A stretch of DNA of 64,000 nucleotides from Pseudomonadota bacterium (lineage in GTDB: Bacteria > Pseudomonadota > Alphaproteobacteria > Rhizobiales > MH13), in NCBI GenBank assembly GCA_039024915.1, contig JBCCPK010000001.1:558001-622000 (forward strand), written 5' to 3'. Below are positions 1 through 64,000 of this stretch, one piece after another. A program made the position numbers and the translations under genes. How positions within the stretch are numbered: the stretch's first letter is position 1; each line of letters begins with the position of its first letter. The notes below the pieces were generated by a model. The model had not been told where the DNA came from. It did not search any database and saw nothing but the letters and a program-made list of their open reading frames with translations.

Positions 1-372
1 ATGGTCATGGTATCGGCTTCCGACCGATCGATGAACGATCAGGAGCTCTCGAAAATCGGCCAGGTTGTTTCCTCATTCCCGGTCTTTGAAGGCTACTCCG
101 AGGAGCGGTTGATGCTGACGGTCGAAACAGCCAGCCACGCGCTTTCCGAAGATGAGGGCCTGAAGTCGGTTCTTTCCGCGGTCGCGAGCGCCGTTCCCGA
201 TCGCCTGCGCGATACCGCCTATGCGTGCGGTGTCGAGGTTGCGGCAGCCGACTTGTCGCTTGAGCAGGAAGAGCTGCGCATGCTGCAAATCATACGCGAT
301 ACACTCGGTCTCGATAAACTCACCGTCGCGGCCATCGAACGCTCTGCCATGGCTCGATATCGAGGCGCCTGA
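1..372 (+). CDS. TerB-like tellurite-resistance family protein (5' end outside window)
   Basis: The frame is open from the first base, so the 123 residues seen are probably the C-terminal part of a TerB-family protein of about 140-150 residues; the Met at position 1 is probably internal. The segment is an all-helical acidic protein. It has the family pattern of an early D-x-x-M-x-x-x-E-L motif (residues 8-16) and a later LSLEQEELRMLQ stretch (residues 86-97), matching the repeated metal-binding-like helix pairs of TerB/DUF533 proteins. The cellular role of these stand-alone alphaproteobacterial TerB proteins is not established; a tellurite phenotype should not be assumed. It is followed by 183 bases before the next gene. 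Confidence 0.7.
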   Translation: MVMVSASDRSMNDQELSKIGQVVSSFPVFEGYSEERLMLTVETASHALSEDEGLKSVLSAVASAVPDRLRDTAYACGVEVAAADLSLEQEELRMLQIIRDTLGLDKLTVAAIERSAMARYRGA

Positions 373-555
373 GCCTTTTCTCGAGTTGTACGCCTCTAGC
401 GCAAGCGCATGACATACCGTTCAGAAGGTCCGGCCTCACCAACCGCGGCAAATTGCAGCGCTAACGGCAATTGAGGGTTTGCTCACGAGGCTTTGAACTG
501 ACGGTTACACCTGCTTGGTCTACGGAGTGTTGCAGGACCAAAGGAGAGAGCAAAC

Positions 556-1449
556 GTGCCGGAATTCTCTGAAGCATCAGTACGCCTAGCGGCTTTTGTA
601 AGCATCTTCGCAGCAATGGCTGTGTTCGAGCAGCTGCTGCCGCGTCGTGACCGGTATCCAGCCCGCGCCCGACGCTGGGTGACGAACTGGGGCATGCTAA
701 TCGTTGACGCGATCGTCCTGCGGATCGTTTTCCCCACCGCTGCAGTCGGTGTCGCACTGTGGGCCGAGACGGCAAATTTTGGCCTGTTCAACACCTTTGA
801 TGTGCCGCTCGTATTTGCTGCCATCATCTGCATTGTGGTCCTGGATTTTGTGGTTTGGCTCGAGCATGTCGCCTCACATCACTGGCAATGGTTGTGGCGC
901 ATTCACAAGGTCCATCATGCTGATGTCGACCTTGATGTGACCAGCGCGCTGAGATTTCACCCGTTGGAGATCATCATCTCCATGGTTTGGAAGGGCGCTG
1001 TAGTTGCGATCCTCGGGGCGCCAGCGATCGCCGTTTTGATCTTCGAGATCATCTTGAATGGCATGGCGATGTTCAATCACTCGAATGTCAGAGTTCCAAA
1101 CTGGTTGGACAAGATCATTCGGCAGTTCGTCGTGACGCCCGACATGCACCGTATTCATCACTCGATCATCGAGCGCGAAACAAACACGAATTACGGCTTC
1201 AACCTGTCGATCTGGGATCGTCTCTTCGGCGTTTACACGGTCGAGCCCGAGAAGGGGCAAGCAGGCTTGGTGATCGGTCTTGCCGAGCACCAGGATCCGC
1301 GCCCAACGGGCCTGCTTTGGAGCCTGCTGCTACCGTTTCAGTCGCATGCAAAGCTGGACGAGACTGCCATTGCCAACATTACCCAGCAGACCGCGCGGCG
1401 GGGCCTTAATTCAAACCCAGCGGGTCAAGAGGAAACGCAGTCAGGATGA
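556..1449 (+). CDS. Sterol desaturase / fatty acid hydroxylase superfamily membrane protein
   Basis: A 297-residue integral membrane di-iron oxygenase-like protein. Several hydrophobic helices fill the first 100 residues. Three histidine clusters follow: HVASHH near residues 104-109, HKVHH near 117-121 and HRIHH near 198-202, the ligand pattern of the fatty acid hydroxylase superfamily (PF04116). The family hydroxylates or desaturates lipids and sterols; the substrate here cannot be read from sequence. The GTG start at 556 is supported by an AGGAGAG ribosome-binding site about 12 bases upstream. The 3' end overlaps the convergent solute-binding protein gene by 44 bases. Confidence 0.85.
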   Translation: MPEFSEASVRLAAFVSIFAAMAVFEQLLPRRDRYPARARRWVTNWGMLIVDAIVLRIVFPTAAVGVALWAETANFGLFNTFDVPLVFAAIICIVVLDFVVWLEHVASHHWQWLWRIHKVHHADVDLDVTSALRFHPLEIIISMVWKGAVVAILGAPAIAVLIFEIILNGMAMFNHSNVRVPNWLDKIIRQFVVTPDMHRIHHSIIERETNTNYGFNLSIWDRLFGVYTVEPEKGQAGLVIGLAEHQDPRPTGLLWSLLLPFQSHAKLDETAIANITQQTARRGLNSNPAGQEETQSG

Positions 1450-2314
1450 TGGTTTCCAACTCGCCGGAGTTCTCAAGACGGGCCAGCCCCGCATTAATCG
1501 CCTGAATGAGTTCAGGCTGGCCACGTGGCACGGCCATTGTGAGCCCCTCGCCGAAGTACCGATTGGAGAACAGCGGCTCCCCAACAAATTGGCAGCAATC
1601 CCCCGAACGTGATCCCGCAAGCCAAAAAGCCAGATCTGCACCATCCCCGAAAACATGACTGACATCGCCGCGTCGCAAGGCCTGGAACATAGCGGTCGCG
1701 GTGGGAAAGCTGGTGATGTTTGCGCGCCGGTAGGCAGACTGCAAGAACGCGTTGTGTGCCGTACCTTCGATAACCCCGATCTGAGCCCGTTCAACCCAGC
1801 CGTCCGCGATGCTGTTTGTGTTTGCGGCGCGTAACGACGCAAAACGGCCAGCGAAACGGAAGTAGGGAAGCGAAAAGCTGATGGATTGCGCCAGTTCCTC
1901 CGAAACGGACAACCCAGCGACAAGTACCAGGTTGACCGGGTCGGTCTCCACGGCTGACAGCACCTGATCAAACCGTCGCGCTTGAACGGTGCAGGCAAGT
2001 TCCAGGACATCACAAAGACGCCTGACCAGATCAACGTGAAGCCCGACCAAGCGACCTTCCCCGTCGATAAATGCGAAGGGTGGAAAATCGTCGGCTATCA
2101 CGAACCGCAAGACTGGGCCGGGCATCGGTTCCGGTAACGCAATCCGGCTGCGCGGATTGATGAAGCGCAGTCCCGACAAACCCGCGCCCTGGCTCTGTTG
2201 TTGTGCACTCTGCGAGGGATTGAGGACCTGCGCGTGCGAAGACACCGTGTGGCCAACAAGCAGACATGCTACGACCGGTATCAAGATAGCCAAGAAAAAC
2301 AGGGGCTTGTTCAT
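1406..2314 (-). CDS. Solute-binding protein, family 3 (polar amino-acid ABC type)
   Basis: 302 residues. The N-terminus (1-29) is a hydrophobic signal sequence ending near AHAQ-like residues, so the protein is probably periplasmic. The mature part begins the family 3 fold at about residue 67 with FVIADDFPPFAFID and GRLVGLHVDLVRRL, as in SBP_bac_3 (PF00497) proteins that deliver amino acids or act as stand-alone sensors. No permease or ATPase genes lie next to it, so it is an orphan binding protein; the ligand is unknown. Two adjacent cysteines near residue 240 are unusual for the fold and may form a disulfide. Confidence 0.8.
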   Translation of the reverse strand: MNKPLFFLAILIPVVACLLVGHTVSSHAQVLNPSQSAQQQSQGAGLSGLRFINPRSRIALPEPMPGPVLRFVIADDFPPFAFIDGEGRLVGLHVDLVRRLCDVLELACTVQARRFDQVLSAVETDPVNLVLVAGLSVSEELAQSISFSLPYFRFAGRFASLRAANTNSIADGWVERAQIGVIEGTAHNAFLQSAYRRANITSFPTATAMFQALRRGDVSHVFGDGADLAFWLAGSRSGDCCQFVGEPLFSNRYFGEGLTMAVPRGQPELIQAINAGLARLENSGELETIILTAFPLDPLGLN

Positions 2315-2521
2315 GAGAGACCCAAATTAAGGACCGGCGCTTCCGGCCGTTTCATGCCGCTTATAACGGTCAATTTTCGTGGTCCCAAGCCCTATGAGCA
2401 AGCAATATTACTTACGTAAATACTTGATATATTACTTTTATCTTATGATAATAATCGTATATTTTCTTCAATAAATTCTGATTTTATTGACCTGTCGCTA
2501 TAATTCATTCACTCTTATTTT
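2315..2521. other. AT-rich intergenic segment upstream of the split glycosyltransferase gene
   Basis: About 200 bases between two divergently oriented genes. From about 2400 to 2521 the sequence is strikingly AT-rich (runs such as ATATATTACTTTTATCTTATG) compared with the GC-rich surroundings. It could hold a promoter for the glycosyltransferase gene (for example the TATAAT hexamer at 2500-2505), or be the scar of earlier foreign DNA. No ORF is convincing. Confidence 0.5.
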
Positions 2522-3669
2522 GTGACCTCTTGTATTCAATTTAAGCCGCGTAGATCAACGTTGCCAGGGAAACAGTCCGGCGATCCTAAGCATCACGGAT
2601 ATTGGGTAAAGCGGTGCGATGTTGATAAGTGGGTCCCATATTTGCCGTCTAAATACCCGTGCTCAACTGAAGGTCTCGTCGGCAGCGCACCATTCGTTTC
2701 AGTGAGAAACGCCAATGGCGACCGCGCGATGATGTATGCAGATACACCGCGCTCTCGCAGCATGGTCGCACGTCTCGAGGAGCGTTACCCGAATGCTTCG
2801 GCGAACGTTGTTCTGGCGCCGCGCAACGTTATCCAACCCCTCTGGGCGAAATGCCTTGAGCCCGCGCTGATGCGGTTTGCCTGCGACGCGCTTGCCGACA
2901 AGCAACCTCAAATGAGCGCGCGCAGAACGCTCACCGTTTCACAATTCGCCTTCATAGCACTCTTGCTGACCTGCGCGTTCGTTTGGGTTACGGCAAACGC
3001 CAGCAGTTTCTTTTCGACAGTAGCGATCCTATTCGGTGGCCTCTACTTCATGCTGTCGATCCTCCGGCTGTTTGCGTGCGTGCGATCCAGTCCCGCACCT
3101 GATGGACCAAATACGCGCATCGCCGATAGCGACTTGCCGCCATACTCAGTGCTTGTTGCGGTTTACGACGAAGCTGTAGTGGTCCCACAGCTGGTTCGGG
3201 AACTGCTGGCTCTCGATTACCCGGCAGACTTGTTGGATATCCAGATTCTCACCGAAGAGTGCGATGTTGAAACGCGCGCCGCATTGAAGCAATGCACGCT
3301 GCCAGATCACATCGCTGTCATAACAGTTCCCAATGGTCATCCAAGAACGAAGCCCAAGGCGCTCAACTTCGACTTGCCGCTGACCCGTGGCCGGTTTGTT
3401 GCGGTCTTCGACGCCGAAGACCGGCCCGATCCCGATCAACTTCGGCGCGCCGTAGCCGCCTACCGTGCCTATGACGCGAGAAAGGTCAGCAGGCCGAGCA
3501 TGCGACCACTTGGCTGCCTGCAGGCGGCGCTACACGTCACAAATAAACGAGACGGCTTCCTCGCCCGTCACTTCCAACTCGAATATGTCGCGCTTTTTGA
3601 TGCGCTTCTGCCCGTGCTTTCAAATCTGGGGCTGCCGCTGCCCCTTGGCGGCACCTCGAACCACTTCTT
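2522..3669 (+). pseudogene. Family 2 glycosyltransferase, N-terminal fragment (split by transposon)
   Basis: The first 382 codons of a membrane glycosyltransferase interrupted by the IS1595-type element. Residues ~140-183 form two hydrophobic helices; the GT-A domain follows, with SVLVAVYDEAVVV, an ILTEECD segment and the metal-binding motif DAEDRPDPDQLR, and the fragment ends at PLGGTSNHF. The reading frame runs 13 residues into the transposon before a stop at 3680. After precise removal of the element and one 8 bp target copy (3670-7537) the frame continues exactly into the segment at 7538, giving 608 codons, the usual length of XagB/BcsA-like processive transferases. The GTG at 2522 is the longest start; the first ~50 codons are AT-rich and not recognisably GT-like, so the true 5' end is uncertain. 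Confidence 0.85.
3662..3669. repeat. Target-site duplication, left copy (CACTTCTT)
   Basis: The 8 bp sequence CACTTCTT directly precedes the left inverted repeat and recurs exactly at 7530-7537 after the right inverted repeat. Eight-base duplications are typical of IS1595-family transposition. The perfect match indicates a direct insertion without later rearrangement. Confidence 0.9.
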
Positions 3670-3695
3670 CGGTATTAGGTAGCAAACGCACCAAG
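3670..3695 (+). repeat. Left terminal inverted repeat of the IS1595-type element
   Basis: 26 bp beginning CGGTATTAGG and ending AAACGCACCAAG. It matches the reverse complement of 7504-7529 at 23 of 26 positions; the mismatches are at repeat positions 9, 13 and 14. Confidence 0.9.
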
Positions 3696-3702
3696 GGGTA
3701 AT

Positions 3703-4314
3703 TCACTTTTTGGATTGCGCGCTTTTCACTTCCGCCTCAACTTGACTGAGTGCATTGTCAGCAGCGTTTAACTCGTTAAGACCTAGGTCCCGCAAATTAT
3801 ACATCAACTCTTTCATGGTACTATACCGTACCCACGCGCCCGATGTTACCACAAGTATTGGCCACAACAATCCTAACACCGCTGCCGAAAACGGTATCCC
3901 GTAGAGCGATATAAGGGTTTGCATCGCAGGATTACTCCCCCCAATATCACCATATACTCCTAGCGTGAGACCCAAGCAGCAGTATGCCACTGCAACGCAC
4001 GAGAGAATGCGCCCGACCCGGTATTGGAATAATACATTAAATATAAGAGAGTTTATCGGTGACTTAAATTTAACCCAATTTACCGATGGGCTCTTTAGGT
4101 CAATCGACCTGAGCGTATATATTTTGGAAATTTCTACCGCGTCTTTATACCAGGGAGTATCGGCGACACTGTCTCGCGCACCTTCCGGCACCTCATTGAG
4201 GCATTCCTTCACTTCCCTGCTTATCACAGATATGAAGCTAAATATTGGGAGGTTCAGGTAAGCGAGATTAAAAGCTAACGCCAAGCCAAATAACGGCTCC
4301 AAAGAAGACAGCAA
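3703..4314 (-). CDS. Hypothetical three-helix membrane protein, third gene of transposon cargo operon
   Basis: 203 residues, function unrecognised. Predicted hydrophobic helices lie at about residues 7-30, 102-122 and 134-160, with a soluble segment of roughly 70 residues between the first two and a charged helical tail after 165. The predicted start is TTG at 4314 with no strong ribosome-binding site, 23 bases after the stop of the gene before it, so it is probably co-transcribed and perhaps translationally coupled. The coding sequence is AT-richer than host genes, consistent with foreign origin. Within mobile operons a small multi-helix protein next to a soluble partner often acts as a membrane effector, but nothing here proves that. 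Confidence 0.6.
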   Translation of the reverse strand: MLSSLEPLFGLALAFNLAYLNLPIFSFISVISREVKECLNEVPEGARDSVADTPWYKDAVEISKIYTLRSIDLKSPSVNWVKFKSPINSLIFNVLFQYRVGRILSCVAVAYCCLGLTLGVYGDIGGSNPAMQTLISLYGIPFSAAVLGLLWPILVVTSGAWVRYSTMKELMYNLRDLGLNELNAADNALSQVEAEVKSAQSKK

Positions 4315-4337
4315 AATTCTTGAACCTTTGGCATGGT

Positions 4338-4856
4338 CTAGACAGCAAGCAACCTAAGATCATTTGAGGTTACCCAAACGTCATCGAAAAGACGCTTAAG
4401 CCTATGTGTCAAGGTCTTTTCGCCAAAAGACACAACTGCCGTTGCACCGCTTTGATCGCGCTCAAAGCGATAGCCTCGCTCATCCATCAAGGCAAAATTA
4501 ACATCAACCGGCGATTTCAGTTGGTCAGCCACCTCTTTTATCTGAAAATTTTCAAGCTTTCTGAATTCGCCAAGATAAGGGTTGTGCTCGCTATTGATTG
4601 AGTCGATTTCCTCTACCAGTACCATTATGGAAAGCTTGCGGTCCGTAAGCATGCTACGTGCAGCCGCAACGGTTTCAGGCACACAATAGGTACGCGGATC
4701 AAACTTTCGCGTGAGTATGCGTACGCTTTCCGAGGCGTGTGCAAACATTCGCTCTAGAATGATAGCCGCATGCTCATGCGTGCCATTCAGTATGATCTCA
4801 CCAGTTGACTCCCGGATCATGCGGTCAATTTTTTGTTTATAAGTTTCGCTCTGCAT
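4338..4856 (-). CDS. Hypothetical protein with possible inactive PLD-like fold, second gene of cargo operon
   Basis: 172 soluble residues. The order of motifs (GEIILNG near residue 19, an ILERMFAHASESVRILTR helix-strand, a long acidic middle with SIMVLVEEID, then NFALMDERGYRFE, a VVSFGE strand and RLFDDVW near the C-terminus) resembles small phospholipase-D-fold domains that have lost the HxK(x4)D active site; no HKD motif is present. This is recognition by eye and uncertain. A binding or sensing role would fit a non-catalytic PLD fold. It starts with ATG 67 bases after the DUF6471-like gene and runs into the membrane protein gene. Confidence 0.5.
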   Translation of the reverse strand: MQSETYKQKIDRMIRESTGEIILNGTHEHAAIILERMFAHASESVRILTRKFDPRTYCVPETVAAARSMLTDRKLSIMVLVEEIDSINSEHNPYLGEFRKLENFQIKEVADQLKSPVDVNFALMDERGYRFERDQSGATAVVSFGEKTLTHRLKRLFDDVWVTSNDLRLLAV

Positions 4857-4923
4857 GAAGCTACCCGTGCATTTTCGATGTCTTCGGCACCTAATATATT
4901 ATCTCTGCGCTAATAAGGAACCG

Positions 4924-5148
4924 TTAAGCTACGCGTAAACTATCGATATCTATGGCTTTTGCGCACTGCAGAAGAAACGCCGCGCTAAACTTACCCCTCG
5001 ATAACTTATTACGGATGTTGGCCTCTTTCTCGTCAATACCAAGCTCAGAGAGTTTCTGAGCTAGTTGCGCATAGGTCACGCCTTCGCGTTTTAACTCAGC
5101 CTTAAGGAGGTTCGCTGCCTTGGCCTCCCAGTCTGTTCGTTCGGGCAT
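4924..5148 (-). CDS. DUF6471-like small protein, first gene of transposon cargo operon
   Basis: 74 residues, with the pattern WEAKAANLLKAELKREGVTY followed by AQLAQKL, EANIRNKLSRGKFSAAFLLQ and AIDIDSL, which I recognise as DUF6471. The helix arrangement looks like a compact helix-turn-helix (VTYAQLAQKLSELGI, then a recognition-like NIRNKLSRG), so DNA binding is plausible though not established for the family. It is the promoter-proximal gene of the leftward operon, and its upstream region carries inverted repeats shared with the divergent transposase promoter, which would suit an autoregulator. The ATG at 5148 lies within GGGCATATATC. Confidence 0.65.
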   Translation of the reverse strand: MPERTDWEAKAANLLKAELKREGVTYAQLAQKLSELGIDEKEANIRNKLSRGKFSAAFLLQCAKAIDIDSLRVA

Positions 5149-5158
5149 ATATCACCTG

Positions 5159-5239
5159 TGACGCAAAAAGTATCGCAAATGATTACATATGCCCTTGTAT
5201 CTAGTGCGTCAACGTACTATCTACGATACATACGTATCG
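5159..5239. promoter_or_regulatory. Divergent cargo/transposase promoter with nested inverted repeats
   Basis: The 104 bases between the leftward cargo operon and the rightward transposase are AT-rich. They contain TGACGCA at 5159-5165 with its exact inverse TGCGTCA at 5205-5211. A perfect CGATAC-N4-GTATCG dyad lies at 5224-5239, and a further GTATCG half-site at 5170-5175. These are good candidates for binding sites of a transposon-encoded regulator. The -35 and -10 elements are not clear. Confidence 0.5.
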
Positions 5240-5252
5240 GAGATAATGACAA

Positions 5253-6209
5253 ATGGCGCAGCACTTCCTTCTTTCGGCCCAAGCCCGCACCTTGTCCCTC
5301 AAAGACATCTACAAGGGTGGCGAAGATAAGGCCTATGAGACGTTCAAGCGCCTACGGTGGCCGGAGACAGCTGGTGAGCCCGTCTGCCCTAAGTGTGGTC
5401 ACTGTGAAGCCTATGACATCACCACGCGCCGCAAGTTCAAGTGCAAGGCCTGCCACGCCCAATTCAGCGTGACTTCGGGCACCATCTTTGCCAGCCGCAA
5501 GATGGACTTCACCGATCTGCTTGGCGCGATCTGCATCTTTGTCAATGCGGTCAAGGGCCTGTCTGCGTTGCAGTTGAGCCGTGACCTGGATTGCCAGTAC
5601 AAGACGGCATTCGTGCTGGCTCACAAGCTGCGTGAAGTGCTGGGCCGTGACGTGCACACCGGTGAAGCCATGGAAGGCCATGTTGAGGTGGACGGTGCAT
5701 ACTTCGGCGGTCATATTCGCCCGCACAACGTTGCAGAGAAGCGCGTTGATCGCCGCTTGAAACGCCACCAGACCGGCAAGCGTCGTGTTGTCGTCGCGTT
5801 CCGTGAACGCCTAGGACGCACGCTGCCCTTCATCACCAAGTCAGAAGCCGAAGGCGTTGACCTTGCAAAGATGCACGTTGACCGCATGGCCACCATGTCA
5901 GCGGATGAAGCATCGCACTGGGACATGTTGCACGCGGGCTGGGATGTTGACCGCGTCAATCACTCCGCAGCGTACAGCGACCACGGCAAGCATACGAATT
6001 GGGTTGAAAGCTATTTCGCGCGTTTGCGTCGTATGGTGACGGGTCAACACCACCATGTGTCACCGCGTTATCTGTACCAGTACGCGAACCATGCCGCATG
6101 GCTTGAAGATCATCGCCGCTGTGACAACGGCAGCAACGCGATGACGATAGTTGCGGGTGCAATGGCAGCGCCAGTAAGCCGTGACTGGAAAGGATATTGG
6201 CAGCGGTAG
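5253..6209 (+). CDS. IS1595 family transposase (ISXO2-like)
   Basis: 318 residues. An N-terminal zinc ribbon (CPKCGHC at residues 44-50, CKACH near 65-69) is followed by a helical DNA-binding segment, then the ISXO2-like DDE domain (PF12762). The first catalytic Asp is in EVDGAYFGG near residue 147, the second probably in the DEASHWD segment near 218-225, and HTNWVES near 246-252 supplies the Asn-containing motif of this family. Length and architecture are full-size with no frameshift, so the element may still be active. The matching inverted repeats and 8 bp duplication support direct mobilisation by this enzyme. Confidence 0.93.
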   Translation: MAQHFLLSAQARTLSLKDIYKGGEDKAYETFKRLRWPETAGEPVCPKCGHCEAYDITTRRKFKCKACHAQFSVTSGTIFASRKMDFTDLLGAICIFVNAVKGLSALQLSRDLDCQYKTAFVLAHKLREVLGRDVHTGEAMEGHVEVDGAYFGGHIRPHNVAEKRVDRRLKRHQTGKRRVVVAFRERLGRTLPFITKSEAEGVDLAKMHVDRMATMSADEASHWDMLHAGWDVDRVNHSAAYSDHGKHTNWVESYFARLRRMVTGQHHHVSPRYLYQYANHAAWLEDHRRCDNGSNAMTIVAGAMAAPVSRDWKGYWQR

Positions 6210-6230
6210 GAACACTTTCTTTACGAATTC

Positions 6231-6256
6231 GTTGACACATATACGCCATTGGCGTA
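6231..6256 (+). promoter_or_regulatory. Promoter and palindromic operator of the toxin-antitoxin pair
   Basis: A consensus -35 TTGACA is at 6231-6236. Overlapping the spacer is a perfect 15 bp palindrome TACGCCA-T-TGGCGTA at 6242-6256, placed where a repressor would block RNA polymerase. It lies 37 bases before the toxin start. Autorepression by the downstream XRE antitoxin is the natural reading; the -10 (TACCAA, 6254-6259, 17 bases from the -35) is weak. Confidence 0.6.
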
Positions 6257-6292
6257 CCAACCGTAACGAGGACCGACGGCTGGGATGGCGTA

Positions 6293-6709
6293 ATGAAGAT
6301 CGTGCAACTTAACCGAGGTGACTGCGGCTACCCTATCACAGTTGCAGAACTAAAGGGTGTCAGTAGACAACTCGAAAAGCTGTTAGGCGAAGATGAGGTC
6401 AACGCGCTTGTGGACTTCATTGCCCACAATCCTGAGTCCGGCGTCGTCATGCCAAACACAAACGGCATAAGGAAGCTGCGTTGGAATTTACGGGGCAAGG
6501 GCAAGTCGCGGGGAATGCGGGTCATCTACTTCTTTCATGACCTAAACATGCCACTGTTTCTTTTGGCGGTTTACAGCAAGGGCGAGAAACTACGTCCAAC
6601 AAAGCGGGAGGAGAAACAAATGCGAGACCTGGTGAACAGTCTAAAGGCGGAGCACCGCCGCAAGTGGGAGGAACTTATCGAGGCCACGAACAGCGCAAGC
6701 TGCGCTTAA
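6293..6709 (+). CDS. RelE/HigB-type toxin-like protein
   Basis: 138 residues of RelE/ParE-superfamily character. An N-terminal extension (residues 1-45) precedes the core, with GIRKLRWNLRGKGKSRGMRV near 60-79 and IYFFHDLNMPLFLLAVYSKGEK, typical of HigB/RelE-type ribosome-dependent mRNA interferases. A helical, basic tail follows (DLVNSLKAEHRRKWEE). Such toxins inhibit translation when their antitoxin decays. It is the upstream gene of a pair with the toxin first, as in higBA-type loci, and is 9 bases from the antitoxin. It probably stabilises the transposon. Confidence 0.8.
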   Translation: MKIVQLNRGDCGYPITVAELKGVSRQLEKLLGEDEVNALVDFIAHNPESGVVMPNTNGIRKLRWNLRGKGKSRGMRVIYFFHDLNMPLFLLAVYSKGEKLRPTKREEKQMRDLVNSLKAEHRRKWEELIEATNSASCA

Positions 6710-6718
6710 GGGAAAGCT

Positions 6719-7027
6719 ATGTCTGCTTCAAAAATCATAGACGGCCTGCAAGAGGCTCTTGACGTCTCAAGGGGCGACGCAACGGCGCGTATGCGCGTCG
6801 TGCGTGTACCTGAAAACGTGGATGTCAAAGCCATTCGTCAGGGCCTTGGCATGTCTCAACAGGGTTTTGCTTTTGCTTTCGGGTTTTCTCTTGCCACTGT
6901 TCGTAATTGGGAGCAGGGGCGACGCGTGCCCGAAAAGCCCGCGCGGATGCTCTTGAAGATCATTGAGGAATATCCCCAAGCACTTGAAGTGCTTGAGCGC
7001 GATACCGAAAGCGTGGCTGAGGCCTAG
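6719..7027 (+). CDS. XRE-family antitoxin (HigA/MqsA-like)
   Basis: 102 residues. A short N-terminal segment that may bind the toxin (ARMRVVRVPENVDVKAIRQ) leads into a Cro/C1-type helix-turn-helix (LGMSQQGFAFAFGFSLATVRNWEQGRRVPEKPARMLL, residues ~43-79). This arrangement is usual for antitoxins of RelE-type toxins. The start at 6719 follows an AAGGGAAAG ribosome-binding site. The stop overlaps the stop of the convergent gene by 4 bases. It presumably neutralises the upstream toxin and represses the promoter through the palindrome at 6242-6256. Confidence 0.85.
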   Translation: MSASKIIDGLQEALDVSRGDATARMRVVRVPENVDVKAIRQGLGMSQQGFAFAFGFSLATVRNWEQGRRVPEKPARMLLKIIEEYPQALEVLERDTESVAEA

Positions 7028-7461
7028 GCCACCGACCACACAACATTGCCCTTGCCGTCCGCACCCTTGCGGGCGGCATTGCTTTGTCTGAGACACTTTC
7101 CGACGCGCTTCACCAGATCGTTGATGTACCTTCGGTCCCGCGCGTCCTGACCCGATAAAGACACTATATCCTGCGCGATCTGACGGCTTGTCATAGGGCC
7201 GTCTGCGTCTCTGAGTACCGACATGCAGGCTCGAAACAGTTCACCCCTGCCAAACACCACATGACGCTTCTGACGGGGCATCATGGCGTCTAGGTCGCCC
7301 TCATAGCCCAAGGTGTTCAAGGTGCGGTCTAGAGCGTCGAGATCGTTTTTGATGGCTGCTATGCGGTCTCTGAGCGATTCCGCTTCGCCTAAGAGATCGG
7401 CACGCTTGGTAAGCAGGCCCGATATGGTGTGTTCGAAGGTCTCTGTTCGGCTGTAGCGCAT
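7024..7461 (-). CDS. Hypothetical coiled-coil / winged-helix-like protein of the transposon
   Basis: 145 residues. Residues ~10-50 form a heptad-rich coiled coil (LLTKRADLLGEAESLRDRI and following). A conserved-looking VVFGRGELFRACMSVLRDA linker leads into a winged-helix-like C-terminal domain with DGPMTSRQIAQDIV, then RYINDLVKRVGKCLRQ. Proteins of this type occur on alphaproteobacterial mobile elements, but I know of no established function. A role in transposon regulation or recombination is inference. It points inward from the right end of the element and its stop overlaps the antitoxin stop. Confidence 0.6.
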   Translation of the reverse strand: MRYSRTETFEHTISGLLTKRADLLGEAESLRDRIAAIKNDLDALDRTLNTLGYEGDLDAMMPRQKRHVVFGRGELFRACMSVLRDADGPMTSRQIAQDIVSLSGQDARDRRYINDLVKRVGKCLRQSNAARKGADGKGNVVWSVA

Positions 7462-7503
7462 GTGCTGACACTAGCACTAAGTGCGATTATGTTCGTCCGC
7501 ATA

Positions 7504-7529
7504 CTTGGTGCGTTTCATACATAATACCG
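7504..7529 (-). repeat. Right terminal inverted repeat of the IS1595-type element
   Basis: Reads inward on the minus strand as CGGTATTATG ... AAACGCACCAAG, 23 of 26 identical to the left repeat at 3670-3695. It lies immediately before the second CACTTCTT target copy. Confidence 0.9.
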
Positions 7530-7537
7530 CACTTCTT
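7530..7537. repeat. Target-site duplication, right copy (CACTTCTT)
   Basis: Identical to the 8 bases at 3662-3669 on the other side of the transposon. Deleting one copy with the element rejoins the glycosyltransferase frame as a TTG (Leu) codon. Confidence 0.9.
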
Positions 7538-8216
7538 GCGGAGCGCCTTGGTGAAGGCGGGTGGCTGGGACCCCTATAACGTCACCGAAGATGCCGACCT
7601 TGGCATCCGGTTGGCCCGGCATGGTTATGCGACCGCGACGATTTGGTCGACAACGCGGGAAGATGCACCGCGACATTTCGTTCCGTGGCTGCGGCAACGC
7701 TCGCGGTGGTTCAAGGGATGGTGGCAAACGTGGCTTGTCCATATGCGCAGCCCCCTTGCCCTGCTCCGTGACCTCGGTCCGAAGGGCTTTACGGCCTTTC
7801 AGTTGACCTTGCTCGCAGTGCTTGTCTCGATGCTCATTCACCCCTTTTTCTTTGCAGCAATCGTCTGGTCGACCATCGAATTGGTGCGCGCGCCTCCAGC
7901 TGCGGACAGCCTCGAGACCCTCTTGTACGGCTTGGCTTGCGCCAACTTTTTGCTCGGCTACGTTGCGGCTGGTGCACTTATTTGGGCGGGCGGTCTCAGG
8001 CGCGGGCTACCAAACGCATCACCGTGGGTGACCGTCCAAATTCCCGTCTACTGGTTGCTGATGTCCGCTGCGGGCTACCTGGCGCTCTGGGAGCTGATTT
8101 GGCGACCACACCATTGGCATAAGACACCGCACACGCCAGCCAAGCAATCCGCCGAAATCGAGGATGATCCAACGGCGAAATGGGCGACGCAGCCGCACTT
8201 TCAGACCGCCGAATAG
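7538..8216 (+). pseudogene. Family 2 glycosyltransferase, C-terminal fragment (split by transposon)
   Basis: The remaining 225 codons of the interrupted transferase. It begins RSALVKAGGWDPYNVTEDAD, the acceptor-site TED motif of GT2 enzymes. PWLRQRSRWFKGW, the QxxRW motif of processive transferases, follows. Several transmembrane helices come next (about TAFQLTLLAVLVSMLIHPFF, LLYGLACANFLLGYVAAGAL and IPVYWLLMSAAGYLALWELI). Although an ORF can be drawn from a TTG at 7536, it lacks the nucleotide-sugar-binding half and should not be read as a separate enzyme. All motifs are intact, so excision of the transposon would probably restore function. Confidence 0.85.
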
Positions 8217-8271
8217 CGAAACGGCCCCACCGGTCCCTGACATCTGATCGGCGTATACGGACGGTCGGGAT

Positions 8272-8345
8272 TGGAGCGGGTGAAGGGAATCGAACCCTCG
8301 TCTTAAGCTTGGGAAGCTCCTGCTCTGCCATTGAGCTACACCCGC
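8272..8345 (-). tRNA. tRNA-Gly (anticodon CCC)
   Basis: A 74-base cloverleaf on the minus strand. The acceptor arms GCGGGTG/CACCCGC are fully paired and followed by the discriminator T and an encoded CCA. The D arm is GCTC-AATGGCA-GAGC and the T arm GAGGG-TTCGATT-CCCTT. The anticodon loop TTCCCAA places CCC at positions 34-36, so the tRNA reads GGG glycine codons. It sits between the split glycosyltransferase and the sodium channel genes. Confidence 0.93.
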
Positions 8346-8474
8346 TCTTGCGAGCTATGTGTCAGAGCGCCATCATCAGATCAAGCGCCCAACGCTGTCG
8401 CGACACCTTGCACCGGCGCTTCACGCTCACCATAACCAGCCCGAAAATGTTTCCCCACGAACAGGGCCCGATCC

Positions 8475-9305
8475 ATGCGCGAACGCATTGAAGCTTTGCT
8501 GACGTCGCGAAGGTTTGAGATCGCGATCACCACGCTCATTGTTCTCAACGCGATCACCTTGGGGCTAGAAACATCGGACTGGGCCATGCGAAACTTCGGT
8601 GGCTTGCTGATTGCCATAGATCGCGCGGTCCTGGTGATCTTTGTCGTTGAACTGCTGCTGCGCTTTTACGTCTATCGGACAAGGTTTTTCCACGATCCAT
8701 GGCGGGTTTTTGACTTCGTCATCGTCGGCGTTGCGCTTATGCCGGCAACCGGCAACTTGTCGGTCTTGCGAGCGTTACGCATCTTGCGCGTCTTGCGTTT
8801 GGTTTCCATGGTGCCATCGCTTCGCCGGGTTGTCGGCGGACTGATCTCAGCGCTGCCGGGCATGGGCTCGATCATGGCGCTTCTGGGTATCATCTTTTAC
8901 GTGTTTTCCGTCGTAGCAACAAAGCTTTACGGTGCCGGCGAAGGCGCGTGCGAGGCCGTTGCAGGTCGCTGCGAACAGATGGTCGAATGGTTCGGCAACC
9001 TCGGCGCCTCGGCCTATTCTCTGTTCCAGATCATGACCCTTGAAAGCTGGTCGATGGGAATTGTCCGACCCGTGATGGAGGTTCACCCGTTTGCGTGGTT
9101 GTTTTTCCTGCCCTTCATTTTGTGCACCACTTTCACAGTGCTGAACCTTTTCATCGGTATCATCGTGTCGGCGATGCAGGCTGAGCATGAGGCAACAGCT
9201 GAAGAGGAGCGCGCCAATCTCGGCGACCAGCAAAAACTCATCCTCGACGAAGTGAAGGCACTGCGGGCCGAGATCACCACACTCAAGGAATTCGGCAACC
9301 GTTAG
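8475..9305 (+). CDS. Voltage-gated sodium channel (NaChBac/NavMs-type ion transporter)
   Basis: 276 residues, one domain of six transmembrane helices; four copies should assemble into a channel. The S4 voltage sensor is clear (RALRILRVLRLVSMVPSLRR, residues ~97-116, with Arg at every third position). The pore loop carries TLESWSM near residues 188-194, the selectivity filter of bacterial sodium channels. The S6 helix and a C-terminal acidic, coiled-coil tail (residues ~235-274) complete the usual architecture and length. It would let Na+ in on depolarisation, with roles in motility or pH response known in alkaliphilic Bacillus but unknown here. Its stop overlaps that of dcd by 4 bases. Confidence 0.93.
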   Translation: MRERIEALLTSRRFEIAITTLIVLNAITLGLETSDWAMRNFGGLLIAIDRAVLVIFVVELLLRFYVYRTRFFHDPWRVFDFVIVGVALMPATGNLSVLRALRILRVLRLVSMVPSLRRVVGGLISALPGMGSIMALLGIIFYVFSVVATKLYGAGEGACEAVAGRCEQMVEWFGNLGASAYSLFQIMTLESWSMGIVRPVMEVHPFAWLFFLPFILCTTFTVLNLFIGIIVSAMQAEHEATAEEERANLGDQQKLILDEVKALRAEITTLKEFGNR

Positions 9306-10411
9306 CTTCGGAAATGTTTGGACAGCTTCAGGCCTTGCGCCTGGTAGTTCGAACGCCCGCCTGCACCGTACAGCTGCGTGGGCCTGTTTCGCATGGGCTC
9401 GAAAACCAATCGCCCGATCGTTTGGCCGTGCTCAACCAGAAACGGGACCTCATGCGATCGAACTTCAAGCACCGCTCTGGCGCCCGTTCCTCCAGCCTCC
9501 GGGGCACCAAACCCTGGATCAAAAAACCCTGCATAATGCACGCGAAACTCGCCGACCAATGGATCAAAGGGAACCATCTCCGCTGCATAGTCGGCCGGCA
9601 CATGAACAGCCTCACGGCTGACGAGAATATAGAAGGCCGCAGGATCGAAGATCAGCGTGCCAGAGGGACTGGCAAACAGTGGCTCCCAATAATCTTCACG
9701 GTCAAGGACTGCCTCATCATCCACGCGAACCAAACCGCCCGGCCGTCGTGCCCGGTAGCCGATAAGACCGTTTTCGTCCCCCTTAAGATCGATGGATACC
9801 GTGAGACCGTTATGGAAAAGCGGCTCAGCTCCGCTTACAAGGCCAAGCCGGCCGTGAAGACTCCTGAGCTCCTTGTCGGACAGAACCTCGTTTCCGCACC
9901 GGAACCGTAGCTGCGATAGGCGCGAACCAGGTGTCACCAGAATTGGGAAGCTTTGCGGGGCAACTTCGAGATAGAGCGGGCCGGTGTAACCGCCGGGCAC
10001 CTGATCGAAAACAGTCCCCTTGTCGGTGATCACTCGGGTGAAGATGTCGAGACGCCCGGTCGAGCTTTTAGGGTTAGTCGTCCCCTTCACCTCAGGCGGC
10101 AGATCGAGGCTCTCCTGCAACTCAACAAGGTAAATGCACCCGGCTTCGAGGACAGCCCCCCCTTCAAGAGACATCGTGTGCAGGGCGAGCGTCTCGAGCC
10201 TTTCGGCAACGGTCCGGCTAGCGCCCGGCAGAAAGCTAGCCTTGATGCGGTGGGCCGTCTTACCCAGTCGCAGATCGAGACTGGCCGGTTGAACCTGGTC
10301 GTCGTCGAGCGGTGTGGCGTGCGTGATCCGACCAGCGGACACAAGAGCTTGGATATCACTATCAGGCAAAATGCCATCATGCGGTCCAAACGGCGGTAAC
10401 GGTTCTGGCAC
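9302..10411 (-). CDS. dcd: 2'-deoxycytidine 5'-triphosphate deaminase (long alphaproteobacterial form)
   Basis: 369 residues, about twice the length of E. coli Dcd because of two tandem trimeric-dUTPase-like halves, as in other alphaproteobacteria. Recognisable segments include DDDQVQPASLDLRLG near residue 35 and NPKSSTGRLDIFTRVITD near residue 115. It converts dCTP to dUTP, the precursor of dTMP. The ORF is open to 10474, but the GTG at 10411 has a perfect AGGAGG seven bases upstream and gives the usual N-terminus, so I place the start there. It is transcribed away from metZ across a 224-base divergent region. Confidence 0.88.
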   Translation of the reverse strand: MPEPLPPFGPHDGILPDSDIQALVSAGRITHATPLDDDQVQPASLDLRLGKTAHRIKASFLPGASRTVAERLETLALHTMSLEGGAVLEAGCIYLVELQESLDLPPEVKGTTNPKSSTGRLDIFTRVITDKGTVFDQVPGGYTGPLYLEVAPQSFPILVTPGSRLSQLRFRCGNEVLSDKELRSLHGRLGLVSGAEPLFHNGLTVSIDLKGDENGLIGYRARRPGGLVRVDDEAVLDREDYWEPLFASPSGTLIFDPAAFYILVSREAVHVPADYAAEMVPFDPLVGEFRVHYAGFFDPGFGAPEAGGTGARAVLEVRSHEVPFLVEHGQTIGRLVFEPMRNRPTQLYGAGGRSNYQAQGLKLSKHFRS

Positions 10412-10551
10412 GACTTTGCCTCCTGCAGTCTTCGAGCGAGTAGGCGAAAAGGAACCCGATACGCAAGCAATCACGGCTAGCCGTTCACAGGCCTTATCGA
10501 ACCGTTGCGAGGGGAGCAGGCCGGTCAGATCGTTCTATATAGCGGACAGTT

Positions 10552-10567
10552 GTTCGTCTTGACGAAC
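10552..10567. promoter_or_regulatory. Perfect dyad in the dcd/metZ divergent region
   Basis: GTTCGTC-TT-GACGAAC, two perfect 7 bp arms around two bases, near a TATATA stretch (10537-10542). It could be an operator for dcd or metZ. No SAM-II riboswitch consensus was found by eye before metZ. Confidence 0.35.
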
Positions 10568-10635
10568 GTAACGCCTGTGATACCACCATCAGGCTCTTCA
10601 AAAAACGCTTAAGTGCCAGCGAACGATCAAAGCTA

Positions 10636-11811
10636 GTGACCCGACCTCTCCACCCCGACACCGCATTGGTTCATGGCGGCAGCTTGCGGACAGCTTTTGG
10701 CGAGACGTCCGAGGCTCTGTTTCTCACCCAAAGCTTCGTCTACGCCTCCGCCGAAGAAGCTGAAGCTCGGTTTGACGGCTCCGACCCGGGCTTCATCTAC
10801 TCAAGGTTTTCCAACCCAACCGTGAAAATGCTGGAGGATCGCTTGGCCGTTCTGGAGGGCGCCGAGGCGTGCCGAACCATGGCTTCGGGCATGGCAGCGG
10901 TGACGGCGGCCATGCTGTGTTCTTTGTCGGCAGGTGACCACGTCGTTGCCGCACAGGCGCTGTTCGGCTCATGCCGTTACGTCGTCGAGGATCTTCTGCC
11001 GCGTTACGGCATAGAAACGACCCTTATTGATGGGCGGGACCTGTCCGCCTGGCAAAATGCGGTACGGCCAAACACCAAAGTCTTCTTTTTGGAGACGCCT
11101 TCGAACCCAACCCTCGAAGTGATCGACCTCCGTGCCGTCGCAGCAATTGCGCACGATGCAGGTGCAAAACTGTACGTCGACAATGTCTTTGCGACACCCT
11201 TGTATCAACGACCGTTGGCGTTCGGAGCCGATGTTGTCATCTATTCCGCAACCAAGCACATGGATGGGCAAGGCCGATGTTTGGGCGGCGCAGTGCTGGC
11301 CAGCCAGAAATGGGTCGACGACCACCTTCACACCTTCTTGCGTCAGACCGGCCCGAGCCTTTCCCCGTTCAATGCCTGGGTGATCCTGAAGAGCCTCGAA
11401 ACCTTCTCCTTGAGGGTCAACAGGCAAACCGACACTGCCAGCGCTCTTGCGGACCGGCTGGCCGCCCATACCCGCGTTTCGCGCGTATATTATCCCCACC
11501 GAGCGGACCATCCCGACTTTAAAGTGGCCTCCAATCAAATGGAGCGGGGCGGAACTTTGATTGCGTTCGAAGTTGACGGTGAGAAGCCGGAAACCTTCGC
11601 ATTTCTCAATCGCCTGCAGATCGTCAAAATCTCAAACAATCTTGGCGATGCGAAAAGCCTGGTTACGCATCCGTCGACCACGACACATCAGCGCCTTGAC
11701 GAAGCGGAACGGCTAAGGCTGGGCATTCAACCCAACCTCGTTCGCTTATCAGTGGGCCTTGAAAACGTCGAAGACCTTTGGACCGACCTCAACGAGGCAC
11801 TCAACGGTTAA
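10636..11811 (+). CDS. metZ: O-succinylhomoserine sulfhydrylase
   Basis: 391 residues, a full-length PLP enzyme of the Cys/Met metabolism family. The PLP lysine lies in SATKHMDGQGR near residue 206, the phosphate-binding ASGMAAV near 83-89, and NPTVKMLEDRLAVLEG is typical. The sequence resembles MetZ rather than cystathionine gamma-synthase (HPDTALVHGGSLRT start, SRFSNPTVK). It makes homocysteine from O-succinylhomoserine and sulfide. The GTG start at 10636 has no strong ribosome-binding site. The stop TTAA is shared with the convergent phosphatidyltransferase gene. Confidence 0.88.
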   Translation: MTRPLHPDTALVHGGSLRTAFGETSEALFLTQSFVYASAEEAEARFDGSDPGFIYSRFSNPTVKMLEDRLAVLEGAEACRTMASGMAAVTAAMLCSLSAGDHVVAAQALFGSCRYVVEDLLPRYGIETTLIDGRDLSAWQNAVRPNTKVFFLETPSNPTLEVIDLRAVAAIAHDAGAKLYVDNVFATPLYQRPLAFGADVVIYSATKHMDGQGRCLGGAVLASQKWVDDHLHTFLRQTGPSLSPFNAWVILKSLETFSLRVNRQTDTASALADRLAAHTRVSRVYYPHRADHPDFKVASNQMERGGTLIAFEVDGEKPETFAFLNRLQIVKISNNLGDAKSLVTHPSTTTHQRLDEAERLRLGIQPNLVRLSVGLENVEDLWTDLNEALNG

Positions 11812-12425
11812 GCGCTGTCGGGATCAAACGTTTGCCACGCCATGATGATGCGACTGACCGCCGTGATCAGTGTGATCGCTGCAAAGCCATAGGCCAACCA
11901 AGGGAACCAGGCGGGCACAAGGCATGCCAGCGCGAAGACTGCTATCGTTTCCGTGCCCTCTGCCAATCCGCCAGTGAAGTACAGCGACTTTGAGCCGCGC
12001 AGCTCGGTGGTCATCTGGTGCTTCTCTGCGAGGATGGCGTAGCCGAGAAACGACCCACCATTAATGTAGAACGCGAACAGTAAAACACAGGCTGCAATCG
12101 CGTTGGCGGCGGGATCTGCAATAGCAAATCCCAATGGGACAGCGGCGTAAAAGGCATAGTCGCACACGATATCGAGGTAGCCGCCACGATCTGTCTTTTG
12201 GGTTGCCCTTGCGACCGCGCCATCAAGGCCGTCGGCCAAGCGGCTGAGTATGAGAAACACAAGCGCCCAGCCGTAAGCACCCAGCCCAATCAACGCACCG
12301 CAAAGCAAACCAAACCCAAGGCCCAGAAGCGTTACGCCATCGGCAGTCAAACCCATAGCCGCTAGCCGCTTGCCGAACGCATTGAGCGGGGGATCGATCA
12401 CGACCCGCATTTTTCCGTCGAGCAT
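11808..12425 (-). CDS. CDP-alcohol phosphatidyltransferase family protein
   Basis: 205 residues, mostly membrane-embedded. The family signature DG-x2-AR-x8-G-x3-D-x3-D is complete (DGLDGAVAR ... GGYLDIVCD, residues ~66-90). These enzymes transfer a phosphatidyl or similar group from CDP-diacylglycerol or another CDP-alcohol; the acceptor cannot be assigned. The ORF is open to 12491, but the ATG at 12425, preceded by AAGGAG, begins the conserved MLDGKMR region and is preferred. It is convergent with metZ and divergent from apaG. Confidence 0.82.
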   Translation of the reverse strand: MLDGKMRVVIDPPLNAFGKRLAAMGLTADGVTLLGLGFGLLCGALIGLGAYGWALVFLILSRLADGLDGAVARATQKTDRGGYLDIVCDYAFYAAVPLGFAIADPAANAIAACVLLFAFYINGGSFLGYAILAEKHQMTTELRGSKSLYFTGGLAEGTETIAVFALACLVPAWFPWLAYGFAAITLITAVSRIIMAWQTFDPDSA

Positions 12426-12592
12426 GATTTGCGATGCTCCTTTTCCTTCGCGGCGTCCGCGATAGTCCGGCGAGTTTCGTAACACAAGCATCTAACCGTT
12501 GACCTCATTCGCTTGTGATCAGACGTGTTGGATAGGGTGACAGCACCACCTGAACATGGGATGCTGGCACGCACGACAAGGACGTACATGCT

Positions 12593-12985
12593 ATGTATCA
12601 AGCCGTGACCGCCAACATCCAGGTAACGGTTGAACCTCGCTTTCTACCCGAGGAATCCGAGCCATCATCGGATCGTTATTTCTTCGCCTACTCCGTTGAG
12701 ATCGCCAATCGCGGCGAGAGCGTGGTTCAAGTGCGGGCCCGGTATTGGCGCATTACCGATGGCATCGGCCGCGTCCAGGAAATACGGGGGGCTGGTGTCG
12801 TGGGGGAAGAGCCCGTTATCCATCCGGGCGAGAGCTTTCGGTATACATCGGGGTGTCCACTGGAAACCCCTACCGGTATCATGGTGGGCCATTACGCTGT
12901 AGAGACCCTCGATGGCGAACGTTTTACCATTGATATTCCAGCTTTTTCGCTCGATGCGCCGTTTGCCGATCGCACGCTCAACTAA
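12593..12985 (+). CDS. apaG: ApaG family protein
   Basis: 130 residues, the standard size of ApaG (PF04379), an immunoglobulin-like beta-sandwich. The motifs YSVEIANRGESVVQVRARYW, GVVGEEPVIHPGESF, YTSG and MVGHYAVETLDGE are characteristic. ApaG has been linked to Co2+/Mg2+ efflux phenotypes in enterobacteria, but its biochemical role remains unclear. It lies just upstream of trkH in the same direction (48-base gap), so the two may be co-transcribed. Confidence 0.92.
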   Translation: MYQAVTANIQVTVEPRFLPEESEPSSDRYFFAYSVEIANRGESVVQVRARYWRITDGIGRVQEIRGAGVVGEEPVIHPGESFRYTSGCPLETPTGIMVGHYAVETLDGERFTIDIPAFSLDAPFADRTLN

Positions 12986-13033
12986 AAGAACAGACAACAC
13001 AGTAGTGGTCCGCAGGGGTCTGCTCTAGCCATT

Positions 13034-14500
13034 ATGCAGCGCTCCAGCCCGTTCAATACCGGACCTATCTTCCTGATCATCGGGGCGCTTCTAGCGACGC
13101 TCGGCGCAGCCATGATGCTGCCCGCGCTTGTTGACCTTGCCGCAGCAAACGATGACTGGGTCGTATTTGCTGCAGGGTCTCTGGTCACTGTAATGGTTGG
13201 TCTGGGGCTCACACAAACCGGAAGCGGGCGACCGACGACGCTCTCCTCTCGCCAGGCGGTGTTGATGACCGTTGGCGCATGGACTGTCTTGCCCGCGTTT
13301 GCGGCCTTGCCACTTCTTTGGTCTGGCGCCACGACCAGCTACACAGACGCGTTCTTCGAAGCGATGAGTGGCATCACCACGACAGGCGCAACCGTCATCG
13401 AGGAGCTTGAAGGGCTGCCACCTGGGGTCCTGGTCTGGCGCTCCATGCTGCAATGGCTGGGAGGGCTCGGCGTCGTGGTGATGGCGGTAGCGATTCTGCC
13501 GATGCTCCGCGTTGGAGGTATGCAGCTGTTCAAGACCGAGGCCTTCGATACCCCCGATAAGATCTTGCCGCGCGCGACACAGATTTCCGGGTCACTGATC
13601 GCCGTATTTACAGTGTTCACGGCGCTATGCGCTCTGGCCTACGCGGCGGCAGGAATGGAGTTCTTCGACGCCGCCAACCACGCCATGACCACCGTTGCAA
13701 CGGGCGGATTTTCCACCCGCAGCGCCTCCATCGGAGCCTTCGATTCAGGCGCCGTCGAATGGGTCGCTATCATCTTCATGATATTGGGCTCACTGCCCTT
13801 CCTCTTGTACGTACAAGCGGCTCAAGGCCGGCCCATGGGCTTGCTTAAGGACAGCCAAATTCACGTCTTCCTGATCTTGTTGCTTATCTTCAGCGTCTTG
13901 CTGGCGATTGTTCTCAATCCGCAGACGGCCGAAGCGGGAGCACTCACCGACCTCCGCCGTGCCACCTTCAACGTTGTCTCGGTCATGACCGGTACTGGCT
14001 ACGCCTCAACCGACTACGGCGCATGGGGCCCGCTGGCGGTTTCCGTCTTCTTGGTACTGACCCTGATAGGCGGCTGCGCCGGTTCAACCGCCTGTGGCAT
14101 GAAAGTCTTTCGGGTCCAAATCGCAATCAAGACAGTCAGCCAGCATGTTCGTCGGCTCGCCTACCCGCATGGTGTATTTGTCATGCGGTATAACAGCCAC
14201 CCCGTCGACGGAACGGTGGTGTCTGCCGTGATGAGCTTTATTTTTCTGTATTTTGTTCTGATTGGTCTGATCGCCATCGCGCTCATGGGAATGGGCCTTG
14301 ATGCATTGACGGCGATCTCGGGGGCGGCCACCGCTCTCGCGAATGTTGGCCCGGGACTCGGCGATATCATCGGGCCATCAGGCAATTTTAGCACCCTACC
14401 AGACCTTGCAAAGTGGCTGCTGTCAGCCGCAATGCTCGTTGGACGCCTCGAGCTTTTCACAGTGCTTGTGCTGATCTTGCCACGCTTCTGGCGCGCATAA
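13034..14500 (+). CDS. trkH: Trk-type potassium uptake membrane subunit
   Basis: 488 residues with four pore-repeat signatures in order: SGITTTGATV (~115), TTVATGGFST (~221), SVMTGTGYAST (~316) and ALANVGPGLG (~436). Each supplies the Gly of a K+ filter in the TrkH/KtrB fold. It spans the inner membrane and imports K+, normally gated by cytoplasmic TrkA, which is not in this window. Potassium uptake next to a sodium channel gene nearby suggests attention to ion balance, though the two are not an operon. Confidence 0.92.
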   Translation: MQRSSPFNTGPIFLIIGALLATLGAAMMLPALVDLAAANDDWVVFAAGSLVTVMVGLGLTQTGSGRPTTLSSRQAVLMTVGAWTVLPAFAALPLLWSGATTSYTDAFFEAMSGITTTGATVIEELEGLPPGVLVWRSMLQWLGGLGVVVMAVAILPMLRVGGMQLFKTEAFDTPDKILPRATQISGSLIAVFTVFTALCALAYAAAGMEFFDAANHAMTTVATGGFSTRSASIGAFDSGAVEWVAIIFMILGSLPFLLYVQAAQGRPMGLLKDSQIHVFLILLLIFSVLLAIVLNPQTAEAGALTDLRRATFNVVSVMTGTGYASTDYGAWGPLAVSVFLVLTLIGGCAGSTACGMKVFRVQIAIKTVSQHVRRLAYPHGVFVMRYNSHPVDGTVVSAVMSFIFLYFVLIGLIAIALMGMGLDALTAISGAATALANVGPGLGDIIGPSGNFSTLPDLAKWLLSAAMLVGRLELFTVLVLILPRFWRA

Positions 14501-14523
14501 CAGCGTTGCTGCCGGCTGGCAGG

Positions 14524-17500
14524 CTACTCCGCTGGCGCCGGCAAGTTGTCCAGCACTTTACGGCCGAACACCGCGCGGATGGACTGCCCAACATCGTCCC
14601 CGATCTTCAAAAGCGAAGGGACAAGCACCATCACGAACAGGGTCGCAGTGGCCAGCCCAAATGTGATGGTTATCGCCATCGGTAACAAGAACTGGGCCTG
14701 CAGAGACGTCTCGAACAAGAGCGGTGACAGGCCGCCGACGGTGGTCAATGAGGTCAAAAGAATTGCGCGAAACCGGTCCTGGGTGGCCTGCACTGCCGCG
14801 TCGGTGACTGACAATCCTTCCTTCAGGCGGTCGTCGAAACGCGATACGAGAATGATGGAGTTGTTCACGAGAATACCCGCCAGGCCCAGCAGGCCGATCA
14901 GCGACAGGATCGTCAGCTGAAATCCCATCACCCAATGCCCAAAGATCGCGCCAACGGCTCCAAATGGTATGATCATCATGACAGCGATGGGTCGCCAGTA
15001 GCTCGCAAAAATCCAAGCTAAAATGATGTACATCAGCCCTAGGGCGACGACGCCACCCAAACGCAGATCAGCAAACGCTTCGGCCCGCTCCTCCGCTCGT
15101 CCGGAAAACTGAAAACTTACGCCATACTGGGCAGCGATACGCTGAAGTTCCCCCTCGCGCAGGGCCGTTTCGATCTCACCATTGTTTGTGACCTCTGGAT
15201 CAACATCAGCGGTCACCGATATGGTCGTGCGCCCATCCCGCCTTTGGATGACCGCAAAACCTTGGCGATCGGTCAGCGTTACAACCTCCATAAGGGGCAC
15301 GTAAACGCCCGACGGTGTGCGGACCTCTAGCCTGCGCAATGCACCGCTCCCGCCTTCGCCAAGATCTTGGCGAACAAGAATGGTGATCTCCTCGTCCACT
15401 GCCGGTAAGTCGCGCGCAACGCGTCCCCCGACCGCATCGCGGACCTGCGCTCCAATCGATTCAAGGGTAAAGCCCAATGCTTCGCCACGCTCGGTTAGAG
15501 CGATGACCAGTTCCGGCTTTCCATACGGCAGATCATCATCGACTCCGGAAACGCCAGGGAAACTCGACAGCACGGTTTGCAGATCTTGCGCGGCGTCTTT
15601 CAAGGTCGCGGCGCTTGTCGCCTGCAAGCGAATATCAAGGTCACGCCCCGGCGGGCCACCGCGCCGCTCGAATATTGCGACACGTTCAATGCCTGCAAGT
15701 TGCGGCAACTGCTGGCGCCATGCACGCACAAGTTCAGGCGTTCGGACGGAGCGCACTTCGGAGGACGTCAGCTCGACATCAATGGATGCGAAGTTATCGC
15801 CGCGATTACGGCCAGCTGTTCCGTAAGACGCGTAGGAGGCGCGAATGAGTGTGTCCTCATCGTCGATGCCCTCCGTCAGACGGGCGTCCGCGAGCCGCAG
15901 AGCAGCATCAACTTCCTGCAAGGTCCGCAAGGCAACCGGCTCTGAAACCCCCGGTGCAAAGGTTATAGAGGCGGTTATGTTTTCCGCTTCTGGCGATGGG
16001 AAGAAGACAAACCCGACATGGTTGCCGCGGATAACGCCGACGGTCACAATCAAACACGCCACACAGACCGCCAGCGTGACATAGCGCCAGCGTACCGCAC
16101 CGCGAACAATGGCGCGGAAGGGGTGGTCACGGAGCCAATTAAACGATCGGTCGAAATGGTGGCGGAACCAGCTTTGCTGATGGACGGCTGGAACAGAGCG
16201 TGACCCGCGACGCTTCGTGAGCATGCGCAGGCGCAGCAGCTCGATAAGCATCGCAACGATAAACGATGCCGCAGCGATCGAAGCGGGAAGTGCAAACCTC
16301 TGAAGACGGCTAGCGATATCGGCCGCAGGATCAGAAACAGCGAAAAGGGGATGAGCGCGCACCGCGCTGGCCAATTCGCCGAGCCCAAGCTGGTCCACCA
16401 AAATCGGTTGGAACACCACAACGACGATGGGTGCCGCGATGAGCAAAGCGGTCAGGATGACACGCATCCAGCTAATGCCGATCTTTCTGGTTGCTCCCAG
16501 CGAGTGCGCGAGGTGTCCCGGCAGAACGAAGAACACCTCGATCAAGCTGGCGATAAGCACGGCCACAACAATCACCGGCAGGACGCCAATGATCTGACCG
16601 ATCGTCGATCCGATGAGCAGGATTGGCCCAAAGGCTGCCGTCGTGGTCAACATGGCCGCCATGACCGGCAACATCATCCGCGTTGCGCCGTTCTCGGCTG
16701 CCTCGTAGGGCCCGTCACCCATATCAAGGCGCGTCGCGGTGTGCTCGCCGACCACGATGGCATCGTCGACAATGATGCCCAGGGTCATGATCAGCGCAAA
16801 CAACGACATCATATTGATGGATTCGCCGAACAAATACATCAGTCCGAGCGTTGCCATCATCGCCGTTGGAATGCCGACGGCGACCCAGAAGGCAATACGC
16901 ATGTTCAAGAAGACAAACAGAATGCCGACAACGACAGCGAGGCCGGTCAAGCCGTTCGTCACCAGCAACTGAATGCGCTGCTGGACCGCGGTGGATCGAA
17001 GATCAAAGATCGTGATCGTCAGGGATTGCGGAAACTCGGCTTGCGCCTGTTCGACGGTTGCAACCAAAGCGTCGGCGACATCAAGCACATCGCTGCCAGC
17101 GGAGCGATAAACGTCCAGCCGGATCGCGCGGTCTTCGCCCAGAAAACCCTGGGCCTGGCTCCTATCGTAAGACCGCTCGATACGCGCGACATCGCGCAGC
17201 TCGATACGCTCGCCGGATGCTTGGCCACGAATAACAACATGCCCGAGCGCTTCAATTGTATCCACATCGCCTAACGTCCGGACCTGTCGCTCGAGCTCAC
17301 CGTCAAGATTGCCAGAGGGAAGATCGCGGCTGTTCTGCGAAATCCGCCGCGCAATATCCTCCACTGTCAAATCGAGCCGGCGGAGTGTTGCAGCGTTGAT
17401 CGTGACCTCATATTGCGTGTCACGCATTCCCGAAAAATCAACGCGATCAACACCCCCTTCGACGAGCCGATCACGCAGATCACGCGCATAAGTCTTGAGA

Positions 17501-18060
17501 ACTGCCTCCGAAAAGGGACCGGACACGGCAATCCGTCCCACCCGATCAAAGAAGTCCGATGTCGTGATTTCCGGGGTATCGGCGCCCTCCGGCAATAGCG
17601 TCAAACCGCTCATCGCCTGTTCGACGTCCGCGCGCGCGTCCAGCATGTCGGTCGAATCTGAGAACTCCAGCCGGATAGACCCGGACCCTTCGCGTGCATA
17701 GCTGAGCATGTCGGTCACGCCGCTGATGAAGCGCACCTCAGGCTCAACAACAGACAGAATGTTTGCTTCAACATCCTCCGCACTCGCACCCGACCACGAC
17801 ACCGAGATGTTGACCGAGTTGGTTTCGACGTCGGGAAAGAACTGCGTGTTCAGATTGGCGAGCCCGTACAACCCAAACAGGATCATCAAGGCCATGACGA
17901 GGTTTGCGGCGTTGGGATGACGTGCAAACGCGCCAATGACACCGCGAAGGCCACCACGGCCTGAGCCGGTGGCGGTCAACGGATTGCTGGCCCGCCGAAC
18001 ACGCCCACCGAGCGAAACGAGGCCACCACCACGATCAGTTTTGTCATCATCAGAACTCAT
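14524..18060 (-). CDS. RND family efflux pump permease, long variant
   Basis: 1,178 residues, about 140 more than AcrB-type pumps. The N-terminal half ends a porter domain before helices with the proton-relay pair in GIIVDDAIVVGEH (near residue 434). The C-terminal half carries GILVNNSIILVSRF (~1090) where AcrB has its relay Lys, a substitution seen in CzcA-like and related subfamilies. Between them, residues ~530-660 contain extra hydrophobic stretches (VILTALLIAAPIVVVVFQPI and ASIAAASFIVAMLIELL) plus a charged linker, which explain the extra length. It probably works with the adaptor encoded upstream and an outer-membrane channel encoded elsewhere; the substrate is unknown. Its start overlaps the adaptor stop (ATGA). 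Confidence 0.9.
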   Translation of the reverse strand: MSSDDDKTDRGGGLVSLGGRVRRASNPLTATGSGRGGLRGVIGAFARHPNAANLVMALMILFGLYGLANLNTQFFPDVETNSVNISVSWSGASAEDVEANILSVVEPEVRFISGVTDMLSYAREGSGSIRLEFSDSTDMLDARADVEQAMSGLTLLPEGADTPEITTSDFFDRVGRIAVSGPFSEAVLKTYARDLRDRLVEGGVDRVDFSGMRDTQYEVTINAATLRRLDLTVEDIARRISQNSRDLPSGNLDGELERQVRTLGDVDTIEALGHVVIRGQASGERIELRDVARIERSYDRSQAQGFLGEDRAIRLDVYRSAGSDVLDVADALVATVEQAQAEFPQSLTITIFDLRSTAVQQRIQLLVTNGLTGLAVVVGILFVFLNMRIAFWVAVGIPTAMMATLGLMYLFGESINMMSLFALIMTLGIIVDDAIVVGEHTATRLDMGDGPYEAAENGATRMMLPVMAAMLTTTAAFGPILLIGSTIGQIIGVLPVIVVAVLIASLIEVFFVLPGHLAHSLGATRKIGISWMRVILTALLIAAPIVVVVFQPILVDQLGLGELASAVRAHPLFAVSDPAADIASRLQRFALPASIAAASFIVAMLIELLRLRMLTKRRGSRSVPAVHQQSWFRHHFDRSFNWLRDHPFRAIVRGAVRWRYVTLAVCVACLIVTVGVIRGNHVGFVFFPSPEAENITASITFAPGVSEPVALRTLQEVDAALRLADARLTEGIDDEDTLIRASYASYGTAGRNRGDNFASIDVELTSSEVRSVRTPELVRAWRQQLPQLAGIERVAIFERRGGPPGRDLDIRLQATSAATLKDAAQDLQTVLSSFPGVSGVDDDLPYGKPELVIALTERGEALGFTLESIGAQVRDAVGGRVARDLPAVDEEITILVRQDLGEGGSGALRRLEVRTPSGVYVPLMEVVTLTDRQGFAVIQRRDGRTTISVTADVDPEVTNNGEIETALREGELQRIAAQYGVSFQFSGRAEERAEAFADLRLGGVVALGLMYIILAWIFASYWRPIAVMMIIPFGAVGAIFGHWVMGFQLTILSLIGLLGLAGILVNNSIILVSRFDDRLKEGLSVTDAAVQATQDRFRAILLTSLTTVGGLSPLLFETSLQAQFLLPMAITITFGLATATLFVMVLVPSLLKIGDDVGQSIRAVFGRKVLDNLPAPAE

Positions 18061-19445
18061 GATGCGTTTGCCGAAGCAGTCGGATCGGGAGCGACTCGCT
18101 CGACAGCCACGCCCTCACCTGCATTGGCCATGCGCGACGTCACAATCTCGGCGCCATCAAGCGACAGACCATCGGCTGCGCGAACGAGCAGGTGCGTCCC
18201 GTCCCATGCAACGATGTGAACATCTCGACGCTGAAGCCGATCATCGACGACCGCAAACACGTGGTTGGTTTCGTAAATTGCAGCTTCTGGTAGCCGCACC
18301 GTGTCTTCAAACGCCTGGTCGGGTAGGGTTACGGTAACAAACGCCCCTGGCCGCAGATTTTCTGCAACGCCGGTCTGATCGATGCGCCCAAAAAGCGCAA
18401 CGCCGCCGGTGTCAGCTGCAATCTGCGCATCAAGCCGGTCGATGACACCCTCAAGCACGATCTCATCACCACCGGTCGACCAATAAACACGTATGGGGCG
18501 GCCGCTGAGAAGCTCGTCCTCTGCCGCAATCCGGCCAATCTGGCTGTCCGATAAGGTGAAGCGCACATTGAGCGCGCTATCGTCAAACATCGTGACGAGC
18601 ACATCGTTGCTGGATACCGCCCGTCCAGGCTCAACGCTTTCGCTGCGCACGACGCCGGTAAAGGGGGCTTTGAGCGCAGTGCGTTCCAGATCCCTGCGAG
18701 CCTGACTGAGGCGCCATTCCAATCGCTCGATGGATGCCCGCTGTTGGTCCAGGCGCGCTTGCTCAATGGCAATATTCGCCGAGCGCTGGTCGAGCGACTG
18801 CTGGCGCTGGGACACCGTAAGGATCCGCGTATCGAGGTCACGCTCGGTCAGGCTACCAGTGCTGGCAAGTTCCTGTGCACGTTCAAGATCGCGCTGAGCG
18901 AGATCCAACTGATCTTCCGTTGCCGCCAATTGAGCAGCTTCCAGCGCGATACGCGCTTCCGCCTCGGCAAAACGGGCTAGCGCTTCGTCGAGATTTGCCT
19001 GAGCCTCAACCACCGCTCCGCGATAGCTAAACGTATCGATCTCGATGAGTGTGTCGCCGACATTGACCCGCCTTCCTGCTTCCAGATCAGGATGCACAGC
19101 GGTGATCTCGCCGCCAACAAGCGCGCGCAGATCGACCAAACGGCCAGTTACAATTTCGCCAAACACGGAGATCGTCGGCCTGTGGGTCGACAGCTGCACG
19201 GTCTCTGTCAGCACTGGTATGCGCCGCTCCACCTGCGGTCGTTGCGGCACCTCGGGCCGTGCAGCCACAAGGCGCTGCATGGTGATGACGCCGGCCATGA
19301 TGATCACCAGGGCAAGAACCGATGACACAACTGTCTTGAAGGCTATCCACCAGCCTGATGGTTCGCGGTCGCCTTGATGATCAGCAGTGTGCGCACTGCC
19401 CTGCGAAGCTTCGTCAAGCTCGGTCTGCCGATCTGGATTTAGCAT
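18057..19445 (-). CDS. RND efflux periplasmic adaptor (membrane fusion protein)
   Basis: 462 residues of HlyD/AcrA type. A cytoplasmic N-terminal tail (residues 1-30) is followed by one membrane helix (VVSSVLALVIIMAGVITMQRL, ~38-58), a lipoyl-like half motif, and a long alpha-helical hairpin of coiled-coil character (residues ~145-255). The second lipoyl half (LKAPFTGVVRSESVEPGRAV, ~262-281) and the beta-barrel follow. It links the RND permease to an outer-membrane exit duct. It is first in a two-gene operon, overlapping the permease by 4 bases. Confidence 0.9.
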   Translation of the reverse strand: MLNPDRQTELDEASQGSAHTADHQGDREPSGWWIAFKTVVSSVLALVIIMAGVITMQRLVAARPEVPQRPQVERRIPVLTETVQLSTHRPTISVFGEIVTGRLVDLRALVGGEITAVHPDLEAGRRVNVGDTLIEIDTFSYRGAVVEAQANLDEALARFAEAEARIALEAAQLAATEDQLDLAQRDLERAQELASTGSLTERDLDTRILTVSQRQQSLDQRSANIAIEQARLDQQRASIERLEWRLSQARRDLERTALKAPFTGVVRSESVEPGRAVSSNDVLVTMFDDSALNVRFTLSDSQIGRIAAEDELLSGRPIRVYWSTGGDEIVLEGVIDRLDAQIAADTGGVALFGRIDQTGVAENLRPGAFVTVTLPDQAFEDTVRLPEAAIYETNHVFAVVDDRLQRRDVHIVAWDGTHLLVRAADGLSLDGAEIVTSRMANAGEGVAVERVAPDPTASANAS

Positions 19446-19659
19446 TCGGTTCTCTCAGTTCGCCGTCCGGTTGCTTCCATCGCCCTCTACGATGTGGGGC
19501 GGGAGCTACCGGTGGCCAGTCATCGCTTGAGCCACTGTGCCACGGATAACGCTCAAACCGGCATTAAATTCATGTCATTTTTGCCTGCGGCTTCATGAAC
19601 GATGCCTGAACACCGGCGGCCCCGTTTTTTGGGCGCCACCGGAACCACCTTTCAAGCGT

Positions 19660-20730
19660 TCAGCTGACCTGCTCATAGCTGTCTGGATCGAAGCGATAGC
19701 GACGAGAGCAGAACTCACACGTGACTTCGATCGCGCCATCGACGAGCATCGACGCATCGGGCTCGTCCCCAAACGTCTTGACGGTCGCCTGAACGCGATC
19801 GGGGCTGCACGAACACCGACCTACGACCTCCGAGCCTTCAAAAACGCGGACCCCGCGCTCATGGAAGAGCCTGAACAGAAGGCGGTCGCTGCCCAACTGC
19901 GGGTCGACAAGCTCATCGCTCTCGATGGTCGCGACCATTGCCTCAGCCTCCCGCCAACGATCTGGTTGCGCAACCGGTTCATGCACGGCTTCAGCTCCTT
20001 CGGGATGATCGCCGGGATGCAAGTCACGGGCGGGGAGTTCCGAAGCATCACGTGGTAAGTATTGCGCCAGCAGACCACCCGCGCGCCAGCGTGCCCGGCC
20101 GTGATCGCCAGCTTCGATGCTTTGGGCCACAGACAAACGAACCCGCGTAGGGATCTGCTCCGATTGCAGGAAATAGGCCTGAGCCATCTCCTCCAGGCTC
20201 TCGCCCTGCATTGCGACGACCCCTTGGTACCGCTGCATATGCGGCCCCTGGTCGACCGTCAGGGCAAGGTGGCCCTTACCCATCAGTTGCGCTGAGGTCC
20301 GAATGCCTTGCTCGATCATCGCATCAAGCCGCTCGCTGTCGTATCGCGCCATCGCGCGTACGCCGTCAGGCGTCGTAAAGTCGACGACCAAAAGCGACAC
20401 CGGCCCGTCGCCTTGCGCCTGAACGATAAAGCGCCCGTCGAACTTGAGCGCCGTGCCCAGAAGCAATGTAAAGACGACCATCTCTGCCAAAAGCCGTGAT
20501 ACCGGCTCGGGATAGTCATGGCGGTCCAACATCGTATCAAGCAGTGGCCCAAGACGGATCACGCGGCCGCGAACATCAAGCGGCTCGACAGCGAATGGGA
20601 TCACGTAATCATCGTCCTGCGCGTGAAAGTGGTCAGGAAGTTGGCTTGTGCCGGGCATAATGGCAGGCTGATCACGCCCATGCATGGCGGGAACAGCCCG
20701 TCCGCCTCGGCTGGATGGGTTTTGGGTCAT
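19660..20730 (-). CDS. hslO: Redox-regulated chaperone Hsp33
   Basis: 356 residues. The C-terminal zinc switch is complete: C-x-C in VGRCSCSPDR and C-x2-C in TCEFCSRRY, spaced by 30 residues. The N-terminal domain has the Hsp33 core pattern (GPLLDTML, LLGTALKFDGRFIVQAQGDG). In reduced form the four Cys bind zinc and the chaperone is inactive; oxidation unfolds the switch and it holds unfolding cytosolic proteins. The N-terminus carries about 35 extra residues relative to E. coli Hsp33. It follows argF in the same direction with a 134-base gap. Confidence 0.92.
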   Translation of the reverse strand: MTQNPSSRGGRAVPAMHGRDQPAIMPGTSQLPDHFHAQDDDYVIPFAVEPLDVRGRVIRLGPLLDTMLDRHDYPEPVSRLLAEMVVFTLLLGTALKFDGRFIVQAQGDGPVSLLVVDFTTPDGVRAMARYDSERLDAMIEQGIRTSAQLMGKGHLALTVDQGPHMQRYQGVVAMQGESLEEMAQAYFLQSEQIPTRVRLSVAQSIEAGDHGRARWRAGGLLAQYLPRDASELPARDLHPGDHPEGAEAVHEPVAQPDRWREAEAMVATIESDELVDPQLGSDRLLFRLFHERGVRVFEGSEVVGRCSCSPDRVQATVKTFGDEPDASMLVDGAIEVTCEFCSRRYRFDPDSYEQVS

Positions 20731-20864
20731 AACACTACTCGTGAGACTGTATATCGGCGCCGACGGCGCCTCGTTGTCACACTAGGTAAGTTCGAACGCC
20801 ACAAATCCAAGGGCCGCAGAGCATTGGCCCGCCTGTGTGGACGACACCCAGTGGGTCGTTGATG

Positions 20865-21776
20865 TCAAATGGCGTTCAGGCACCACGCTAAAATGCTCTT
20901 CTGCGCATGCAAGCGGTTCTCCGCCTCGTCGAACACCACCGATTGCGGCCCATCAATAACCTCGGGCGTGACCTCCTCCCCGCGGTGGGCGGGTAAGCAG
21001 TGCATAAAAAGCGCGTCATGGTTCGCTCGCACCATCAAATCAGCGTTCACCTGATAGGGCTTGAGGAGATTGTGGCGCCGCTCGGCCTGATCATCGCCCA
21101 TCGAAACCCAGGTGTCGGTGATAACAAGGCTCGCGCCATCGGCTGCCGCGATCGGATCGGTTGTTACCTCGAGCTTAATATTGCGGGCGTGAGCTGCCTC
21201 GATGATGTCATCAGCGAGCGTGAGTTCCGGCGGTGCTGCCACTGCGATCGTCATGTCGATATGGCCAGCCGCGTCGATCCAACTCTTCAGGACGTTGTTG
21301 GTGTCGCCGGACCACATGACCTTTTTCCCTACAAGGCTGCCGCGATGCTCCTCGAAGGTCTGAATATCGGCCATCACCTGGCATGGGTGCGAAACCCGGG
21401 TCAGTCCGTTGATGACGGGCACATCGGCATGCTTGGCGAGTTCGGCCAACAGCGCATGGTCAAGCGTACGGATCATGATAGCGTCGACCATCCGGGACAG
21501 AACCTTCGCCGTATCGTGAACGCTTTCGCGCTGGCCAAGTTCGATTTCCTTGCCGGTGACCATCAAGGTCTGGCCCCCAAGCTGGCGCATACCGACATCG
21601 AACGAGATGCGGGTCCTCAAGGATGGTTGTTCGAACACCATCGCAAGGACCTTACCCTCCAGGGGAGGGCTCTCCGCGCCTGACTTGTGCGCCTGTTTGC
21701 GCGTATGGGTATCTCCGAGAACGTGCATGAACGTCTCGGTTGAAAGAGCATCAATATCGAGAAAATGACGGGGCAT
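20865..21776 (-). CDS. argF: Ornithine carbamoyltransferase
   Basis: 303 residues. The carbamoyl-phosphate loop reads SLRTRISFD (near residue 54; the SLRTR form replaces the commoner STRTR and occurs in other bacteria). [11 protein letters not shown] (near 130) and the ornithine-binding [10 protein letters not shown] (near 263-272) are also present. It makes citrulline from ornithine and carbamoyl phosphate in arginine synthesis. It lies 51 bases downstream of argD in the same direction, a gene order common in Rhizobiales. Confidence 0.93.
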
Positions 21777-21827
21777 GACGTTTGGCCACGAATTGTCGGA
21801 TAACGGGTTGTAGGAAAGCGCAGACCA

Positions 21828-23066
21828 CTATGCTGTGGCGCGGTTTTCCTCAAGGGCCTTGGTCAATTGTTGCGCAGAGACCTCAAGCGCATCCATCGCA
21901 AACGCAATGTCTTCGCGCGACACAATGAGGGGCGGCAGCAGACGGACCACGTTGTCGCCGGCAGCAACCAGAAGCAGACTGTTAGAGCGTGCAGCATCAA
22001 CGACGTTGCCAACGGGCACCTTGCATTTAAGGCCAACCAACAGCCCCTCGCCCCGAACGGCTTCAAAGATATCCGGGTAGAGGTCGATCAACGCGCCAAG
22101 GCTTTGCCGAAGATCGCGTGAACGATCACGCACGTTCTCGAGAAACCCATCGGCCAACACCACATCGAGAACAGCGTTCCCAATGGCCATCGCCATCGGG
22201 TTACCGCCGTAGGTCGTGCCATGGGTCCCCGGAACCATGACAGCCGCATACTGTTCGCGCGCAAGGCAGGCGCCCATCGGGAACCCACCGCCGATGCCTT
22301 TGGCAATAGCCATGATGTCAGGCTCAACGCCGATACGCTGATGGGCGAACAGATATCCAGTTCGACCGACCCCGGTCTGAATCTCATCGAAAATCAACGC
22401 AACGCCATACGCGTCACAGAGCTCCCGGATCGCTCTGAGGCATTGGTCCGGAACAACATTGACACCACCCTCGCCTTGTACGGGCTCTATCATGACGGCA
22501 GCAATATCAGCCCTGACGACCGCCTTCTTGAAGGCCTCTTCATCGCCAAAGGCAAGCGTTTCGAAGCCCTCGGGTTTCGGACCAAAACCCTTAAGGTAGG
22601 CCTCGTTGCCGCCAGCGGCGATCGCTGCCAGTGTTCGCCCGTGGAACGCACCATCAAAAGTCAATATCGTGACGCGTTCAGGACTACCCCCGTCAAAATG
22701 GTAGCGCCTTGCGGTCTTGATGGCGCATTCAACCGCCTCAGTTCCGGAGTTGGTGAAAAAGACTTTTTCGGCAAACGTTGCCTCGCAGAGCCGCTCAGCC
22801 AGACGCTCGCCACCGTCGATCTGAAACAGATTGGACGTGTGCCAAAGCCTTTCAGCCTGGCTCTTCATTGTGTCAACGAGATGCGGGTGGGCGTGACCCA
22901 ACACGTTGACGGCGATGCCCGCAACAAAATCCATGTAACGACGTTCATCCTGATCGACCAGCCAAACGCCCTCGCCGCGCACAAACCTTTGAGGTGTGCG
23001 ATTGTACGTGCCAAAAAGCGATGTTTCGGGCGACATACCGGATGGGGCGGGCGAGGCCTGCGCCAT
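21828..23066 (-). CDS. argD: Acetylornithine aminotransferase
   Basis: 412 residues, class III PLP aminotransferase. Motifs include the FFTNSGTEAVECAIK cofactor site, FDEIQTGVGRTG, and MAIAKGIGGGFPMGA with the catalytic Lys. It converts N-acetylglutamate semialdehyde to acetylornithine. The open frame reaches 23207, but the ATG at 23066 has AGGAG seven to eight bases upstream and begins MAQASPAPSGM just before the conserved domain, so the longer N-terminus is unlikely to be translated. Confidence 0.92.
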   Translation of the reverse strand: MAQASPAPSGMSPETSLFGTYNRTPQRFVRGEGVWLVDQDERRYMDFVAGIAVNVLGHAHPHLVDTMKSQAERLWHTSNLFQIDGGERLAERLCEATFAEKVFFTNSGTEAVECAIKTARRYHFDGGSPERVTILTFDGAFHGRTLAAIAAGGNEAYLKGFGPKPEGFETLAFGDEEAFKKAVVRADIAAVMIEPVQGEGGVNVVPDQCLRAIRELCDAYGVALIFDEIQTGVGRTGYLFAHQRIGVEPDIMAIAKGIGGGFPMGACLAREQYAAVMVPGTHGTTYGGNPMAMAIGNAVLDVVLADGFLENVRDRSRDLRQSLGALIDLYPDIFEAVRGEGLLVGLKCKVPVGNVVDAARSNSLLLVAAGDNVVRLLPPLIVSREDIAFAMDALEVSAQQLTKALEENRATA

Positions 23067-23560
23067 GAGACGTCTCCTGATGGGCCGCAGCGGCACGCTT
23101 GAGTGCCGTGGAAGCATAGATCGATCCGGTGCACATTCACGGCGAAAAAGGTCGGTGACCGCCAGCCGCTCGTGTGCAACACCTATTCCAAATGACAAGC
23201 GGCCCAAAGATGGGCCGCATGCTGCTGACTAATATTTTTTTTGATCAGCTTGTCAATTTCTAAGTCACTCTAACGACTCATGAAACCAGATTTTGTCCCT
23301 GTGTTTACCGCCACTTGTTCACCTTTTTTTAACCAGTGACTCTTGTCAGCGATTCTACCGCTAGTGTAGCTCTGAGCCTCAAGGACACGAGATATTGTGC
23401 TCCGAAGGACGCGTTACGATCCTCCAGTGATCAGTTGGATTCCGCTCATGACGCAAGCAGCATTGCGGCGTCAAATGAGGAGGGATTCGGCGAGGTTACG
23501 AGTGATTGGTAGCGTGATGATTTGGGCTGACGGCCCTGTGTGTGCGGAGGTTTATACCCG
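23067..23560. promoter_or_regulatory. argD/gcrA divergent intergenic region with a cluster of GANTC sites
   Basis: 494 bases without a convincing gene. The middle (23230-23350) is AT-rich. Five GANTC sequences lie at 23275, 23338, 23351, 23438 and 23484 (start coordinates), within 214 bases. GANTC is the CcrM methylation site through which GcrA and methylation state control transcription in alphaproteobacteria, so they probably belong to the gcrA promoter. The 3' part, up to the GGAGG ribosome-binding site at 23546, is GC-rich leader. Confidence 0.55.
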
Positions 23561-24091
23561 ATGGCGTGGACGGACGAACGCGTTGAAACCCTGAGGACAA
23601 TGTGGCTGGCAGGGTCGAGCGCTAGCCAGATAGCTGCAGTACTGGGCGACGTCACACGCAATGCCGTCATCGGGAAAGTTCACCGTCTGGGACTTTCAGG
23701 GCGCGGTAAGCCTACGAGCACGGCAACACCTCGCGCACGCAAACCCCGCGCCTCATCAGGTGCTTCCACCCGCACCCGCAGAAGCCCAACAAGGCCCGCC
23801 GCTCCCGTTACAATGGGGGCAACGGCTCTCAAGGGTGACCCCCATGAGCAGCAACAGGTTGTTGCAGAGCCTGTGGTGCGAGGCCGTGCGGATCTGGTTC
23901 TGGTTGGCGAAAGCCCAAGGCTGCAAATTCAGGAGCTCAAAGAGAACACCTGTCGCTGGCCCATCGGTGACCCGCTGACGGAGGACTTCCATTTCTGTGG
24001 GCGCGGAGCCTTGGAAGGGCAACCCTATTGCGAGTACCATTGTGGGGTTGCGTTCCAAACACCGAACGAGCGCAGACGCGAACGCCGCTAG
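23561..24091 (+). CDS. gcrA: Cell-cycle regulator GcrA
   Basis: 176 residues. The N-terminus MAWTDERVETLRTMWLAGSS with the following QIAAVLG and VTRNAVIGKVHRLGLSGR is the diagnostic GcrA DNA-binding domain. The C-terminal sigma70-interaction domain has CRWPIGDP, FCGR and PYCEYHC. Basic, Ala/Pro-rich linker sequence joins them. GcrA recruits sigma70 holoenzyme to promoters containing methylated GANTC sites and controls S-phase genes. The ATG at 23561, with GGAGG 11 bases upstream, is preferred over the in-frame ORF start at 23540. Confidence 0.95.
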   Translation: MAWTDERVETLRTMWLAGSSASQIAAVLGDVTRNAVIGKVHRLGLSGRGKPTSTATPRARKPRASSGASTRTRRSPTRPAAPVTMGATALKGDPHEQQQVVAEPVVRGRADLVLVGESPRLQIQELKENTCRWPIGDPLTEDFHFCGRGALEGQPYCEYHCGVAFQTPNERRRERR

Positions 24092-24130
24092 CTAGCCGGT
24101 ACAAACGGTCGAAATGCATTGTGAGGCGCA

Positions 24131-24158
24131 AGCTACCTCGGGAGCAGACCTAAGGTAG
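24131..24158. terminator. Possible stem-loop between convergent gcrA and phoB
   Basis: GCTACCT and AGGTAGC form a perfect 7 bp stem around a 14-base loop in the 91-base gap between the two convergent stops. No T-run follows on either strand, so it may be a bidirectional mRNA-end hairpin rather than a strong intrinsic terminator. Confidence 0.35.
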
Positions 24159-24182
24159 CGATAGGCGAGCGCCAAGCGTCGC

Positions 24183-24899
24183 TCAGCCGGCATTTCGTCC
24201 CGACACTTCGTAGAAGCGCTCGTCGAAAGCATAGCCGGCACCGCGAACGGTTCGAATAGGATCGGGCAATCGCCCTCGGTTGATCGCTTTTCTCAGCCTC
24301 CCGACGTGAACATCGACGGTCCGGTCGTCGACGTAGACATCATGGCCCCAAACGCCGTTGAGCAACTGTTCTCTGGAGAAGACCCGCCCAGGCGTGCTCA
24401 TCAGGAACTCCAGCAGGCGAAACTCGGTTGGCCCCAGGTGAATCTCCCGGCTCTGTCGGCGGACGCGATGGGTTTCCCGGTCAAGCTCAATGTCGCCCAC
24501 AACCAAAGCCGTCGACAAAAGCTCAGGACTTGCCCGGCGCAGGATGGCCTGTATTCGGGCGGTCAATTCAGGGATGGAGAAAGGCTTGACGACGTAGTCA
24601 TCTGCACCGGTCGTAAGCCCCCTGATCCGTTCGCCTTCTTCACCGCGCGCGGTAAGCATGATCACTGGCGTCGTTCGGTTCGGCCCTTTGTGGCGCAACT
24701 GCCTACAAAGCTCTATTCCGGAGATGATAGGGAGCATCCAATCGAGAAGGATCAGATCGAAACTGCGCTCCGCCAGACAATTCTCCGCTTCGTCGCCACT
24801 CATGGCGATCACCACAGCGAAGCCAGCTGCTTCGAGATTGTACCGCAACAGCTCGACCAGTGGAGCCTCGTCCTCCACAATCAGGATCGTTGGTCGCAC
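24183..24899 (-). CDS. phoB: Phosphate regulon response regulator
   Basis: 238 residues, OmpR/PhoB family. The receiver domain has ILIVEDEAP, the phosphoacceptor Asp in LILLDWMLP (near residue 54), the Thr in IMLTARGEEGERI and the Lys in DDYVVKPFS. The winged-helix DNA-binding domain follows (LGPTEFRLLEFLMSTPGRVFSREQLL; VDVHVGRLRKAI; IRTVRGAGYAF). Phosphorylated PhoB activates Pho boxes. It is the last gene of the phoR-pst-phoU-phoB cluster, 31 bases after phoU, and starts at a GTG. Confidence 0.94.
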   Translation of the reverse strand: MRPTILIVEDEAPLVELLRYNLEAAGFAVVIAMSGDEAENCLAERSFDLILLDWMLPIISGIELCRQLRHKGPNRTTPVIMLTARGEEGERIRGLTTGADDYVVKPFSIPELTARIQAILRRASPELLSTALVVGDIELDRETHRVRRQSREIHLGPTEFRLLEFLMSTPGRVFSREQLLNGVWGHDVYVDDRTVDVHVGRLRKAINRGRLPDPIRTVRGAGYAFDERFYEVSGRNAG

Positions 24900-24930
24900 C
24901 GCCTGTGTCCTTCGCTAGACGTTAGCCTGA

Positions 24931-25632
24931 TCAGGCCCGTTTCGCGGACAGTTCATCCCGCTTCGGGCGCGTGCCGCTTATGAGTTCGCCGGTCTGGGTG
25001 TAGACGGCGCGCTCGGCGATGTTTGTTGCATGGTCGCCGATGCGCTCGAGGTTTTTGGCGCAGAACAGCAGATGGGTACACGCGGAAATGTTCCGGGGGT
25101 CTTCCATCATGTAGGTCAGCAACTCACGAAAAAGCGAGGTATACAGGGCATCGACCTCAGCGTCGTCGCGCCAAACCTCTTTGGCTTTCTCCGTATCGAG
25201 CTCAATGAACGCTTCTAGCGCGCTTTTCAGCTGCCCAAGAACGAGCCGGGCCAGATTGTCGACGCCATGAGCAAGCTTGCGCTGCTGGAATGTGCCGTCA
25301 ATGATGAGCGCGCGCTTGGCAATGTTCTTCGCCAGATCGCCCACGCGCTCGAGATCCTGGCTCACGCGCATTGCTGATACGATCGTGCGCAGATCGTCGC
25401 CCATCGGTTGGCGTTTGGCGATCAGCAGAACCGCCAGACTTTCGATATCGCGATCCGACTGATCGACCTTCTCATCATCATCGATGATGCGTTCCGCCGC
25501 GTCCACGGCACCGGTCAGCAGCGCATGCACCGCAACCTCTACCGAGCGCTCGACCCAGCCTGCCATCTGCGTGAGGGTCGCCAGAAGATCATCCAGATCG
25601 GTGTCGAAGGCGGTGACGATGTGTTTGTTCAT
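24931..25632 (-). CDS. phoU: Phosphate signalling complex protein PhoU
   Basis: 233 residues made of two repeats of a three-helix bundle. Metal-cluster motifs of the E/DxxxD type appear in each repeat, and AKNIAKRALI and ATNIAERAVY are the matched third-helix signatures. PhoU binds PstB and PhoR, limiting kinase output and phosphate uptake when phosphate is plentiful. Its position between pstB and phoB matches the family operon order. Confidence 0.94.
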   Translation of the reverse strand: MNKHIVTAFDTDLDDLLATLTQMAGWVERSVEVAVHALLTGAVDAAERIIDDDEKVDQSDRDIESLAVLLIAKRQPMGDDLRTIVSAMRVSQDLERVGDLAKNIAKRALIIDGTFQQRKLAHGVDNLARLVLGQLKSALEAFIELDTEKAKEVWRDDAEVDALYTSLFRELLTYMMEDPRNISACTHLLFCAKNLERIGDHATNIAERAVYTQTGELISGTRPKRDELSAKRA

Positions 25633-25675
25633 CAGGCCACTCCGTCCAAAGGAAGGTTACCAGTCACGCTTCGGC

Positions 25676-26548
25676 TCAACCGAAACGGCCAGTTATGTAA
25701 TCACGTGTTCGGCTTTCACGAGGGTTGGTGAAGATCTGGTCCGTCGCGCCGACCTCAACCAGAACCCCAAGGTGGAAGAAGGCGGTGCGCTGTGACACCC
25801 GGGCGGCCTGCTGCATCGAGTGGGTGACGATCACGATCGTATAGTTCTCGCGCAGTTCATCGATCAGCTCTTCAACTTTCGCGGTCGCAATCGGGTCGAG
25901 AGCCGAGCATGGCTCGTCCATCAGCATGACCTCGGGTGACGTCGCGATGGCTCGCGCGATGCACAAACGCTGCTGCTGACCCCCGGACAGACCGGTGCCC
26001 GGCGCATCAAGCCTATCTTTGACCTCCTCGAACAGACCGGCCTTTTGCAAGCTCGTCACCACAATCTCTTCGAGATCGGCTTTGGTGTCGGCCAGTCCGT
26101 GGATACGCGGGCCGTAAGCGATGTTTTCAAAGATCGATTTGGGGAAGGGATTTGGTTTTTGAAACACCATACCGACCCGTGCGCGCAGCTCGACAACGTC
26201 AATGGATGGATCATAGATGTCCTGCTCGCCCAGCGTGATCGTGCCCTGCATGCGGGCGATGTCGATCGTGTCGTTCATGCGGTTGAGGCAGCGCAGGAAA
26301 GTGGACTTGCCGCAACCGGACGGTCCGATGAGGGCCGTGACTTGGCGGTCGCCAATGTCCAGATCAACGCCGAACAGGGCCTGTTTGTCGCCGTAAAACA
26401 CGTCGACGTTTTCGCCACGCATCTTCACACTCTCGGGGACGGCATCGGTGATTGTAGCGCCAGCCTCGACGGGCCCATCCACCGAAGCGGCAGGGGCCGG
26501 GGGGGCGCTGGGCTCCACTTCAGTCGTAGCTATTTGAGCGGTGGACAT
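25676..26548 (-). CDS. pstB: Phosphate ABC transporter ATP-binding protein
   Basis: 290 residues. Walker [11 protein letters not shown]-loop region [12 protein letters not shown], signature [15 protein letters not shown], Walker [14 protein letters not shown] and the switch His in IVTHSMQQA are all present. An Ala/Pro-rich N-terminal extension of about 35 residues precedes the core. The ATG at 26548 has GGAGG eight bases upstream and is preferred over the upstream ORF start at 26623, which lies inside pstA. It powers high-affinity phosphate import through PstC/PstA. Confidence 0.94.
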
Positions 26549-26576
26549 GAGACAAACCTCCAATGGGGCCAGACCG

Positions 26577-28418
26577 CTACCAGCGGCGCTCGAAACGCTT
26601 GCGCAGGAACACTGCAAGCGCATTCATGGTGATCAGGAAAGCCAGTAGCACAAGAATGGCCGCCGACGTCTTCTGCCGGAAAAGCACTTCGGGAAAGTCC
26701 GCCCACATGAAGATCTGGACCGGCAGAACGGTTGAGGGGTCGAGTGGTGTGGCGGGTACATCGACAATGAATGCGACCATACCGATCATGAGAAGCGGCG
26801 CGGTTTCCCCAAGGGCCTGCGCCATCCCGATAATGGTGCCCGTCAAGATACCCGGCATGGCCAGTGGCAAAACATGATGCAAAACGGTTTGCAGCTTGGA
26901 TGCGCCGACGCCTAATGCACCTTCGCGGATTGATGGCGGAACCGCCCGCAACGCCGCGCGCGAGGCAATGATGATTGTGGGAAGCGTCATCAGCGCAAGC
27001 ACCATGCCTCCAACAACCGGTGCCGAGCGCGGCATGCCAAACGCGTTTAGAAACACCGCAAGGCCCAAAAGACCGAAAACGATCGAAGGGACCGCCGCCA
27101 GGTTGTTGATGTTCACCTCAATGAGCTGCGTTAGGCGGTTTTTGGGCGCAAACTCTTCAAGATAGATCGCGGCCGCAACGCCAAGCGGGAAGGCGAGGCT
27201 GAGCGTCACAATCATGGTGAAGAATGACCCTACCACGGCACCCCAGATTCCCGCTAACTCCGCTTCTCGGCTCGCGCCGGAGCTAAAGAACGGCATGTTG
27301 AATTTTCGCTCAACCAGTCCCTGCTCGCGCAACTGATCAAGATAAACGAGCGATCGGTCATCGAGCTTCCGGTTCCGCTCCGGCAGAACGATTTCGCGCA
27401 CGGACCAAGCCCCGCCCTCGGCGTCGGCTGCGCTTGTCAGCGGAATGAAAACGTCGCCTTCGATACCGCTTGCCGATATGCGGGTCGCCTTGACCACGCC
27501 TCCATTAATCTCGACCAAAACGGAGGGTAACTCGGTGGATAGCGCCTCTTCGGCGCCCGCTGCACGGGACCGAGTGCGCAAGTCGGCCAGTTCAGCGGTC
27601 AAATCACGAATGCTTGCGTTCAGCCCGTTAATGCCGCGATCGAGAATGCGGATTTGCTCTTCGAAGAATTCTGTCCGGCCCGCTGGCGCATTGGGAAGGC
27701 GCGTGCGGTAGTCTTCGATATCGATCACCGCGCGCTCCAGCGAGCGCTCGCGGCTCGCCAGCTCGCGCTCAACCTCTTCCGCTTTCTCTCCAAGAAACTC
27801 TTTCACGTCAGCTAGCAGATCGCGGAAATCGTTGGCCGTTGAGAGCACCTGAATAGTGCCTTCGGTCCCGGTCGGCGACGCGATCCCAGTTGTCTCGACA
27901 ACGCGTTCGTCTGACACCTGTCCTTTGAAATACAAATCGGCCACATCATCGACGGGCACGGCGAAGCTGTCGCGACCGAACATGCCGCTTGCGTCTTCTA
28001 GGACGGCACGCCGCAGCCTGACCGCCGATCCAGACGAGATCAGACCGCTGACTGTCCGGCGATCAGCACGACCCGTCGCATAGGGGAACAAGCTGCGAAT
28101 TCCGTCGCGAACGATCCGATCATAATCGACCCGCCGCAGGACCTCGTCGCCCAACCCATCGGGGTCGAGCTCGCTTTGATTGAGAGAGACCGGGATTGTG
28201 GCCTGATGGGTCCAGAAAGCGGGGAGCGCCTGGCCGACAATTGTCGACAGCAACAGAACCAGAAAAAAAGCCGCTGTCGCAACCGCTGCGATGCCGGCAA
28301 ATTTGAACCGTGCCTCCGCCGCATAGCGCGCTTTGAGGCGCTTGCGTGCCCCCTCGGACGTGTGCAGCCCGGAAGGGGCCGTGGCCGATACCGGCGGTTG
28401 GGCGGTCACATCAGTCAT
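26577..28418 (-). CDS. pstA: Phosphate ABC transporter permease PstA (enlarged)
   Basis: 613 residues, twice the size of E. coli PstA. After a first membrane helix near residues 40-65 comes a roughly 300-residue non-membrane region, probably periplasmic, with a strong coiled coil (residues ~205-280, [20 protein letters not shown] and following). This corresponds to the DUF3333-type extension of alphaproteobacterial PstA. The ordinary permease core follows from about 390, with the EAA-like loop [20 protein letters not shown]. It forms the phosphate channel with PstC. Its start overlaps the pstC stop by 8 bases. Confidence 0.92.
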
Positions 28419-29796
28419 ATTGCTCTCGGTATTTCTGGACCACGCGCAGCGCGATGAAATTCAGCGTCAGTGTCACGCAGAACAACAGCAGTCCCAGAGC
28501 AAACGCTGCCAGGGTTTTGGCGCTGTCGAACTCCTGGTCGCCGACAAGCAGTGTCACGATTTGCACCGTCACCGTCGTCACCGCTTCAAGCGGATTGATG
28601 GTGAGGTTGGCGGCGAGCCCAGCGGCCATAACCACGATCATGGTTTCTCCGATTGCCCGCGAGATCGCGAGGATCATCGCCGATACGATGCCCGGTAGGG
28701 CCGCGGGTAGGACCACACGGCGGATCGTCTCCGACTTGGTAGACCCAAGCGCCAAAGAGCCATCACGCAGGCTCTGCGGAACTGCGGAAATGACATCGTC
28801 GGAGAGCGAAGAGACGAACGGTATGATCATGATTCCCATGACCACACCCGCTGCGAGCGCCGATTCTGATGACACGTCGAGGCCCATTCCGTTTCCGGTG
28901 TTACGGATGTAGGGCGCAACGGTCAGCGCAGCAAAGAAACCGTAAACCACGGTTGGAACACCAGCGAGTATTTCAAGGACTGGCTTGGCGATGGCTCGTA
29001 CCGAGTTCGATGCGTAGTCCGACAGGTAGATAGCGGCGAACAAGCCGACCGGCCCAGCGACGATCATGGCGATGAACGTGATGAACAACGTGCCGGCGAT
29101 CAGAGGAATTGCGCCGAAGACTTCGGGGTTTGCCTCGGTGACCTCTCCGGCTCCTGCGAACGCCGATTGCGGCGACCAATGAAGACCGAACAGAAAATCG
29201 TGAAGGGGGATCATCGTGAAAAAACGAATGCTCTCAAAGATCAGCGAAAGCACGATCCCAACAGTGGTGAAGATGGCGACGACCGAACAGGCGATCAGCA
29301 GCAACATGACCGCGCGCTCGACGAAATGCCGCGTCCGTCGGGCAGGCTCGATATTGCGGTATCCAGATCGGAACCCAACAACACTCAGAACCGCAACAAT
29401 AATCGCCAGCCCGATGGAAAAGGTGGTTTGAAGCGAACCGTACAGTTCGGCAGCGGCTTCTTTGAGGTCATCGGTGAAGGCTACTATGCCACCAAATGCG
29501 ATCGCCCTGGCATCGCGCAGAAAAGCTTCTCTTTCAGGAATTGAAAGAGCTTCAAACGCCTGGGAAAACTGACCGATGACGATACGGTCCATCAAGGGAC
29601 CCTGGGCGATTGACCAGATGATAAGCAATCCGAGCGCTGGGACGACGCTCATGATCGCAAGATAGCCGCCATGGTAGCTTGGCCGCGAATGCAGGAGATG
29701 CGTCGCATTGCCAGCCAACTGACGAGAACGCGCTGCGCCAATAAAAAGCGACGCAATGAAAAGCATGCAAAGCGCTGTCAGCAGAAGCCAAAACAC
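28411..29796 (-). CDS. pstC: Phosphate ABC transporter permease PstC (enlarged)
   Basis: 461 residues, longer than the ~320 of E. coli PstC. The extra N-terminal part contains two or three additional membrane helices and a soluble segment (residues ~65-120). The core permease has GVPTVVYGFFAAL and the EAA loop SLRDGSLALGSTKSETIRRV (near 335-354). It partners PstA. The GTG start at 29796 lies 93 bases after pstS; translation overlaps into pstA. Confidence 0.92.
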   Translation of the reverse strand: MFWLLLTALCMLFIASLFIGAARSRQLAGNATHLLHSRPSYHGGYLAIMSVVPALGLLIIWSIAQGPLMDRIVIGQFSQAFEALSIPEREAFLRDARAIAFGGIVAFTDDLKEAAAELYGSLQTTFSIGLAIIVAVLSVVGFRSGYRNIEPARRTRHFVERAVMLLLIACSVVAIFTTVGIVLSLIFESIRFFTMIPLHDFLFGLHWSPQSAFAGAGEVTEANPEVFGAIPLIAGTLFITFIAMIVAGPVGLFAAIYLSDYASNSVRAIAKPVLEILAGVPTVVYGFFAALTVAPYIRNTGNGMGLDVSSESALAAGVVMGIMIIPFVSSLSDDVISAVPQSLRDGSLALGSTKSETIRRVVLPAALPGIVSAMILAISRAIGETMIVVMAAGLAANLTINPLEAVTTVTVQIVTLLVGDQEFDSAKTLAAFALGLLLFCVTLTLNFIALRVVQKYREQYD

Positions 29797-29889
29797 AGGC
29801 CCACCGCCCCCTTACCTGTCGATCGAGCTAGTCGGTCGCAATGCGCTTGGCGCACAACACACCAAGCGCACCGCAGAACTTGCCGGTGT

Positions 29890-30909
29890 TTACCCGCCGG
29901 TGAACGGCGTGAGGGAACGCGCTTCCTCGCCTGCCGGGCCACGCTCATCGTCGGGCAATGGAATCAAGCCGCGCTCGGCGAGATAACCGTCTTCGCCCCA
30001 CGCCGAGTCGGACGTGTACTCGGCAATGAACTCCTCCATACCCGGGATCACGCCGACATGCTCAGCCTTGACGTAGACATAAAGCGAGCGCGACACCGGA
30101 TAGTCACCCGATGCAATGTTTTCGAATGAAGGTTCGACCCCATCGACGGTTGCGCCTTTGATGACGTCGCCGTTCTGATCAAGGAACGAGAACCCGAAAA
30201 TACCCACCGCGTCTGGATTGGCCTGCAAGCGCTGGACGATGAGGTTATCGTTTTCGCCTGCGTCGACATAAGCACCATCCTCACGCAGCTCTTCAAAGAT
30301 AGCTTCGCAGGTGTCGCCGTCGAAACCGGCTTCCTCGCAGCCCGGTTCCATGACGAGTTCAAGGAACGCATCACGTGTACCAGAGGTCGGGGGCGGGCCA
30401 AGCACTTCGATTGCAGCGCTTGGAAGGCCCGGATCAATGTCGGACCAAGAAACATTCGGGTTGTCCATCAGCGCGCCATCGTCGCCAGGTATCTGCTTTG
30501 CGAGTGCCAAGAACAACTGCGCCCGCGTCAGGTTGAGGGTCGGACCCTCAATCGCGTCGGCGATGACGATGCCGTCAAAACCAACCCGCATCTCAACGGG
30601 GGTTACACCGTTCGCTGTGCAGTTTTCCAGCTCGGAGCTGCGCATACCACGCGACGCGTTGGTAAAATCTGGGGTATCAACGCCAACGCCAGCGCAGAAC
30701 AAGCGCATGCCGCCGCCGGTTCCGGTGGATTCAACAACTGGGGTAGCGAAGTCGGTTTGCTGGCCGAAACGTTCAGCAACCGCAGTGGTGAACGGGAAAA
30801 CCGTGGATGATCCGACAACTTGGATCTGGTCACGGGCGTGTGCCGGTACCGCTGCCAGCGTTCCGGCAAGTGCGAGCGCTGCAACGCTTGCGCAGGTTGC
30901 GATTTTCAC
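29890..30909 (-). CDS. pstS: Phosphate ABC transporter substrate-binding protein
   Basis: 339 residues with a cleavable signal peptide (residues 1-25, ending AVPAHA). The phosphate-binding loops are recognisable: VVGSSTVFPFTTAVAE near 31-46, ESTGTGGGMRLFCAG near 60-74 and TSGTRDAFLELV near 175-186. It captures inorganic phosphate in the periplasm and hands it to PstC/PstA. The 148-base region upstream contains candidate Pho boxes, consistent with strong induction under phosphate limitation. Confidence 0.94.
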   Translation of the reverse strand: MKIATCASVAALALAGTLAAVPAHARDQIQVVGSSTVFPFTTAVAERFGQQTDFATPVVESTGTGGGMRLFCAGVGVDTPDFTNASRGMRSSELENCTANGVTPVEMRVGFDGIVIADAIEGPTLNLTRAQLFLALAKQIPGDDGALMDNPNVSWSDIDPGLPSAAIEVLGPPPTSGTRDAFLELVMEPGCEEAGFDGDTCEAIFEELREDGAYVDAGENDNLIVQRLQANPDAVGIFGFSFLDQNGDVIKGATVDGVEPSFENIASGDYPVSRSLYVYVKAEHVGVIPGMEEFIAEYTSDSAWGEDGYLAERGLIPLPDDERGPAGEEARSLTPFTGG

Positions 30910-31043
30910 GGGTGAAGCTCCTTAAATCTCAAGATCGGTTCACACGGTCAGGCGTCGGTTACATCGACGAATGAGGGGCGAAGTTAGCTCCCTGGCGAAC
31001 CCTGTTTGCGCGCTTGAAACTATTCAATCGGCGTGAGGGTTGT

Positions 31044-31072
31044 ATGACGCCACTGTTTCATTTGTGTGACAG
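31044..31072 (-). promoter_or_regulatory. Candidate Pho box upstream of pstS
   Basis: Reading toward pstS, three heptads spaced 11 bases apart: CTGTCAC (31072-31066), ATGAAAC (31061-31055) and GCGTCAT (31050-31044). The first and third resemble the CTGTCAT half-site bound by PhoB, and the 11-base period is the Pho-box period. The first heptad overlaps the last codons of phoR. The site is about 135 bases from the pstS start. Confidence 0.5.
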
Positions 31073-32506
31073 GTTATCTATCTGATTTATCATGCGATTT
31101 TTGGTTGTTGCCGCTTTCTCTCGCTGAGGTGCCAAATATGGAATACGCACCGAGAACAGCGCGCCCTCACCCCTGACGCTTTCCACCAACAGGCGACCCT
31201 TGTGTCGCGCGACGATGTGCTTGACGATCGCAAGGCCCAGGCCTGTTCCCGCGGCAAGCGGGTTGGTTTGCTCATGCGCCCGGTAGAACCGTTCCGTCAG
31301 CCGCGGCAGGTCGGCTTCATCGATTCCCGGCCCGTCATCTTTGACGCGCAACTCGACCATCCGCACGCCGCCTTCCACGGCGTCGCCCACGGAAACATCG
31401 ACACGCTGCCCACTCCCTCCGTATTTGACGGCGTTTTGCATCAAGTTGATCGCAACTTGCCGCAACTCTGGCCCATCGCCCTGAACAGTTGCCGTATCGG
31501 GCAGGTCAAGATTGAGTTCCAAAGCAGCGCGCTCGGCATCGGGCCGGACCAGATCGATCGCCTCTCGGGTTATCGCCACAAAGTCAACGCAGTCGGTCGG
31601 TCTGCGGTGAGCCTGCATCTCGATGCGGTTGAGCGACAGCAGATCGTCAATCAACGCCTTCATGCGATCCGCCTGTTGCTCCATCAGCCGCAGGAAATTG
31701 TCTTGCCCCACCGGATCATTCCTGGCAGCGCCTTTTAGGGTCTCGATGCAACCTGTGATGGACGCCAGCGGCGTGCGCAGTTCATGGCTCGCGTTCGCCA
31801 CGAAGTCCGACCGCATGCGTTCGGCCCTGTAGGTGTCAGTTTCGTCATCGACGACAATCAGAACATGGTGCACCGACAGACCGTCGATGAAGGGTCGGAT
31901 GTGAAGCGTTATCCGCCGTTCAGCCGGAACGCGCTCCACCAAGGTGCAGCTACCAACCCGGCCGTCGGTCAGGGCCTGCTGAACCAATCTCAGGACGTCG
32001 GGATCCCGCATCTTGAACGAAAACGGGTCACCCACCTTCTGGATATCGAGAACGTCCCCCGCAAGCGCATTCACCGACCGGATAACCGCCCGCTCGTCGA
32101 GCAGTATGACCGCTTGCGGCCATGCCTGGACCAGCTGCTCAAGGCTCGGTGGGGCAGGCTTCACTTTCGCCTTGGAGGCGAGGCGCGCCATGTTTTTCCG
32201 CGACGTTGTCCGCGTCGGCGCAGACGACAGGAAAGCCGTTATGGTCAACGCGGTGAAGATGAAAGCGGCTTCGGGAAAGCTGAGACGCCCCAGTAAAAAG
32301 AGCATGGACAGCGTCAGCGTCAGCGCAACCAGCAGCCAACGCACGCGCCGGGCATTGGCGACAAGGCGCTGTGCCATGTCGATCGGCATATCGACCGATC
32401 CATCGCGGTCGACATCGTCGGGAAACTCAACGCCTGGGGCTGCGCCCTTAAGCGAAGACGGGCCGCCACGAGGCGAAGGCGTTGCTTGAGTATCAGCGGG
32501 TGACAC
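31058..32506 (-). CDS. phoR: Phosphate regulon sensor histidine kinase
   Basis: 482 residues from the GTG at 32506 (AGG eight bases upstream); an in-frame GTG at 32581 is an alternative. Two membrane helices (WLLVALTLTLSMLFLLG and AAFIFTALTITAFL) precede a PAS domain and the kinase core. The H-box is FVANASHELRTPLASI, the N-box INLMQNAVKYGG, the G1 box VKDDGPGI and the G2 box GTGLGLAIVKH. It phosphorylates PhoB when phosphate is scarce, sensing transport state through the Pst/PhoU complex. It is the first gene of the Pho cluster. Confidence 0.92.
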   Translation of the reverse strand: MSPADTQATPSPRGGPSSLKGAAPGVEFPDDVDRDGSVDMPIDMAQRLVANARRVRWLLVALTLTLSMLFLLGRLSFPEAAFIFTALTITAFLSSAPTRTTSRKNMARLASKAKVKPAPPSLEQLVQAWPQAVILLDERAVIRSVNALAGDVLDIQKVGDPFSFKMRDPDVLRLVQQALTDGRVGSCTLVERVPAERRITLHIRPFIDGLSVHHVLIVVDDETDTYRAERMRSDFVANASHELRTPLASITGCIETLKGAARNDPVGQDNFLRLMEQQADRMKALIDDLLSLNRIEMQAHRRPTDCVDFVAITREAIDLVRPDAERAALELNLDLPDTATVQGDGPELRQVAINLMQNAVKYGGSGQRVDVSVGDAVEGGVRMVELRVKDDGPGIDEADLPRLTERFYRAHEQTNPLAAGTGLGLAIVKHIVARHKGRLLVESVRGEGALFSVRIPYLAPQREKAATTKNRMINQIDNLSHK

Positions 32507-32606
32507 GGCGTTGACCTGTGTTTTGTGTTGCCTGCCGGCAATCGCTTGCCCGTCATGACGTCGAATCACGTGGACGCCCACATTAAGCCTGGTCTGCCCA
32601 TCGCAG

Positions 32607-32624
32607 GTGACAGGCCCATGACAA
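32607..32624 (-). promoter_or_regulatory. Candidate Pho box upstream of phoR (and divergent ppk2)
   Basis: On the minus strand, TTGTCAT-GGGC-CTGTCAC: two direct heptads with the 4-base spacer of a classical Pho box, nearly matching the CTGTCAT consensus. It is oriented toward phoR, 101 bases before its preferred start. It also lies in the leader of ppk2 on the other strand, so one PhoB site might serve both. Confidence 0.6.
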
Positions 32625-32764
32625 AAAAGTTAACCGGCACAAACCTGCTCCATGCCGCTAGCCTGCCCCGTCGGCTTGTGACATCGCGCGCCGTACTTGC
32701 CAATGGGCGCATCCCTATTCAAGCTGATCGGGCTACTTCACCAAACTCGCCAACGAGACTTATC

Positions 32765-33634
32765 ATGCGTGACACACCTGCCGACGTTGAACAGGCGATT
32801 GCCGCATTCAATATCGACGACCCTCATTTTCCCGCCGTCCTTGACGACTATCAGATGCTTGATGGCGGCTACCCCTATGGGAAAAAGCTGAAGCGGTCGA
32901 AGTATGAGGCGCGTCTTGAAGCTTTGCAGATCGAGCTGGTTAAGTTGCAAGCCGACATGAAGCGCAATGACAAGCGGCTGGTTGCCGTTTTCGAAGGGCG
33001 AGACGCGGCCGGGAAAGGTGGCTCGATCTTCAACTTCTCTCGCTACCTCAACAAGCGGAACACGCACATAGCGGCGTTGAGCAAGCCGACCGAAACCGAG
33101 CAAGGTCAGTGGTACTTTCAGCGTTACGTTACGCATCTTCCCACGCACGGCGATATGACTCTGTTCGACCGGTCTTGGTACAACCGCGCCGGTGTCGAAC
33201 CGGTGATGGGCTTTTGCACCCCAGATCAACACCAACAGTTTCTATCCGAAGCGCCCGCTTTCGAGAAAGCCCTCGTTCGCGAAGGGATCGTTTTGGTAAA
33301 GTTCTGGCTCAACATCGGCCGAACAACCCAACTCAAGCGCTTCCACGACCGACGGCATAGCCCGCTCAAGGTCTGGAAACTCTCGCCGATTGATCTGAAG
33401 GCCCTGAACAAATGGGAAGACTACACCGCGGCGCGCGACGAAATGCTCGACCGAAGCGATACTGAAGCGGCGCCTTGGACAATCGTTCGCATGAACGACA
33501 AGCGGCGTGGGCGCCTGGAGATCATCCGGCATGTGCTGACGCAGTTTCAATATGAAGGACGGGACAATGCGGTTCTGGGCGACACGGACCCATCCATAAT
33601 AGGTCTCAAACCGGGCGATCTCGCCAACGCTTGA
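32765..33634 (+). CDS. ppk2: Polyphosphate kinase 2
   Basis: 289 residues, the usual size of class I PPK2. Walker A GRDAAGKGGSI, DRSWYNRAGVEPVMGF (Walker B-like lid region) and RFHDRRHSPLKVWKLSPID are diagnostic. The enzyme transfers phosphate between polyphosphate and nucleoside diphosphates, most often making GTP or ATP from polyphosphate. The ORF is open from 32525, but the conserved N-terminus starts at the ATG at 32765. Its place beside the Pho cluster, with a Pho box in the divergent region, links it to phosphate storage. Confidence 0.9.
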   Translation: MRDTPADVEQAIAAFNIDDPHFPAVLDDYQMLDGGYPYGKKLKRSKYEARLEALQIELVKLQADMKRNDKRLVAVFEGRDAAGKGGSIFNFSRYLNKRNTHIAALSKPTETEQGQWYFQRYVTHLPTHGDMTLFDRSWYNRAGVEPVMGFCTPDQHQQFLSEAPAFEKALVREGIVLVKFWLNIGRTTQLKRFHDRRHSPLKVWKLSPIDLKALNKWEDYTAARDEMLDRSDTEAAPWTIVRMNDKRRGRLEIIRHVLTQFQYEGRDNAVLGDTDPSIIGLKPGDLANA

Positions 33635-33693
33635 ACACAAGCAGAGCAATTCGCGCACCGAAGACGCCTTATTACTTCCAAGGGGACGCCGCC

Positions 33694-34536
33694 TTGTCCT
33701 ACCAGTTCCGCCGGATCGGCAGAAAATTCCTCAAGCTACGATGGGTGCCGGCACGCATCGCGTTCGCTATTGCCAGCCTGTTTGCACCCAAGGTGACGGT
33801 AAAGGACGGCTCGCGCACCTACACATTCGTCACAACGTCTTTTGAAAGCTACCAGCGCGCTCGATCAATGTTGAGCAAAGAAACCGATACGTTGAAGTAG
33901 ATTGACGACATGTTGCGCCCCGGCGACGTATTCCTCGATGTTGGCGCAAACATTGGTATCTTCACGGTTTATGCAGGATACCGCGTAGGTACCACGGGGA
34001 AGGTATTTGCCGTTGAACCCCACCTTCCCACATCGGTTGAAACCCTGAAGAACGTCGCCGCGAACAATCTAGGAGGGGTCGTATCCGTTCTGGCTGTCGC
34101 GCTCGCGAAACAAGAAGGAATCGCACCTTTTCGCTACCGACGATGGAGCGAGGGGGCATCGGGAAGTCAGATCGGTGTGCAAGGTGGCGAAAACATCCAG
34201 GCGCCCGTTGGTGAGGAACTGAAATCCGTTTTCTCAATTGACACCCTTGTCGAGCGCGGCATCGTCAGTCCGCCCGCGCTCATCAAAATTGATACCGATG
34301 GCGTTGATATGCTCATCGCAGAGGGTATGACGGAACTTCTTAAGTGCGCGCACCGACCCCGCTCGATCCTGATCGAGGTGCAAAGCGGGACCCGAGAAGC
34401 GCAAGAAAGCTTTATGCAGGCGCACGGTTATGAGATCGTGACCAAATACTACGGCAACAAGGCGCGTTTTTTGCAACAAAGTGGGTTTGATCCGGACACC
34501 ATACCGTTCAACGCTCGCTTTGAGCCGACAGCTTGA
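33694..34536 (+). pseudogene. FkbM family methyltransferase with in-frame amber codon
   Basis: Two segments in the same frame are separated only by TAG at 33898-33900. The first gives SYQFRRIGRKFLKLRW through SMLSKETDTLK. The second gives IDDMLRPGDVFLDVGANIGI, the S-adenosylmethionine-binding motif I of FkbM methyltransferases, and later KIDTDGVD. In this family a Trp is normally found before ID, so TGG changed to TAG by one base is the simplest explanation. The gene reads as a nonsense-mutated pseudogene, unless the codon is read through or translation restarts at ATG 33910. A TTG at 33694 with AAGGGGA upstream is the likely start. It follows ppk2 closely. Confidence 0.75.
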
Positions 34537-34549
34537 AAGGGGGACCTCC

Positions 34550-35332
34550 ATGGCCAATCCAGCAACCGTCCAACAAGACAGTGCGGTGAGTAGTGCTGAG
34601 GCATTCAAAGCGAGTGAAATCGTTGACCATATGATTGCCGCGCTTGAAGCTGTCCCGACCGTGAATGAACCATTCCAGCACTTTTATGTGCAGTCGATAT
34701 GGCCTGCGGGGTTTTATCCAAGCCTTCTCGAACAACTGCCAGGCAATGACAGCTACACGCCGCTCAACATCAAGGCCTGGAACAAGGACGGGAAATCAAC
34801 GCGCGACCGGGTCCTGCTGACGCAGGCTGTCGCCGAGACGATGGGCCCGATCTGGCAAACCATCTATGATGTCTTCAATACCAACCGGCTCCAGCAAGCG
34901 ATCTTCGAGAAACTCAAGGATGATGTCGCGATCCGCTTGGGCGTCACACCAGGCGAGGTGAGCGATGTGCCGATCTACCCGAAGATCGTTATCATTCGCG
35001 ACAATGAAGGCTACCAGATCAAACCGCACCCGGATGGCTATCCGCGTACGGTTACAACGCAGTTCTACTTGCCCTCGGACGAGACCCAGCTTGATCTGGG
35101 TACGTCCCTGTATGAGCGCGATACCGGTCTTCTTTCACTTGCCCGCAAGCGCTTCGAAGAGGTCAAACGTTTCCCGTTTGCGCCCAACAGCATGTATTCT
35201 TTTGCGGTCAACGACTGCCCGCAGAAGAAAAGCTATCACGGTCGCGAGCTTGTCACCGGAAACAGCAAGCCCCGCGACTCACTGATCATCACATGGATGT
35301 CGGAGCCGGTTGAAAGCAACGCTGCGGCTTGA
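34550..35332 (+). CDS. Putative 2OG-Fe(II) oxygenase-like protein
   Basis: 260 residues. Residues ~165-245 have the strand pattern of a double-stranded beta-helix. KPHPDGYPRTVTTQFYLP could give the H-x-D iron ligands, and a later SYHGRELV the distal His and 2-oxoglutarate-binding basic residue. This is suggestive of the 2OG-Fe(II) oxygenase superfamily; the substrate is unknown. The ATG at 34550 follows an AAGGGGG ribosome-binding site and is preferred over the upstream ORF start at 34481. It lies 13 bases after the FkbM gene, so the pair may have acted together on a glycan or small molecule. Confidence 0.55.
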   Translation: MANPATVQQDSAVSSAEAFKASEIVDHMIAALEAVPTVNEPFQHFYVQSIWPAGFYPSLLEQLPGNDSYTPLNIKAWNKDGKSTRDRVLLTQAVAETMGPIWQTIYDVFNTNRLQQAIFEKLKDDVAIRLGVTPGEVSDVPIYPKIVIIRDNEGYQIKPHPDGYPRTVTTQFYLPSDETQLDLGTSLYERDTGLLSLARKRFEEVKRFPFAPNSMYSFAVNDCPQKKSYHGRELVTGNSKPRDSLIITWMSEPVESNAAA

Positions 35333-35447
35333 TTGGCAGCCGCTAGGCCGCAGACCTCTCAATAAGGCGTGGGCCTCGCCCTCCCTGCAGCGTTTATGGG
35401 CGGCGCATGCTCTTGCGTGTTTGCGCGCCAGGGCCTACCTCGCTGCC

Positions 35448-37049
35448 ATGACACAGACCTCGCCCTACGCCGACCAGATCGACCGGCGCCGAACCTTTGC
35501 TATCATTTCGCACCCGGACGCGGGCAAGACCACGCTGACCGAAAAGATGCTGTTCTTTGGCGGGGCGATCCAGCTTGCTGGGGAAGTGAAGGCGAAAGGT
35601 GACCGTCGCCGTACCCGTTCGGACTGGATGGATATCGAAAAACAGCGCGGCATTTCCGTCATGACATCCGTCATGACGTTCGACTACGAAGGCACGATTT
35701 ACAATCTGCTCGACACCCCGGGGCACGAAGACTTTTCCGAAGACACCTATCGAACGCTGTCCGCTGTCGATAGCGCGATCATGGTGATCGACGCCGCCAA
35801 GGGCATCGAAGCGCGCACGCGCAAACTGTTTGAAGTCTGCAGGCTGCGCGACATCCCGATCGTGACCTTCATCAACAAGCTCGATCGGGAGAGCCTGCAC
35901 CCGTTTGATCTATTGGAAGATATCGAAAGTACGCTGGCGCTCGATTTGACGCCCTTTAATTGGCCGATTGCACAGGGCAAGGCTTTTGCCGGCTTGTACG
36001 ATATGCGTCACAGCGCGATCCGCCGCATCGACAATCCGTCCGGGGATTTGGAAAGCGTCAACGGACCAGAAGACCCAAAAGTCGCCGAACTCTTCCCCGA
36101 AAGTGATCGCCAAGCGGGTGTCGAAGATCTGATGCTCGCCCAGGAAGCGTCCAAACCCTTCGATAAGGCTGCCTTCGACGAAGGTCACCTCTCCCCTGTC
36201 CTTTTCGGCTCCGCGCTCAGAGAGTTTGGTGTCAAGGATTTGATCGACACGCTCGGCGCGATTGCCCCGCGTCCCCAGGGACTTGAAGCAGATGCCCGCC
36301 TGATCGAGCCGCATGAGCCAAAAATGACAGGCTTCGTGTTCAAGATTCAAGCGAACATGGACCCGAACCATCGTGATCGGATCGCGTTCATGCGCGTGTG
36401 TTCGGGCAAGCTATCGCGCGGGATGAAGGCGCGGTTGTCGCGGACCGGCAAAATGATAGGCCTGCACACACCGCAGTTCTTTTTCGCCCAAGACCGGGCC
36501 TTGGCCGACGAAGCCTATGCTGGCGATGTTGTGGGGATCCCCAACCACGGAACTTTAAGGATCGGCGACACATTAACGGAAGGCGAAGTGCTTGCGTTTC
36601 GGGGTGTCCCGAGCTTCGCGCCGGAGATCATCCGCCGCGTTCGGCTTGAAGATCCAATGAAGGCCAAGAAGCTTAAGGAGGCCATGCAGCAGCTGGCCGA
36701 GGAAGGCGTGACGCAAGTGTTTACGCCGATCGATGGCTCGCCTGCGCTGGTCGGTGTTGTCGGCGCTCTGCAGCTCGATGTTCTCAAAGACAGGCTGCGC
36801 GCCGAATACAAGCTACCCGTTGACTTCGAACCTGCGCGCTTTGCGCTGGCGCGTTGGGCGGTCTGTGATGATGCCGAACAGATGAAGAAGTTTGAAACGC
36901 GCCATCGTGCTTCGCTCGCGACCGACCTTGACGGAGCCATGGTGTTTCTCGCTGCTTCGGAGTTCGATTTGAGCTACGAGCGGGATCGCTTTCCTGACGT
37001 GACATTCGTCGATGTGAAAGACTATCAGCGTGAAGGTCTAGCCGCTTGA
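35448..37049 (+). CDS. prfC: Peptide chain release factor 3
   Basis: 533 residues, close to E. coli RF3 (529). GTPase motifs: G1 SHPDAGKTT, G2/G3 region RGISVMTSVM and DTPGHEDFSEDT, G4 NKLDRE. C-terminal domains include the translation-factor barrel and a FEPARFALARWAV segment. RF3 uses GTP to release RF1/RF2 from the ribosome after termination. The ORF is open from 35310, but the ATG at 35448 begins the conserved MTQTSPYADQIDRRRTFAII. Confidence 0.94.
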   Translation: MTQTSPYADQIDRRRTFAIISHPDAGKTTLTEKMLFFGGAIQLAGEVKAKGDRRRTRSDWMDIEKQRGISVMTSVMTFDYEGTIYNLLDTPGHEDFSEDTYRTLSAVDSAIMVIDAAKGIEARTRKLFEVCRLRDIPIVTFINKLDRESLHPFDLLEDIESTLALDLTPFNWPIAQGKAFAGLYDMRHSAIRRIDNPSGDLESVNGPEDPKVAELFPESDRQAGVEDLMLAQEASKPFDKAAFDEGHLSPVLFGSALREFGVKDLIDTLGAIAPRPQGLEADARLIEPHEPKMTGFVFKIQANMDPNHRDRIAFMRVCSGKLSRGMKARLSRTGKMIGLHTPQFFFAQDRALADEAYAGDVVGIPNHGTLRIGDTLTEGEVLAFRGVPSFAPEIIRRVRLEDPMKAKKLKEAMQQLAEEGVTQVFTPIDGSPALVGVVGALQLDVLKDRLRAEYKLPVDFEPARFALARWAVCDDAEQMKKFETRHRASLATDLDGAMVFLAASEFDLSYERDRFPDVTFVDVKDYQREGLAA

Positions 37050-37216
37050 ATGCCTCAGTCCGGTCGTCTGCGATCATCGCGCAGGTGCGTTCCAGTACGG
37101 CGTAGGTGAACGCACATTAAGTCCTTTTGCATGCAAGCCGTACAGTTCTGCTTAACGGTTTGAGAACGCGCAAAAGCCTAAGCTCGGCGTATCCCAAAGG
37201 GCGTTGCCGGTAGTTT

Positions 37217-39844
37217 ATGTCATCTCGCGGTTCATCATCTTTCTCCACACAGGAGCCAACGTGCTGGTCGCACGCCTACCGTCAGGCCCTCGACGCACAC
37301 GCCCTTGTTTCGATGACCGATCGCGACGGCGTCCTGGTCTACGTCAACGATCTGTTCGTTGAAACGACCGGGTACGACCGAGATGAGTTGATCGGATCGA
37401 CCCACGCGAGGGTGCGTTCGGAGCACCACGATGGCGGGTTCTTCAAATCCATGTGGGCGGAGCTATTGAGCGCAAACCGCTGGAGAGGCGAAGTCTGCAA
37501 TCGCGATCGCGATGGCAACGACTTCTGGATCGATATGGACATTTCCGCCGTCCGCGATGCTGACGGGGAGATTGAAGGCTACGTCTCAATTGGCCAAGAC
37601 ATAACCGAGCGCAAACGTGAGCAGGCTGCCCTTGCGAGCAGCGAGCAGTTCCTGCAGCACGTCGCGGCGGTATCGGGGGTCGGCGGGTGGTCGCTCGACT
37701 TGGAGCGCGGTGAGCTGTTTTGGTCTAAGTACACCAAACTCATTCACGAGGTTGGCCTTGATTACCAACCAAGCCTCACCACGGCGATCGAGTTTTATGC
37801 GCCCGAGGCACGCGGCGCCATCACCCACGCCGTCGAGACCTGCATCGATACTGGCAAAGGATGGGATCTTGAGCTTCCGTTGATAACCGCGAAAGGCACC
37901 GCGATCTGGGTGCGGGCGGTTGGCGAGGCAATCCGCTCGAACGGGAAAACCGTTCGGCTCGTGGGCGCGTTCCAAAACATAACCCAACGCAAATTGACCG
38001 AAGATGTTCTGCGCGAAGAGGTCGCCTCGCGACACAGCGCCGAACAACTGCTTCGCGATGTGTTGGAAACCATACCAGACGCCGTAGCCGCCTACGACAG
38101 CGATGATCGGTTGATCATATGCAATTCAGGCTACATGCGCACATATGCTGCGTCGGCAGATGCCATTGTGCCGGGTGCGTCATTTGAAAGTATTTTGAGG
38201 TTTGGGCTAGCGCGCGGGCAGTATGCGGGCGTTGGCAGCACGCCGGACGAGCAGGAAGCGTGGCTGCGGTCGCGCCTTGCTGCCCACACGCAACCCCCTG
38301 ATCAGTTGGTGCAACGGCTGCGGGACGGGACCTGGCTGCAGGTCCGCGAGCACCGTTCGGAAAGCGGTGCCACGGTCGGTGTGCGCACCGATGTAACCGA
38401 TATCAAAAGGGCTGAGCACGAACTTCGCCGCTTCGCCGAGGAAGATCGCCTTACGGGTCTGCTGAACCGTTCGCGGTTTACATACGACCTTGATGATCTC
38501 TTGCTTGAAAACCTCGATATCGATGACGATCACATGAGTTGCGTGGTCCTGTTTGACGTCGATTTCTTCAAGCCGATAAATGACGCTTACGGTCACGATC
38601 TGGGCGACGAGGTTCTTGTTGAAATAGCGCGTCGGGTACGCGCCCAGCTCAAACCGGCAGATTTCGCCGCACGGTTAGGCGGGGATGAGTTTGTCTTTGT
38701 CCTGCGGGATTATGCTGACAAGCGGGCCTGCGAAGAGGTGATCGAAGGGCTTTTTGCAGCCTTGAAACAGCCCATTGAGACGTCCGGCCAGCGGCTGTCA
38801 TTATCCATTTCGCTTGGCATCGCTCCCATTGAAGGGCGTGGCCAATCGAGCCGTGAGCTTCTCAAGCAGGCCGATCACGCGCAATATCAGGCCAAAGCCG
38901 CGGGCCGAGGTCGATGGCGATGGTTTGGCGATGCCGACCGCAAAGATATTGAGCACAAACAGCGCCTGACGGCAGCGCTGAAGCGCTCGTTGACCATCGA
39001 CAAGGACATCGCGTTTGCGCTGCAGCCCTTTGAGAGCGCGAACGGTCGCCAGACACTTGGTTTCTCCGCAGAGATGCACTGGCCCTATGAAGGGCAGACC
39101 TACGATGCGCCGCAATTGCGGCAGCTGGCAGCGCAGGGCAATGTCGCCGGCGCCTTGAATGACAGCCTGCTTGAAGCCATTGCTGGGCAGATCGGAGCGT
39201 TGCAGGGCCGCGGTATCGACTGTGGTTTGATCTGGCTGACCATCAGTCCCGAGGAATTGCGGCTTGGCGAACTTGCGTGCCGCCTCAAGGCGTTGTGCCT
39301 CGAGCACCAGATCGCCCCCGAAAGACTGGTTGTCGCCGTCGATGAGGCTGCGCTTGTTGAGCGCTCGGCGTCGGCTATCGAAAACACGCTGCTTGATATC
39401 AGGGAGGTTGGCTTTCGTCTGGGGATCGACTGTTTCGGTCGCGCAGGCGTCCCGCTGTCCTTGCTGCAATCGCTGCAGATAGACTGTGTCAGGCTCGCCT
39501 GGCGCACGCTCGAAACCACCAGTCCAGATGCGCGACCGCAATTGGCCAAAGCAATCGTGACATCCGCACAGGCACTTGGAATAGCGGTTTTCGCCGGACA
39601 GCTGGACGAGCCGCAGAGCTTGAGGTCCGCCATTGAGATGGAGGTTATCGGCGTGCAAGGCGATGCGGTTTGCAGGCCGCTGTCGGGGGACGCGATCACC
39701 ACCTATCTGAGCGCCAACGCCAATAAACAACTGGCCTTGATGGCACAGACAATGGCCGAACATGCGTCCCCATCCGTGGATGTCATGCATGCCGATCGTG
39801 ATCAGGATAGGGATGGTAAAGCGTCCAAAGAGGCAGCCGCCTAG
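37217..39844 (+). CDS. Multi-PAS GGDEF protein with degenerate EAL domain
   Basis: 875 residues, with no membrane helix apparent, so probably cytosolic. PAS domain 1 (~15-130, with PAC tail ISIGQDITERK-like), PAS 2 (~140-265) and PAS 3 (~285-395) lead into a GGDEF domain (~400-570) with intact LGGDEF near residue 486. The inhibitory RxxD site is KPAD instead. The C-terminal EAL-like domain (~590-840) has lost key residues: the EAL motif reads FSAEMHW and the DDFG motif reads DCFG. The protein is thus predicted to make c-di-GMP, or respond to it, but not degrade it. Confidence 0.85.
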   Translation: MSSRGSSSFSTQEPTCWSHAYRQALDAHALVSMTDRDGVLVYVNDLFVETTGYDRDELIGSTHARVRSEHHDGGFFKSMWAELLSANRWRGEVCNRDRDGNDFWIDMDISAVRDADGEIEGYVSIGQDITERKREQAALASSEQFLQHVAAVSGVGGWSLDLERGELFWSKYTKLIHEVGLDYQPSLTTAIEFYAPEARGAITHAVETCIDTGKGWDLELPLITAKGTAIWVRAVGEAIRSNGKTVRLVGAFQNITQRKLTEDVLREEVASRHSAEQLLRDVLETIPDAVAAYDSDDRLIICNSGYMRTYAASADAIVPGASFESILRFGLARGQYAGVGSTPDEQEAWLRSRLAAHTQPPDQLVQRLRDGTWLQVREHRSESGATVGVRTDVTDIKRAEHELRRFAEEDRLTGLLNRSRFTYDLDDLLLENLDIDDDHMSCVVLFDVDFFKPINDAYGHDLGDEVLVEIARRVRAQLKPADFAARLGGDEFVFVLRDYADKRACEEVIEGLFAALKQPIETSGQRLSLSISLGIAPIEGRGQSSRELLKQADHAQYQAKAAGRGRWRWFGDADRKDIEHKQRLTAALKRSLTIDKDIAFALQPFESANGRQTLGFSAEMHWPYEGQTYDAPQLRQLAAQGNVAGALNDSLLEAIAGQIGALQGRGIDCGLIWLTISPEELRLGELACRLKALCLEHQIAPERLVVAVDEAALVERSASAIENTLLDIREVGFRLGIDCFGRAGVPLSLLQSLQIDCVRLAWRTLETTSPDARPQLAKAIVTSAQALGIAVFAGQLDEPQSLRSAIEMEVIGVQGDAVCRPLSGDAITTYLSANANKQLALMAQTMAEHASPSVDVMHADRDQDRDGKASKEAAA

Positions 39845-39879
39845 CCCACGGTCCTGTGGTGACGTCGCCTCACCTTATC

Positions 39880-40785
39880 TCAAGCCTTTGCGCGCAGCTC
39901 CGCCGCTTTCAACGTATTGGCCATCAACATAGCGATGGTCATCGGACCGACACCGCCGGGAACCGGCGTCACGGCACCGGCGACGTCAAGTGCGCCCTCA
40001 TAATCGACGTCTCCAACCAAGTGGCTGGTCCCCAGGTTCACGTCCTCAATGCGGTTGATACCGACATCAATCACCGTCGCACCCGGCTTGATCCAGCTTG
40101 CCGTAACCATTTGCGGGCGTCCAACAGCAGCAATCAGGATATCGGCCTCACGCGACACCGCTGGCAGGTCCGGCGTTCGGCTATGGGCCACCGTGACGGT
40201 GGCGTTCGCGGCCAGCAAGAGCTGCGAGACCGGACGCCCGACAATGGTTGAGCGACCAATGACCACCGCGCGCAGTCCCGACAGATCAGGTCCCCGTAAG
40301 GTCCGGATCATATGCATCACGCCCGCTGGGGTACAGGGAACGAGCGGACGGTCGATGTCACCCGAGGCCAACATGCCTGCATTTATCGGATGAAACCCAT
40401 CAACATCTTTTGCTGGATCGATCGCGCGCAGAACCTCATCGGCGTTTATTTGCTGTGGCAACGGCAATTGCACCAAAATGCCATCAACCGATCTGTCGCT
40501 GTTCAGCGCATGGACTTGTGCCAGGACCTGTTCGTGCGTTGCCGATGCAGGCAAGCGATAGGTGTTTGAATCAAAACCGCAGCGCAGCGCCATCTTGCCC
40601 TTGGATCGGACATACACTTGGCTGGCAGGATCCTCTCCAACAAGCACAACACTTAACCCAGGTGGCCGTCCATGCTGCCGCTGAAACTCCGCCGAAACCT
40701 GGGCGACAGCATCGGTGACTTCCTTTGCGATAGCCTTGCCATCAATACGGATGGCTTGAGCCTTGGTCTCTTGGCCAGACATCAT
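39880..40785 (-). CDS. folD: Bifunctional methylenetetrahydrofolate dehydrogenase / cyclohydrolase
   Basis: 301 residues, the usual FolD length. Motifs: the catalytic-Lys segment [13 protein letters not shown] (~55-67), [10 protein letters not shown] (~99-108), the NADP-binding [15 protein letters not shown] (~166-180) and the signature [18 protein letters not shown] (~272-289). It interconverts 5,10-methylene-, methenyl- and 10-formyl-tetrahydrofolate. Its start overlaps the pgi stop by 4 bases, so the two are co-transcribed. Confidence 0.94.
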
Positions 40786-42473
40786 CCATCTCCTCGATCA
40801 CCGGAGCCGTCCGATGCGCCTATATCGGCATCTTGCGATAGGGCAGCAATCAACCCCTTGGTCGAGGCGTCGAATGCGCCGGCTTTATGGGGGTCATCGA
40901 GAGCCGGGGTGATTGATTTGGCCATCACCTTGCCAAGTTCGACCCCCCACTGATCGAAGGCATTAATGCCCCAAAGGACGCTTTCGACAAAAACCTTGTG
41001 CTCATAAAGCGCGATCAACCGACCCAAGGTGGCCGGGTCAAGCTGGTCGTAAAGGATCGTGGTAGACGGCCGGTCGCCGGGGAAGCTCTTGTGCGCGCTG
41101 AGCGCAGCAACTTCCGATCCAGAAGCTCCTTCCGTCTCCATCTGTTCGCGTGTCTCGGACTGCGTTCGGCCGAAGGCCAGCGCGCGGGTTTGCGCCAGCG
41201 CATTTGCCACGAGGTTCCGATGGTGCTCCGCGCCTCGACCCTCGACCAACTCTCCCACGGAGTGACGGCCAAGAAGAACGTCCATCGCGACGATGTCCGT
41301 CCCCTGATGGCAGAGCTGAAAAAACGAGTGCTGGGCGTTCGTGCCTGGTTCGCCAAAAACCAGCATTCCGGTCCGGTCGCTCACCGGCGTTCCATCACGG
41401 CGCACGGCTTTGCCGTTCGACTCCATATCAAGCTGCTGCAGATAAGCCGGAAAGCGCGCGAGACGCTCCTCGTAAGGGATGACGGCGTGAGCCGACAGCC
41501 CCATGCCGTTGCGCCGCCAAATGCCTATCAAACCGAGAATAACCGGCAGGTTCGCATCCAAGGGCGCCTGAGCAAAATGGACGTCGAGCGCATGGGCGCC
41601 AGCAAGCATTTCCATAAAGCGTGTCCTGCCGATGGCAATGGCAAGCGCCAAGCCAATGGCAGACCACAGCGAGTAGCGGCCCCCAACATAGTCCCAAAAA
41701 CAGAACACGCGCTCCGGTGCAATTCCAAAGGCGGTTGTGGCGTCCAGGTTGGTTGATAGGGCAGCAAGATGGCTGCCGACCTTCTCGCCAACCGATGCCT
41801 CAAGCCACGCCCGGACGCTGCGGGAGTTGGTGAGCGTTTCGAGCGTCGTGAAGGTTTTCGATGCGACCAACACCAGCGTTCGAGCCGGATCGAGCGATCG
41901 CAGCGTGTCGACCGCGTCGGCTCCATCAACGTTGGCGATGAAATGGACATTTGGACCATCACAGAATGGCGCAAGTGCTCGCGACGCCATGGCCGGACCG
42001 AGGTCTGAACCGCCAATGCCTATGTTCACGACATCGGTGAACGGCGCACCATCACAGGCGGCAACTGCACCCTCCCGAACCTGTTCGGCGAAAGCGAGAA
42101 ACCGGTCACGTTCATCTGATATTTCTTGGCGCACGGCCGCGGGCGCCCATCCGCCACCTTTCGGAGAGCTGATACCGTCTCCCGTTCGCAGAGCGGTGTG
42201 CAGAACAGCGCGACCCTCGGTTGAATTAATCGGCTCACCTGTGAGCATGGCGTCCCGCGCCTGCTCAAGATCGGCAGCCTTCGCAAGATCGAGTAAGGCT
42301 TGCCAAGCCTCCTCGTCGAGCTTCTCTTTTGACCAATCAATAAGCAGTCCAGCGGTCTGGCAACTGAAGCGTTCGAACCTGTGCACGTCTTGGGAAAAAA
42401 GGGTGCGTAAATGCGTCGCGGCAAGGCGAGCCGCGTGTGCGGAGAGTGCATCTGCGAGTGACGGGACGCGCAT
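40782..42473 (-). CDS. pgi: Glucose-6-phosphate isomerase
   Basis: 563 residues. Signatures: [11 protein letters not shown] (~150), [12 protein letters not shown] (~200), [18 protein letters not shown] (~370) containing the catalytic His region, and [18 protein letters not shown] (~505). It interconverts glucose-6-phosphate and fructose-6-phosphate. It is the first gene of a pgi-folD pair and would feed glucose freed by the agl-locus glucosidases into central metabolism, though it is not in the same operon. Confidence 0.94.
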
Positions 42474-42773
42474 GATTATCCGTTCATGTACCTTTTGTCT
42501 GGCAGCCGTATGCGAGACGCATCTTCAGCCCTGTCCTGTGGCGTCTATCTGACTGCACGACTAAGCGGGCCGAGCGCATCCTACCTTCCATAGGCGGCGG
42601 TGCGCTGCAAGAGCTCGGACATCTATCGGTTTTCGTTCTGGCCGTACGCAAATTAGGCTTGATATAGACCTGCTTACCTAGCGTAAATCTCTGTAAATAC
42701 GCACTTTTTCGCCGCTGATGTTCATGAAAACCTAACCAATAATCGTCTTACTAAGCCGACTGAAGGAGACGGT
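42474..42773. promoter_or_regulatory. Divergent intergenic region between pgi and the PAS-GGDEF-EAL gene
   Basis: 300 bases with no gene. The right half (42650-42760) is AT-rich and holds probable promoter sequence for the rightward gene, such as TTGATATAGACC near 42659, ending in the AAGGAGA ribosome-binding site at 42762. I see no clear repeats or operator. Confidence 0.4.
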
Positions 42774-45700
42774 TTGAGTAAGATCCCATCCTCGCTGGTT
42801 CGCCCGCTTGGGCCCCGCGACCATCTGCGCTTTCCGCAGTTGGCGGAGATAAAGGCGTGTCTTGATCGTCTGAACAACGAGGCACCGACCACAGTCGCGA
42901 AGCTGATCAGCGCCCTTGGGGCCCAGGCCGGGCAAGTCACCCTGTGCCATCCGGAAGGCGGGAAAAGCTACCGCTACGTTCATTTTGGAAGCCAGATCGC
43001 CCGAGATGCTGGCTTCGACATGACGGGTAAGTCGACCGCTGACTTTGACACGCGTACGCGCCAGCACCTCGAGCAAAGCTTCGACCAGGTTCTGCGTGCG
43101 GGCACCCCGCTTTGCACGATCATGGCAGGCTCGGTGTCGGGCTCCGCCCACAGCTGGCAACGCATCGTTTTTCCGGTGCGCCTTGTTTCAGGCGATCACT
43201 TGCTTGCCGTCGTCATCCCGCTGAAGTGCGCTCTCGATGCCATCCATGGTCGGCACCCGGGGGTATCGGTCTGTGTCCTTCCATTGCGGCAGGACGAGAG
43301 CACCTCCGCGCTCAAACTGGCGACAGAGCGGACGCTGATCGACTACCTTGGCCAATGTGATCTCGAGCCGCTTCGAACCTTTGTCCGCGCCTTCAAGATG
43401 CGGACCGACACGCCCGACGTTGGAAGTTTGCTGGCGACGATGTCGGCTGAACTTCAAGGCGATGAAGGCGGGACCGTCCAGATCATCGCAGACATTGTTC
43501 ACGGCTTCACCACACCCTTCCTCGTCGTCTCGGATGCAACGCGAGCCTCAAAGGCGAACCACGATTTGCGCAGCGCCGCGCACATGCTTCAGGCCAGTTG
43601 CGAGGTGGGCAAGCTCGGATGGTGGATCAAACACCGCTACCATGACGATCAGCTCGAAATCGCCCCTGAGTTGGCGGAAATCTTTGGTTTGCAGCTCGAT
43701 CAAGACGGCAGAATCAACCATGACGTTCTGCGCGGGCACTATCACCACGACCTGATTGAGCGGATCGAAGAGGCGGTTGAACGGTGCTGGCAGACGGGCG
43801 AAAGTTACGCGGTCAATGGGCGCTTTGAGCGACCGGACGGACAGTGGATCGACATCACCATATCCGGCCGGCCGATGCGCGATGAAACCGGTTCCGTGCG
43901 CAGCCTATTCGGGATCGTTCAGGACACCACCGAGCACCAGTCTGCCAAGCGAAAACTCGAGGAAAGCGAAGCACGGTTTCGTGACTTTGCGGGCTCTGCG
44001 GGTGACTGGTGCTGGGAGACTGATCAGGACCACCGTTTCGTTGACTTCACCGAGGATCTCGCCGATGTGGGACACACGCTACAGCGCGATTTCATCGGCA
44101 AGACGCGGTATGAGTTGCCGGTCCTGCCGGAAGATCAGCCGGTGGTCGACGCTCATTATGATGATCTGGAAGCCCATCGCGAGTTCAGCAACCTGGTATA
44201 CAGGCTTAAGGATCCCGATAGCGGTCGGGTACTGACCTTCAAGATTGCCGGAAAGCCTCGCTTTGCGGCCAATGGCGCGTTCCTGGGATATCGCGGCACA
44301 GGCCGTAACATTACGGCAGAAGTCGCAGCCGGTCGCGAGCATGAGGAGCGCTTGCTCGCCTTGCGCAACGCCCAGTCGATCGCGGGTCTGGGCCACTGGG
44401 TTACCGATCTCACCAGCGGTACAACCCGCTGGTCGCAAGGCATCCTGCGCCTGTTTCATTTCGACCATGACCTCTCGGATGATCCCGACAAGCTGGTCGA
44501 TGCTCCCGGTTTCCATCTGACGTGGCTTCTGCGGCGGGTGCACCGGGAAGATCGGCGCAAGATTACCAACGCTCTGAGATGTGCGGAGAACAGACAAGCG
44601 TCGGAACCGATCGACCTGCGCTATTATCCCGATAACGAGCAGGCCGTGCGCCATATGCGCGTGCAGCTGCGTTATCAACCGGCCACCAAGATGACGCCCG
44701 CCCGTCTGATGGGGGTCGCGCAGGATGTATCGGACCTCAAGACCGTGCAGGCGGAGCTTGAGCGCCGCACGAAGGCGCTTGGTGAGGCCCAGGCCATGGG
44801 CGGCCTTGGCGACTGGCAGTTCGATGCCAATACGGGTCTCAGTTCCTGGTCACCCCAACTGTATTCGATCCTTCGCTTCGACCCCAACGACATCAAACCG
44901 TCCAGAGATGTTGTCGACCTTCTGTGCTCCGCCGAAGATGCGGCCGCCATTCGCCATGGCCACGAGATTGTTCTCAGCGAAGGCGAAAAGTTCGCCATCG
45001 ATGTCCAGATGCGCCGTGGCGATGGGACGATGGGCTATTATTCCATAGCGACACAGCCGCTGCGTGATGATGATGGATCGGTCAGCGGCCTTTTCGGAAC
45101 CGTGCAGGACATCACTGAACGCAAGCACGCTGAAAAACAGTTGCGAAGCCTTGCATACTTCGACCCACTCACCGGTCTTGGAAACCGTGCGCTGTTCACG
45201 CGGGAATTGAACGATGTGATGGCGGAGATCATTCAGGCAGGTGGTTCGGCCGCCCTTCTGCTGCTGGATCTCGATCACTTCAAAGAGGTGAACGATACGC
45301 TCGGCCACGCGGCGGGAGACGAGCTGTTAAAGCAAATCTCGGTTGCGCTGCGAGAGATCGTCGATGAACGCGGGTTCGTCGCCCGCCTCGGTGGTGATGA
45401 GTTCGCCGTGATCATTCGAGACTACCAGTCCGTCCAGTGCCTGCGCCGTTTGGCCGACAGGATTGTCGACCGACTTTCGGGCGCCAAACAATTGAAACGC
45501 GGAGAGGTCGTTACCGGTACGAGCATCGGCATTGCCCTCATCCCGCAGGATGGCGGCACGGACGAGGAGGTGCTGCGAAACGCAGACCTCGCGCTGTACA
45601 TGGCGAAGGATGATGGACGAGGCCGCGCTCTGTTCTTCGAGCATGCCATGAGCCGATCCGTTCAGGCACGGCTACAATTGGCGCGGGATCTGCGGACGGC

Positions 45701-46493
45701 TATCGAAAACGATGGGTTCGAGACCCGCTACCAAGGGCAGATTGATCTCCGAACCGGAAACGTCGTCGGCTTCGAAACACTGCTGCGGTGGGAGCATCCC
45801 ACGCGCGGTTACATTTCACCTGCCGAGTTCATTCCGATCGCCGAAAGCTCAAGCCTGATCGCGGAGATCGGCCTGTGGGTGCTGCGAGACGCCTGCCAGA
45901 CCGGTCGCGCTTGGCTCGACGCTGGCGAAACCCCTCGGATGATTGCGGTCAACGTTTCGGCGGCGCAAATCTGGCAACCGGAGTTTGCCAGCGAGGTTCT
46001 CGCCATCGTCGAAGAGACAGGCTACCCACCGGACTTGCTTTGCTTGGAGTTGACCGAAAGCGTCTTTGCCGATCATTCCGAAAGCCGAGTGCGCAAGGCA
46101 CTGGATCGGTTCCGTTCGGCTGGCATTCACCTGGCCCTGGATGATTTCGGCACAGGTTATTCATCGCTGGGTTACCTCAACGAGCTGCCCTTCAACGAGC
46201 TGAAAATCGACCGCTGCTTCATTAGCGGCGCGCATGAATCGGAAGAAAAATCTCGCCTTCTCAAGGGCATCATAGCGCTCGGCAAAGGCCTCAACATGCG
46301 CGTCGTCGGTGAGGGAGCGGAGGTCGACGGAGAGGTCGATCTGCTGCGTGAATCGGGGTGCGATCTGGTGCAGGGTTTCGTTTACATGCGTCCTGAACCG
46401 GCGAAATTTGCCATTCGAAGCGCTGATCAGCTCGAATTCAGACACGCTGAATTGCGATCAAATGCGGCCGATACGCTCGAACAAACGGCTTGA
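42774..46493 (+). CDS. Large multi-PAS GGDEF/EAL protein (c-di-GMP turnover)
   Basis: 1,239 residues, probably cytosolic. A ~270-residue N-terminal region of PAS-like character is followed by at least four PAS/PAC modules (~270-390, 395-520, 525-660, 670-790), each ending in a GIVQDTTE- or GTVQDITER-type tail. A GGDEF domain follows with intact LGGDEF near residue 872 (no RxxD inhibitory site; DERG there), then an EAL domain with GFETLLRW near 999 and DDFGTGYSS near 1123. Both catalytic sets look intact, so it could make or degrade c-di-GMP; the hybrid direction cannot be told. It starts at TTG 42774 after AAGGAGACGG. It overlaps the convergent kinase gene by 36 bases. Confidence 0.88.
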   Translation: MSKIPSSLVRPLGPRDHLRFPQLAEIKACLDRLNNEAPTTVAKLISALGAQAGQVTLCHPEGGKSYRYVHFGSQIARDAGFDMTGKSTADFDTRTRQHLEQSFDQVLRAGTPLCTIMAGSVSGSAHSWQRIVFPVRLVSGDHLLAVVIPLKCALDAIHGRHPGVSVCVLPLRQDESTSALKLATERTLIDYLGQCDLEPLRTFVRAFKMRTDTPDVGSLLATMSAELQGDEGGTVQIIADIVHGFTTPFLVVSDATRASKANHDLRSAAHMLQASCEVGKLGWWIKHRYHDDQLEIAPELAEIFGLQLDQDGRINHDVLRGHYHHDLIERIEEAVERCWQTGESYAVNGRFERPDGQWIDITISGRPMRDETGSVRSLFGIVQDTTEHQSAKRKLEESEARFRDFAGSAGDWCWETDQDHRFVDFTEDLADVGHTLQRDFIGKTRYELPVLPEDQPVVDAHYDDLEAHREFSNLVYRLKDPDSGRVLTFKIAGKPRFAANGAFLGYRGTGRNITAEVAAGREHEERLLALRNAQSIAGLGHWVTDLTSGTTRWSQGILRLFHFDHDLSDDPDKLVDAPGFHLTWLLRRVHREDRRKITNALRCAENRQASEPIDLRYYPDNEQAVRHMRVQLRYQPATKMTPARLMGVAQDVSDLKTVQAELERRTKALGEAQAMGGLGDWQFDANTGLSSWSPQLYSILRFDPNDIKPSRDVVDLLCSAEDAAAIRHGHEIVLSEGEKFAIDVQMRRGDGTMGYYSIATQPLRDDDGSVSGLFGTVQDITERKHAEKQLRSLAYFDPLTGLGNRALFTRELNDVMAEIIQAGGSAALLLLDLDHFKEVNDTLGHAAGDELLKQISVALREIVDERGFVARLGGDEFAVIIRDYQSVQCLRRLADRIVDRLSGAKQLKRGEVVTGTSIGIALIPQDGGTDEEVLRNADLALYMAKDDGRGRALFFEHAMSRSVQARLQLARDLRTAIENDGFETRYQGQIDLRTGNVVGFETLLRWEHPTRGYISPAEFIPIAESSSLIAEIGLWVLRDACQTGRAWLDAGETPRMIAVNVSAAQIWQPEFASEVLAIVEETGYPPDLLCLELTESVFADHSESRVRKALDRFRSAGIHLALDDFGTGYSSLGYLNELPFNELKIDRCFISGAHESEEKSRLLKGIIALGKGLNMRVVGEGAEVDGEVDLLRESGCDLVQGFVYMRPEPAKFAIRSADQLEFRHAELRSNAADTLEQTA

Positions 46494-47438
46494 GATCGCA
46501 GCGTCCAGCGCCTCGGCGCTTGGCATAACCGGCCCCTGTTGGCCACAGATGACAGCGGCAACGGCTGCAGCAGTTTCAGCAATATCCACACAGTCTTGAA
46601 GGGCGATCGTACGCCCGGCGAGCGCGCGTCGACGGCTCTCCGCACTCGCCCAAGCAATGAGTACTGTCTGAAAGGCATCACCGGCGCCGACCGTGTCGAT
46701 CACCGTCGTCTTGGGCGCGGACACGTGCTGCGTGCCGCCCGCTGCAAACACCGAGACGCCTTCGGCGCCTTGGGTAAGAAAAACAGGCGCACCATTCAGG
46801 TCGTGCAGGGAAGCCGCATAGCCGGTTGGGCTTTGCTCCGGCGCAAGGAAAGCAGCGTCTTCGTCCGACAGCTTGATGATGTTCGCGCGCGTGAAAAGGG
46901 GTTTAAGGCGCTCCTCCCACACGGCACGGTCGGGCTCGATCATGGCCCGTACATTGGGGTCGATGGCGAGTATTGCTTGATCGGGTAGCTCCTCGACAAG
47001 CGCCGCCAGCGTATCGGCAATCGGCGGCATCACCAGGCTGTAGGAGCCAAGATGAAGAACCGAAGGCGTACTGCGCAACTGTGCCAGATGATCTGCGGTG
47101 ATCTGTAGGTCTGCCGTTGATTGTCCGTAATAGTTATAGCGTGGCTGCCCGTCCTCTGCGAGATCAATGACCATCAAAGGCGTGAGCGTATCGCTTCGGA
47201 CAACTGCATCCAGGGATACGCCCGCCTGGCGCAGAATTGAAACTTGGCGATCGCCAAGCGATCCCCGCGCAATGCCGCCAAAGAAAGCTGGCCCGTAGCC
47301 CAGCCGGCCAAGGCCACAGGCGACATTGAACGGCGAGCCGCCCGTGACAGCGTCAAGCGTCACCTGCGTGTCGCCCTCGTGGGTCGCGCGTTCAAACACA
47401 TCGTAGAGCGCTTCGCCTGCAACGATAATCATGGCCAT
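46458..47438 (-). CDS. PfkB-family carbohydrate kinase (fructokinase-like)
   Basis: 326 residues of the ribokinase/PfkB fold. The N-terminal GGSPFNVACGLGRLG binds sugar, and the C-terminal DTVGAGDAFQTVLIAWA holds the catalytic Asp and the anion hole. The sequence is closest in look to fructokinases, so fructose to fructose-6-phosphate is the likeliest reaction, but other sugars are possible. It lies alone on the minus strand, tail-to-tail with the c-di-GMP gene and divergent from the DsbA-like gene. Confidence 0.85.
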   Translation of the reverse strand: MAMIIVAGEALYDVFERATHEGDTQVTLDAVTGGSPFNVACGLGRLGYGPAFFGGIARGSLGDRQVSILRQAGVSLDAVVRSDTLTPLMVIDLAEDGQPRYNYYGQSTADLQITADHLAQLRSTPSVLHLGSYSLVMPPIADTLAALVEELPDQAILAIDPNVRAMIEPDRAVWEERLKPLFTRANIIKLSDEDAAFLAPEQSPTGYAASLHDLNGAPVFLTQGAEGVSVFAAGGTQHVSAPKTTVIDTVGAGDAFQTVLIAWASAESRRRALAGRTIALQDCVDIAETAAAVAAVICGQQGPVMPSAEALDAAISSRLFERIGRI

Positions 47439-47575
47439 ACCCTCCCCGGCAATTCACGCCTTGTACCGGCAGAGCCAAGCAATTCAAGCCGCATGTCGCA
47501 TGCTGCGGCGCGGCGGCTGTTCATCGTCGCGCGCAACCGCTAAGGCTATCGTGGAAAGCCAACGAGGAGATTGCT

Positions 47576-48241
47576 TTGCACACCCTATCGGTCGTCTCCG
47601 ACTTTGTTTGCCCATGGTGCTTTATCGGCAAGGCCCGGCTTGATGCAGCGCTGGAAACGCTATCCGACGATCAGCGTCCGACCGTTCGCTATCTTCCTTT
47701 CAAGTTGAACCCGGATATGCCGGCCGAAGGCATGGCACGGCCCGATTACCGTTTGCAAAAATTCGGCTCGCTCGAGCGGTCAGATCAACTCGACCTGCAA
47801 GTGCGCATCGCCGCCGAACAAAGCGGTGTCGTGATCGATCACGGGAAGATGGAGCGCACACCCAATACCGTGAAGGCACACATGGTGATGGCCATGGCTT
47901 CGACGCTCAACGGGGAGACGGCCCTGAAGCTCGCCGATGGTCTGTTCGCGGCCTACTTTACCAACGGGGTCGACATTGGCGAAGACGAGGCACTGATGGA
48001 GCTTGCGGCGGAGGCGGGTCTACCTAAGGAGATCACCGAGGCAGCGCTGGCCGATGATGAGTTGCGAAGTGTGACCGAAAGCCTCGCGACCGGGCTTGCA
48101 CAACAGGGTATCAATGGCGTGCCGACGCTGTTGCTTGACCAGCATTTCCTGATATCGGGCGCCGCCCAAACGGACGATCTGAAGCGGATCATTCCCGAGG
48201 CCATCTCGATCTTGAAAGACGCGAAGACGCAAGCGCACTGA
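47576..48241 (+). CDS. DsbA family oxidoreductase (FrnE-like)
   Basis: 221 residues. A thioredoxin fold begins at the N-terminus with SDFVCPWCFIGK, giving a C-P-W-C active site at residues 12-15. A helical insertion is followed by NGVPTLLLDQHFLISGA, with the cis-Pro near residue 183. No signal peptide is present, so it is cytosolic, like FrnE. FrnE-like proteins act as disulfide reductases or isomerases in oxidative stress. A TTG start follows AACGAGGAGA. Confidence 0.88.
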   Translation: MHTLSVVSDFVCPWCFIGKARLDAALETLSDDQRPTVRYLPFKLNPDMPAEGMARPDYRLQKFGSLERSDQLDLQVRIAAEQSGVVIDHGKMERTPNTVKAHMVMAMASTLNGETALKLADGLFAAYFTNGVDIGEDEALMELAAEAGLPKEITEAALADDELRSVTESLATGLAQQGINGVPTLLLDQHFLISGAAQTDDLKRIIPEAISILKDAKTQAH

Positions 48242-48308
48242 TCGCGCCTTGAGAGCTGTGCAACCCGCTCCTAAATGCGGGCAGTAGCAACCTTGTTCAG
48301 AGGGCCGT

Positions 48309-50378
48309 ATGACCAACGCTGCCAAGCAAACCGACGCCGCCAACCCGTTTTTCTTCCAGTGGAATACACCGTTTGGGGTCCCGCCGTTCAGCGACATCGA
48401 CCCGGAGCATTTCGCCCCGGCCTTCGAGAAGGCGATGGACGAGCATCGCTTGGAAGTGGACGCGATTGCCGGTCAGACCGCTCCGGCTGATTTTGCAAAC
48501 ACCATCGATCGGCTGGAATTGGCCGGCGCGCTTCTACGCAAGACGGCGATGGTTTTCTACAATCTGTCCGGCTCTCACACAAACCCGGAACTCCAGGCGC
48601 TTGAACGGGACCTCGCCCCGAAGATGGCGCGTCATCAGCAGGCCGTCAGCCTTCACGAGGGGCTTTTTGCCCGCATTGAAGAGCTGTGGAACAAGCGCGA
48701 CACGCTCGATCTGACCAGCGAGCAGGAGCGGGTGCTGGACCTGACACGAAAAGGCTTCGTCCGCGCTGGCGCGCTGCTTCAAGGTGAGCCGCGCGAACGG
48801 ATCAAGGCAATTGGCGAGCGGCTGGCCGTCTTGGCCACCCAATTCTCCCAGAACGTGCTTGCCGATGAACAGGTTGAAGCGTTGCACCTCACCGACGAAG
48901 CGGAGCTTGCCGGTTTGTCGCAATCGCTCATCGATGCGGCCGCCCAGGCAGCGAACGATGCCGGTAAACAGGGCTGGGTGATCACCCTGTCCCGCTCGCT
49001 CATCGAGCCTTTTCTCGTTCAGTCAACGCGTCGAGATCTGCGCGAAGCAGCGTTCGCACAGTGGACGTCGCGCGGTATGCGTGGCGGTGAGACCGACAAC
49101 CGTGCGATCGCACAGGAAACGCTGGCGCTGAGGCATGAACGCGCGAAGCTGCTCGGCTATGAAACCTACGCCCATTTCAAGCTTGAAAACGAAATGGCCA
49201 AAACTCCAGACGCGGTCCGACAACTTCTCGATAATGTTTGGGCTCCGGCGCGCGCGCAGGCGTTGCTTGATCAGGAAAAACTGGAGCAGCTGGCCGCCGC
49301 TGAGGGTGCGAACATCAAGCTTGAGGCCTGGGATTGGCGGCATTATGCAGAAAAACGCCGTGAAGCGGAGTTCGCGATCTCCGATGACGAGGTGAAGCCC
49401 TACTTCACGCTTGACGCGATGATCGAGGCGGCGTTCGAGACGGCTACAAAGCTGTTTGGGCTCACTTTTTCACGCCCGGAGGACATTCCCGTCTACCATC
49501 CCGACGTTCGCGCCTACGAGGTGACCAACAGCGACGGCGAGCATGTCGCTGTGTTTCTGGGCGACTATTTCGGTCGGTCGTCGAAGCGCTCGGGCGCCTG
49601 GATGAGCGCCTTTCGCGGGCAGCGCAACCTCGGGGAGCGCGTCCGACCGATCATCGTGAACGTGATGAATTTCGCCAAGCCCCCGGAAGGGGGCGTCGCC
49701 CTGTGCACGCTTGATGATGTGCGCACGCTGTTCCACGAGTTCGGCCACGCCCTGCACGGCATGCTTTCCGATGTGACCTACCCGTCTGTTGCCGGAACAA
49801 GCGTCGCGCGGGACTTTGTGGAACTCCCCTCACAGCTTTACGAGCATTGGGTGTTGGTGCCCGAAAACCTGAAAGCTCACGCAAAGCATGCGGAAACCGG
49901 TGAGGTGATCCCCGACGCGCTGGTCGAGAAACTGAAGGCGGCCGCGACCTATGATCAGGGCTTTGCCACGGTTGAGTATCTCGCCTCAGCGCTCGTCGAT
50001 CTCGACATGCACGACGGCACGACGGACGGGCAAGATGATCTGCTGGCCGCGCAAGGCACAACCCTTAAACGCATCGGCATGCCCAGCGCCATCGTCATGC
50101 GGCACGCATCCCCGCACTTCCAGCACATCTTTTCGGGCGGCTCCTACGCGTCGGGATACTACAGCTACATGTGGTCAGAGGTGATGGACGCCGATGCGTT
50201 TGCAGCGTTCGAAGAGGCTGGCTCGCCCTTCGCACCGGGTGTGGCAGCAAAGCTGCAAGAGCATATCTACGCAGCTGGCGGCGCGACCGACCCGGCTGAC
50301 CTGTACACCCGCTTCCGTGGCCGGATGCCAACCGTCGATGCGCTTCTGGCCAAGCGCGGCCTCGACAAGGCAGCGTGA
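48309..50378 (+). CDS. dcp: M3 family metallopeptidase (peptidyl-dipeptidase Dcp type)
   Basis: 689 residues, full-length for Dcp/oligopeptidase A enzymes. The zinc site HEFGH lies in LFHEFGHALHGMLSD near residue 477, with the downstream Glu ligand in FVELPSQLYEHWV. No signal peptide is visible, so it is probably cytosolic; it trims short peptides, removing C-terminal dipeptides if it is Dcp. OpdA is the alternative name. It lies 67 bases after the FrnE-like gene in the same direction. Confidence 0.88.
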   Translation: MTNAAKQTDAANPFFFQWNTPFGVPPFSDIDPEHFAPAFEKAMDEHRLEVDAIAGQTAPADFANTIDRLELAGALLRKTAMVFYNLSGSHTNPELQALERDLAPKMARHQQAVSLHEGLFARIEELWNKRDTLDLTSEQERVLDLTRKGFVRAGALLQGEPRERIKAIGERLAVLATQFSQNVLADEQVEALHLTDEAELAGLSQSLIDAAAQAANDAGKQGWVITLSRSLIEPFLVQSTRRDLREAAFAQWTSRGMRGGETDNRAIAQETLALRHERAKLLGYETYAHFKLENEMAKTPDAVRQLLDNVWAPARAQALLDQEKLEQLAAAEGANIKLEAWDWRHYAEKRREAEFAISDDEVKPYFTLDAMIEAAFETATKLFGLTFSRPEDIPVYHPDVRAYEVTNSDGEHVAVFLGDYFGRSSKRSGAWMSAFRGQRNLGERVRPIIVNVMNFAKPPEGGVALCTLDDVRTLFHEFGHALHGMLSDVTYPSVAGTSVARDFVELPSQLYEHWVLVPENLKAHAKHAETGEVIPDALVEKLKAAATYDQGFATVEYLASALVDLDMHDGTTDGQDDLLAAQGTTLKRIGMPSAIVMRHASPHFQHIFSGGSYASGYYSYMWSEVMDADAFAAFEEAGSPFAPGVAAKLQEHIYAAGGATDPADLYTRFRGRMPTVDALLAKRGLDKAA

Positions 50379-50427
50379 ACGCCGACCGAACAGCGTTGTC
50401 GCGACAAGTGGGCGTTATGGCTCGGCC

Positions 50428-51378
50428 TTATGGGCCGGCCATAAATGGAAGAAGGCCGAGCCATACGCTGATGGTGGCGGCGGAGCCGATGGTGCCGATA
50501 GTGGTGATCTGAGCCATCAGCGGTGCATCGCCACCAAGCTGGCGGGCGAGGATAAACGATGACGTGGCGGTGGGGGCCGCCATGCACATCAAACCAATGG
50601 CCAACATGTTGCCCGGCAAAGCCAGAGCAAGACCGAGCACGATGAAAAGTGTGGGCTTGGCGATCAGCCCGATCGCATTCGACCAGACAATCGCCCGCAC
50701 TGAGCCCTGACCGCTGATGGGCTTCAAACCGGCACCCACGGCAAACAGACCAAGCGCGATGGCGGCCGCTCCGAACCAGTCGAACACCCGCTCGACCGGC
50801 ATCGGCCAATCGATAGCGAAGGGGTTGATGAGCAGCCCCGCAACGCATGCAACAATAAGAGGATTGGTGACGATCGAGCGCAGCATCGATGGCGGGGGAA
50901 CGTCCTGCGGCCGTGCGCCATGGCGGGTTAGAATGGCAACGCAGAACAAGTTGACCGTGATGATGATGAAGGCGAGCGGCACCGACGCGATCTGGATGCC
51001 GCGCTCGCCTTCGAGCGCGAAGACGATGGCAAGGGCGATGTAGGTGTTGAAGCGGATCGCGCCCTGAAAAGCGCTCGTCGCGGCCGGCCCATCAATCGAG
51101 CCAGCTCGAACCTGCTTGATAAACAACCACCAGCTGAACACCGAAATGACAATCTGCGCCATGACCATCGCTGCTGCCAACAGCCAGACGGTTGTTCCCT
51201 CGAACGTTGCGACCGACAGGTTCGAAAACAACAAGGTGGGAAACAAAATGACATAGGTGACCCGCTCGACGCCGCTGACATGCCCGGCGGTTACCAGCCC
51301 GGAAACCCGTGCAAAAAAACCAAGGGCTATGACCAGAATGACGGGAACAAGGGCGGCTGTGATGATGGCGGTCTGCAT
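50428..51378 (-). CDS. AEC family transporter
   Basis: 316 residues, about ten hydrophobic helices, of the auxin efflux carrier family (PF03547). The N-terminus QTAIITAALVPVILVIALGF and the ILFPTLLFSNLSVATF segment are typical, as is the central loop after helix 5. Bacterial members move malate, malonate or other organic acids; the substrate here is unknown. The ATG at 51378 starts the first helix directly; an in-frame start at 51417 would add 13 residues. Confidence 0.82.
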   Translation of the reverse strand: MQTAIITAALVPVILVIALGFFARVSGLVTAGHVSGVERVTYVILFPTLLFSNLSVATFEGTTVWLLAAAMVMAQIVISVFSWWLFIKQVRAGSIDGPAATSAFQGAIRFNTYIALAIVFALEGERGIQIASVPLAFIIITVNLFCVAILTRHGARPQDVPPPSMLRSIVTNPLIVACVAGLLINPFAIDWPMPVERVFDWFGAAAIALGLFAVGAGLKPISGQGSVRAIVWSNAIGLIAKPTLFIVLGLALALPGNMLAIGLMCMAAPTATSSFILARQLGGDAPLMAQITTIGTIGSAATISVWLGLLPFMAGP

Positions 51379-51512
51379 GCGCTCGCGGGCGGTAAAGCAT
51401 CCCCAAAGATCACGCAAGCGATGCGGTCACAGAGCTTTTTGCTCCCTTGCCGAATCAACGCTCGCCCAACCTTGACCAAATGGGCAATTGCGCGTCTGCT
51501 CATGGTAGGCTC

Positions 51513-51549
51513 TGAAAGCGCTTCCGGGCCGTTGTCGAAGCGATCGCTT
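51513..51549. promoter_or_regulatory. LacI-type operator candidates upstream of the first GH13 gene
   Basis: TGAAAGCGCTTCCG at 51513-51526 is centred on AAGCGCTT and matches at 13 of 14 positions the site at 60046-60059 before aglE. A second perfect 12 bp palindrome, AAGCGATCGCTT, follows at 51538-51549. LacI/GalR-family repressors of sugar operons bind sites of this kind with a central CG. Confidence 0.55.
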
Positions 51550-51607
51550 TTGCATCGCCCATTGCCGCTCAACCTTCGCCAAACCGGCGTTAACGCGTAT
51601 TTTGTCC

Positions 51608-53272
51608 ATGTTCGTTTCACCCATCAGCAGCACCATCACATCTCGCCGCCAACTTGGCGGTGATCCGGACTGGTGGCGCGGCGGGGTCATCTATCAGATT
51701 TACCCGCGCTCGTATCTTGACGTGAATGCCGACGGCATCGGCGATCTTGCCGGGATCACCTCACGGCTCGATTACATCAAGAGCCTCAACGTCGACGCGA
51801 TCTGGATTTCGCCGTTCTTCGTCTCACCGATGGACGATTTCGGCTACGACGTCGCCGACTACAAGAACGTTGATCCGATGTTCGGCTCGCTTGAGGATTT
51901 CGACGCACTTCTCGACGCTGCGCATGAGCGGGGTATCCGCGTTCTCATTGATCTGGTGATCTCGCATACCTCCGACCGGCATCCATGGTTTCGCGAAAGC
52001 CGTAATGATCGGACGAACGCCAAAAGTGACTGGTATGTCTGGGCAGACCCCAAAGCCGATGGGACACCGCCCAACAACTGGCTTTCGATTTTCGGTGGTT
52101 CCGCCTGGGAGTGGGATTCGCGGCGACGTCAGTATTATCTGCACAACTTTCTGACTTCGCAGCCCGATCTGAATTTTCATAATCCGATCGTCCAGGCAGC
52201 CGTTTTGGATGCGGCGCGGTTCTGGCTGGAGCGCGGGGTCGACGGCTTCCGCCTCGACACGGCAAACATGTATTTTCATGACGCAGAATTGCGCGACAAC
52301 CCGCCCATCGAAAAGGGCATGGTCGTCAACGGCATCCCACCCCAGAACCCCTATGGACTGCAGCAGCCCATCTACAACATCACACGGCCTGAGAACCTTG
52401 TCTTCCTTGAGAAGATGCGCGCGCTGCTTGACGAGTATCCAGCCACGACGACCGTTGGCGAAGTTGGTGCCGTGCTCGACATGTACGAGACGCTCAAGGA
52501 CTACACCGAAGAAGGCAAGCGGCTGCACATGGCCTATTCCTTCGACTTCCTCGACCGCCAGTTCTCAGCGGATTTCATCAAAGATGTCTCCGAGCGCATG
52601 GAGGGCAACCGCAACTCCTGGGCAAGCTGGGCTTTCTCCAATCATGACGTCGAACGCGTTCTGACGCGGTGGGGGCTGGGCGGTGAACAAGATCGCGCCG
52701 CGCCGCTCCTGATGGCGCTGCTGACCTGCCTCAAGGGCACCCCTTGCGTCTATCAAGGCGAAGAGCTTGGTTTAACGGAAGCGGTGGTACCGTTTGAGCA
52801 ACTGCAGGACCCCTACGGCATCCGCTTCTGGCCTGAGTTCAAAGGCCGCGATGGGTGCCGAACACCCATGCCGTGGAACCCGGCAGCGGCCAATGGCGGC
52901 TTCTCGGAAGGGGACCCTTGGCTCCCCGTGCCACCCGAGCATGTCGCGCGCGCTGTCTCGGTTCAGGAAGTCAGCGAGACGATGCCCTTGCGCCATGTGC
53001 GCCGCTTTCTAGGCTGGCGCAGAGACCATATGGCCCTCAAGCGCGGCAATATCACGTTCCATGAGACTCAGGGAGACGTTCTCGCGTTCACGCGGAGTTA
53101 TGAGGGCGAACGCATTCTGTGTGTCTTCAATCTGGGCATGAACCCAGGCAGCTTCGCGACCGGCAGTTTTGGGCCGATCAGCCCGATGGGCGGCCATGGG
53201 TTCGGTGGACGCCTGCATGGGACCGGCGTCGGTCTCGATCCGCTCGATGCGTTCTTCGCGACCTATGATTGA
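51608..53272 (+). CDS. Alpha-glucosidase, GH13 family
   Basis: 554 residues from the ATG at 51608 (a TTG two codons upstream is possible). The N-terminus DPDWWRGGVIYQIYPRSY is typical of oligo-1,6-glucosidase/alpha-glucosidase members of GH13. Catalytic residues: nucleophile Asp in GFRLDTANM, acid Glu in VGEVGAV, third Asp in FSNHDVERV. No signal peptide, so it acts on imported alpha-glucosides in the cytosol. It is a paralogue of AglA encoded at 54476-56122, tail-to-tail with the agl operon and probably under the same regulator. Confidence 0.9.
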   Translation: MFVSPISSTITSRRQLGGDPDWWRGGVIYQIYPRSYLDVNADGIGDLAGITSRLDYIKSLNVDAIWISPFFVSPMDDFGYDVADYKNVDPMFGSLEDFDALLDAAHERGIRVLIDLVISHTSDRHPWFRESRNDRTNAKSDWYVWADPKADGTPPNNWLSIFGGSAWEWDSRRRQYYLHNFLTSQPDLNFHNPIVQAAVLDAARFWLERGVDGFRLDTANMYFHDAELRDNPPIEKGMVVNGIPPQNPYGLQQPIYNITRPENLVFLEKMRALLDEYPATTTVGEVGAVLDMYETLKDYTEEGKRLHMAYSFDFLDRQFSADFIKDVSERMEGNRNSWASWAFSNHDVERVLTRWGLGGEQDRAAPLLMALLTCLKGTPCVYQGEELGLTEAVVPFEQLQDPYGIRFWPEFKGRDGCRTPMPWNPAAANGGFSEGDPWLPVPPEHVARAVSVQEVSETMPLRHVRRFLGWRRDHMALKRGNITFHETQGDVLAFTRSYEGERILCVFNLGMNPGSFATGSFGPISPMGGHGFGGRLHGTGVGLDPLDAFFATYD

Positions 53273-53363
53273 ACAAAAGCCTCGATAAGCAGACCCGCCC
53301 CGCTTGAAACGCCAAGTCTAACGCGTCGAAATCAGGATTTCATGCGTGCGGTCGGCGTCCCGC

Positions 53364-54464
53364 TCACCGGTACAAAAAGTTCACCCCGTCAGCGTCGAAA
53401 AGGTGCATCTTCTCCGGCGCGGCGGTCAGGTGGAGTGTCTCGCCCTTTTTGACGTTTGCAATCCCGGGGATTTTCGCGATGAGCGGAGACACGCCCTTGC
53501 CGCCTTTGAAGTAGACGACCGTCACCTCACCAAGCTTTTCGGTGTAAAGCGCTTCGCCGGAGTAGATGGCGCTATCTGTGTCATCGGTGACGATGAAGTC
53601 CTCAGGCCGGATACCGAATTCCACCTTGTCACCGACCGACGATCCCGCTGACGCCATGGGCAACGTAATGGTTTCGCCGTGGGTGAGCTTGATTTCCGTT
53701 TTGTCGCCTACGCCGGTTACGGAGCCTTCCAGCAAGTTCATTTTCGGCGAGCCGATGAACTGGGCAACGAAGGTGTTTTTCGGCTTCTCGTAAAGCTCAA
53801 GCGGGGTACCCACCTGGCCGATGGTGTGGGTAACGTTGTTGAGGACAACAATGCGCGTCGCCAACGTCATCGCCTCGACCTGATCGTGGGTCACATAGAT
53901 CATCGTCGAGTTGGGCATATCCTCTTTCAGCTGGGCGATCTCAATGCGCGTATCGACGCGCAGCGCGGCATCGAGGTTGGAAAGCGGCTCGTCGAACAGG
54001 TAAACCTTGGGGTCGCGCACGATGGAGCGACCGATCGCAACGCGCTGGCGCTGTCCGCCCGACAGAGCCTTGGGCAAACGGTCCAGATACTGATCAAGCT
54101 GCAAGATATTGGCAGCCTTCTGAACTCGTTCTTCGATCTCGTTCCGAGGCATTTTCGCGATCTGGAGCGCAAAGCTCATATTGTCGCGCACCGTCATGTG
54201 CGGGTACAGCGCATAGGACTGGAAGACCATGGCGATCCCGCGCTTGGAAGGCGGCACCTCGTTCATACGGTCGCCGTCGATCTGGAAGTCCCCAGACGAG
54301 ATCGATTCAAGACCCGCGATCATGCGCAACAAGGTCGATTTCCCACAGCCAGACGGCCCAACGAAAACGATCAATTCGCCCGTTTTGATATCGAGATCGA
54401 TATTCTTGAGGACCTCGACCTTCCCGTAGGACTTGGCGACGTCTTGCAACAGTAGCGATGCCAT
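53364..54464 (-). CDS. aglK: Alpha-glucoside ABC transporter ATP-binding protein
   Basis: 366 residues of the UgpC/MalK type. Walker [10 protein letters not shown] (~36-44), signature LSGGQRQRVAIGRSI (~134), Walker B VYLFDEPLSNLDA (~155) and switch His in IYVTHDQVEA are present. A C-terminal regulatory OB-fold region (~235-360, with FGIRPED) follows. It powers the AglEFG importer. It is the last gene of the operon, 11 bases after aglA. Confidence 0.9.
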   Translation of the reverse strand: MASLLLQDVAKSYGKVEVLKNIDLDIKTGELIVFVGPSGCGKSTLLRMIAGLESISSGDFQIDGDRMNEVPPSKRGIAMVFQSYALYPHMTVRDNMSFALQIAKMPRNEIEERVQKAANILQLDQYLDRLPKALSGGQRQRVAIGRSIVRDPKVYLFDEPLSNLDAALRVDTRIEIAQLKEDMPNSTMIYVTHDQVEAMTLATRIVVLNNVTHTIGQVGTPLELYEKPKNTFVAQFIGSPKMNLLEGSVTGVGDKTEIKLTHGETITLPMASAGSSVGDKVEFGIRPEDFIVTDDTDSAIYSGEALYTEKLGEVTVVYFKGGKGVSPLIAKIPGIANVKKGETLHLTAAPEKMHLFDADGVNFLYR

Positions 54465-54475
54465 AGCTGTCTCCC

Positions 54476-56122
54476 TTAGCGCAGGCTTGTTTTTCTTATG
54501 GCGAAGAGCGCGTCATACGCGCCTATCTGTCCGAACTGACCACCCAAAGTTCCGCCGAACGGCGACGCGGTGTCGACCGTCCAACCCTCTCCCGGCACCC
54601 TCACCTCGACGGTGTTGGATGACAGGTTGAACGCGCACAGAATTTCTTCGCTGCCCGAGCGGCGAATGAAGGCCAGACAACTTGGGTGTTTGGGTAAAAG
54701 CTCAACTTGGCCATGTGCCAGCGCAGGACGTGCTTTGCGGTAGGCGATCATGGACCGGTAATGCTCGTAGAGGCTGTCTGAAACACCGCGTTGTTGGTCG
54801 ACGGCCTGGGGCAGATGTTTGCCCTCCAGCGGCAGCCAGGGCTTGCCGTCACTGAAGCCAGCATTATGAGCGCCCGCTTCCCAAACCATCGGTGTGCGGC
54901 AGCCATCGCGGCCCTTGAAATCGGGCCAGAATGCGCGCCCAAAAGGATCCTGAAGCGCTTCGAAGGGAACGTCGGCCTGGTGCAGGCCCAGCTCTTCACC
55001 CTGATACAGGCATGCGGTGCCGCGCAGCGACAATAGAATGCCGGCATGCAGCCGTTGCTGATCAGCACCAAGGCTCCAGCGACTGGCAACCCGATCCACA
55101 TCGTGGTTGGAATGGGCCCAGCAGGCCCAGCCGTCCTCGATCCCGCCCTCATATTCGGCGATCAGATCGTGCAGACCCTCCGCACCGGGATAGTGACCGG
55201 ACAGGAGTGAAAACTCGTAACACATGTGCAGGCGGTCACCACCCGATGTGTAGGCGGCCTGGAGCGACAGACCATATTGCGAGTCGCTGATCTCGCCGAT
55301 CGACGTCCGTCCGCCATAGCTGTCGAGCACGGCGCGCATGCGCTTCAGAAACGCGACCGTATCGGGCCGGTTTTTGTCATACAGATGGTCTTGCCAGTCG
55401 TAAGGATTGACGCTGTCGGCTGCGCCCGCAGGCCGTTCGGCAAGTATCGGATTGCTGCGCAACTCCGCGTCATGAAAGTAAAAATTGACGACGTCGAGCC
55501 GGACGCCATCGACACCGCGATCAAGCCAGAAGCGTAGCGCGTCAAGCAACGCGTCTTGGACCGCACCATTGTGAAGGTTCAGATCCGGCTGCTCCTTGAG
55601 GAAATTGTGCAGGTAGAACTGCTCCCGTTCGGGGCTCCATTCCCACGACTTGCCGCCGAAGACCGACTGCCAGTTGTTGGGCGCTTCGCCAGCGGCGTTG
55701 GCGTCTGCCCAGACATACCAGTCAGCCTTGGGGCCGTCGCGGGCTTGCCGGCTTTCAGTGAACCAGGGGTGTTGATCGGAGGTGTGTGAGAACACCAGAT
55801 CAATGATTACCCGCAATCCAAGACCATGTGCGCGCTTCACAAAGGCATCAAAAATTTCCAGCGATCCGAACAAGGGATCGATGTCGCAATAGTCCGCCAC
55901 ATCGTAGCCGAAATCGCGCATTGGCGACCGGAATACCGGTGAAATCCAGACCGCATCGACCCCCAGATGCGCGAGATGATCGAGCCGGCGGGTGGCTCCG
56001 GCCAGGTCACCGATCCCATCGCCATCGGAATCCTGAAAGGAACGGGGATAGATCTGATAAATGATCGCCCCCCGCCACCAGTCAGCATCGGCAACCCTGT
56101 CTGGCACCGCCTGCTCCGTCAT
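54476..56122 (-). CDS. aglA: Alpha-glucosidase AglA, GH13 family
   Basis: 548 residues, cytosolic. ADWWRGAIIYQIYPRSF starts the GH13 barrel. Nucleophile Asp is in GVRLDVVNF, acid Glu in SIGEISDS and the third Asp in HSNHDVDRV. It splits sucrose, maltose, trehalulose and similar alpha-glucosides after uptake. It lies within the aglEFGAK operon, five bases from aglG. Confidence 0.92.
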   Translation of the reverse strand: MTEQAVPDRVADADWWRGAIIYQIYPRSFQDSDGDGIGDLAGATRRLDHLAHLGVDAVWISPVFRSPMRDFGYDVADYCDIDPLFGSLEIFDAFVKRAHGLGLRVIIDLVFSHTSDQHPWFTESRQARDGPKADWYVWADANAAGEAPNNWQSVFGGKSWEWSPEREQFYLHNFLKEQPDLNLHNGAVQDALLDALRFWLDRGVDGVRLDVVNFYFHDAELRSNPILAERPAGAADSVNPYDWQDHLYDKNRPDTVAFLKRMRAVLDSYGGRTSIGEISDSQYGLSLQAAYTSGGDRLHMCYEFSLLSGHYPGAEGLHDLIAEYEGGIEDGWACWAHSNHDVDRVASRWSLGADQQRLHAGILLSLRGTACLYQGEELGLHQADVPFEALQDPFGRAFWPDFKGRDGCRTPMVWEAGAHNAGFSDGKPWLPLEGKHLPQAVDQQRGVSDSLYEHYRSMIAYRKARPALAHGQVELLPKHPSCLAFIRRSGSEEILCAFNLSSNTVEVRVPGEGWTVDTASPFGGTLGGQFGQIGAYDALFAIRKTSLR

Positions 56123-56127
56123 CGTCT

Positions 56128-57279
56128 CTACTTCACCGAGCCGGCGAGCAGACCACGCACGAGGTACTTCTGCATCATGAAGAAAACCACGAGCGGGACG
56201 GCAATGCTGACGAAGGCTGCCGTTGCCAGGATCTCCCAGTTTCCGCCCCGCGTGCCCAGAAGTTCCACGATCTGGTTTGTCATCACGGTCGTCTCACCGG
56301 TGGCGTCGATCAGGAACACCTTCGCGACGAGCAGATCATTCCAGGTCCACAGGAACTGGAAGATCGCAAAGCTTGCGAGCGCAGGGAAGGAAAGCGGCAA
56401 AATAATCTTGGTAAAGATCTGGAAATCCGTTGCGCCATCGACCTTTGCGTTCTCGATGATGTCCTTGGGCAGACCGACCATGTAGTTGCGTAACAGGTAG
56501 ATCGCGAGCGGTAGCCCAAAGCCGGTATGGGCAAGCCACGTGCCGAGATAGCCCTTGCCAATGCCAATCTCCAGATGAAGTCGCAGCAGCGGTATGAGCG
56601 CCAGTTGCAGCGGCACCACCAGCAGGCCAACGACCATGGCAATCAGCAAGGCACGCCCGGGAAACTCCATCCATGCGAGCGCGTAAGCCGCGAAGGCCGC
56701 AACCACGATCGGGATAATGGTCGCCGGTATCGTGACGGTCAGCGTGTTGAAGAAGGCGCGCGTCATGCCGCCATCGGAGTAGCCACCCGTCAGAACGGTA
56801 TCGTAATTGTCGAACGTGAATTCGGGCGGCGAGGTGACGGTGACAAAGATACGCTGGCCGCGACCGGAGATCTGATCGTCCGTTCCAACCCACTCATAAT
56901 CGCCATTGCCCTGCACCGTGACGGTTTCCCCATCACCCAAGTCCGCCGTCTCGCCGGCGGTATACGCATCAATGGCGCGCGAGGAGGTTCCCCAGACGCT
57001 GATGGTTTTCGATCCTTCACCGCCGAACAAATTGCCCGAGACGACGAACACGTCACCATCAGCCACGCGGTTCTCATCCGGGTCAGCTGCCCGATAGACC
57101 TCGTTTTGCTCGGCTGCCGACAGCGATGCCCACCAGCCTGAAGAGTTGATCTGGTCAACCGTTCGGAACGACGAGACCAGCAGACCGATGGTCGGGAACA
57201 GCCACAGCAGCACCAGCGCAAGAGTGGAGATCTGAACCGCCCAGGTGAGGCTTGATTTGGTTCCAGCAATGGCAGACAT
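56128..57279 (-). CDS. aglG: Alpha-glucoside ABC transporter permease AglG
   Basis: 383 residues, carbohydrate permease of the MalG type. One N-terminal helix (~15-35) is followed by a periplasmic insertion of about 130 residues, then five helices. The EAA loop reads KDIIENAKVDGATDFQIFTK (~288-307). It forms the channel with AglF. Its ATG shares one base with the aglF stop (TGATG), implying translational coupling. Confidence 0.9.
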   Translation of the reverse strand: MSAIAGTKSSLTWAVQISTLALVLLWLFPTIGLLVSSFRTVDQINSSGWWASLSAAEQNEVYRAADPDENRVADGDVFVVSGNLFGGEGSKTISVWGTSSRAIDAYTAGETADLGDGETVTVQGNGDYEWVGTDDQISGRGQRIFVTVTSPPEFTFDNYDTVLTGGYSDGGMTRAFFNTLTVTIPATIIPIVVAAFAAYALAWMEFPGRALLIAMVVGLLVVPLQLALIPLLRLHLEIGIGKGYLGTWLAHTGFGLPLAIYLLRNYMVGLPKDIIENAKVDGATDFQIFTKIILPLSFPALASFAIFQFLWTWNDLLVAKVFLIDATGETTVMTNQIVELLGTRGGNWEILATAAFVSIAVPLVVFFMMQKYLVRGLLAGSVK

Positions 57280-58511
57280 CAGCGCATCTCCTTGCGGGCG
57301 TTGTAGACGTTCCAGATCAGGATCGGGCTGACCAGCACCATGATGATGATCGCGCTAGCCGAGCCCACGCCCCAATCGTTGGCGCGGAACAGCTTGTCGA
57401 ACATGTAGTTGGCCAGAACCTGCGTCTCCCACTGACCGTTGGTCATTGCGAACACGATATCGAAGACCTTGAGGACCGTGAGGGTCACCGTGGTCCATAC
57501 CACCACGATCGTGCCCATGATCTGCGGCACCTTGATCTTGAAGAACACCTGCAGCGGATTGGCGCCATCGATAATGGCAGCTTCAATGGTTTCCTCGGGG
57601 ATGCCGCGCAGGGCCGCCGACAGGATCACCATGGCAAAGCCGGTCTGGATCCAGATCAGGACAACCATAAGGAAGAAGTTGTTGAAGAACGGGATCGTCA
57701 GCCATTGCTGCGGTTCGCCGTAGGGCAGAACCGCGCCGAACAGGCTCACAATCGCGCCAAGCGCTTCAAAGATCAGGTAAGCGCCAACGACCGTCACAAG
57801 AGCACGCCCAGCTGTGGCCAACCCGCCTCCAGACCGGCCGCCGCTGATGATCGGCTGAACAAGCAGGTAAATGATGTAGGCAGTGGCCGCGATGAAACAC
57901 AGCAGCAGCAGCGCCGGCAAAAGCTTCAGGACAAAAAAGCTGCCCGCCCCGCCATCAAACTGCAGCCAAACAGAGTTCAAGACACCGATCTGTGCTTGGT
58001 CCTCGGGACGCGCGACATAGATCAGCCGGAAGATCACCGACGCGCCGACAAAGGAGATCGCCATCGGCATGAAAATAAGCGACTTCGCAATGCTGCCCCA
58101 AGACAGGCGGTCGGTCAGCTGTGCGACCAGCAGACCAAAAGCGGTCGACAGTGCTGGCACAACCAGAAGCCATATAAAATTGTTGCGCAAAGCCTCCCAA
58201 AATTTCGGCTCGCCCATCATCTGTTCGTAGTTTGCAAGGCCGACAAAGGCGCCGCCGGCATCGCGATCGGTCAAGGACAGTCGCAAGGTCTCAACGACCG
58301 GATAGGCGAGGTAAAGGCCGAGGGCGAAGATTGCGGGAAACAAGAAAAGCCAAGGTCGCACCATGTTGGCACGACTGATGTTGCGGCCGGCGTTTTTGCC
58401 GGTCGCCGGAAAGATCACCTTGTCCAGAAACTGATTGGAAAAATAGAAGTACGCAACGCAACCGCCGACACCAACGATGATGGTGATCAGGCCTTGGATG
58501 GCCGGATTCAT
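57279..58511 (-). CDS. aglF: Alpha-glucoside ABC transporter permease AglF
   Basis: 410 residues from the ATG at 58511, preceded by an AGGGGA ribosome-binding site; the ORF is open to 58571, but that would run into the hairpin. It is a MalF-type permease with an N-terminal amphipathic stretch, about eight helices and an EAA loop GIPEETIEAAIIDGANPLQ (~303-321). It forms the importer channel with AglG. Confidence 0.9.
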   Translation of the reverse strand: MNPAIQGLITIIVGVGGCVAYFYFSNQFLDKVIFPATGKNAGRNISRANMVRPWLFLFPAIFALGLYLAYPVVETLRLSLTDRDAGGAFVGLANYEQMMGEPKFWEALRNNFIWLLVVPALSTAFGLLVAQLTDRLSWGSIAKSLIFMPMAISFVGASVIFRLIYVARPEDQAQIGVLNSVWLQFDGGAGSFFVLKLLPALLLLCFIAATAYIIYLLVQPIISGGRSGGGLATAGRALVTVVGAYLIFEALGAIVSLFGAVLPYGEPQQWLTIPFFNNFFLMVVLIWIQTGFAMVILSAALRGIPEETIEAAIIDGANPLQVFFKIKVPQIMGTIVVVWTTVTLTVLKVFDIVFAMTNGQWETQVLANYMFDKLFRANDWGVGSASAIIIMVLVSPILIWNVYNARKEMR

Positions 58512-58541
58512 GGCGTCCCCTCCCGATTTTTTTGTTTTTTG

Positions 58542-58574
58542 GGTGTGCCCAGCCTCCTCTGAGCCGGGCACACC
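58542..58574. other. Stem-loop between aglE and aglF
   Basis: Perfect 9 bp inverted repeat GGTGTGCCC / GGGCACACC around a 15-base loop, in the 122-base gap between the binding-protein gene and the permease genes. In the direction of transcription it is followed by A-rich, not U-rich, RNA, so it is not a classical terminator. Hairpins here often protect the upstream binding-protein mRNA so that AglE is made in excess. Confidence 0.6.
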
Positions 58575-58633
58575 AATCGTGTCAGAAGTCGGTTGGCGCT
58601 GCTTTCGTTTTTCTTGTCAGCGCCAGATAGACT

Positions 58634-59986
58634 TTATTGCAGAGCTTCCCAGGAAGCCTGAATTTCAGCTGCGACCTCTTCTGCTGGATCACCGCCTGCA
58701 TAGTCGACCATACCGGTCCAGAATGAGCCGGCGCCGACACCACCGGGCATCAGATCCGACGCATCGAAGCGGAAGGTCGTTGCACCGAGAAGAATGTCGT
58801 TCATCTTGGCCAGCGTCGGATCAGAGAAGACGCTGGAATTGACGCCGGAGTGGGGTGTCAGGAAGCCGCCTTGCGCCATCCACAATTCGTGAGCGATCGG
58901 CGTCTTCATGAACTCCACCAGACCGTGGGCGGCGGGGGAGTCGTTTGTGATCGCCCAAAGCGTTCCAGCTCCCAAAACCGGCGCGCCGAGATCCTGCTCT
59001 TCGTATGCGGGGAAGTAGAAGAAGTCGACGTCCACGCCAACCTCGGTACCTTCTGGGAAGAAGGCCGGGATAAAGGAGGCCTGGCGGTGCAGGTAGCACT
59101 GCGGTGGGGAGTCAAACAGGCCGCCTGGGCTGTCGCGGAAATCGGTCGATGCAACCGCGCCTGCGCCCCCGGCAACATAGTCGTCGTTGCGCGCGAAGTA
59201 GCCGAACTCTTCAATGGCAGCGACCACGCGCTCATCGTTGAACGGGATTTCGTTGGATACCCAAGCATCATAGACGTCCGGTGCCTGGGTCCGCAGCATC
59301 ATATCTTCAACCCAGTCGGTGGCCGGCCATCCGGTCGCGCCGCCTGAACCCAGGCCAATGCACCATGGGGTCTCACCATCGGCAACGATCTGATCGGTAA
59401 GCGCCTTCAGGTCTTCCATCGTCTCGGGCACGTCGTAGCCCGCATCTTCGAAATTCTCCGGTGAGTACCAGACCAGAGACTTCACATCGACCTTGTAGAA
59501 AAAGCCATAAAGCTGATCGGCACCGCTCTCATCGGCATAGGTTCCCAGATCAACCCAGGACTGCCCCGCGGCGTAGTTCTCACGGATCCACTCACCTGTA
59601 CCGTCCGCAAGCGGCGTCAGGAAGCCGCGACCCGCCATGTCGGCGGCGAGACCCGGCTGCGGGAACACGGCAACGTTGGGCGCCGAACCCGCCTCAGCAT
59701 CGACCATGATCTGCTGCTCAAAGCTGTCGGAGCCGACGTAGCGAACATCAGCGCCGGTCGCCTCGGCGAAGTAGGCCAACACGCTTTCGACGACTTCCTG
59801 GTCCGGGCCGAGCCACGGACCGAAGACCGTCAACTGCTCACCAGCAAAGTCTGCCGACGCAGCAAATTCTTCATAGCTGGCCCAATTGAACTCGCCCGAG
59901 CCGGGCTCGAATGTGAGCTCCTGCGCGGTTGCGGCGCCGGCGCCAAGGACCGACAAGGCGACACCTGCCATAAGCAGCTTTTTCAT
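58634..59986 (-). CDS. aglE: Alpha-glucoside ABC transporter substrate-binding protein
   Basis: 450 residues. A signal peptide (1-21, MKKLLMAGVALSVLGAGAAT then AQ) directs it to the periplasm. The mature protein is a family 1 extracellular solute-binding protein (GEQLTVFGPWLGPD, ADVRYVGSDSFEQQI near 80-100, and a Trp/Tyr-rich sugar cleft in the second half). It is first in the operon, with a candidate LacI-type operator 60 bases upstream. Confidence 0.92.
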   Translation of the reverse strand: MKKLLMAGVALSVLGAGAATAQELTFEPGSGEFNWASYEEFAASADFAGEQLTVFGPWLGPDQEVVESVLAYFAEATGADVRYVGSDSFEQQIMVDAEAGSAPNVAVFPQPGLAADMAGRGFLTPLADGTGEWIRENYAAGQSWVDLGTYADESGADQLYGFFYKVDVKSLVWYSPENFEDAGYDVPETMEDLKALTDQIVADGETPWCIGLGSGGATGWPATDWVEDMMLRTQAPDVYDAWVSNEIPFNDERVVAAIEEFGYFARNDDYVAGGAGAVASTDFRDSPGGLFDSPPQCYLHRQASFIPAFFPEGTEVGVDVDFFYFPAYEEQDLGAPVLGAGTLWAITNDSPAAHGLVEFMKTPIAHELWMAQGGFLTPHSGVNSSVFSDPTLAKMNDILLGATTFRFDASDLMPGGVGAGSFWTGMVDYAGGDPAEEVAAEIQASWEALQ

Positions 59987-60045
59987 GTTTCTCTCCCTTT
60001 ATCCCGGTTCTGCAGACCGGTTTGACATGCGATCAAGCCGGATAA

Positions 60046-60059
60046 TGAAAACGCTTCCG
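60046..60059. promoter_or_regulatory. LacI-type operator candidate upstream of aglE
   Basis: TGAAAACGCTTCCG, differing at one base from TGAAAGCGCTTCCG at 51513-51526. It abuts TTGACC (a possible -35 on the minus strand, 60059-60064). A shared sugar-responsive repressor of the AglR type is the simplest explanation, but no such regulator gene is in the window. Confidence 0.6.
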
Positions 60060-60125
60060 GTCAAGATTGAACGCACAATCACCGTTCGCTTCGCTCCGTG
60101 TCAAGCGAATAACCGCAAACAATGA

Positions 60126-60154
60126 TTGGCCCATTTGAAACGGTTGCGTTATAG
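60126..60154 (+). promoter_or_regulatory. Candidate promoter of the GH1 glycosidase gene
   Basis: TTGGCC at 60126-60131 and TTATAG at 60149-60154 are separated by 17 bases. The spacer contains TGAAACGGTTGCG, loosely like the two agl operator candidates. It lies in the 304-base divergent region (59987-60290) between aglE and the GH1 gene, which otherwise holds only promoter sequence and no gene. Confidence 0.45.
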
Positions 60155-60290
60155 CGCCCGCTCACCGACGGTTCGAGCGGACACCTGGCCATGTTTCGCC
60201 CTTTTGCCAGCGCCATTCGAACCGCCGCACAGGCTCATAAGGGGCTCTTAAACGCCCCTTAACTGCACTTTCAGCGATGGATGGCGTCCC

Positions 60291-61616
60291 ATGACCTTCA
60301 CGCACCGCCGGGCGGACTTTCCCGATGGTTTTGTCTTCGCAACAGCCACCTCGGCTTACCAGATTGAGGGGCATGGTTTTGGCGGCGCAGGTCGTACCCA
60401 TTGGGACGATTTCGCCGCGACGCCCGGCAACGTCGTCCGAGGCGAAAATGGCGCTGTTGCGTGCGATCATTTCCACCGCTGGTCGGACGATCTCGATCTC
60501 GTCGCCGGGGCCAACCTCGATGGCTATCGTTTCTCCACGAGTTGGGCGCGTGTCATGCCCGATGGGAAAACGCCGAACGCGGACGGCCTCGACTTTTACG
60601 AGCGGCTGGTCGATGGCATGCTGGAACGCGGCATCAAGCCAATGGCAACCTTGTATCACTGGGAACTGCCCTCGCCGCTCGCCGACCTTGGCGGTTGGCG
60701 CAACCGTGACATGGCCAGTTGGTTCGCCGATTTCACCAGTTGTATTATGGGACGCATAGGCGACCGAGTGCACCTGACCGCCCCGATCAACGAGCCGTGG
60801 TGCGTCGCGTGGCTGTCGCACTTCATGGGGCATCACGCGCCGGGCTTGAGCGACGTACGCGCCGCAACGCGCGCCATGCACCACGTGCTTCTCGCACACG
60901 GTAAAGCCACCGAAGCGATGCGTGCCTTGGGGATGAGCGGTCTCGGTGCGGTCATGAACCATGAGTTTGCCGCACCCGCAGATGATAGCGACCAGAGCAA
61001 GACGCTCGCGGAGCTGTACGACGGCATTTACAACAGATGGTTCCTTGGCGGCATCTTCCGCAAGGCCTATCCGGATGATGTGCTCGTCCACCTTGAGCCC
61101 TATTTGCCAAGCGGTTGGCAGGACGATTTCAACACCATCGCTCAACCGCTCGATTGGGTTGGCATCAACTACTACACCCGCAAACTTATCGGCTCTGACG
61201 GCTCGAACCTGTTTCCGTTTCTCCAAGAGCGCGAAGGTCCGTTAGAGAAGACCGCCATGGACTGGGAGGTCTACCCCGATGGCCTGCTCCATTTCATCCG
61301 GCACACGGCGAGCTACACTGATCTGCCCATCTACGTGACCGAGAATGGGCTGGCATCTTACGATGTGCTTGAAGACGGCGCGGTGCCGGACGAGCAGCGC
61401 ATCCGCTATATCGACAGCCATCTGGCACGGGTCAAAACCGCGCTGGACGAAGGGATTGATGTCCGCGGATACACCGTCTGGTCCCTGCTGGACAATTACG
61501 AATGGGCCCTTGGCTACGACAAACGCTTCGGCCTTGTGCATGTCGATTTCGACACGCTCGACCGAACGCCCAAAGCCAGTTGGCATGTGCTGAAGGATGC
61601 GCTCTCGCGGGACTAA
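60291..61616 (+). CDS. Beta-glucosidase family protein, GH1
   Basis: 441 residues, the usual size for GH1. The acid/base Glu is in TAPINEPWCVAW (near residue 169) and the nucleophile in VTENGLA (near 351); the N-terminal FPDGFVFATATSAYQIEGH is the GH1 signature. It hydrolyses beta-glucosides or galactosides in the cytosol; the exact sugar is unknown. It is divergent from aglE, at a place where the agl regulator gene is found in Sinorhizobium. Its stop overlaps that of the ACT-domain gene by 4 bases. Confidence 0.92.
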   Translation: MTFTHRRADFPDGFVFATATSAYQIEGHGFGGAGRTHWDDFAATPGNVVRGENGAVACDHFHRWSDDLDLVAGANLDGYRFSTSWARVMPDGKTPNADGLDFYERLVDGMLERGIKPMATLYHWELPSPLADLGGWRNRDMASWFADFTSCIMGRIGDRVHLTAPINEPWCVAWLSHFMGHHAPGLSDVRAATRAMHHVLLAHGKATEAMRALGMSGLGAVMNHEFAAPADDSDQSKTLAELYDGIYNRWFLGGIFRKAYPDDVLVHLEPYLPSGWQDDFNTIAQPLDWVGINYYTRKLIGSDGSNLFPFLQEREGPLEKTAMDWEVYPDGLLHFIRHTASYTDLPIYVTENGLASYDVLEDGAVPDEQRIRYIDSHLARVKTALDEGIDVRGYTVWSLLDNYEWALGYDKRFGLVHVDFDTLDRTPKASWHVLKDALSRD

Positions 61617-62008
61617 CCCTCAGCAAGCTCCTGCAAGGCAGCCAGCGCCTCTTCCGTTCGATCGGCGGGCACAAAAAGGTGGTCATGATAGAATGCTGAC
61701 ACCGGGTTGACGCCGATCCCTAACGCCGCAAGTCGGCCAGTGATCGCAGCTAGAAAGCCCACGGCATCGAGTGACGAGTGCACGTTGAGGGTAATCATCC
61801 GGCTGGGAAAGGCACCATCCCAGCCGTGCACCCCGGCGTCCGCTTGGTGAACAATGGCTGTGAGCCCTTCTGACTCTTGGAAGGTCATGATCGGCTGAAG
61901 CCCTTGCAACGCGGCAGCGTCGGCAAGGGTCACGAAGACGTAAACTGGTACATGCAATTCCGGCTGAATGCTGCGCAGAAGTGTTGAAAGGTCGCACTCG
62001 CCCGTCAT
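61613..62008 (-). CDS. ACT domain-containing protein
   Basis: 131 residues with two ACT-like halves: residues ~18-60 (PVYVFVTL through GLTAIVHQADA) and ~66-128 (RMITLNVHSSLDAVGFLAAI ... VSAFYHDHLFVP). Such small stand-alone proteins are thought to bind amino acids or act as regulators, but no function is settled. It begins 28 bases after the start-distal end of the downstream ABC exporter gene and is probably in its operon. Confidence 0.8.
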   Translation of the reverse strand: MTGECDLSTLLRSIQPELHVPVYVFVTLADAAALQGLQPIMTFQESEGLTAIVHQADAGVHGWDGAFPSRMITLNVHSSLDAVGFLAAITGRLAALGIGVNPVSAFYHDHLFVPADRTEEALAALQELAEG

Positions 62009-62036
62009 CTCAAGTGGCCACAGCGAAGCACGGCCA

Positions 62037-63836
62037 TCAAGCCCGCTCGCCCTTCAGACCGAACTGCAGGGCGTGCAGGCGGGCGTAGTGGCCATTTTTC
62101 GCAATCAAAGCATCGTGCGTATCTTCTTCGACGCTGACGCCGCCATCCAGGACGATGATCTTGTCGGCATTGCGCACGGTCGACAGGCGATGGGCTATCA
62201 CCAACGTGGTGCGCCCCTCCGAGAGCTTTGCGAGCGTTGCCTGAATGGCGTCTTCTGACTGCGCATCAAGGGCCGACGTCGGCTCATCAAGCAGCAGAAT
62301 CGGCGCATCGCGCAGGAAGGCGCGGGCAATGGCTATCCTCTGGCGTTGACCGCCCGACAGAAGCGAACCCAATTCGCCAACGGGTGTGTCGTAGCCCAAG
62401 GGCAGTTGGCTGATGAAGCCATGCGCTTCGGCGCGGCGGGCTGCTTCTTCAAGGTGCTCGGTTGTGGCGGCTGCATCCCCCGCCGCGATGTTCTCGGCAA
62501 TCGTACCGTCGAACAGATAGGCGTCCTGCCCGACATAAGCCATGTGCGCGCGCAAGGACCCAGTGTTGGCCGCGCACAGGTCCTGATCATCGAGCAGGAT
62601 GGTACCCGCATCTGGGTCCCAAAACCGCAGAACAAGGCTCATCACGGTGGATTTGCCAGCACCGGACGCACCCACAAGCGCCGTGGTCTTGCCTGCCTCA
62701 GCGGTGAAGCTCAGGCCGTTGAGGACGCCGGCGTCGATGCCACTTTCGTTATAGGCGAAGCGCACATCGTCGAAACGAATGGCACCGGCCCTGTAGGTGA
62801 TGTCCGGCCCCGACCCCGCCTCGCGAGGCGATGCTGGCCGGTCGAGGAAGCCGTACATCATCCGCACACCGACAAGAGCCTGCTCCAGCGGGACGCGCAG
62901 CTTGGAAAGCTTCTTGGCAGGCTCGTAAGCAAGCAGCAGCGCCGTGGTGAACGAGAAAAATTCGCCCGGCGACTGGCCGTGTTCGATGACGCGGAAGCCG
63001 CCATAAAACACCACAATCGCGACCGCGATACCCGCCAGCGTTTCAACAAGCGGCGCGGGCCTTGCCTGATAGGTGACGAGCTTGTCAGCGGTCGCGCGCA
63101 GATCATCTATTGTCGTGTCGATGCGCGATGAGAAGGCATTCTCCATCCGGAACGCCTTGACGATCCGAAAACCTTGCGCGGTCTCGCGGACATGGTTGCC
63201 GATCTGTGCGCCAAGTGAAACCTGGCGGCGGGCGACCTTGCGGACACGGTTCATCATCAGTTCAATGACCACGATCAGCACCGGCAGCCCAACGATCATC
63301 GCCACCGACATGACCGGGTCCTGGATGATCATCACGATGATCAACCCGATCAGGGTCAGGATGTCCCGCCCGGCGGCGTTCACGAGCGTGTTGAGCACCT
63401 TGGTCGCCGAGGCCGCATTGTTGGCGAACACCATTGCGATTTCCGCCGATGGCTGGCCTTGAACGAAGCCGACATCCTCCCGCAGAAGCCGATCGAACAT
63501 GCGTTTCTGGACGCTGGCGACGATGGCATTGTTGATGCGGCCCAAGATGACCAGTTGGAAGTAGGTCGATGTCCCTTTGACCAGATAGATGGCCAGTACC
63601 GAGAAGCCGATGATCATCAACCATTCGCGCGAGCGGTTGATGAAAACCTCGTTGATGAGATCGCGCATGAGGTAAGCCGTCAGCGCCGTCATGGCCGCCG
63701 ACAGCGCCATCATCACGACGGCCACGGCGTAGCGTTTGGCGAATGGCCGACCGGTATCGATAAGCAGCCGCCGGATGACCTTCTGGCCGTCATCGGACGC
63801 CACCGATAGGCGCTTGGGCTTCACATCATCTTTCAT
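62037..63836 (-). CDS. MsbA-like ABC transporter, fused permease and ATPase
   Basis: 599 residues. Six membrane helices (residues ~25-320) precede a nucleotide-binding domain with Walker A VGASGAGKST (~390), signature LLSGGQRQRIAIARAFL (~495), Walker B ILLLDEPTSALDA and switch His in VIAHRLSTV. It is a half-size exporter that works as a homodimer. The sequence is of the lipid-flippase/drug-exporter type; lipid A or a peptide or drug substrate cannot be distinguished. Confidence 0.9.
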   Translation of the reverse strand: MKDDVKPKRLSVASDDGQKVIRRLLIDTGRPFAKRYAVAVVMMALSAAMTALTAYLMRDLINEVFINRSREWLMIIGFSVLAIYLVKGTSTYFQLVILGRINNAIVASVQKRMFDRLLREDVGFVQGQPSAEIAMVFANNAASATKVLNTLVNAAGRDILTLIGLIIVMIIQDPVMSVAMIVGLPVLIVVIELMMNRVRKVARRQVSLGAQIGNHVRETAQGFRIVKAFRMENAFSSRIDTTIDDLRATADKLVTYQARPAPLVETLAGIAVAIVVFYGGFRVIEHGQSPGEFFSFTTALLLAYEPAKKLSKLRVPLEQALVGVRMMYGFLDRPASPREAGSGPDITYRAGAIRFDDVRFAYNESGIDAGVLNGLSFTAEAGKTTALVGASGAGKSTVMSLVLRFWDPDAGTILLDDQDLCAANTGSLRAHMAYVGQDAYLFDGTIAENIAAGDAAATTEHLEEAARRAEAHGFISQLPLGYDTPVGELGSLLSGGQRQRIAIARAFLRDAPILLLDEPTSALDAQSEDAIQATLAKLSEGRTTLVIAHRLSTVRNADKIIVLDGGVSVEEDTHDALIAKNGHYARLHALQFGLKGERA

Positions 63837-63909
63837 GCAGACCGCTTAGGCACCGTGGCACGTGAGTGCAAGGCACCGCTTGCGCCATACCTGTCCGTAT
63901 GTGGGTCCG

Positions 63910-64000
63910 TCACAGCACGCGCGCAAGAAAGGCGCGCGTGCGCGCTTCCTGCGGGTCTGTGAACACGCGCTCAGGCGGTCCCTGTTCGGCGATCCGGCCG
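63910..64000 (-). CDS. Polar amino-acid ABC transporter ATP-binding protein, C-terminal end (partial)
   Basis: Only the last 29 codons are inside the window. The translation ends GRIAEQGPPERVFTDPQ, then EARTRAFLARVL and a TGA stop, the characteristic C-terminus of GlnQ/HisP-type ATPases. The gene continues beyond the right edge on the minus strand, 73 bases downstream of the ABC exporter start. Confidence 0.75.
   Translation of the reverse strand, partial: GRIAEQGPPERVFTDPQEARTRAFLARVL

Follow-up and report, generated by a model that had tools for sequence, protein, structure and literature searches.

Do the GANTC sites crowded upstream of gcrA form a switch that times the gene and, if so, which of them matter and what responds to their methylation? 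We addressed this question in a window of 64,000 nucleotides, the whole stretch of DNA analysed, from an alphaproteobacterial genome of the order Rhizobiales. The initial annotation of this DNA had reported five GANTC sites before gcrA and had proposed methylation-timed autoregulation of the gene; all five positions proved exact on recheck (Table 1). Together they span 214 bp, and the last of them starts 77 bp before the gcrA ATG.

The product of gcrA matches PF07750 over profile positions 1-154 of 155 and scores 146.5 bits against the NCBIfam equivalog NF050816, which is under its cut-off of 280. CcrM is encoded in the same genome by protein P0002, which carries PF01555 methyltransferase and RAMA domains. 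Its best match among solved structures is CcrM 6pbd (E 1.3e-158), and it scores 612.8 bits against NF050803 (CcrM), with the curated cut-off of 830 not reached. CcrM was found in 40 of 41 genomes of the order, our own included, and this near-universality leaves no contrast between the presence of CcrM and that of the sites. The parS-like sites and dnaA sit on another contig than gcrA.

Table 1. Features of the gcrA upstream region and their coordinates in the window. Sites are named in the text by their first base.
Feature	Coordinates	Strand	Sequence	Remarks
Predicted divergent promoter of argD-like gene	23228..23256	-	TTGACA-N17-ATTAGT	similar in congeners
GANTC site 1	23275..23279	none	GACTC	between predicted divergent argD promoter and gcrA promoter; kept in 3/3 congeners
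CtrA-box-like element	23318..23332	+	TTCACCTTTTTTTAA	1 mismatch to TTAA-N7-TTAA; five bases before site 23338
GANTC site 2	23338..23342		GACTC	abuts 5′ end of predicted -35 hexamer; kept in 3/3 congeners
Predicted -35 hexamer, gcrA promoter	23343..23348	+	TTGTCA	
GANTC site 3	23351..23355		GATTC	in predicted -35/-10 spacer, two bases past -35 hexamer
Predicted -10 hexamer	23367..23372	+	TAGCTC	18-bp spacer; alternatively GTAGCT with 17 bp
Predicted gcrA transcription start	23380	+		placed from promoter geometry; 5′ UTR ~181 nt
UTR element	23386..23399	+	CACGAGATATTGTG	just past predicted gcrA start; recognized by eye in aligned rows
GANTC site 4	23438..23442		GATTC	predicted 5′ UTR; 0/3 congeners
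GANTC site 5	23484..23488		GATTC	predicted 5′ UTR; 0/3 congeners
gcrA	23561..24091	+		ORF, 176 aa; PF07750 (GcrA), E 1.8e-50

Density of the GANTC cluster

To place the cluster against its background, we compared it with dinucleotide shuffles of the window, which contain 299.9 GANTC per 64 kb, or ~1.0 per 214 bases, in agreement with the one site that the initial annotation had expected by chance. The window itself holds 51, an about six-fold depletion of a kind already known in Alphaproteobacteria (PMC3973325; this and the papers below are cited from excerpts). Because the window is so poor in GANTC, the cluster is more striking than had been thought. From window density the local expectation is ~0.15 sites, giving a Poisson probability of at least five sites of 5.9e-7 per stretch, 1.8e-4 after correction for the ~305 stretches of the window, and 1.5e-6 per stretch when the measured intergenic enrichment is used.

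The comparison of intergenic densities that had been proposed as a check was run on a 464-kb sample of the genome (the window and 20 further stretches of 20 kb, with 483 GANTC in all). The gcrA cluster is the densest 210 bp of this sample, the best unrelated stretch holding four sites, and only one of the 107 called intergenic regions of at least 150 bp, that of gcrA, contains more than three. Chance or plain intergenic enrichment as a full account is ruled out by the Poisson figures and this density sample.

Clustering alone does not set gcrA apart. Genome-wide, triplets of GANTC spanning no more than 75 bp give 11 matches at 10 places, none of them the gcrA cluster, and the reversed control pattern gives 34.

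Some of the other clusters have neighbours that may be recorded here. Three GANTC in 38 bp (L175:1995-2032; G000:C2:459994) lie within the terminal part of an ORF and precede by ~320 bp another ORF with a match to TrcR (PF06242), a cell-cycle regulator. Four in 45 bp (L178:2047-2091; G000:C3:252646) separate an ORF resembling M1 peptidases from a small ORF on the minus strand for which no Pfam match was found, and three in 26 bp (L179:1973-1998; G000:C4:429872) fall within a 217-codon ORF beside an rpoN-like ORF (sigma-54).

Two sites bracket the predicted -35 box

We predict that TTGTCA and TAGCTC form a sigma-70-type promoter of gcrA, whose -35 hexamer is bracketed by sites 23338 and 23351, starting 13 bp apart. 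This placement is credible because the S. meliloti gcrA transcript, which starts at -122 from the AUG (PMC4414408), fits the homologous -10 element in three Sinorhizobium/Ensifer loci, where that element ends 8-9 nt before -122; S. meliloti itself is outside the named loci, and the fit was made on these relatives. In four other Rhizobiaceae-type loci the corresponding distance is 5-12 nt, as expected if leader lengths vary by genus. Against this placement, a simple scan of the region by E. coli rules found no promoter. In the anchored alignment described below, the TTG columns of the -35 element are the most conserved upstream of the -10 region.

The five sites accordingly differ in setting: they divide into two in the predicted promoter core, one between the predicted divergent promoters of gcrA and of its neighbour, which we take from its sequence to be argD, and two in the predicted 5′ UTR. 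Their conservation differs as well. In the three congeners, sites 23275, 23338 and 23351 are kept at the same mutual distances, and 23438 and 23484 are absent. Site 23338 is also kept in the same-family genome G004 and in many families, and of the core pair, site 23351 shows the stronger conservation across families. Start-proximal GANTC sites are common in many other genomes, despite the absence of site 23484 from the three congeners. The view that five equal sites act as one unit was rejected, as two are absent from the three congeners and one lies between two promoters.

The predicted leader carries a further element at 23386-23399 (Table 1), and relatives have ACGACATCTCGTG or ACTAGATTTCG in the like place, as judged by eye. 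In S. meliloti, the sRNA EcpR1 binds gcrA mRNA 13 nt downstream of the start (PMC4414408). Given this position, the element may be the target of a riboregulator.

Conservation upstream of gcrA within the order

To examine how far the arrangement extends, we used named loci L001-L080, the best 80 of 572 confirmed gcrA loci, which together with the window make 81 rows. Over these 81 rows the 300 bp upstream of gcrA hold a mean of 4.0 GANTC versus a locus background of 0.40. Six of the 81 hold none, even though almost every genome of the order sample encodes CcrM. The enrichment counts over 80 regions (GANTC here; CtrA-like boxes, TGGGGAAAA and DnaA boxes below) leave out row L039, which has only 129 bp upstream. 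For GANTC they comprise the window and 79 of the best 80 loci and give an 11.6-fold enrichment upstream of gcrA (317 observed versus 27.4 expected), the best control pentamer of the same structure reaching 2.1-fold.

Within the same 80 rows, density is 3.96 GANTC per 300 bp before gcrA versus 0.48 in other called intergenic regions, and per locus a mean of 9% of those other regions reach the gcrA density of that locus. This contrast, together with a position and spacing that are fixed across families, makes it highly improbable that the sites have no regulatory role and that GANTC merely builds up in intergenic DNA free of coding constraint. Sites 23438 and 23484, taken by themselves, could reflect such neutral accumulation.

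The spacing is equally distinctive. GANTC-N8-GANTC occurs in 61 of the 81 rows (best 80 of 572 plus the window) and is missing from 20; all 61 read GACTCTTG, the spacer N being G in 56, T in four and C in one. A second sample of 40 other genomes of the order (three congeners, one of the same family and 36 of other families) shows a mean of 3.0 GANTC upstream of gcrA versus a background of 0.33, and the exact N8 pair is found in 12 of 37 sampled families, our own included. The initial annotation had held that a lack of conservation would speak against a role for the cluster; we find the sites enriched and positioned alike upstream of gcrA across families.

For more divergent promoters, we built an anchor model without the GANTC columns (threshold E<0.01). 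Its training set comprised 42 of 76 sequences after removal of near-duplicates, and anchoring is partly circular for those 76. The model anchored 20 of the 36 other-family genomes, leaving 16 unanchored; a spacer-region GANTC is present in 17 of these 20 and missing from three, and 10 also have the 5′ site. Among the named loci (best 80 of 572), 61 of 80 were anchored, 54 with the spacer site, seven without it and 53 with the 5′ site. In anchored sequences outside the training set, the spacer site occurs in 12 of 22 versus 0.55 expected, where "spacer" means an 18-position window and nine of the 12 lie at the exact register. These alignments suggest that the bracketed -35 layout is widespread in the order and, on this evidence, not universal.

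Specificity of the bracketed pattern

We then searched for the layout as the pattern GACTCTTGN5GANTC, which occurs once in the 3.9-Mb genome, at gcrA. Across 199 genomes of the order, it gives 86 matches in 76 genomes, against 14 for the reversed control (hand count). Positions of gcrA are listed for 150 of the 187 order genomes bearing the gene; genomes lacking a listed position account for 13 matches. The other 73 divide into 57 that precede gcrA by 162-303 bp, on the same strand, and 16 located elsewhere, so that only 57 of the 150 genomes have the exact pattern at gcrA.

Outside the order, the pattern was found in 15 of 237 sampled genomes, with 16 matches versus nine for the reversed control (hand count). 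Being near control level there, it was rejected as a class-wide feature. Site enrichment is also weaker in other orders: in 27 genomes the mean before gcrA is 1.37 GANTC per 300 bp, versus a background of 0.43. These derive from a sample in which 57 of 115 genomes had a gcrA match and 29 new loci were taken, two being excluded because one belonged to the order and the upstream part of the other was too short. Three of the 27 loci are without a clear start codon, and their upstream edge is rough.

Methylation target or protein-binding dyad

The base composition of the pair bears on what has been preserved. At the exact register, 34 of 36 upstream sites have C as their N base, so that the 5′ site is nearly always GACTC, which is more than methylation alone demands. 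The N base of the spacer site is G in 33 of 43, and the two sites form a perfect dyad in most sequences. Such symmetry would suit a GACTC-N8-GAGTC inverted repeat bound by some protein over the -35 box, with methylation incidental.

A second observation points in the same direction. Of 80 gcrA upstream regions (from the best 80 of 572), 52 carry TGGGGAAAA in the orientation of the gene (for example L016 and L027) versus 0.1 expected, and in 36 of the 40 cases having both it starts 38-40 bp before the GANTC pair. This fixed distance indicates that other factors probably act there. TGGGGAAAA contains TGGGGA, which we take to be the reverse complement of a weak DnaA-site type from Caulobacter, and it is absent from the gcrA upstream region of our window.

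Several features of the alignment nevertheless speak against a binding dyad as the explanation. In the window and its congeners the spacer site is GATTC, so that the dyad is lost and the CcrM site retained, and seven other-family genomes (G014, G016, G017, G027, G028, G030 and G040) keep the spacer GANTC with the 5′ arm missing. Further GANTC sites upstream of gcrA, start-proximal ones included, are also common. In the spacer site, the information content is 1.1-1.3 bits at each of the four fixed bases, 0.6 at the N base and mostly 0.1-0.5 at the neighbours; this excess of the fixed bases over the N base and the neighbours would be expected were the methylation target the feature preserved. 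We therefore regard the inverted-repeat explanation as quite unlikely.

Probable methylation control of gcrA and its possible readers

Methylation control of gcrA is already known from one species, A. tumefaciens, reported in 2024. Six GANTC sites lie within 250 bp before its gcrA; expression rises on CcrM depletion and falls on CcrM over-expression, and the promoter is less active when methylated, both in vivo and in E. coli (PMC11514494). The effect in E. coli was read by the authors as showing that Alphaproteobacterial-specific regulators are not needed, and they propose that gcrA is activated by transient hemimethylation (PMC11514494). Section 25 of that paper describes no single-site mutants of the gcrA promoter.

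The locus studied here resembles A. tumefaciens PG in concerning the same gene, with a similar number of GANTC sites (five in 214 bp here) and CcrM present. The likeness extends to the core in Agrobacterium larrymoorei (L030), which has six GANTC in 300 bp and a TTGTCA bracketed by GACTC and GAGTC; by a criterion set in this analysis, the window and L030 share GACTC-TTGTCA-n2-GANTC. They differ in the spacer site, GATTC here versus GAGTC in L030, and in the predicted 5′ UTR, which is longer here (~181 nt). A difference of another kind is that repression by methylation was measured in A. tumefaciens, whereas here it is predicted from sequence.

A comparable logic operates at Caulobacter crescentus ctrA P1, likewise a master cell-cycle promoter, which becomes active once replication leaves it hemimethylated (PMC4287350). 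P1 differs in driving another gene and in being activated by GcrA (PMC4287350). Caulobacter start sites with GANTC between -10 and -35 show the opposite timing to those with GANTC outside (PMC4287350). The gcrA promoter studied here has GANTC both inside and outside the predicted -10/-35 interval, which counts against the reading favoured below.

Who would read the methylation is a separate question. GcrA itself might bind the methylated sites and, with sigma-70, raise or lower its own transcription: the protein favours GANTC DNA in its methylated form and recruits RNA polymerase (PMC3667746), and the -35/-10 spacer site is a plausible place for it. The locus also resembles the methylated promoters activated by GcrA and sigma-70 in having GANTC near a predicted sigma-70-type promoter in a CcrM/GcrA genome. 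Site 23275, which reads TGAGTCG on the reverse strand with its flanks, matches by eye the GcrA-activation motif YGAKTCG (quoted in PMC7987155 from Haakonsen 2015). It is, however, the sole match among the five and lies outside the core; sites 23338 and 23351 fail the motif on either strand (by eye), and the base after the spacer site is G in only seven of 59 anchored sequences. The published sign for gcrA is repression by methylation, and this repression of the A. tumefaciens promoter also appears in E. coli (PMC11514494). In the excerpts examined (PMC11514494, PMC3667746, PMC7987155 and PMC4287350), no mention of gcrA autoregulation was found. On balance, GcrA autoregulation is unlikely to account for the layout, and it may act as a second layer of control.

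Methylation might instead alter the binding of CtrA or another neighbouring factor rather than act on RNA polymerase. The consensus of the CtrA box is TTAA-N7-TTAA, and a CtrA-like box stands close to site 23338 (Table 1), in a block to which all three congeners have a similar one. Boxes with at most one mismatch are over-represented upstream of gcrA (23 observed versus 1.5 expected); they occur in only 20 of 80 regions (from the best 80 of 572 loci), fewer than have the GANTC pair. The standard DnaA box is not enriched in those 80 regions, with one observed versus 1.8 expected. Involvement of a neighbouring factor would accord with the activation of gcrA by DnaA in Caulobacter (PMC4287350), but the effect of methylation reported for the A. 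tumefaciens promoter also shows in E. coli (PMC11514494), and we consider this explanation very unlikely.

Taken together, the initial proposal of methylation-timed autoregulation separates into two parts. Methylation-timed control of gcrA appears well supported, by conservation and by the A. tumefaciens work; autoregulation by GcrA is disfavoured by the effect in E. coli and by core sites that do not carry YGAKTCG. The reading that we favour, and hold to be rather probable, is that gcrA has a methylation-sensitive, sigma-70-type promoter in which CcrM sites bracketing the -35 box sense replication and produce a pulse of gcrA. We infer that the two core sites are the sensor, that they are methylated in the organism and that they drive this pulse; the bracketed -35 geometry would likewise fit a direct effect of methylation on the promoter.

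On the favoured reading, the first GANTC directly adjoins TTGTCA on its 5′ side and the second sits two bases inside the predicted spacer, so placed that full methylation of both would weaken sigma contact with the -35 region and keep gcrA transcription low. Passage of the fork would leave both sites hemimethylated and open the promoter, giving a pulse of GcrA that would end when CcrM remethylates the sites late in the cycle. The GANTC layout thus probably lets DNA replication switch gcrA on briefly.

Implications for the order

What is new here is the GANTC-bracketed predicted -35 box and its recurrence across families. Such a box is not described in the excerpts of open-access main texts searched. 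An earlier survey of 37 representative genomes tallied the GANTC sites preceding cell-cycle genes and, in the excerpt cited, drew no conclusion on control (PMC2877005). Methylation control of gcrA would thereby gain a precise address, namely the two sites bracketing the -35 box rather than the cluster as a whole. That the layout recurs in many families suggests that this control is older than two-origin genomes and not tied to them.

More tentatively, and with somewhat less than even confidence, we propose that a large part of the order shares a methylation clock dedicated to gcrA. Each genome would have a single such promoter, its -35 box clamped between a pair of CcrM sites at 13-bp distance; methylation would be read without a protein reader, and fork passage turned into a timed GcrA pulse. 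The bracketed -35 box offers a concrete candidate for how adenine methylation might affect a bacterial promoter with no protein devoted to reading it. If this is true, with GcrA reading methylation elsewhere in the genome, CcrM and GcrA would form a two-layer circuit in which the reader is set by the mark itself.
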